Positions 1 to 33,101 of a DNA stretch of 33,101 bases are shown here, piece by piece (position 1 is the stretch's first letter; every line of letters starts with the position of its first letter). The notes below the pieces were generated by a model. That model was not told the DNA's origin, made no database searches, and saw nothing but the letters and a program-made list of their open reading frames with translations. Source of the stretch: an uncultured Rhodospirillales bacterium (GTDB lineage: Bacteria; Pseudomonadota; Alphaproteobacteria; Acetobacterales; Acetobacteraceae); the NCBI GenBank assembly GCA_903864895.1, contig CAIPHQ010000503.1, positions 1 to 33,101 of the forward strand. Reading direction: 5' to 3'. The position numbers were made by a program, and so were the translations under genes.

Positions 1-129
1 AATATCGCATATGTTCATTGACCCGGAGGGTGGACGGACCTTCGATCTCGGATCATCAACGGGGAAGATCCTAAGTCACCGCTTTTGTGTGGTATTTGAC
101 GCCATTCTACTCCGCTTGGGCGAACCCCC
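1..129. other. Left-edge non-coding stretch downstream of guaA
   Basis: No convincing gene is visible. The base composition is visibly less GC-rich than the rest of the window. On the minus strand, just after the guaA stop, a tiny ATG frame of nine codons ends in TGA, and I do not regard it as a gene. No U-tailed terminator hairpin follows guaA. The 3' end of guaA is a known insertion point for integrase-bearing islands in proteobacteria, so this edge may be the start of such an element, but too little sequence is present to tell. Confidence 0.4.
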
Positions 130-1689
130 TCACTCCCACTCAATCGTGCCTGGCGGCTTGCTGGTAATATCGTACGTCACCCGGTTGATGCCGCGCACCT
201 CATTCACAATCCGGCTCGCCACACGGTTCAGGAACCCCATGTCGAACGGATACACGTCCGCCGTCATGCCATCGGTGCTGGTCACGGCGCGCAGCGCGCA
301 GGCCTGGTCGTAGGTTCGCCCGTCGCCCATCACGCCCACGGTGCGCACCGGCAGCAGCACCGCAAACGCCTGCCAGATGGCGTCGTACAGCCCCGCCGCG
401 CGGATTTCCTCCAGATAGATCGCATCCGCCTTGCGCAGAATCGCCAGCCGTTCGCGGGTGATGTCGCCGGGGATGCGGATGGCAAGACCGGGGCCGGGGA
501 ACGGGTGGCGGCCGACGATGTCGTCGGGGATGCCGAGTTCGCGGCCGAGTTTGCGCACTTCGTCCTTGAACAACTCGCGCAGCGGTTCCACCAGACGCAT
601 CCGCATCCGCTCGGGCAGACCGCCTACATTGTGGTGGGACTTGATGGTCACGCTCGGCCCGCCGGTGACGCTCACGCTTTCAATCACGTCCGGGTACAGC
701 GTGCCCTGCGCGAGAAAATCCGCGCCGCCCAGCTTGGCGGCTTCTTCCTCGAACACCTCGATGAACAGGCGGCCGATGGTCTTGCGCTTGGTCTCGGGGT
801 CCGTCACGCCCGCCAACTGGCCCAGAAACAGGTCTGACGCGTCGCGGTGCACCAGATGGATGTTGAAGCGGTCGCGGAAGGTTGCCACCACCTGTTCGGC
901 CTCACCGGCGCGCAGCAGGCCGTGATCGACGAAGATGCAGGTCAGTTGCGCGCCGATAGCCTCATGGATCAGCACGGCGGCGACCGAGGAATCCACGCCG
1001 CCGGACAGGCCGCAGATGACCCGCCCGGTGCCCACCTGCGCGCGGATGCGGGCGATTTCGGCGGTGCGGAACCCGGCCATCGTCCAACTGGCGGACAGGC
1101 CCGCCACTTCGTGGACGAAATTGCGCAGCAACTGCGCGCCGTGCGGTGTGTGCACCACTTCCGGGTGGAACATCACGCCGTAGAAGCGGCGGCGGTCGTC
1201 GGCCACGGCGGCAAACGGGGCCCCCTCGCTCACCGCCACGGCGCGGAAGCCCGGCGGCAGCGCAGTCACCCGGTCGCCATGGCTCATCCACACCTGCTCG
1301 CGCGCGCCCGGTGCCCAAAGTCCGCGGAACAGCGCGCACGGTTCGATCACGTCAACAAAGGCGCGGCCAAACTCGCGATGGTCGGACCCCTGCACTTCGC
1401 CGCCCAACTGCGCGCACATGGTCTGGAAGCCGTAGCAGATGCCCAGCACCGGCACCCCGGCCTCGAACACTTCATCCGGGGCGCGCGGGCTGTCCGCATC
1501 CAGCGTACTGGCTGGGCCGCCCGACAGGATGATGGCGGCAGGCTCGAACGCCCGAATTCGCTCGGCATTGGCGGAATACGGCCAGATCTCGCAATACACG
1601 CCGCTCTCACGCAGCCGCCGGGCGATCAGTTGGGTCACCTGACTGCCGAAATCCAGAATCAGAACGCGTTCGGTGGCGGCATGGGTCAT
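130..1689 (-). CDS. guaA: GMP synthase (glutamine-hydrolysing)
   Basis: Converts XMP to GMP in the cytoplasm using ATP and glutamine, the last step of de novo guanine nucleotide synthesis. The 519-residue length is normal for the family. The N-terminal class I glutamine amidotransferase domain shows the nucleophile Cys85 in GICYGFQ and the His175/Glu177 pair in FHPEV. The ATP pyrophosphatase PP-loop SGGVDSS lies near residues 229-235. The C-terminus ends in the family's usual TIEWE. The ATG is preceded by AGGA at suitable spacing. It is the last gene of a minus-strand run with guaB, an RNA methyltransferase and a GNAT gene, 28 bp after the latter, so both GMP-branch enzymes sit in one likely operon. 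All key residues are present. Confidence 0.98.
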
Positions 1690-1717
1690 GGCATGTTCCT
1701 GTCAGAAAGGCGCGCCG

Positions 1718-2290
1718 CTACGGCGCAGCCGAAGCCGCCTGCACCAGTCTGGTGATGGGCGACCACACGTAAGCGGTTTGCACAACGGGCCGTCCGGCCA
1801 CTTCAATCTCCGCCTCCGCCGCCACGCGGCCGCCGAGGCGTTCGTAAAACCAGCGGCTCTGGTTCTGCCGCAGCACCCACACGAAGGCGGAGGTGCAGCC
1901 AGACCCGGCCAGATCGGCGGCGGCAGCCTGCATCAGCTTGCGGCCCAGCCCCCGCTCCCGCCAGTCATCCAGCACATACAGCGTCTCGATCTCGCCATCG
2001 GCCGGCGGTTTGATGCCGCGCACCGGGCGCGCCGGACCGGCGGTGACAAACCCCACCACGCGGGCGGGCGCGCCATCCGCCCCGGCATCGCGGCCGGACG
2101 CGGTGGCGACATGCACCCAGCCGGCGAGGCTGCGAATGGTGCGGTCATAGAACGCCGCCTGCCGTGCGGCCGACAGGCTGGCCAGATACGTATCCGGCAA
2201 TATGCCCGGATAGGCGCTGCGCCACGCCGCCACATGCACCGCGCCGATGGACGCCGCGTCCGCCGCATGGGCCCGGCGCACCACAATCAC
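1718..2290 (-). CDS. GNAT family N-acetyltransferase
   Basis: A 190-residue protein of the GCN5-related acetyltransferase fold, which transfers acetyl from acetyl-CoA to an amine. The acetyl-CoA-binding motif A is visible as RERGLGRKLM, preceded by the beta-strand IETLYVL and followed by a typical FYERLGG segment. I place the start at GTG 2290: its GTGA overlaps the TGA stop of the upstream methyltransferase gene, the N-terminus VIVVRRAHAAD is the usual first strand of the fold, and the frame upstream of it is Arg/Pro-rich non-homologous sequence. The overlap implies translational coupling. The substrate cannot be read from the sequence. A RimI-type or small-molecule acetyltransferase are both possible. 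Confidence 0.88.
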   Translation of the reverse strand: MIVVRRAHAADAASIGAVHVAAWRSAYPGILPDTYLASLSAARQAAFYDRTIRSLAGWVHVATASGRDAGADGAPARVVGFVTAGPARPVRGIKPPADGEIETLYVLDDWRERGLGRKLMQAAAADLAGSGCTSAFVWVLRQNQSRWFYERLGGRVAAEAEIEVAGRPVVQTAYVWSPITRLVQAASAAP

Positions 2291-3624
2291 GCTGCGGCCT
2301 CGGCGGGTGGGTCTCCGGCTGGGGCAGCGGCGGCACGGCGTTGCAGCACGGCGGTGAAGAACCCGTCCGTGCCGTGGCGGCGCGGCGTGAGCGACAAATA
2401 CGGGCCGGGGCACGGCAGCGGCGCTGCCAGCGTCCAGACCTGCGCCAGCGGCACCACGCTGAAATCCGGGTGTGATGCCAGAAACGCCTCGACCTGCGCC
2501 TCGTTTTCCTCAGCCAGCATTGAGCAGGTGGCGTACACCAGCCACCCGCCCGGCCGCACCAGCCGGGATGCGTCGGCCAGAATGGCCGCCTGCTTGGGCT
2601 GCAACTCGGCCAGATCCTGTTCGGCCAGCCGCAGCCTTGCGTCCGGGTTGCGCCGCCAGGTGCCGGTGCCGGTACAGGGCGCATCGACCAGCACGCGGTC
2701 GAACGTGCCCGCACGGCGCTTCAGCCACTTGTCGCCCGCCTCGGTCAGATGCTGTTCCACATTATGCACACCCGCGCGGCGCAAGCGGCGGACAGCACCT
2801 TCCAGCCGCACTTTGGACACGTCGCACGCGGCGATATGGCCACGATTGCCCATGAGCATTGCCAGCGCCAGCGTTTTGCCGCCCGCGCCCGCGCACCAGT
2901 CGGCCACCCGCATCTCGGGCTTGGCCCCCACCATGGCGGCGACAAGTTGGCTGCCCTCGTCCTGAATTTCGACCAGCCCGTCCTGAAACGCCTTGCCGGA
3001 TGTCACGGGCCGCCGCCCGGCCAGCCGCAGGCCCCAGGGTGAGAGCTTGGTGGGCTCCGCCTCCAGCCCCTCCAGCGCCAGCGCGGCGCGGGCGGTGTCC
3101 AGATCGGCTTTCAGCAGGTTCACGCGCAGGTCGAGCGGCGCAGGCTCGCTCATTGCAGCCATCTCGGCTTCCAGTTCGCCCCCGAAGCGCGCGCGCAGCA
3201 GCGGCAGCACCCAGAACGGCACTTCCATCCGCACGTCGTCCGGCATGTCCGGATGCTCGGGGGTATGCCCCTCGATGCCCCGCAGTCCGCCGAGTTCGGC
3301 GCGGCTGAGCGAGGTGGGGCCGTACTGCCCGCCGGAGTAGGATTGCGCCACCCCGTCCAGCGTCCAGCCCTGCACCAGCAAGGATGCCGCCACCAGCATG
3401 CGCGGGTTGGGCGCCTGCCCGCCGCGGTCCAGCCACCATGTCAGCCGCCGTTTGGCGCGCAACACGCCCCACGCGCGTTCCGAGATCGCGCGCCGGTCGC
3501 CCGCGCCGATGAAGCGGCGGGCGCGGAAATAGTCGCTGGCCGCCGCATCGGCCGGTTTGCGCGGGTTCGATTCAACGGCGGCCAGTAGTTCGATGGCCGC
3601 CAGCAGGCGGGCGGCGGGGGTCAC
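2287..3624 (-). CDS. RsmB/NOP-type RNA (cytosine-5) methyltransferase
   Basis: An S-adenosylmethionine-dependent m5C methyltransferase acting on rRNA or tRNA. The 445-residue protein has an N-terminal NusB/RsmB-like helical region (about 1-130) and a Rossmann methyltransferase domain. Motif I is ADWCAGAGGKTLALA (about 241-255). Motif IV is DAPCTGTGTWRRNPD with Cys317, and motif VI is YATCSM with Cys367. The two cysteines are the release and catalytic cysteines known for this family. It lies 15 bp after guaB and overlaps the next gene by 4 bp. Whether it is the true RsmB (16S C967) or a paralogue cannot be decided here, so no symbol is given. Confidence 0.93.
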   Translation of the reverse strand: MTPAARLLAAIELLAAVESNPRKPADAAASDYFRARRFIGAGDRRAISERAWGVLRAKRRLTWWLDRGGQAPNPRMLVAASLLVQGWTLDGVAQSYSGGQYGPTSLSRAELGGLRGIEGHTPEHPDMPDDVRMEVPFWVLPLLRARFGGELEAEMAAMSEPAPLDLRVNLLKADLDTARAALALEGLEAEPTKLSPWGLRLAGRRPVTSGKAFQDGLVEIQDEGSQLVAAMVGAKPEMRVADWCAGAGGKTLALAMLMGNRGHIAACDVSKVRLEGAVRRLRRAGVHNVEQHLTEAGDKWLKRRAGTFDRVLVDAPCTGTGTWRRNPDARLRLAEQDLAELQPKQAAILADASRLVRPGGWLVYATCSMLAEENEAQVEAFLASHPDFSVVPLAQVWTLAAPLPCPGPYLSLTPRRHGTDGFFTAVLQRRAAAAPAGDPPAEAAA

Positions 3625-3639
3625 GCGTTGGGCAAGGCG

Positions 3640-5202
<1,563 letters not shown>

Positions 5203-5233
5203 TTACTCTTTCGCACTGCGGCATGCAAGCTTG

Positions 5234-5251
5234 GCAGGGTTGCAACCCTGC
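5234..5251. promoter_or_regulatory. 18-bp perfect palindrome upstream of guaB
   Basis: GCAGGGTTGCAACCCTGC reads identically on both strands. It lies 65 bp upstream of the guaB start and about 160 bp upstream of the divergent secreted-protein gene. A perfect dyad of this length in a divergent intergenic region suggests a repressor or activator operator, possibly for guanine nucleotide control. The regulator is unknown, and no flanking -35/-10 pair is convincing. Confidence 0.45.
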
Positions 5252-5409
5252 TCTCACACAAGCGCCATTGAAATCGCGCGGAACCGCAACCGGTCCGTCA
5301 CCATCGTTTTGCTGAACGATCATGCCGCGCTGGCGGCGGCCGTGATTGAACCGGCGCTCCGCGGCGCGCCCGTGGAATCCGCTGTGAAAAAATAATTGGA
5401 GTCCCAGCC

Positions 5410-6786
5410 ATGCAATCCCGCCATCTGCTGCTTCTGGCCGCTGCCACGGCCGCCGCGCTTGCGAGCAGCGCGCACGCCGCCGAACTGGCCGGCCGCGCCG
5501 TTCTGCCGGCTGCCACCTTCGCGCCCGGCCCGACCTCCGGCCAGTTCATCACCGGCGCGAATGGCGTGAGCGTGCCGTTCACCGGCCAGCAGACCGTGCA
5601 GGGCTTCTCCGGCGTGGTGCCGGGCCCGGTGCCCGGCACGTTCGACTTCATCATCGACAACGGCTTCGGTGCCAAGTCGAACTCGGCCGATTCGCTGCTG
5701 CGTGTGTTCTCGCTGCGCCCGGACTTCACCACCGGCACCGTGACGCCGGTGAACTTCAAGACCGGCAAGCCGAGCCAGTTCAGCAACACCGACTGGTACA
5801 TCACGCTGCGTGATGCCAATACCAGCCAGACCGGCTTCACCAATGTCTACAAGGGCAATTTCTACCCGAACGGCGCGCAGAATATTGCGGTCGATCCGGC
5901 CATCCAGAACGGCCACCTGCTGACCGGTTCGGATTTCGACGTCGAAGGCATCGTGCGCGCCAAGGACGGCAGCTTCTATTTCGGCGAAGAGTTCGGCCCG
6001 TTCGTCTTCCACACCACCAAGGAAGGCAAGCTGATCCACGAACCCTGGGCGGTGCGCAACCTGACCGGGGTTGGCAGCAACCCGTGGATTCAAAGCCCCG
6101 ACTACCCCACCCCACTGCCCGGCAGCCACCTGCCGCCGGTGAGCACGTCCAACGCCAAGGGCTCGGGCGGTTTCGAGGGTTTCACCATCAATCCGGACGG
6201 GACCAAGATCTACACGCTGCTGGAAAAATCGTTGACCGGCGACACCGATGCGACCCGCCGGATCATCAACGTGTTCGACATCGCCGCCAGCAAGTTCTCC
6301 AAGACCGAATGGTTCGCCTACAAGGTTGGCGACCCGAACGGCAACAATGCCGGTATCGACCCGACGAGCAACTCGATCGGTGACATGAACATGATCAACG
6401 ATCATCAGATCGTGGTCATCGAGCGTGACCAGAATCAGGGCAGCGCCGCAAAGTTCAAGCGCCTGTATCTGGCCGATCTGAGTGTGGTGGACAGCAGCGG
6501 CTTCGTGCAGAAGACCCTGCTCGCCGACCTGATGAACCTTGCGGACCCCAGCAATCTGGGCGGCAACGGCACCACCGGTGGCGTGTTCACCATGCCGTTC
6601 GTGACAATCGAAGACGTGATCGCCGTCAGCGCCGACACGGTTCTGGTGGCCAATGACAACAACTATCCGTTCAGCTCGGGCCGCACCCCGGGCCTGCCGG
6701 ACGACAACGAGATCGTGCTGATCAAGCTGGATCAGACGCTCGACGTTGTGTGCAGCCCGGTCAACACGGTGCCCTGCGCCCCGTAA
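5410..6786 (+). CDS. Secreted esterase-like/phytase-like protein
   Basis: A 458-residue protein with a clear Sec signal peptide: MQSRH, a Leu/Ala-rich core and a probable cleavage after ASSAHA (about residue 23). It is therefore exported to the periplasm or outside. The mature part resembles the 'esterase-like activity of phytase' family (beta-propeller-like, Pfam Phytase-like): a FDFIIDNGFGAK block early, DVEGIV and FYFGEEFGPFVF in the middle, GGFEGFTINPDG, and a C-terminal VLVANDNNYPFSSGR. These are the recurring strand motifs of that family. GGAG sits about 8 nt before the ATG. The gene is monocistronic, divergent from guaB and convergent with rlmE, and ends at a strong hairpin. The substrate is unknown; phosphate-ester hydrolysis is only the family expectation. 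Confidence 0.85.
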   Translation: MQSRHLLLLAAATAAALASSAHAAELAGRAVLPAATFAPGPTSGQFITGANGVSVPFTGQQTVQGFSGVVPGPVPGTFDFIIDNGFGAKSNSADSLLRVFSLRPDFTTGTVTPVNFKTGKPSQFSNTDWYITLRDANTSQTGFTNVYKGNFYPNGAQNIAVDPAIQNGHLLTGSDFDVEGIVRAKDGSFYFGEEFGPFVFHTTKEGKLIHEPWAVRNLTGVGSNPWIQSPDYPTPLPGSHLPPVSTSNAKGSGGFEGFTINPDGTKIYTLLEKSLTGDTDATRRIINVFDIAASKFSKTEWFAYKVGDPNGNNAGIDPTSNSIGDMNMINDHQIVVIERDQNQGSAAKFKRLYLADLSVVDSSGFVQKTLLADLMNLADPSNLGGNGTTGGVFTMPFVTIEDVIAVSADTVLVANDNNYPFSSGRTPGLPDDNEIVLIKLDQTLDVVCSPVNTVPCAP

Positions 6787-6798
6787 GTTCGACGTGCG

Positions 6799-6827
6799 TC
6801 CGGCGGACAGCGCTGCTGTCCGCCGGA
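6799..6827. terminator. Bidirectional hairpin terminator between convergent genes
   Basis: A 13-bp perfect stem (TCCGGCGGACAGC paired with its complement) with a 3-nt GCT loop lies between the stop of the secreted esterase gene (6786) and the stop of rlmE (6832). There is no T-run on either side, so it is not a classical intrinsic terminator. Its strength and position between convergent genes support a shared terminator or mRNA 3' end stabiliser. Confidence 0.7.
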
Positions 6828-6831
6828 TTGC

Positions 6832-7539
6832 TCAGCTGCCGCGAAACCCGGTGGCGACCACATACAACTCACTGGAATCCTTGCGGCTGGCGGGCGGCTT
6901 GGCATGGCGCACGGTGGTGAACACCTTCTTCATCGGGGCCAGCAACTGCTTCTCCGATCCGCCCTGAAACACCTTGGCCACGAACGCGCCGCCCGGCGCC
7001 AGCGTCTGGATGGCGAAATCCAGCGCCAGTTCGGCGAGTGCGACAATCCGCAGATGGTCGGTCGGCCCATGGCCGGTGGTGTTCGGCGCGATGTCGGACA
7101 GCACCAGATCGGCCTTGCCGCCCATCAACGCCATCAGGCGGGCGGGCATGTCCGCGTCGTGGAAATCGCCTTGCAGGAAGGTCACGCCCTCCAGCGGGTC
7201 GATGGCCAGCAGGTCCATTGCCACCACCTGCCCCACGCCGCGCTGCACCGCCACCTGGCTCCAGCCGCCGGGGGCCGCACCCAGATCGACCACGCGCATG
7301 CCGGGGCGCAGCAACGTGTATTTCTCGTCCAGTTCGATCAGCTTGAACGCGGCGCGGGAGCGCCAGCCCTGCGACTGGGCTGCGGCCACGTAGGGGTCGT
7401 TCAGCTGCCGCTCCAGCCAGCGCTGGCTGGCCGGGCTGCGCTTGTTGGCGGTGCGCAGGCTGACGCGCAGGCCGCGCGTGGTGGCGGCGCTGGCGGACGC
7501 CTTTTCGCCCGGCTTGCGGGGTCCAGGGGGCTTGGTCAT
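6832..7539 (-). CDS. rlmE: 23S rRNA (uridine-2552 2'-O) methyltransferase RlmE/FtsJ
   Basis: Methylates the ribose of U2552 in the A-loop of 23S rRNA, a late 50S assembly step. The 235-residue protein has the SAM-binding motif VVDLGAAPGGWSQVA (about 83-97). It carries the K-D-K-E catalytic tetrad as Lys66 (SRAAFKL), Asp149 (LVLSDIAPN), Lys189 (FVAKVFQGG) and Glu224 (SSELYVVA). The basic, Pro/Lys-rich first 40 residues are common in alphaproteobacterial homologues. It lies 12 bp downstream of the Ppx/GppA gene on the same strand, so the two are probably co-transcribed. Confidence 0.96.
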   Translation of the reverse strand: MTKPPGPRKPGEKASASAATTRGLRVSLRTANKRSPASQRWLERQLNDPYVAAAQSQGWRSRAAFKLIELDEKYTLLRPGMRVVDLGAAPGGWSQVAVQRGVGQVVAMDLLAIDPLEGVTFLQGDFHDADMPARLMALMGGKADLVLSDIAPNTTGHGPTDHLRIVALAELALDFAIQTLAPGGAFVAKVFQGGSEKQLLAPMKKVFTTVRHAKPPASRKDSSELYVVATGFRGS

Positions 7540-7551
7540 GCGGCTTGGCTT

Positions 7552-8613
7552 TCAGACGGCGTAGGGCAGACCCGGAGCGGCCCAGTTGCGCGGCCGGCGC
7601 GCCGCGCGCTGCCGCTCACTGTGCATCATACGCAGCAACATGCCTTCACGCAGCCCGCGATCTGCCACCACCACCTGCTCGGCGGGCCACATGCGGTGAA
7701 TGGCCGCGAAAATCGCACAGCCCGGCAGCACGAAATCCGCCCGGTCCGGCCCCACGCACGGGTGCGCGGCCAGCCCGTCACGGCCCATCGCGCGCAGCTT
7801 GGTCACCGCGGCCGTGGCTTCGTCCGAGGTCAGCACCGCGCCATCCACACGCGGGCGGGAGTAGCGCGGCAAATCCAGCACCAGCCCGGCCAGCGTGGTC
7901 ACGGTGCCCGAGGTGCCGAGCAGGAACACGCCGCCCTGCCGCATTTCGTGGCCGATGCAATGCACCTGCTCGAACGGCTGCAACCGCGTGTGAACTTCTT
8001 CCACCATCATGCGAAACCCGTCGGCGGTGAACCCGGCCGTGGCGCAGCGTTCGGCCAGCGTCACCACACCGACCGGCATCGAGACATAACCGATCAGTTC
8101 CGGCCGCGCGTCACCGGGCGGCAGCCGGATCCATGCCAGTTCGGTGGAGCCGCCGCCGATGTCGAACAGCAGCGCCCGCCGCCCGGCGCGGCGCAGCAGC
8201 GGCGCGCAGGATTCCACGGCAAGCTCGGCTTCCTCGCGGCTGGAGATCACGTCGATCGGCAGCCCGGTCTCACGCCGCACCCGGTCCAGAAACTCGGCCC
8301 CGTTCACCGCGCGGCGGCATGCTTCGGTGGCGATGGCCCGCACCGCACGCAGCGGGCGGCGCGACAGCCGCGCCGCGCAGCCATGCAGCGCCAGCATTGC
8401 CCGGTCCATGGCGCTCTCACTGAGGCGGCCAGACTGCTGCAAGCCTTCGCCGAGGCGGACAATGCGGCTGAAACTGTCCAGCACGCGAAACCCGTCGCCG
8501 GTGGGGGCGCCCACCAACAGGCGGCAATTGTTGGTGCCGAGGTCAAGCGCAGCGAACGCCGGCGGCGGGGGCCGCAGCTTATCGTCCGCATACGTTGTGA
8601 CACACTCCGCCAT
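7552..8613 (-). CDS. Ppx/GppA family phosphatase
   Basis: Exopolyphosphatase / guanosine pentaphosphate phosphatase family, acting on polyphosphate or pppGpp in the cytoplasm. The 353-residue protein is the short form, with the two actin-like subdomains and no long C-terminal HD-like domain. Visible motifs are the phosphate-1 loop ALDLGTNNCRLLVG (about 22-35), the catalytic-type acidic SREEAEL around Glu129, and the phosphate-2 loop FDIGGGSTELAW (about 150-161). It is 12 bp upstream of rlmE, an arrangement common in alphaproteobacteria. Which of the two phosphatase activities dominates cannot be read from the sequence. Confidence 0.92.
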   Translation of the reverse strand: MAECVTTYADDKLRPPPPAFAALDLGTNNCRLLVGAPTGDGFRVLDSFSRIVRLGEGLQQSGRLSESAMDRAMLALHGCAARLSRRPLRAVRAIATEACRRAVNGAEFLDRVRRETGLPIDVISSREEAELAVESCAPLLRRAGRRALLFDIGGGSTELAWIRLPPGDARPELIGYVSMPVGVVTLAERCATAGFTADGFRMMVEEVHTRLQPFEQVHCIGHEMRQGGVFLLGTSGTVTTLAGLVLDLPRYSRPRVDGAVLTSDEATAAVTKLRAMGRDGLAAHPCVGPDRADFVLPGCAIFAAIHRMWPAEQVVVADRGLREGMLLRMMHSERQRAARRPRNWAAPGLPYAV

Positions 8614-8753
8614 TCACCGCCTGCAATGGTTAACGTGATATCTTCGGCGGGCAGAACCGGCAGGGCAAGGCCCGATTTGCCATTTTCTCCGCCCGTGGCT
8701 GCCGCTGCGGTTGCACGCCCGCAGCGCCTATGTTAGGTGCCACGCCCCGCGCA

Positions 8754-8773
8754 GGCAGCCCCGCATGGCTGCC
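8754..8773. repeat. Short inverted repeat in the ppx-tRNA intergenic region
   Basis: GGCAGCC and GGCTGCC form a 7-bp perfect stem around a CCGCAT loop. It lies in the 260-bp stretch between the ppx/gppA start and tRNA-Gln. There is no T-tract, and the function is unknown. Nothing else in 8614-8830 stands out. Confidence 0.3.
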
Positions 8774-8830
8774 CGGCGTATGGTGTGGCTGGTCCGGCAA
8801 AGTAACCCGGCTGGCTGCAATGAGTATGGT

Positions 8831-8859
8831 TTGACAAGGCGGCGCGGCACGACTAGGAC
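8831..8859 (+). promoter_or_regulatory. Sigma-70-type promoter for tRNA-Gln
   Basis: A perfect -35 box TTGACA (8831-8836), a 17-bp spacer and TAGGAC (8854-8859, a partial match to TATAAT). Transcription would start about 7-9 nt before the tRNA 5' end at 8874, a typical short leader. The -10 box is weak, so the call rests mainly on the consensus -35 and the position. Confidence 0.6.
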
Positions 8860-8873
8860 GGCAAGTATCCCGC

Positions 8874-8947
8874 TGGGGGATCGTTCAACGGCAGGACAAA
8901 CGACTCTGACTCGTTTTATCTAGGTTCGAATCCTAGTCCCCCAACCA
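8874..8947 (+). tRNA. tRNA-Gln (anticodon CUG)
   Basis: A complete cloverleaf with encoded CCA. The acceptor stem TGGGGGA pairs with TCCCCCA. The D stem is GTTC/GGAC (one G-T pair), and the anticodon stem is AACGA/TCGTT around the loop CTCTGAC, giving anticodon CTG at 8906-8908 (decodes CAG). The variable region is a short TTAT. The T stem is CTAGG/CCTAG around TTCGAAT, the discriminator is A, and CCA lies at 8945-8947. The UG-rich acceptor start agrees with glutamine identity, in which a weak first pair matters for GlnRS. The gene encoding GlnRS lies about 600 bp away on the opposite strand. A promoter precedes it and an intrinsic terminator follows. Confidence 0.96.
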
Positions 8948-8971
8948 TCACCGGCACTGGCCGGACCGCAG

Positions 8972-9001
8972 AAAACGCCCGGCCTTGTGCCGGGCGTTTT
9001 T
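8972..9001. terminator. Two-sided intrinsic terminator after tRNA-Gln
   Basis: AAAACGCCCGGC, a CTTGT loop and GCCGGGCGTTTT form a 12-bp perfect stem with T-tracts on both strands. It terminates the plus-strand tRNA transcript about 25 nt after CCA. On the other strand it also terminates the glnS-DUF433-toxin remnant transcript, whose last reading frame stops at 9014. Confidence 0.9.
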
Positions 9002-9013
9002 GCGTGTGGGGCG

Positions 9014-9306
9014 TCAGATCACTTCAATCAGCGTCTCGCCGCGCTCAAGCGCCAACAAAATATCGGGCAGCACCGTCTCGAACCATGCCAACAATGGCCG
9101 GCGCCGCGTGTTGGGCAAACGAATCCAGACGAGCCGTGGCCCATTGTCCTGCATCGATTTTCGCTGCGCGAAATCCTCATCCTTGAATGATGAGCACGAC
9201 GCTTCGCGGCTCGGCCAAGGTCCAGATTTCAGCATCCGTCGTGGCCCTGCGCTGCAAGCCATCGGGCCAATGCCGGAGGCAATTGCGCATCCACGATGAA
9301 GCGCAT
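9014..9306 (-). pseudogene. Broken PIN-like (DUF5615) toxin gene
   Basis: Three adjacent frames together reconstruct a DUF5615 PIN-like protein. Frame one starts at ATG 9306 and reads MRFIVDAQLPPALARWLAAQ, then stops at 9229-9231. Frame two (from about 9239) reads TDAEIWTLAEPRSVVLII. Frame three (from about 9190 to the stop at 9014) gives KDEDFAQRKS, then VWIRLPNTRRRPLLAW and the typical ending LERGETLIEVI. Relative to the family as I know it, about a dozen codons are missing between GHD and TDAEIW, with a second frame slip before KDEDF. No full-length product can be made. The start overlaps the DUF433 stop by one base (TGATG), the usual order for this antitoxin-toxin pair. Confidence 0.8.
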
Positions 9307-9530
9307 CAGGCGACGCGCAACACCGGATGGTCGCTTTGCCGGGCCGCAAACGCCAGCGCAGCCGTAATATCACCAGCTTCAAGCAGCGGAAAATCTTGCA
9401 GAATGTCCACGCGGCTCGCCCCTGCTGCCAGCAGGTCGAGCACGTCCTTGACCCGGATGCGCAAGCCCCGCAGGCACGGCCGCCCGTCATATTGCTGCGG
9501 ATCGACCGTGATGCGGTGTGTCTCGCTCAT
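9306..9530 (-). CDS. DUF433 antitoxin-like protein
   Basis: A 74-residue DUF433 protein (VapB45-like group): ITVDPQQYDGRPCLRGLRIRV, then VLDLLAAGASRVDILQDFP and LEAGDITAALAFAARQSDHP. This is the family's complete winged-helix-like pattern. It would bind DNA and neutralise a DUF5615 PIN-like nuclease. It starts 9 bp after the glnS stop with GGAGG as ribosome-binding site, and its stop overlaps the start of the toxin remnant. The cognate toxin frame is broken, so this is an orphan antitoxin at this locus and may serve as anti-toxin for a homologue elsewhere or be a relic. Confidence 0.85.
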   Translation of the reverse strand: MSETHRITVDPQQYDGRPCLRGLRIRVKDVLDLLAAGASRVDILQDFPLLEAGDITAALAFAARQSDHPVLRVA

Positions 9531-9539
9531 GCCAGCCTC

Positions 9540-11249
<1,710 letters not shown>

Positions 11250-11310
11250 GATGCCTCTCGAAAAATTCGTCTGGGTAAGTGACGGTCTGAACGCCCTCGG
11301 GGCGCTGATG

Positions 11311-11943
11311 TCAACCGCGCGGTGACACGCAGACCGCGTTGATCAGATCCTTGACGGCCAGAACCTCGGGCCGGCTGACTTCATGGCCGCGCCCCGGATA
11401 GATGTGCAAATCCACACTGGCCCCGGCCCGGGTGAAAAATTCGGCGGTTTCACGGGCGCGTTCCTCGGGGATGAACTCATCCACATTGCTGCCGGTGATC
11501 AACACCGGCATGCCACCAAGCCCGCCCACATCCGGCCAGACCGTGCCCGGGCGCCCAATCAGCCCGCCGGTCAGCACCACAAGCCCGCCATAGCGGCGCG
11601 GGTGGCGGCGCACCTGTTCGGTGGCCACGCAGGCGCCCTGCGAGAAACCAAGGATCACGATGCGCCCGGCAGGCATGCCGCCCGCAATCGCACCCGCGAC
11701 AATCGCCTCCACCCGTTCGATGGTCTGGCTCAACCACGGCTCATTTTCGGCCGGCGGCGCCATGAAGCGTTTGGGATACCACGTGCGATCGGGCGCCGCT
11801 GGCAGCACGCAGCGCAGATCGGGGCGCGTCGCCGGGCGGGTATTGAGTGCGATGGATTTCGGCGTTTGGCCGCGCCCATGCAGCATGACCGCCAGCGCGC
11901 TCGCATCCGCGAGGCTTGGGCCGAGTGTGACGTGTTCTTCCAT
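11311..11943 (-). CDS. Alpha/beta hydrolase, phospholipase/carboxylesterase type (MhqD-like)
   Basis: A 210-residue serine hydrolase of the carboxylesterase/thioesterase (YpfH/MhqD-like) group. The catalytic triad is visible as Ser101 in the nucleophile elbow GFSQGA, Asp155 in GSNVDEFIP and His187 in GRGHEV. The oxyanion-type LHGRG lies near residue 22. I place the start at ATG 11943, 55 bp after the stop of the dioxygenase gene. The longer frame upstream reads Arg/Ser-rich shadow sequence overlapping that gene. With the ring-cleaving dioxygenase it forms the pair known from Firmicutes mhqO/mhqD quinone-stress genes, so processing of ring-cleavage or quinone adducts is a reasonable inference. 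Confidence 0.88.
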
Positions 11944-11998
11944 ATGCGCTCGCGCGGCCGGACGGATTGGCCCCGCCCGGCGCGGTCCTTCAGTCTGT

Positions 11999-12967
11999 TC
12001 AGCCGCCAGCGTAATGCGGGACGCGGATCGGCTCCAAGGGGGCGATGATCTCGGCCCGGCGCGGCTCGAACCACGGCGGCAGCAGCAGTTTCTCGCCCAG
12101 ATGCTCCTTCGGCTCATCGATGGCGAAGCCGATGTCGGACGTGGCGATTTCCACCAGCACCCCGCCCGGAGAACGGCAGTAGATGGAGTGGAAGTAGTTG
12201 CGATCCTTGATCTCGGACACGTCGGTGAAGCCCATGCCCTCCAGATGCGCCTTGATGGCGGTCTGCTCGGTCTCGGTGGGCACCGCCAACGCCACGTGAT
12301 GCACCAGGCCCTGCGCGAACCGCCACGAACCCTGCGGCATGTCCGGCTGTTCGACGATGTCCAGCAGTTTGGCGGCCCCGCCGCCCGCGATGGCGTAGCG
12401 CGTCACGGCCCCCTCGGTGCCGACATTGCTGAAGCCCAGACCGTCCGTCAGGAAGCGGCCCATCTCCTCGCCCTCACGTACGGCCATGGAGACGCTGTGG
12501 AAGCCGCGCGCAGCAACGTCTGCCGAGATGTCCGCGGTGGTCCACGGCGCACGGCTGTCGGCGGCATCCTCGATCACCTCAAACCCCAGCCCCGCCGGAT
12601 GGGTGAACGCCAGCCGTTTCTGGCCGAACCGCTCGCCCGCCACCCCGTCCGAGCAGCCCATGCGCTTGAACCGCTCGGCCCAGAACGCTGCCGCGCCCTT
12701 GGGCACCGAAAACGCAGTGTTCTGCACCTGCCCGGAGCCGCGCTTGCCGGTCAGCCCGGCCTGCCGGAACGGGAACGTGGTCATCACGCTGCCGATCTCG
12801 GCGTTCGCGTTGGCGTAGTACAGGTGGTAGATCGGCGCGGTGCCGTCAAACAGCACGGTCTGCTTGACCATGCGCAGCCCCACCGCCTGCGTGAAGAAGT
12901 CGATATCCTCCTGCGCGCCCGCCACACCGCTGGTGACGTGATGAAGGCCGGTGATGCCAAAATCCAT
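11999..12967 (-). CDS. Ring-cleaving dioxygenase of the vicinal oxygen chelate fold (MhqO-like)
   Basis: A 322-residue protein built of two glyoxalase/VOC modules. The start GITGLHHVTSG and the second module GLVHHVALAVP carry the paired histidines (about 9-10 and 223-224). LVEIATSDIGF supplies Glu273, giving the usual 2-His-1-carboxylate Fe(II) site. The ending with LLLPPWFEPRRAEI is characteristic of the LinE/MhqO-type dioxygenases. Predicted role: extradiol cleavage of hydroquinone-type compounds, or protection from quinones. It is the first gene of a two-gene minus-strand unit with the hydrolase and is divergent from the deacetylase gene across a 79-bp gap. Confidence 0.9.
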   Translation of the reverse strand: MDFGITGLHHVTSGVAGAQEDIDFFTQAVGLRMVKQTVLFDGTAPIYHLYYANANAEIGSVMTTFPFRQAGLTGKRGSGQVQNTAFSVPKGAAAFWAERFKRMGCSDGVAGERFGQKRLAFTHPAGLGFEVIEDAADSRAPWTTADISADVAARGFHSVSMAVREGEEMGRFLTDGLGFSNVGTEGAVTRYAIAGGGAAKLLDIVEQPDMPQGSWRFAQGLVHHVALAVPTETEQTAIKAHLEGMGFTDVSEIKDRNYFHSIYCRSPGGVLVEIATSDIGFAIDEPKEHLGEKLLLPPWFEPRRAEIIAPLEPIRVPHYAGG

Positions 12968-13046
12968 GTTGCGTTCTCCTGCCCGAGGTATCAGGTGGGC
13001 ACTGGCCGCCCGCCGGGTTTTGTGTTTGTGGCGCTAAGGTTCGACA

Positions 13047-13739
13047 ATGAACAATGATGGACGGCCACACGCGCCTGTCAATGTCCTTCCCCGCCGCATC
13101 AGCCTCAGTTTCGACAACGGCCCCGAACCGGGCGTGACCGGCGCTGTGCTGGACATATTACGTGCCCGCGGCGTACCTGCGGCATTCTTTGTGATCGGCC
13201 GCAAACTCGCGGCACACGGCGGGCGGGATCTGGTGGCGCGGGCGCGGGCGGAGGGGCATGTGGTGGGCAACCACACGCTGACCCATTCCACGCCGCTGGG
13301 CCTGCTGCCACACGCCGAATCGGTGGCCGAAATCGCCGAGACCCAGACGCTGCTGGGACCGCTGGCACCGGAGCGTCTGTTCCGCCCCTACGGCGTGCAG
13401 GGCCGAATTGGGCCGCATTTGCTCAGCCCGGCGGCGCGCGACCATCTGCGGGCCACGGGTGCGACCTGCGTGCTGTGGAACGCGCTGCCGCGTGACTGGC
13501 TGGACCCGGAGGGCTGGGTCGCCACGGCGCTGGCGCAGTGCGAGGCCTCGCCCTGGCCGTTGATGGTGCTGCACGACATTCCCGGCGGGGCCATGCGGCA
13601 TCTGCCGCTGTTTCTGGACACGCTGCTGGCGCAGGGCTGGCGCTTTACGCAGCACCTGCCGCCCGATTGCCTGCCCATCCGCGCGGGCGTGGCCCAACCC
13701 GGGCTGGAAGCTTTTGTGAGCGAGCCAGCCCATGACTGA
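13047..13739 (+). CDS. Polysaccharide deacetylase (NodB) family protein
   Basis: A 230-residue NodB-homology (CE4) protein without a signal peptide or membrane segment. Motif 1 is SFDNGP with the catalytic-type Asp23, but Asn24 stands where metal-binding Asp is usual. Motif 2 is NHTLTH with His76 and His80, motif 3 is FRPYG (Arg113), and a motif 5-like LHD follows around 174. Such a D-to-N variant may still bind metal weakly or act on another substrate. ATG 13047 has AAGG upstream. The stop overlaps the following GT4 gene by 8 bp, so the two are translationally coupled and probably act on the same glycan or lipid-linked sugar. Confidence 0.88.
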   Translation: MNNDGRPHAPVNVLPRRISLSFDNGPEPGVTGAVLDILRARGVPAAFFVIGRKLAAHGGRDLVARARAEGHVVGNHTLTHSTPLGLLPHAESVAEIAETQTLLGPLAPERLFRPYGVQGRIGPHLLSPAARDHLRATGATCVLWNALPRDWLDPEGWVATALAQCEASPWPLMVLHDIPGGAMRHLPLFLDTLLAQGWRFTQHLPPDCLPIRAGVAQPGLEAFVSEPAHD

Positions 13740-14841
13740 CCCGGCGCGCAATATTCTGATCTACCGCGACGATCTGCTGCCGAAATCGGAAGTGGAGTTC
13801 ATGCGGCGGCAATACATGTCGTTTGACGCGCTGCGCCCGCTTTGGGTGGGGCGGCGGGTGCGCCCGTGGCTGGACCAGACGGCATTTCCCATCGGCGCGC
13901 AGTTTGCGGGCATGGCCGGGCTTGGCTTCAAACTGACCGGCCATGTGCCCGGTCTGGCCGGGCTGCGCGCGCTCTCACCGGCGCTGGTCCATGCCCAGTT
14001 TGGCCGTGGCGGCGCGCTGGCACTGCCGCTGGCCGAACGGTTGGGCGTGCCTTTGGCGGTCACGTTTCACGGCGGCGATGTCTACAAGGGCTCGCACTAC
14101 CGCAGCTTCCCCATCCCTGCCCTGTTCCGGCTGCGGATGGCGCGGCTGATGGATTATGCCGGGCTGTTCATCTGTGTGTCCGAAGCGGTGCGCCGCAAAC
14201 TGGTGGCGCGCGGCTTCCCGGAAGCCAAAACGGTCGTGGTGCATATCGGCGCGGACCGGATTGAACCGGCACCGCGCGGCGATGCCGGGGCAGGCGTGTT
14301 GTTTGTGGGCCGCTTTGTGGAAATGAAGGGGCTGGACGTGCTGGCCGATGCCATCATCCGCCTACGCGCAGGCGGATCGGCGGAGCGATTCACACTGATC
14401 GGCCATGGCCCGGACCACGCGCGCGTGGCCGCCCGGCTTGCGGGCATCCAAGGCGTGGACCTGCCGGGCTGGCAGGCCCCGGAGGCGGTACGTGCCGCGA
14501 TGCGGGCGGCGCGCATGGTGGTGATCCCGAGCATCATCGCCCGCTCGGGTGAGGCTGAGGGGCTGCCATCGGTGGCTGTCGAGGCCATGGGGCAAGGCGT
14601 TCCTGTCATCGCCTCCAGCGACGCAGGTCTGGACGGCGTGATTGCATCGGGCCGCAACGGGCTTTTGTTCCAATCCCGGCATGACACCGAACTTGCGGGC
14701 CATATCGCGGCGCTGTCGGCTGACCCGGCACAGGCAATGGCGTTGGGCGAGGCCGGGCGGCAGACGGCGGCAGCCGATTTCAATGCGGCGCGGCAATCGG
14801 CGCAGTTACAGCGCCTGCTGTTGAACATGAATCGAAATTGA
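13732..14841 (+). CDS. Glycosyltransferase family 4 protein
   Basis: A 369-residue GT-B glycosyltransferase (retaining, GT4). The N-terminal acceptor domain contains HAQFGRGG and VTFHGGDVYKG. The C-terminal domain has GVLFVGRFVEMKGLDVL and the E-x7-E nucleotide-sugar motif in SGEAEGLPSVAVEAMGQG, followed by PVIASSDAGLDGVI. It starts inside the last codons of the deacetylase gene (8-bp overlap). The combination of a deacetylase and a GT4 transferase suggests modification of a surface polysaccharide or glycolipid. The donor and acceptor are unknown. A non-coding stretch of more than 500 bp follows. Confidence 0.93.
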   Translation: MTDPARNILIYRDDLLPKSEVEFMRRQYMSFDALRPLWVGRRVRPWLDQTAFPIGAQFAGMAGLGFKLTGHVPGLAGLRALSPALVHAQFGRGGALALPLAERLGVPLAVTFHGGDVYKGSHYRSFPIPALFRLRMARLMDYAGLFICVSEAVRRKLVARGFPEAKTVVVHIGADRIEPAPRGDAGAGVLFVGRFVEMKGLDVLADAIIRLRAGGSAERFTLIGHGPDHARVAARLAGIQGVDLPGWQAPEAVRAAMRAARMVVIPSIIARSGEAEGLPSVAVEAMGQGVPVIASSDAGLDGVIASGRNGLLFQSRHDTELAGHIAALSADPAQAMALGEAGRQTAAADFNAARQSAQLQRLLLNMNRN

Positions 14842-15395
14842 ACGCATCCGAGTCGCAGCCATTCATCGCGAATTTCACCCGGGCAGGCGCAAAACACCGA
14901 ATTGCGGTTGTGGAGTCAGGTCTCCGATGCGCCTGCTATGCTGATTGGTCCGTCAATATCCGCTGCTTGTGGCGATGCAACATGCTGATGCAGATTGGAA
15001 CGCCCGCCGAAATGCCAAATACCCCCGACCCGTATCGGCAAAATCCCCACCACATTGACGAAATTTTTGCGCTGAAACTTTTTGTTATCGGGAAATGATT
15101 GCATGGATTTCATCACCAGATCACGCATTAGTGCTTGCGCTGACATGGTATCGGCGGTTTGTTTCGCGCCGTGCCGCCGCTCACCATCGTCATCCCGAAT
15201 TTTCGCAACAACTTTGGACTTGGCAAGGCTTTGTTAAGCCTGTATCGCACGAATCGCGCTGGGGCAAATTACTTGCCAGCGCGTTCCCTCGCCAACTCCG
15301 CCGCCATCGCGCGAAGGATTCGGCCTGCGGCGCGTTGCCCGTCTTGCCCGTCACACATGCAATATCGGAACACAAGCTTGACCGAAAGACAGCAG
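14842..15395 (+). other. 554-bp non-coding region with lower GC
   Basis: No supported gene on either strand. The composition is clearly more A/T-rich than the surroundings, with runs such as AAATTTTT near 15061 and GAAACTTTTT near 15074. The frame leading into the downstream coiled-coil gene is open from 15159 but has no ribosome-binding site or conserved composition. A promoter-like pair with a dyad in its spacer lies at 15220-15248. This is probably the regulatory leader of the coiled-coil gene and possibly of the lut operon. Confidence 0.5.
15220..15248 (+). promoter_or_regulatory. Candidate promoter with a dyad in the spacer
   Basis: TTGGCA (15220-15225), a 17-bp spacer and TATCGC (15243-15248) resemble a sigma-70 promoter with a weak -10. 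The spacer holds a perfect 6-bp inverted repeat AGGCTT-TGTT-AAGCCT (15226-15241), well placed for a regulator. It would give a leader of about 140 nt before the ATG at 15396. The box matches are weak, so this is a suggestion only. Confidence 0.28.
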
Positions 15396-16307
15396 ATGCC
15401 GCAAGGAGAAGACAATTCTTCTGAGTCCGCTCAGACAGATCCCGGGTCGTTGCACGACGCCGAACGCAAGATGCGGGAGGCACTTCTGGGAATGGGCGGC
15501 CGGCGGGAAACGGCAGCGCCCCGCCAGCACAGCGATAGCCCGCGCCAGACCTCACACCGCCAGAGCGGTGAGCGCGCCTCGGCCTCCGGCTCGGGTCACC
15601 GGCACCGTTTCGTGCAGGATGGCGAAGTACCTGTGGTGATGGTCACCAATACCAATGCCGCCAGCAGCCCCACCGGAGCCGCCCGCGCCAGCGAAACCCG
15701 CGCCAGCCGTCAGGCCCCCACCGCCGCCGACCTGAATGCCGAACGCGGTGCGCGGGAGCGGACAGAACGCGCATTGCAACAGGCGCAGGCCGTGATCCGC
15801 GATCTGGAAACCAAGCTCGCGCACGCCGAAATGGCCCGCACGGACGCCCAGAACGCCGCCAAGACCGCCAAGGAAGGTCTTGCCACGCTGCGCGCCCAAT
15901 CGGTCAACGAAGTCGCCCGGTTGAACGGGTTGCTGGCCGACGAACGCAGCGCGCGGCAGAAGCTGGAACTGCGGATTGAACGCGCGCAGGGCAGCACAAC
16001 GGCCAGCGTGGCGGCGCCAGCCGCCGAGCCGCGTGTGAAGCGCGCCTATACCAAGCGCAAGCGCTACCCGCTGGCGGACGCCACCGAAATGGCGGGCGGC
16101 ATCGTGCAGACCACACCGGCCGCGCAGAAGCTGACCGAGACGGTGGCCGAGCCGGTGGACGAACTCGTCACCGATGACGTGGCCGAATTTGTGGCACCTG
16201 CGCCGCGCCAGCCCCGCGCCAAGCGCGTGGCCGAACCGAAGCCGCCCAAGGTGAAGCGTGAGCCGGAGCCGAAGCCTGTGAAGTGGTGGGTCAAGCCGCG
16301 CACGTAA
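15396..16307 (+). CDS. Basic coiled-coil protein of unknown function
   Basis: A 303-residue protein I do not recognise. Residues 1-70 are polar low-complexity sequence (Ser, Gln, Arg, His). Residues 71-84 form a short hydrophobic block RFVQDGEVPVVMV. Residues 110-198 are a long Ala/Glu/Arg/Gln heptad-rich coiled coil. Residues 212-224 are strongly basic (VKRAYTKRKRYP). The C-terminus is Pro/Lys/Arg-rich and ends VKWWVKPRT. There is no signal peptide or membrane segment. The basic clusters suggest nucleic-acid or polyanion binding, which is inference. I chose ATG 15396 because composition typical of the protein begins there; the ribosome-binding site is weak. It ends only 12 bp before lutA, so read-through into the lut genes is likely. 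Confidence 0.7.
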   Translation: MPQGEDNSSESAQTDPGSLHDAERKMREALLGMGGRRETAAPRQHSDSPRQTSHRQSGERASASGSGHRHRFVQDGEVPVVMVTNTNAASSPTGAARASETRASRQAPTAADLNAERGARERTERALQQAQAVIRDLETKLAHAEMARTDAQNAAKTAKEGLATLRAQSVNEVARLNGLLADERSARQKLELRIERAQGSTTASVAAPAAEPRVKRAYTKRKRYPLADATEMAGGIVQTTPAAQKLTETVAEPVDELVTDDVAEFVAPAPRQPRAKRVAEPKPPKVKREPEPKPVKWWVKPRT

Positions 16308-16319
16308 TCTTCGCCACCG

Positions 16320-17072
16320 ATGCCTCGTGTTGCGCTGTTCGTAACCTGTCTGGTTGACGCGATGCGCCCGCAAATTGGTTTTGCGGCGCTCGCGTTACTG
16401 GAACAGGCCGGTTGTACCGTCGAAGTTCCGGCGGTGCAGACCTGTTGCGGCCAGCCTGCCGCCAATGCGGGCGATGCCGGCGGCGCGCGGCGGATTGCCC
16501 GGCAGGTCATCACCGCGTTCGAGGGCTTCGACTACGTTGTCGCCCCGTCCGGGTCCTGCGCTGCCACCATCAAGGTGCAGTATCCCGAGTTGTTTGCCCG
16601 CGAACCGGCCATGCACGCCAGCGCCATGGCGCTGGCGGGCAAGACCCATGAATTGCTGAGTTTCCTGTGGGACATCCGGCACTGGCAGCCACAGGGCGTG
16701 GCGCTGGCTGCCAGTGCGGCCTACCACGATTCCTGCTCGGGCCTGCGCGAACTGGGCATTCAGGCGCAACCGCGCCGGATGCTGGGCAAGGTCGATGGGC
16801 TGGAACTCCGCCCGCTGGAGGGCAGCACCGTCTGCTGCGGTTTCGGCGGCACGTTCTGCGTGAAATACCCTGCCATTTCCAACGCCATCGCCGATGACAA
16901 GGCGCGCGCCATCGAAGCCACCGGGGCGGAAATTCTGCTGGGCGGCGATCTTGGCTGCCTGATGAACATGGCGGGCAAACTGCACCGGCGCGGGGCCGCC
17001 ACGCGCAGTTTCCATGCCGCCGAAGTGCTGGCCGGCATGGCGGACGGCCCGGCCATCGGTGAGACTGCCTGA
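16320..17072 (+). CDS. lutA: Lactate utilization protein A, Fe-S oxidoreductase subunit
   Basis: Subunit of the LutABC L-lactate oxidation complex, which yields pyruvate and passes electrons through Fe-S clusters. The 250-residue protein has two CCG domains: TCCGQPAANAG (Cys42-43, with Cys10 and Cys80) and VCCGFGGTFCVK (Cys172-173 and Cys180, with Cys139 in HDSCSG). These cysteine sets bind the heterodisulfide reductase-type clusters of the family. The length is normal. It is the first lut gene. Its TGA is directly followed by the lutB ATG without a spacer, and only 12 bp separate it from the coiled-coil gene upstream. Confidence 0.94.
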   Translation: MPRVALFVTCLVDAMRPQIGFAALALLEQAGCTVEVPAVQTCCGQPAANAGDAGGARRIARQVITAFEGFDYVVAPSGSCAATIKVQYPELFAREPAMHASAMALAGKTHELLSFLWDIRHWQPQGVALAASAAYHDSCSGLRELGIQAQPRRMLGKVDGLELRPLEGSTVCCGFGGTFCVKYPAISNAIADDKARAIEATGAEILLGGDLGCLMNMAGKLHRRGAATRSFHAAEVLAGMADGPAIGETA

Positions 17073-18485
17073 ATGCGCCCCAATCTGCCGCCGTTTCAGG
17101 AGCGCGCCGGGGCGGCGCTGCGCGACAAGACGCTGAAACTGGCCATCGACCGCACCACCGGCACCGCCGAGCGCAACCGCGCGGTGGCGGTGGCGGCATG
17201 GCCCGAGTTTCAATCCGCCCGCGACCTTGGCCGCGATATCCGCGCGCATGTGGTCAACAATATCGACCATTATCTTGTCGAATTCGAACGCAACGCCGTG
17301 GCCTCCGGCGCCGCCGTGCATTGGGCGGCCACGGCGGATGAAGCCTGCCAGATCGTCGTCGAAATCTGCCGCAAGGCCGGGGCAAAATCCGTCACGCGGT
17401 CAAAATCGATGCTGGGTGAGGAAATCGGCCTGCCGCACGCGCTGGAAGCAGCGAAGATCGAACGCGTGGAAACCGATCTGGCCGAGCACATCATCCAGTT
17501 GGCGGGCGACCCGCCGAGCCACATCGTCTGGCCCGCGCTGCACAAGACCCGCGAGCAGGTGAAGGAATTATTCGCCGCCAGCCACCGCGACCCCGGTGCG
17601 ATGGAAGACGTGGAGGCGATGGTGCAGGCCGCGCGGCGGGAGTTGCGGGCCAAGTTCATGGCCGCCGATGTTGGAATATCGGGGGCCAATTTTCTGGTGG
17701 CCGACACCGGCTCGGTCTGCACCGTGACCAACGAGGGCAACGCCGAACTCACCACCACGCCGCCGCGCGTGCATATCGTCACCGCCGGCATCGAAAAGCT
17801 GGTGCCCAGCACCGCGCATGCCATGGCCCTGCTGCGCCTGCTGGTGCGCTCGGCCACCGGGGCGGAACTGACGCAGTACACGACGTTCCACACCGGCCCG
17901 AAACGGCCCGGCGACCGGGACGGGCCGGACGAATTTCATATCGTATTAGTCGATAACGGCCGCACCAAAATGCTCGGGGACGGGCTGGCCGAGATGCTGC
18001 GCTGCATCCGCTGCGGCGCGTGCCTCAACCATTGCGTGGTGTACCGGCATATCGGCGGCCACGCCTATGGTGGCACCTATCCCGGCCCGATGGGCTCGGT
18101 GCTGACCCCTTCGCTGGACGGCCTGCCCGCCTCGCGCGATCTGGCACATGCCTGCACGCTGAACGGCAGTTGTCAGGAAGTCTGCCCGGTGAAAATCCCG
18201 CTGCCCACGCTGTTGCGCGGCTGGCGCGACCGCAGTTGGCGTGAGGGGCTGGAACCGCGCTCGGTGCGCCGCGCGCTATGGGCATGGAAGTTCGTCGCCA
18301 CCCGCCCGGCGCTGTATCGCGCCGTCAGCGCATTCGCGGTGCTGGGCATGCAACTGTTTGCCAAGCGCGGCTGGATTGAATCGATGCCGCTGGCCGGGGG
18401 CTGGACCGCGCATCGCGGCCTGCCCGCACCGGCTTCCAGCACGTTCATGCAGCAATATCAGGCGCGCAAGCGCGCTGCCAAATGA
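17073..18485 (+). CDS. lutB: Lactate utilization protein B, 4Fe-4S electron carrier
   Basis: Electron-transfer subunit of the LutABC lactate oxidation system. The 470-residue protein has an N-terminal LUD domain (about 60-300, including VADTGSVCTVTNEGN) and a ferredoxin-like region. The first cluster motif is complete: C311-x2-C314-x2-C317-x3-C321. The second reads ACTLNGSCQEVCPVKIPLP with Cys361, Cys367 and Cys371, but Asn364 stands where many homologues have the first Cys of C-x2-C-x3-CP. The C-terminal domain (about 380-470) has the usual WAWKF and SMPLAGGWT segments. The ATG abuts the lutA stop, and the end overlaps lutC by 4 bp (ATGA). Confidence 0.94.
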   Translation: MRPNLPPFQERAGAALRDKTLKLAIDRTTGTAERNRAVAVAAWPEFQSARDLGRDIRAHVVNNIDHYLVEFERNAVASGAAVHWAATADEACQIVVEICRKAGAKSVTRSKSMLGEEIGLPHALEAAKIERVETDLAEHIIQLAGDPPSHIVWPALHKTREQVKELFAASHRDPGAMEDVEAMVQAARRELRAKFMAADVGISGANFLVADTGSVCTVTNEGNAELTTTPPRVHIVTAGIEKLVPSTAHAMALLRLLVRSATGAELTQYTTFHTGPKRPGDRDGPDEFHIVLVDNGRTKMLGDGLAEMLRCIRCGACLNHCVVYRHIGGHAYGGTYPGPMGSVLTPSLDGLPASRDLAHACTLNGSCQEVCPVKIPLPTLLRGWRDRSWREGLEPRSVRRALWAWKFVATRPALYRAVSAFAVLGMQLFAKRGWIESMPLAGGWTAHRGLPAPASSTFMQQYQARKRAAK

Positions 18486-19132
18486 GCCGCGAGCGCATCC
18501 TCGCCGCCGCCCGCGCCGCCCTGGGCCGTACCGCGCCGCCCGATGCGGCCGCCATCCGTGCCGAGGCCGCAACCCTGCTGGCCGGGCCGGATCGCGGCCG
18601 CCCGCCGCGCACCGGCACACTCACCGAGCGGTTCATCGAGCGCCTGACCCACCCCAAGGTGGGCGGCACCGTGGAGCAGGTGGCAATGCTGACCGATCTG
18701 CCGCGCGCGGTGCGCGCCTATTTGTCCACCAACGCCCTGCCCGCCCGCATCGCCGTGCAGCCCGAACCGCGCTTGCAGGCGCTGGACTGGTCCGGGATCG
18801 CCACGCATGACGGCGTGGCAACGGATGAAATTCTGGCCGTGGCGCTGGCCGATTGCGGCATCGCCGAATCCGGCTCGCTGGTGTTCCACTCCGCCCCCAC
18901 CTCGCCCACGCTGTTCTCGTTCCTGCCGCTGCATCACATCGTGGCGTTGGATACAAGCAAGTTGCTGGAATGGCTGGAGGATTACGCCACCGCCTACACC
19001 GCAGCCGGGCAGGCGCAGCCGCGCAACGTGAACATCATCACGGGGGCCAGCGGCACCACCGACATCGAAGGCCGCCTTGTGCGCGGGGCGCATGGGCCGG
19101 GGTTCCTGCACGTGGTGCTGTTTGGCGGCTGA
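18482..19132 (+). CDS. lutC: Lactate utilization protein C (LUD domain)
   Basis: The third LutABC component, a 216-residue LUD-domain protein. Characteristic pieces are DCGIAESGSLVFHSAPTSP (about 118-137), LPLHHIVALD and the C-terminal GASGTTDIEGRLVRGAHGP, followed by the usual strand LHVVLFGG. The start ATG overlaps the lutB stop (ATGA), which indicates translational coupling. The biochemical role of LutC within the complex is not settled. No lactate permease or FadR/LutR-type regulator gene lies next to the operon here. Confidence 0.93.
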   Translation: MSRERILAAARAALGRTAPPDAAAIRAEAATLLAGPDRGRPPRTGTLTERFIERLTHPKVGGTVEQVAMLTDLPRAVRAYLSTNALPARIAVQPEPRLQALDWSGIATHDGVATDEILAVALADCGIAESGSLVFHSAPTSPTLFSFLPLHHIVALDTSKLLEWLEDYATAYTAAGQAQPRNVNIITGASGTTDIEGRLVRGAHGPGFLHVVLFGG

Positions 19133-19222
19133 ACCCGCCACCCATTCATCCGGCCCCCCTGCCGCAGACGCCCGGGCACGCCATGTGGCATGGTGCAGCG
19201 CCGCGCGGTGGAGAAGCTTTCA

Positions 19223-20995
19223 GTGACAACACAAAACCCGGTTCCGGTCCGCGCCAAGCTCGGCTCACTGCGCCTCGTGTTCCCCTATTTGCGCGCCTAT
19301 GCGTCGCGGGTGGCGGGGGCTGCGGTGGCGCTGGTGGTGGCCGCCGGGTTGGTGCTGGGGCTGGGCCAGGGCGTGCGCCGGCTGATTGATGACGGGTTCG
19401 CCAGCGGCGGCGCGGCGCAACTGGACCACGCGGCACTGGCCATGTTCGGCATCGTCGCGGCCTTGGCCTTCGCCACCTGTGCCCGCTACTACCTTGTTTC
19501 ATGGCTGGGCGAGCGCGTGGCCGCCGATATCCGCCGCGACGTGTTCAACCGCGTGATTGCGCTGTCCCCCGCCTATTTCGAAACCGCGCGCACCGGCGAC
19601 ATCCTGTCACGCCTGACCGCCGATATCTCGGTGCTGCAAGCCCTTGTGGGCTCGGCCATTTCGCAGGGCGTGCGCAACGCGCTGATGCTGGCGGGATCGT
19701 TCGGCATGCTGGTGTTCACCAGCGCCAAGCTGGCCGGAATTATCGCCATCGTGCTGCCCATCGTGATCGGCCCGCTGATCTGGTTCGGGCGGCGGGAAAA
19801 GCGCCAATCGCGCGCCGCACAGGACCGCGTGGCCGATCTGGGCGCCTATGCCGAGGAGACCATCACCGGGCTGCGCACCGTGCAGGCGTTCACGCATGAA
19901 CCGGTGGACCGGGCGAAGTTCAGCGAGACGGTCGAGCGCTCGGTGGGCACCGCGTTGCAGCGGGTGCGTACGCGGGCAACGCTGATTTTGGTGGTGATCC
20001 TGCTGGGCTTCGGGGCGGTGACCTTCGCGCTGTGGGTCGGCGGGCGGGATGTGATCGGCGGGCGGATGACCGGCGGCGAACTCTCGGCCTTCGTGCTGTA
20101 CGCGGTCATTCTCGCCACCAACGGGGCGACCATGAGCGAGATTTGGGGCGACGTGCAGCGCGCCGCCGGGGCCGCCGAGCGGTTGCTGGAATTGCTGCAC
20201 GAGACCCCGAGCATCACCGCCCCCGCCGTCCCCGCCCGGCTGGCACGCCCGGTGCGCGGGCGGATTGCCTTCGAGGACGTGACCTTCGAATACCCCACCC
20301 GCCCCGGGCACAGCGCGCTGGACGGCATGACCCTGACCGTCGAGCCAGGTGAGACAGTGGCACTGGTTGGGCCATCCGGCGCGGGCAAAACCACGGTGCT
20401 GGGGTTGCTGCTGCGCTTCTACGACCCGAAATCCGGCACCATCCGGCTGGACGGCACAAATATCGCCACGCTGGACCCCGCCGAGTTGCGCGGCTGCCTT
20501 GGGCTGGTGCCGCAGGACCCGATGATCTTCAGCGCCAATGCGTGGGACAACATCCGCTTCGGCCGGCCGGACGCGACCGACGCCGAGGTGCGCGCAGCGG
20601 CGGAAGCGGCGGCGGCGGCGGGGTTCCTTGATGAACTGCCAAACGGGTTCGGCACATTTCTGGGTGCCAAGGGCGTGATGCTGTCGGGCGGCCAGCGCCA
20701 GCGCGTGGCGATTGCCCGCGCCATCCTGCGCGACCCGCGCGTGCTGCTGCTGGATGAGGCCACCAGTGCGCTGGATGCGGAATCCGAACAGGCGGTGCAG
20801 CAGGCACTGGCGACGCTGGCGAAAGGCCGCACCACGCTGGTGGTGGCGCACCGGCTTGCCACCGTGCGCCGTGCCGACCGCATTGTGGTGCTGGACCGCG
20901 GGCGGATTGTCGCCACCGGCACGCATGACGCGCTGTCGCGGGAAGACGGGCTGTATGCCCGTCTCGCCACACTGCAATTCGGTGCGGTGGTCTGA
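19223..20995 (+). CDS. ABC exporter half-transporter (MsbA-related permease/ATPase fusion)
   Basis: A 590-residue half-transporter with an N-terminal six-helix ABC type I exporter domain (about 20-310) fused to an ATPase. The ATPase shows Walker A GPSGAGKTTV, Q-loop VPQDP, signature LSGGQRQRVAIARA, Walker B VLLLDEATSALD and H-loop VAHR. I prefer GTG 19223, with GGAG 9 nt upstream. An in-frame ATG at 19190 would add 11 residues. It would work as a homodimer in the inner membrane exporting a lipid or hydrophobic compound. The MATE gene follows after 2 bp. It lies 90 bp downstream of lutC, so it may or may not share the lut transcript. Confidence 0.92.
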   Translation: MTTQNPVPVRAKLGSLRLVFPYLRAYASRVAGAAVALVVAAGLVLGLGQGVRRLIDDGFASGGAAQLDHAALAMFGIVAALAFATCARYYLVSWLGERVAADIRRDVFNRVIALSPAYFETARTGDILSRLTADISVLQALVGSAISQGVRNALMLAGSFGMLVFTSAKLAGIIAIVLPIVIGPLIWFGRREKRQSRAAQDRVADLGAYAEETITGLRTVQAFTHEPVDRAKFSETVERSVGTALQRVRTRATLILVVILLGFGAVTFALWVGGRDVIGGRMTGGELSAFVLYAVILATNGATMSEIWGDVQRAAGAAERLLELLHETPSITAPAVPARLARPVRGRIAFEDVTFEYPTRPGHSALDGMTLTVEPGETVALVGPSGAGKTTVLGLLLRFYDPKSGTIRLDGTNIATLDPAELRGCLGLVPQDPMIFSANAWDNIRFGRPDATDAEVRAAAEAAAAAGFLDELPNGFGTFLGAKGVMLSGGQRQRVAIARAILRDPRVLLLDEATSALDAESEQAVQQALATLAKGRTTLVVAHRLATVRRADRIVVLDRGRIVATGTHDALSREDGLYARLATLQFGAVV

Positions 20996-20997
20996 GC

Positions 20998-22437
20998 GTG
21001 GCGGCGCTGCCGAATCAGGCCCGGTTCACCACCGGGTCCACCATGCGCCACGTGATGGTGATGGCCAGCACAGGCGCGGTGGGGCTGGTGGCGGTGTTTG
21101 GGGTTGACCTGATCAACCTGTTCTACATCTCGCTGCTGGGCGAAAAGCCGATTGCCGCCGCCGTGGGTTTCGCGGGCGTGGTGGGGTTCCTGCAAGCCTC
21201 GATGGCCATCGGCATGATGATCGGCGTGGGCGCGGTGGTCTCGCGGGAGATCGGGGCGGGCCGGATGGAAGATGCGCGGCGCATCGCCACCGCGAGCCTC
21301 GTGGTGCTGGCCGCCATCATGGCGGTGATTGCAGCCGTCACGCTCACCTTCCTCAACCCGTTGCTGGACGCGCTGGGTGCCCATGGCGAAACCCGCGCGC
21401 TGGCGGCCGGATTTCTGCACATCGCGGTGCCGTCGGTGCCGCTGATGTCGGCGGGCATGTGCTGCTCGGCATTGCTGCGCTCGGTGGGCGACGCGCGGCG
21501 GGCGATGAACGTCACGCTGTTTGCAGCCCTTGCCACCGCGATTCTGGACCCGATCCTGATCTTCGGGCTGCACCTGAACCTGACCGGGGCGGCGATCAGC
21601 ACCGTGCTGTCGCGCTGCATGCTGGCCTATGTGGGCTGGCGCGGCGTGGCCGGGGTGCATGACCTGCTGGGCCGCTTCACACCATCCGCGCTGGCGGGTG
21701 ACATGCGCCGGGTGTTCGCGGTGGCGGGCCCGGCGGTGCTGTCCAATCTGGCGACCCCGGTGGGGGCGGCGTTCGTGACCAGCAGCATGGCTGCGTTCGG
21801 CCCGGCGGCGATTGCCGGGCAGGCCACCATCGACCGGCTGTCACCAGTGGCGTTCGGGCTGGTCTATGCGCTGAGCGGCTCGGTGGGGCCGATTCTGGCG
21901 CAAAATCTGGGCGCGGGCCGCACCGACCGGGTGCGCGGGGCGCTGCGCGACGCCATGCTGTTCATGGTGGCCGCCGTGGTGACGGCTTGGCTGATTCTGG
22001 CCGCCGCGCAATCGCTGATCGTATGGGCGTTCCATGCCGAGGGGGTCAGTGCGGACCTGATCCGGCTGTGGTGTTCGTGGCTGGCGGGATCGTTCCTGTT
22101 CACCGGGGCGCTGTTTGTGGGCAACGCGGTGTTCAACAATCTCGGCTACCCGCTGCTGTCCACCCTGTTCAACTGGGGCCGCGCCACGCTGGGCACAATT
22201 CCGCTGGTGTACTGGGGCGCGCAATACGGCCCGCTGGGCGTGATCAGCGGGCAGGCGGCGGGCTCGGCGGTGTTTGGCATCGCGGCGGCCATCACCGCGT
22301 TCACGCTGGTGCGGCGGATGGATCTGCGCGCAATCCAAGCGCATGAAGGCGCGGTGCCGGTGGTCGGCGGCTCGGGTCAGGCGGCCATGGCGGTCATGGC
22401 AGGGCGGCCAATGTCGCCGCCGCACGAGCGCCCGTAA
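20998..22437 (+). CDS. MATE family efflux transporter
   Basis: A 479-residue integral inner-membrane protein with about 12 predicted hydrophobic helices in two repeats. Typical features are the early FGVDLINLFYISLLGE, SREIGAGRMEDARRIA after helix 2, and the matching GPILAQNLGAGRTDRVRGALRDA in the second half. It would export cationic or organic compounds by Na+ or H+ antiport. The start is a GTG 2 bp after the ABC exporter stop, so the two are co-transcribed. The last 44 bp overlap the 3' end of the convergent cbbR gene. Confidence 0.93.
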   Translation: MAALPNQARFTTGSTMRHVMVMASTGAVGLVAVFGVDLINLFYISLLGEKPIAAAVGFAGVVGFLQASMAIGMMIGVGAVVSREIGAGRMEDARRIATASLVVLAAIMAVIAAVTLTFLNPLLDALGAHGETRALAAGFLHIAVPSVPLMSAGMCCSALLRSVGDARRAMNVTLFAALATAILDPILIFGLHLNLTGAAISTVLSRCMLAYVGWRGVAGVHDLLGRFTPSALAGDMRRVFAVAGPAVLSNLATPVGAAFVTSSMAAFGPAAIAGQATIDRLSPVAFGLVYALSGSVGPILAQNLGAGRTDRVRGALRDAMLFMVAAVVTAWLILAAAQSLIVWAFHAEGVSADLIRLWCSWLAGSFLFTGALFVGNAVFNNLGYPLLSTLFNWGRATLGTIPLVYWGAQYGPLGVISGQAAGSAVFGIAAAITAFTLVRRMDLRAIQAHEGAVPVVGGSGQAAMAVMAGRPMSPPHERP

Positions 22438-23374
22438 GCGGGGCGAAAGCGGCGCGATAGCCGTCTTCCAGATCCTCGATGACGCGCTGGCCGTGGGTCA
22501 GCAGGAAACTGCGCAGCCTTGAGTGCACCGGCAACAGCGGCATGGTGCGGCGATGCGCCACGAACCAGCTTCGCATCAGTGGCAACCCCTCCACAGGCAC
22601 CACCCGCATCAACCCCAGCGCCAGTTCCAGCCCCACCGTGTGGCGTGACAGCATGGCCATGCCCATGCCCGCCATCACCGCCTGCTTGATGGTCTCGTTG
22701 CTGCTGCTGGTCATGGCGATGCGCAGCGGCAGACCGGCATCGCGGAAATACTGCTCCATCAGCTTGCGCGTGCCCGAGCCATCCTCCCGGACAATGAAGC
22801 GCTCACCGCGCAGGGCGGCAGGTGGATGCAGCCCGTCTTCGGCCAGTTTGTGGCCAGGCGGGGCCACCAATACGGTGGGGTGCGGCGCGAAGACCTCGGC
22901 GGTCAGATCGGTGCCGTCCGGCGGGCGGCCAGTTACCGCAAGTTCAATCTCGCCCCGCTCCAGCGCCTCGGTGATCTCGCTGCGGTTGCCGTCACGCAGA
23001 TGGATGGAGATACCGGGCGATTCGGCCTGAAATCGCGCCAGAATATGCGGCACGATGTATTTGGCCGTAGAGATCAGCCCGATGGTGATCCGCCCGCCGG
23101 TGGCCCCGCGCAGCGCGGTGAGTGACTGGTCGGCATCGTGCAGCGCCTGCAACACGGTACGCGCATAGCCCAAAAGCGCGGTGCCGGCATCGGACAGCAC
23201 CACGGTGCGCCCGGTGCGCTCGAACAGCGCAAAGCCGCTCATGCTCTCGATCTGCTTGATCTGAAAGGAAATCGCCGCGGGGGAGATGCGCAACCGTTCG
23301 GCCGCGCGCACGAAGGACTGGCCCTCCGCAGCTTCGACGAAGATTTGCAACTGGCGGAAGGTGACGTTGCGCAT
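22394..23374 (-). CDS. cbbR: LysR-type regulator of the Calvin cycle operon (CbbR)
   Basis: A 326-residue LysR-type transcription factor. The N-terminal winged helix-turn-helix (about 1-60) is FRQLQIFVEAAEGQSFVRAAERLRISPAAISFQIKQIE. The effector-binding domain follows (about 90-300), with AVTGRPPDGTDL and the late HRRTMPLLPVHSRLRSFL. I place the start at ATG 23374; an upstream in-frame ATG at 23434 would add 20 unconserved residues lying within the promoter region. It is divergent from cbbL, the classical CbbR position, and would activate the operon in response to metabolites such as RuBP or NADPH. Its 3' end overlaps the MATE gene. Confidence 0.92.
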   Translation of the reverse strand: MRNVTFRQLQIFVEAAEGQSFVRAAERLRISPAAISFQIKQIESMSGFALFERTGRTVVLSDAGTALLGYARTVLQALHDADQSLTALRGATGGRITIGLISTAKYIVPHILARFQAESPGISIHLRDGNRSEITEALERGEIELAVTGRPPDGTDLTAEVFAPHPTVLVAPPGHKLAEDGLHPPAALRGERFIVREDGSGTRKLMEQYFRDAGLPLRIAMTSSSNETIKQAVMAGMGMAMLSRHTVGLELALGLMRVVPVEGLPLMRSWFVAHRRTMPLLPVHSRLRSFLLTHGQRVIEDLEDGYRAAFAPLTGARAAATLAALP

Positions 23375-23400
23375 GGGGGCCTTTCGCGGCGGCAGGACCG

Positions 23401-24990
<1,590 letters not shown>

Positions 24991-25004
24991 GCGGGAGCGC
25001 CACC

Positions 25005-25418
25005 ATGAAAGTCACCCAGGGCCAGTTTTCGTTTCTGCCCGATCTGACCGACGCCGACATCGCCAAACAGGTTGAATACGCGCTGGAAAAAGGCTGGGCG
25101 GTGGCGGTGGAATACACCACCGACCCGCACCCGCGGAACACCTACTGGACGATGTGGGGCAACCCGATGTTCGACCTGAAGGACCCGGCCGGCGTGATGA
25201 TGGAAATCACCGCCTGCCGCCGCGAACACGGCGGCAAATACATCCGCGTGCTGGCGTTCGACAGCAAGAAGGGCTGGGAGTCGATCCGGATGAATTTCAT
25301 GATCAACCGCCCGGAATACGAACCCGGCTTCGAACTGGTGCGCGCAGAAGGGCCGGGCCGCACGGTGCGCTACACGCTGCGCAGCCACAGCACTGCCGCC
25401 TATCCGGCGGCAAGCTGA
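25005..25418 (+). CDS. cbbS: RubisCO small subunit, red-type
   Basis: Small subunit of the L8S8 enzyme. From ATG 25005, with GGGAG about 8 nt upstream, the product is 137 residues. It contains [37 protein letters not shown] and [16 protein letters not shown], all typical for red-type small subunits. The C-terminal extension (about 105-137, [20 protein letters not shown]) is the extra beta-hairpin that distinguishes red-type from green-type small subunits and lines the central channel. It lies 14 bp after cbbL and 28 bp before rpe. Confidence 0.96.
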
Positions 25419-25446
25419 ACGGCTGATACGGCCGGGAGGAACGACC

Positions 25447-26157
25447 ATGAAAAAATACCGCATCGCCCCGTCAATCCTCTCGGCCGACTTCGCCCGTCTA
25501 GGCGAGGAAGTCACAAGCGTGCTGGCTGACGGCGCGGACGTGATCCATTTCGACGTGATGGACAATCACTATGTGCCGAACCTGACCTTCGGCCCGATGA
25601 TCCTGCAAGCCATCCGCGGCCTGACCAAAGCGCCGATGGATGTGCACCTGATGGTCAAGCCGGTGGATGCGCTGGTGCCGATGTTCGCCAAGGCGGGAGC
25701 CGACATCATCAGCTTCCACCCCGAAGCCAGCGAGCATATCGACCGCACCTTGTCGCTGATCCGCGACCATGGCTGCCGCGCAGGGCTTGTGCTGAACCCG
25801 GCGACCCCGGTGCATGTGCTGGACCATGTGATGGACCGGCTGGATCTGATTCTGCTGATGAGCGTCAATCCCGGCTTCGGCGGGCAGACATTCATTCCCG
25901 AGACGCTGCGCAAGGCGGCCGCCGTGCGGGCGCGCATCGACGCGCATGTCAAAGCCAATGGCAGGCCGATCTGGCTTGAGATCGACGGCGGTGTCACAGC
26001 CGACAATATCGGCGCCATCGCGGCCGCCGGGGTGGACACATTCGTGGCCGGATCGTCGATCTTCGGCAAGCGCGGTGCCGATGGCAGCTACACGCAGGCC
26101 ATCAGCGCGCTGCGCCAAGGGCTCGGCGATGCCGCCAACGGGCGGAGGGCAGCATGA
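25447..26157 (+). CDS. rpe: Ribulose-phosphate 3-epimerase
   Basis: Interconverts xylulose 5-phosphate and ribulose 5-phosphate, feeding phosphoribulokinase (the cbbE role in this operon). The 236-residue TIM barrel shows [30 protein letters not shown] (catalytic Asp and metal ligands), [20 protein letters not shown] and the phosphate-binding [11 protein letters not shown] with FVAGSSIF. All active-site positions are as expected. GGGAGGA lies about 8 nt before the ATG. The stop overlaps cbbX by 4 bp (ATGA), giving translational coupling. Confidence 0.96.
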
Positions 26158-27032
26158 ACGGCGCCGTTGAATCCATCGATCTTGCAGCACTGTATCAGTC
26201 CAGCAACATCCACGCGACGATGCACGCGCTTGATTCCGATCTGGTGGGGCTGACCCCCGTCAAGACGCGGATTCGGGAAATCTCGGCCCTGCTTCTGGTC
26301 GAAAGTGCGCGGCGGCAACTCGGGTTGCAGGCCGAACCGCCATCGCTGCACATGTGCTTCACCGGCAATCCGGGCACCGGCAAGACCACGGTGGCCGGGC
26401 GCATTGCCGAAATTCTGCACCAACTGGGCTATATCCGCCGCAACCATGTGGTGGCGGTCACGCGCGATGATCTGGTGGGGCAATATATCGGCCACACCGC
26501 GCCCAAGACCAAGGAAGTGCTGAAAAAGGCGATGGGCGGCGTGCTGTTCATCGACGAGGCGTATTACCTGTACCGTCCGGAAAACGAGCGCGACTACGGG
26601 CAGGAAGCCATCGAGATCATGCTGCAGGTGATGGAAGACCGGCGCGACGACCTGGTGGTGGTGCTGGCGGGCTACAAGGACCGCATGGACACGTTCTTCA
26701 AGTCCAACCCCGGCATGGCCAGCCGCATCGCCCACCACATCGACTTCCCCGATTACGCGCCGGACGAACTGGTGCAGATTGCAACCCTGATGGTGGAGAA
26801 GATGAATTACCGCTTCTCCGACTCCGGGCAGGAGGCGATGCGCGACTACATCATCCGCCGCATGCAGCAGCCGCGCTTTTCCAATGCGCGGTCGATCCGC
26901 AACGCGCTGGACCGCGCCCGGCTGCGGCAGGCCAACCGGCTGTTTGCCGGGCGGGATGTGCCGGTCAGCCGCGCGGATTTGCAGACCATCGACGGTGCGG
27001 ATATTCGCGCCAGCCGCGTGTTCACGCAGTAA
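26154..27032 (+). CDS. cbbX: Red-type RubisCO activase CbbX (AAA+)
   Basis: A hexameric AAA+ ATPase that removes sugar-phosphate inhibitors from red-type RubisCO by pulling on the large-subunit C-terminus. The 292-residue protein has Walker [10 protein letters not shown] (71-79), the pore loop segment [13 protein letters not shown] (about 109-121), Walker [14 protein letters not shown] (130-142) and sensor/arginine-finger segments [11 protein letters not shown] and [15 protein letters not shown]. Its presence agrees with the form IC RubisCO upstream. The start overlaps the rpe stop. Confidence 0.96.
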
Positions 27033-27062
27033 TATCAACGGCACGACTGACTGGAGCCGCCG

Positions 27063-28124
27063 ATGCCGTACCGCCGCACGACTTTCAGCAAGTTCATCAT
27101 CGAAAGCCTGCGCCGCCGCGCCGGCTCCGACCCCGAACTGGCAGCCCTGCTGAACGACGTGATGACCGCGAGCAAGCTGGTGGCCGCCGCCGTGGCGCGC
27201 GGTTCGGCCGAAACGCGCACGCAACCATCGGGTGGTGAGGAAGCGCGCAACCTCGACAAGCTGGCCAGCGAGATCATGCTGGGCACCTGCGATTTCGGCG
27301 GCCAACTCTGCGGCATGTTGTCGGGCGGCATGGCGCACCCGTACGCCATTCCGCAAGGCTATCCGCGCGGGCGCTACATGCTGGCGTTCGAACCGCTGGA
27401 CAGCACGTCCAACCTCGATGTGAACATGCCACTCGGCACCGTGTTCTCCATCCTGCGCGCACCCGATGGCGTGACCGATGCGCGGGAGGCAGATTTTCTG
27501 CAACCTGGCACACAACAAGTGGCGGCCGGCTACGCGCTGTATGGGCCGAGCGCGTTGCTGGTCATCACGCTGGGCGACGGCGTTTACGGCTTCCGGCTGG
27601 ATCGTGAGATCGGCGCTTACATGCTGGCGCATCCACGCATGACAGTGGCGGACTCCACACAGGAATTCGCCGTCAATGCCTCCAACGCGCGCTTCTGGGA
27701 ACCGCCGGTGCGCCGCTATGTGGAGGAGACCACCGAGGGGGCGGAAGGCCCGCGCGGAGAGGAATTCACCACGCGCTGGAGCGCCTCGATTGTCGCCGAA
27801 GTCCATCGCATCCTGATCCGTGGCGGGCTGTTCATGAACCCGCGCGACACGCGGGACACTTCGGTGCCGGGCCACATCCGGCTGCTGACCGTGGCCAATC
27901 CGCTGGCGATGATTGTGGAACAGGCGGGCGGTGCCGCCTCCACCGGGCGCACGCGGCTGCTGGACTTGCAGCCCTCCACCATCAGCCAGAGCGTACCGGT
28001 GATTCTGGGGTCGCGGCGGGAAGTGGAACGGCTGGTGGAGTATCACGCCGCCTATGATCGCGGTGAGCCGATCCGCTTCGAATCGCCGCTGTTCAAGACC
28101 CGTTCGCTGTTCCGCACCGTGTAG
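27063..28124 (+). CDS. cbbF: Class I fructose-1,6-bisphosphatase homologue with degenerate metal site
   Basis: By position and overall similarity this is the operon FBPase: 353 residues, with YPRGRYMLAFEPLD, DFLQPGTQQVAAGYALYGPS, NASNARFWEPP, VAEVHRIL, EQAGGAASTGR and VPVILGSRREVERL all at family positions. Key residues differ when aligned by eye to pig FBPase numbering. The Glu97-Glu98 pair is Gly88-Gly89 (SGGM). Asp118 is Glu110 (EPLD). Tyr264 is Asn259. Lys274 is His271. Tyr279-Glu280 is Thr276-Val277. Only Asp121 (Asp113) of the metal ligands is kept unchanged. The frame is intact, so the protein is made but is likely impaired or altered as a phosphatase. It lies 30 bp after cbbX and 17 bp before cbbP. 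Confidence 0.88.
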   Translation: MPYRRTTFSKFIIESLRRRAGSDPELAALLNDVMTASKLVAAAVARGSAETRTQPSGGEEARNLDKLASEIMLGTCDFGGQLCGMLSGGMAHPYAIPQGYPRGRYMLAFEPLDSTSNLDVNMPLGTVFSILRAPDGVTDAREADFLQPGTQQVAAGYALYGPSALLVITLGDGVYGFRLDREIGAYMLAHPRMTVADSTQEFAVNASNARFWEPPVRRYVEETTEGAEGPRGEEFTTRWSASIVAEVHRILIRGGLFMNPRDTRDTSVPGHIRLLTVANPLAMIVEQAGGAASTGRTRLLDLQPSTISQSVPVILGSRREVERLVEYHAAYDRGEPIRFESPLFKTRSLFRTV

Positions 28125-28141
28125 GACCGGAAGACCAAGCC

Positions 28142-29017
28142 ATGTCCACCAAACATCCGATTATCGCCATTACCGGCAGTTCTGGCGCGGGCACCACCAC
28201 GGTGATGACCACGTTCCAGCAAATCTTCCGCCGCGAGGGTGTTACCGCCGCCGTGGTGGAAGGCGATGCCTTCCACCGTTACGACCGTGCCGAGATGCGC
28301 GTGCGGATGGCCGAGGAGCAGGCCAATGGCAACCAGCATTTCAGCCATTTCGGCCCGGACACCAACCTGTTCGAGGATCTGGAACTGCTGTTCCGCCAAT
28401 ACGGCGAAAGCGGATTCGGCCGCGTGCGCAAATACCTGCACGACGACCAGGAAGCCGCGCCCTACAACCAGAAGCCCGGCACGTTCACCCCGTGGGAAGA
28501 CATCACCGCACGCACCGACCTGCTGTTTTATGAGGGCCTGCACGGCGGCGTGAAAACCGATACCGTGAATGTGGCCAAGCATGTCGATCTGCTGATCGGC
28601 GTGGTGCCGATCATCAATCTGGAATGGATCCAGAAGCTGCATCGCGACAAGCGCACGCGCGGCCATTCGCATGAGGCGGTGGTGGACACCATTCTGCGCC
28701 GGATGCCCGATTACGTGAACTACATCTGCCCGCAATTTGCCGAAACGCACGTGAACTTCCAGCGCGTGCCCACGGTGGACACCTCCAACCCGTTCATCGC
28801 CCGCGACATTCCCAGCCCCGACGAAAGCATGCTGGTCATCCGCTTCCGCAACCCCAAGGGCATCGACTTCCCATATCTGTTGTCGATGCTGAGCGGCAGT
28901 TTCATGTCGCGCGCCAACACCATTGTGTGCGAGGGCGGCAAGATGGCACTTGCGATGCAGTTGATTTTCACGCCGATGATCTGGCAATTGATGGACCGCA
29001 AGAAGCGCGCGTTCTAG
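28142..29017 (+). CDS. cbbP: Phosphoribulokinase
   Basis: Phosphorylates ribulose 5-phosphate to RuBP, the substrate of RubisCO. The 291-residue bacterial-type enzyme has the P-loop [12 protein letters not shown] (about 10-21), the catalytic-base region [14 protein letters not shown], the acidic [26 protein letters not shown] carrying the conserved Lys and Arg residues for substrate and ATP, and [16 protein letters not shown]. All are as in characterised proteobacterial enzymes, in contrast to the degenerate CbbF just upstream. Bacterial members are typically octameric and NADH-activated. Confidence 0.97.
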
Positions 29018-29040
29018 TCCAATACAAGGAGAAAATAGAC

Positions 29041-30081
29041 ATGGCCCTTGTCGCGATGCGGCAGTTGCTGGACCACGCCGCCGAGCACGGCTACGGTCTA
29101 CCCGCGTTCAATATCAACAACATGGAACAGATCCAGGCGATCATGCAGGCTGCCGATGCAGTCGGCGCTCCGGTGATCCTGCAAGGCTCGGCCGGGGCGC
29201 GCAAATACGCCGGTGAGCCGTTCCTGCGCCACATGGTGCAGGCGGCGGTGGAAATGTGGCCGCATATTCCGGTGGCCATGCATCAGGACCACGGCGCCAG
29301 CCCCGCCGTGTGCCTGCGCGCCATGCGCTCGGGCTTCACCAGCGTGATGATGGATGGCTCGCTGATGGAGGACATGAAAACCCCCTCAAGCTACGAGTAC
29401 AACATCGAAGTCACGCGCACCGTGGTGGGCATGGCGCATGCCATCGGCGTATCGGTGGAAGGCGAACTCGGCTGCCTCGGCTCGCTGGAAACCGGCGAAG
29501 CGGGGGAAGAAGACGGCTCCGGCGCCGAGGGCAAGCTCACCCACGACCAGTTGCTGACCGACCCGGATCAGGCGGCGGACTTCGTGGCGAAAACCGGCGT
29601 GGATGCGCTGGCCATTGCCATCGGCACCAGCCATGGCGCCTACAAGTTCTCGCGCAAACCCACCGGTGAGACGCTGGCGATTTCGCGCATCCGTGAAATT
29701 CACGCGCGCCTGCCGAACACGCATCTGGTGATGCACGGCTCCTCCAGCGTGCCGCAGGAATGGCTGGAAACCATTCGCGAATACGGCGGCAAGATCAAGG
29801 AAACCTATGGCGTGCCGGTGGCCGAAATTCAGGAAGGCATCCGCAACGGCGTGCGCAAGGTGAATATCGACACCGATATCCGTCTGGCGATGACGGGTGC
29901 CATGCGCCGTGCCATGGGCAAGAACCCGGAGGAATTCGACCCGCGCAAGTTCCTTACCGCCGCCACCAAGGCGGCCAAGGAATTGTGCCAGGAGCGGTTC
30001 GTGTCGTTCGGTTGCGCCGGACAGGCACAGAAGATCAAGCCGATGGCGCTGGAGGCGATGGCGTTGCGCTACGCGGCGTAG
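29041..30081 (+). CDS. cbbA: Class II fructose-bisphosphate aldolase, Calvin-cycle subtype
   Basis: Condenses dihydroxyacetone phosphate with glyceraldehyde 3-phosphate (and erythrose 4-phosphate) in RuBP regeneration. From ATG 29041, preceded by AAGGAG, the product is 346 residues. Zinc and catalytic residues are visible in MHQDHG (His81, Asp83, His84), [25 protein letters not shown] and [12 protein letters not shown]. The phosphate-binding [13 protein letters not shown] is present. It is the last recognisable Calvin-cycle gene of the operon. No transketolase, GAPDH or phosphoglycolate phosphatase gene is present here. Confidence 0.96.
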
Positions 30082-30123
30082 CCTCTCGCACAAGGCACGG
30101 GGCGGTGGCAGGGTGCGCGCACC

Positions 30124-31308
30124 ATGTCACCGCCCCTGCCCTACGACACCATCATCCTCGGCGCCGGTGCCGCCGGGCTGATGTGCGCCATCACCGCAGG
30201 CCAGCGCGGCAAGCGTGTGCTGCTGCTGGACCACGCCGATGAGGCGGGCAAGAAAATCCTGATTTCCGGTGGCGGGCGCTGCAATTTCACCAATCTTGGC
30301 ATCGCGCCGGACCGCTTCATTTCCGCCAACCGGCATTTCTGCAAATCCGCACTGGCACGCTACACGCAGCAGGATTTCGTGGCCCTCGTGCGCCGCCACG
30401 GCATTGCATTTCACGAAAAGACGCTGGGCCAGTTGTTCTGCGACGGCTCGGCCCGGCAAATCGTGGCGATGCTGCTGGCCGAGGCGCAAGCGGCCGGCGT
30501 GGACATCCGGCTGGGCCACCACATCAGCAATGTCACGCGCGCCGATGCATTCACTGTCACCACCGATCACGGCAATTTCATCGCACCCGCCCTGGTGCTG
30601 GCCACCGGCGGGCTGTCGATCCCGAAAATGGGGGCCACCGGCTTCGCCCACGGCCTCGCCAGGCGCTTCGGCCTGCCGCTCACCGAAATTCGCCCCGGTC
30701 TGGTGCCGCTGACCTTCGCCGCCGCCGATCTGGCGCTGATGCAGCCGCTCAGCGGTGTGGCACTGGAATCCGTCGCCAGCCTTGGCAAGCGGCAGTTCCG
30801 CGAGGCGTTGCTGTTCACCCATCGCGGCCTGTCCGGCCCGGCGATCCTGCAAATCTCGTCCTACTGGCGCGACGGCGCAACGCTGCGGCTGGACCTGATG
30901 CCCGGCCAGAACGCGGCGGTGTGGCTGCGCGAGCGCAAGCGCGGCCGCGCCAAGGCGGAGCCAAAAACCATTCTGGGCGAAGCACTGCCGCACCGCTTGG
31001 CCGACGCGCTGGCCGCCGCCCATCTGCCGCCCGGTCCCATCGGCAACCAGCGCGACGCCGATCTGGACCGGCTCGCCGCGCTGCTGAACGGCTGGGCGCT
31101 CACGCCCAGCGGCACCGAGGGCTACGCCAAGGCCGAAGTCACGCTGGGCGGCATCGACACGGCTGCGCTGTCGTCGCAGACCATGATGGCAACTACCGTG
31201 CCCGGCCTGTTCGCCATCGGTGAAGCGGTGGACGTGACGGGATGGCTCGGCGGCTATAACTTCCAGTGGGCGTGGTCGAGCGGCTGGGTGGCCGGCATGT
31301 CTGTCTGA
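30124..31308 (+). CDS. HI0933/YhiN-type flavoprotein (NAD(P)/FAD-dependent oxidoreductase)
   Basis: A 394-residue flavoprotein. The FAD-binding dinucleotide fold opens the protein as IILGAGAAGLMCAITAGQRGKRVLLLDHA, directly followed by KKILISGGGRCNFTN, the signature of the HI0933/BaiN family. The C-terminal FAD segment FAIGEAVDVTGWLGGYNFQWAWSSG is nearly the YhiN consensus. The physiological reaction of this family is mostly unknown. It lies 42 bp after cbbA on the same strand without a visible terminator, so it may be transcribed with the cbb operon, but nothing in the sequence ties it to carbon fixation. The ribosome-binding site is weak. Confidence 0.9.
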   Translation: MSPPLPYDTIILGAGAAGLMCAITAGQRGKRVLLLDHADEAGKKILISGGGRCNFTNLGIAPDRFISANRHFCKSALARYTQQDFVALVRRHGIAFHEKTLGQLFCDGSARQIVAMLLAEAQAAGVDIRLGHHISNVTRADAFTVTTDHGNFIAPALVLATGGLSIPKMGATGFAHGLARRFGLPLTEIRPGLVPLTFAAADLALMQPLSGVALESVASLGKRQFREALLFTHRGLSGPAILQISSYWRDGATLRLDLMPGQNAAVWLRERKRGRAKAEPKTILGEALPHRLADALAAAHLPPGPIGNQRDADLDRLAALLNGWALTPSGTEGYAKAEVTLGGIDTAALSSQTMMATTVPGLFAIGEAVDVTGWLGGYNFQWAWSSGWVAGMSV

Positions 31309-31328
31309 ACGCCAAGGGGAACACCAGG

Positions 31329-32018
31329 ATGATCCATGATGCACCGATTCTGCGCGTACGCCGGGGCTTCCCCCGCCCCACGCCCGAAATTCTGGCCAAA
31401 TTTGCCGGCATTCCAGCCGGTTTCGTGGTGGACGCCATGGGCGGCAGCGGCTGCATGGATTACCGCATCAAGCCACTCACCCCGCCGGACGCGCCGATAC
31501 TGGGCGTGGCCATCACCTGCCACGCCGGGCCTTCGGACAATCTGGCGCTGTTCGGCGCACTGGAAGCGGCCAAGCCGGGCGATTTCATCATCGCCTGCAC
31601 CGAAGGCTTTCTGGGAGCAGCCATCACCGGCGACCTTGTGCTGGGCATGGCACGCAATCGCGGCGTGGTGGGCTTCGCCACCGATGGCGTGGTGCGCGAC
31701 ATCGTCGGCCTGCTGAATGTCGGCCTGCCCTGCTACAGCATGGGCGTCACCGCCAACTCCCCCGCCCGCAACGGCCCCGGCACGGCAGGCCTGCCGGTCA
31801 TCGTCGGCGGCGTGCGGGTGTGCAGCGGCGACATCATCATTGCCGACCGCGACGGCGTGGTGGTGGTGCCGCTGGAACAGGCCGAAGCCGTGCTGGTGGC
31901 GCTGGAAGCCGTGAAGGCTGCAGAAGCCAGCATGGAAGCGAAGGTCAAGGGCGGGCTGCAGGTGCCGGACCATTACCGCGCGCTACTGGCCTCCGGCCGG
32001 GTGGAAGAATTGCCCTGA
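31329..32018 (+). CDS. RraA-like / 4-carboxy-4-hydroxy-2-oxoadipate aldolase family protein
   Basis: A 229-residue protein of the RraA/HMG-aldolase fold. Signature pieces are IPAGFVVDAMGG, CHAGPSDNLALFGAL, GFATDGVVRDIVGL (the Arg-Asp pair of the metal/substrate site) and GDIIIADRDGVVVVP. Family members cleave oxo-acids such as 4-hydroxy-4-methyl-2-oxoglutarate, or inhibit RNase E. The longer type here, with its own C-terminal helix (about 190-229), fits the aldolase-like group better. The start at ATG 31329 has AAGGGGA upstream, 20 bp after the flavoprotein stop, so the two are co-transcribed. It is convergent with the gene at the right edge. Confidence 0.85.
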   Translation: MIHDAPILRVRRGFPRPTPEILAKFAGIPAGFVVDAMGGSGCMDYRIKPLTPPDAPILGVAITCHAGPSDNLALFGALEAAKPGDFIIACTEGFLGAAITGDLVLGMARNRGVVGFATDGVVRDIVGLLNVGLPCYSMGVTANSPARNGPGTAGLPVIVGGVRVCSGDIIIADRDGVVVVPLEQAEAVLVALEAVKAAEASMEAKVKGGLQVPDHYRALLASGRVEELP

Positions 32019-32038
32019 GGCGCCCCGGCGGCGCCGGG
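32019..32038. terminator. GC hairpin between convergent genes
   Basis: GGCGCC-CCGGC-GGCGCC (32019-32035), or alternatively CCCGGC-GGC-GCCGGG (32024-32038), can form a 6-bp GC stem. It directly follows the RraA-like stop and precedes the end of the convergent edge gene at 32049. There is no T-run, so it is a possible rather than established terminator. Confidence 0.4.
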
Positions 32039-32048
32039 CCGAAGTGGC

Positions 32049-33101
32049 TCAGCGCCGCCGGACCAGATCACGAATCGCGGCACTGGCCGCGTCGTCACCG
32101 CCCGCCATCTTTGCCACGCGCGACGCCGCGCGCCCGGCTTGCTGGGCGCGGTCAAAAATCTGCTCGGCCGATTGAATGCGCTGCTCGGCTTCAAGAATGA
32201 GCAAGAACTCGTGCGTACTCACCTCGACGATGCGTGTGCGATCCCGCACGACGATGCGCTTCAGCTCGGCGGGCGTCGGTGCTCGCTGTTCGTCGCGAAT
32301 TTCCGCCAGCGCCTCCAGCGCTGCACGGTTCCGCGCGAATCGAACCTTGGGCGTTCCGCCCGCTATGCGTTCGGGGTCATCAATGTGGAAATTTGGGCGA
32401 GATGGGGCCGGGACGGGCTCATGCTCTCGGGCTCCATCATCAGCCAGTCGCTCCTTGCCTCCGCCTCCGCGTCCCCCATCGGCATCCCCGCTTGGATGTA
32501 CTGGTTCTTCGCTTGGTAGCGTTTCCGATCGAGGACGAACGCCAGCTTCGCCGCCAGATTCTCCGCCATCAGTTTCTGGTACATGAGCGGGCGGTGGCGT
32601 TTCCAGAACTTCAGGATTTCCGTTTCCCTTGGACTCCCCGGAACCATCCCCTCCATCCGGTACTTCGCCGTCTCCGCCTCCACCCACCGGGTGAATTTCT
32701 GGTCCACTTTCCGCCTCCGCAAGCAACTTGTGCAGTTCGCTTTTGACCGTCTCCACGGCGTCCATATCGGACACATCAAGCCCGCGGTCATCCATCATAG
32801 CGTGAGCGCTCAGATACCACCCACGCAATTCTTGCCGCAATTCTTGGACGGTCACGCCAAGATCGGCGGCGATTGCCTTGGCAAACTGAGTGAATTTTCG
32901 CGCGCCGCGCTCAATGTGATAGACCGCCAACTCGGCGCCAATCATCATCAATTCTGGGTCAAGCCCAGAATTTAGCCGGGCTCGCAACTTCTCTTTGATT
33001 ACAGCCGACTCCTCGCACAACAGCACGCCGCGTTCATCACCAATCAGGCGGCCGGGCTCTTCAATCACTTCGACGGCGGCACGTTCGCCAAGGTTGGGCT
33101 C
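32049..33101 (-). CDS. Partial protein of unknown function, phage/plasmid-like, open to the right edge
   Basis: The frame is open from the edge (33101) to TGA 32049; an internal GTG at 33068 would give 339 residues. Numbering from that GTG, residues 40-110 (LAVYHIERGARKFTQFAKAIAADLG onward) resemble a segment that recurs in large phage, plasmid and island polyproteins. This is a memory-based, weak resemblance. Residues 121-236 are Gly/Pro/Glu-rich low complexity and coincide exactly with another gene in a different frame. Residues 237-339 are again ordinary: RFARNRAALEALAEIRDEQ and a helical, Ala/Arg-rich tail ending DLVRRR. Codon third positions are G/C-rich in both ends but not in the middle. 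It may be one long protein or two joined by chance. Confidence 0.5.
   Translation of the reverse strand, partial: EPNLGERAAVEVIEEPGRLIGDERGVLLCEESAVIKEKLRARLNSGLDPELMMIGAELAVYHIERGARKFTQFAKAIAADLGVTVQELRQELRGWYLSAHAMMDDRGLDVSDMDAVETVKSELHKLLAEAESGPEIHPVGGGGDGEVPDGGDGSGESKGNGNPEVLETPPPAHVPETDGGESGGEAGVRPRSETLPSEEPVHPSGDADGGRGGGGKERLADDGAREHEPVPAPSRPNFHIDDPERIAGGTPKVRFARNRAALEALAEIRDEQRAPTPAELKRIVVRDRTRIVEVSTHEFLLILEAEQRIQSAEQIFDRAQQAGRAASRVAKMAGGDDAASAAIRDLVRRR
32363..32707 (-). CDS. Nested 114-residue protein of unknown function
   Basis: This gene lies wholly inside the longer minus-strand frame, in a different reading phase. It starts at GTG 32707 with a perfect GGAGG at 32714-32718, 6 nt upstream, and ends at TAG 32363. 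The product begins MDQKFTRWVEAETAKYRMEG, continues with EILKFWKRHRPLMYQKL and LAFVLDRKRYQAKNQYIQAG, and then MGDAEAEARSDWLMMEPE. This is a balanced, helical, soluble composition. Third codon positions here are mostly G or C, whereas the enclosing frame over the same bases is A/T-rich at third positions and encodes Gly/Pro-rich filler. It looks more like the real coding frame of this stretch. I do not recognise the family with certainty; small phage- or transposon-encoded helical proteins are the nearest impression. Confidence 0.6.
   Translation of the reverse strand: MDQKFTRWVEAETAKYRMEGMVPGSPRETEILKFWKRHRPLMYQKLMAENLAAKLAFVLDRKRYQAKNQYIQAGMPMGDAEAEARSDWLMMEPESMSPSRPHLAQISTLMTPNA
32714..32718 (-). 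promoter_or_regulatory. Shine-Dalgarno site of the nested gene
   Basis: GGAGG on the minus strand, 6 nt before GTG 32707. It decides the start of the nested gene and is the main signal, beside codon use, that this frame is translated independently. Confidence 0.5.

Follow-up and report, generated by a model that had tools for sequence, protein, structure and literature searches.

A probable small gene nested in the +1 frame of DarB-like antirestriction genes of phages and plasmids, with a cut-out remnant at a contig end

Features at the contig end

The window analysed here, the whole stretch of 33,101 nucleotides, is the end of contig C503 in an assembly of 599 contigs. At its far end the minus strand carries a long outer open reading frame and, lying entirely within it in the +1 phase, a shorter inner frame (Table 1). 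An earlier note, made from the letters of this DNA, had described the inner frame as a well-formed gene wholly nested in another phase of the longer frame, with a GTG start behind a well-spaced GGAGG and G/C-rich third positions, and each of these points was borne out. The GC contents of inner codon positions 1, 2 and 3 in the window copy are 0.58, 0.42 and 0.83, which is a coding pattern. The note had also seen the outer frame turn into filler exactly across the overlap, and its translation there is indeed rich in Gly, Pro, Asp and Ala.

Table 1. Features of the window; all lie on the minus strand.
Feature	Position	Strand	Details
Outer open frame, chimera of interrupted gene and DarB-like fragment	32049..33101	minus	starts at GTG 33068 or upstream beyond the contig end
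In-frame insert of 735 bp	32266..33000	minus	LPD segment, overlapped linker and methylase-module start of a DarB-like polyvalent protein
Outer frame, LPD-type segment (LNSGLDPELMMIGAELAVYHIERGARKF...)	32709..33002	minus	also in the L031 DarB-like protein and in phages
Outer frame, methylase-module lead-in (HIDDPERIAGGTPKVRFARN...)	32253..32393	minus	truncated before GWG motif; profile E 5e-8
Interrupted gene, upstream flank	33001..33101	minus	identical to C515:298-398
Interrupted gene, downstream flank	32049..32265	minus	97% identity to C515:82-297
Inner (nested) gene	32363..32707	minus	GTG start at 32707, stop at 32363; 114 codons; predicted five-helix soluble protein
Shine-Dalgarno GGAGG of inner gene	32714..32718	minus	6-nt spacer before GTG 32707
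Overlap	32362..32709	minus	outer frame Gly/Pro/Asp-rich linker, inner frame coding

The balanced helical product of 114 residues anticipated for the inner frame is matched by an AlphaFold2 model with five helices, a mean pLDDT of 85.7 and most of the core above 90. Fold searches with this model returned no significant match among solved structures; the best solved fold (2apl) reached Z 5.6 over 63 residues, within the noise of helical bundles, and the top viral model (E 0.026) carries no name. The inner protein of the window has no family in Pfam, NCBIfam, PHROGs or PADLOC.

Contig C515 of the same assembly starts with the same sequence without window positions 32266-33000: its positions 1-297 match window 31968-32265 at 98%, and the match continues on the other side of the junction. 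The interrupted gene is also found without the insert in homologues from three related genera (G016, G059 and G028). Since C515 and the three relatives are uninterrupted, the 735 bp (245 codons) constitute an in-frame insert in a small gene. The earlier description of the outer frame outside the overlap as normal coding sequence needs correcting in one respect: this frame is not a single gene but a chimera with a DarB-like insert. The product of the interrupted gene (L016; C515, 6-665, minus strand) begins MTLSLKIFVVDTGPLITLALAE and looks PIN-type nuclease-like by eye; a Pfam search gave no match for it, and it matches the PADLOC candidate defence family PDC-S70. Differences between the window and C515 are confined to one side of the junction, where C515 also has a 1-base deletion. 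The pair with and without insert may reflect a strain mixture, an allelic insertion or an assembly error.

Within the insert, the outer frame aligns with a 2758-residue open frame of the viral contig L031 (E 4e-36), over the LPD segment, the linker and the start of the methylase module. The L031 protein belongs to the DarB-like antirestriction family by its match to phrog_10089 (E 1e-119), and an inner-protein homologue is encoded in L031 in matching position and phase. DarB-like proteins, found in phages and plasmids, form the methylase-helicase dyad of the polyvalent proteins (PMC5512222), with an outer architecture of LPD, linker, N6-adenine methylase and SNF2 helicase/translocase. The window's outer frame contains both the LPD segment and the methylase lead-in; it stops before the GWG motif, and the methylase and SNF2 helicase domains are absent. 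Elsewhere in the genome, neither the insert nor a methylase-helicase core was found again. The window copy is an orphan DarB-like gene fragment placed in frame within another gene at a contig end of a fragmented assembly, which makes its expression doubtful; the function of this particular copy is uncertain.

The nested frame in phages and plasmids

Related loci were gathered through the outer core, 78 of them viral and 13 from genomes, and phage and plasmid records were added. An HMM built on the inner protein detects a nested ORF in about 90 of the 101 outer loci, in frame +1 and immediately before the outer HIDDP...GGTPK motif. The tests described below used 79 distinct loci, the window included; L122, the exception to the +1 phase, whose detected outer piece lies in another frame, was excluded. 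The phase was +1 in all 79 and in a further 11 plasmid loci. On account of this constancy, one option raised in the earlier note, that two compensating frame slips link three pieces of one original protein, is rejected.

Carriers include Pseudomonas phage USP_18, Agrobacterium phage Atu_ph08 and Erwinia phage PEp14; in all three records only the large CDS is annotated. Burkholderia phage BcepIL02 has a divergent, unannotated +1 ORF with AAGGAGG inside its DarB-like gene (L039 2350-2670), and the ORF is also found in close relatives (phages BcepMigl, DC1, CSP3 and JC1). A strongly divergent subgroup (L068, L078, L083 and L096) shares a C-terminal EWLE motif at the same place and in the same phase. 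Bacterial copies were few in genome searches at family, class and phylum level; the only other one, G105, is a stand-alone inner homologue with the outer protein absent. No recognisable inner gene was found in the DarB-like or related loci L044, L087, L116, L120, L123 and L142-L144, of which L087 and L116 are possibly truncated, or matched in part only.

In phage PBC5 (L040 2060-2633) the LPD frame passes directly over to the inner one and the methylase picks up again in another frame, the two being annotated as separate ORFs. This frame change is probably a one-base indel or a sequencing error. It is the only case in which the inner frame runs on from the flanking outer frame, a pattern that the earlier note had named as a sign of simple frameshifts; it does so on one side and is absent in the relative Atu_ph08. 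Two A3 members hit phrog_938, a family that also matches the LPD part, and these hits probably arise through a fusion of the PBC5 type.

On plasmids of Pseudomonas, Stutzerimonas, Burkholderia, Xanthomonas, Paraburkholderia, Citrobacter and Methylovorus (11 loci, the Pseudomonadota plasmid set), a gene of about 101 codons lies in the +1 phase, with Shine-Dalgarno sequences such as AAGGAG. The helicase frame is open across the small gene, in most cases back to a conserved N-terminus. Protein identity in this set is 0.55 for the inner against 0.315 for the outer frame, and conservation is again highest at inner position 2, which is the outer wobble base (0.735). Over the nested stretch, P. juntendi pL4046hy and P. 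putida pMRSN365855_2 have 99.7% of bases alike; one of the two records annotates the small gene and a helicase that begins behind it, the other a single long helicase without the small gene. Such mutually exclusive RefSeq models stand on near-identical plasmid DNA (L038 and L154). A comparison of the plasmid and phage inner profiles (hhalign E 3.7e-4, probability 36%) is suggestive only; the plasmid HMM scores at least 4 bits on 52 of the 79 phage inner sequences, against 35 of 1580 residue-shuffled ones. The nested gene of the 11 Pseudomonadota plasmids is probably homologous to the phage inner gene.

Plasmids of Arthrobacter, Pseudarthrobacter and Microbacterium carry at the same spot and phase a small gene that is annotated as TnpV (PF14198) or matches it weakly. 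On three actinobacterial plasmids (L138, L139 and L140) the helicase frame is open upstream of the nested TnpV-like genes. The window's inner protein did not reach the TnpV gathering score. The nested ORF of L118 scores 33.4 bits against the Pfam cut-off of 27 and joins the inner family only at E ~1e-3, those of L117 and L042 match TnpV below threshold, and the profile comparison of the window's inner family with the actinobacterial set is weak. Homology of the phage, Pseudomonadota-plasmid and actinobacterial-plasmid sets is likely. For TnpV of Tn4451 itself, a role in excision has merely been postulated (PMC3158075), and no TnpV is listed for Campylobacter pTet.

Coding constraint on the two frames

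Constraint on both frames was assessed in the 79 loci by synonymous shuffling and by codon-position identities. The outer proteins were held fixed, their codons were shuffled synonymously and the inner frame was then scored with the profile. On average across loci, 24% of the shuffled versions retained an open inner frame (summed log10 -77). Real inner sequences scored a median of 108 bits against a shuffled median of 7.6 and a shuffled maximum of 51, and every real sequence outscored all of its own shuffles (79/79); as the profile was built from the tested sequences, these scores favour them, and the codon-position test is independent of the profile. In pairs at 60-70% nucleotide identity, the overlap showed identities of 0.620, 0.675 and 0.578 at inner positions 1, 2 and 3; conservation within the overlap was highest at the outer wobble base and lowest at the first base of the outer codon. 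The adjoining outer core without the overlap gave 0.718, 0.769 and 0.449 at positions 1, 2 and 3, its wobble being the least conserved position. The wobble reversal was seen in each of the identity bands between 0.5 and 0.999, in pairs that are not independent. At the protein level, identity over the overlap was 0.50 for the inner and 0.375 for the outer frame (pairs at 60-70% nucleotide identity). By these comparisons it is the inner frame that dominates coding in the overlap, and it is conserved far more strongly than the outer protein alone would require.

Long shadow frames are frequent in GC-rich DNA, and roughly a quarter of the shuffles leave the inner frame open, as would suit a chance open frame whose similarity between loci is imposed by the conserved outer protein. 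Such a frame would not explain why outer-preserving shuffles abolish the inner similarity in all 79 loci, why the outer wobble is the best conserved position of the overlap or why the G105 homologue exists apart from any outer protein; we regard this explanation, refuted by the shuffle and codon-position tests, as having next to no probability.

A Shine-Dalgarno sequence of at least 4 nt precedes the inner start in 82% of loci, against 42% after outer-synonymous shuffling; the start codon was picked partly by this sequence, so that start statistics lean towards it, and the shuffle control took the best one likewise. The start is ATG or GTG in 78 of the 79 loci. These starts bear on the proposal that the inner segment has no start of its own and is made by programmed +1 frameshifting, as an extension of the LPD part that precedes it. 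In its favour, the PBC5 LPD frame leads directly into the inner one, and the open stretch of the inner frame often begins some codons ahead of the start (median 16 codons). However, most loci have their own start with a Shine-Dalgarno sequence, the homologue in G105 stands alone, and PBC5 differs from its relative on one side only, as a single indel or sequencing error would; we consider an extension of this kind very improbable.

In the converse test, with the inner proteins fixed, the mean probability that the outer frame stays free of stops was 0.24 for a single locus (summed log10 -72); it is in fact open across the overlap in all 79 loci. Conservation of one frame alone, the outcome that would have spoken against overlapping genes, was thus not what was found: the inner frame is selected beyond the outer, and the outer is kept open at a low joint probability. 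Over the overlap, the outer translations of the 79 relatives contain on average 21% G, 10% D and 8% P, with W, F and Y nearly absent. This low complexity, a conservation below that of the inner frame and RefSeq models that start several plasmid helicases downstream of the small gene would fit an inner frame that is the only gene, with the LPD part and the methylase-helicase as separate units and the outer overlap as a GC-driven shadow that is never translated. The uniformly open outer frame argues against this arrangement, as do the conserved outer-frame N-terminus upstream of the plasmid small gene and the single continuous CDS annotated in several phage and some plasmid records, and we think it unlikely.

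Proposed mechanism and relation to known systems

Taken together, the sequence comparisons make it highly probable that the inner frame truly codes for a protein and forms a gene nested, in the +1 phase, within a much larger DarB-like antirestriction gene. The two other options of the earlier note, true overlapping coding and a linker imposed on the outer protein by the inner gene, would then be the same phenomenon seen from two sides, and the conserved phase and the tests on both frames bear them out. According to this model, internal initiation on the large mRNA would yield a helical protein of about 114 residues, and ribosomes on the large gene would read the overlap as a disordered, flexible tether joining the N-terminal domains to the methylase module; the linker would be of low complexity because the inner gene is read in the other frame. 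Each outer codon starts with the wobble base of an inner codon, so that outer stops would be removable by synonymous inner changes, and this cheap avoidance may explain why the phase is always +1.

The strict co-location of the small and large genes suggests, with low confidence, that the small protein could work with the methylase-translocase or regulate it, and be produced in a constant ratio to it. Relatives that stand alone or resemble TnpV suggest that the small gene came first and that the large gene was extended over it. A broader and more speculative reading is that DarB-like genes of phages and plasmids in several phyla commonly have two products, the large protein and a small TnpV-like +1 subunit acting with it at the entry of mobile DNA into a new cell, and that the linker of the large protein arose as the older small gene was read in the wrong phase.

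Long, deeply conserved nested genes are rare in prokaryotic systems, and the host gene class here is among the commonest antirestriction genes of mobile elements, on phages and conjugative plasmids alike. Mis-annotation of this conserved arrangement is widespread; the window holds a cut-out remnant of it. The nested gene accounts for the contradictory RefSeq gene models, in which databases lack the small gene in some cases and the beginning of the large one in others. It offers a clear example of a protein linker created by overprinting and draws attention to a small, unstudied protein that is directly testable in phages and plasmids. The overlap was not described in any paper found in a search of open-access text, and a word search of the 2017 survey of polyvalent proteins (PMC5512222) returned no mention of overlap or TnpV.

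Among known systems, the window's outer frame resembles DarB (phage P1 DarB, phrog_10089; Iyer et al. 2017, PMC5512222) in its LPD segment, linker region and methylase-module lead-in and differs from DarB-like proteins in lacking the enzymatic domains. The likeness of the inner gene to TnpV, small proteins of Tn4451-like elements, lies in L118 and in the actinobacterial genes at the same spot, whereas the window protein itself has no Pfam match and its family matches the actinobacterial set weakly. In the Rz/Rz1 arrangement, a small phage gene with its own start is embedded in a larger gene on the same strand in the +1 frame. The nested gene described here is of the same type, although the proteins differ, the DarB-like outer gene is a megagene and the DarB-like overlap also occurs on plasmids.
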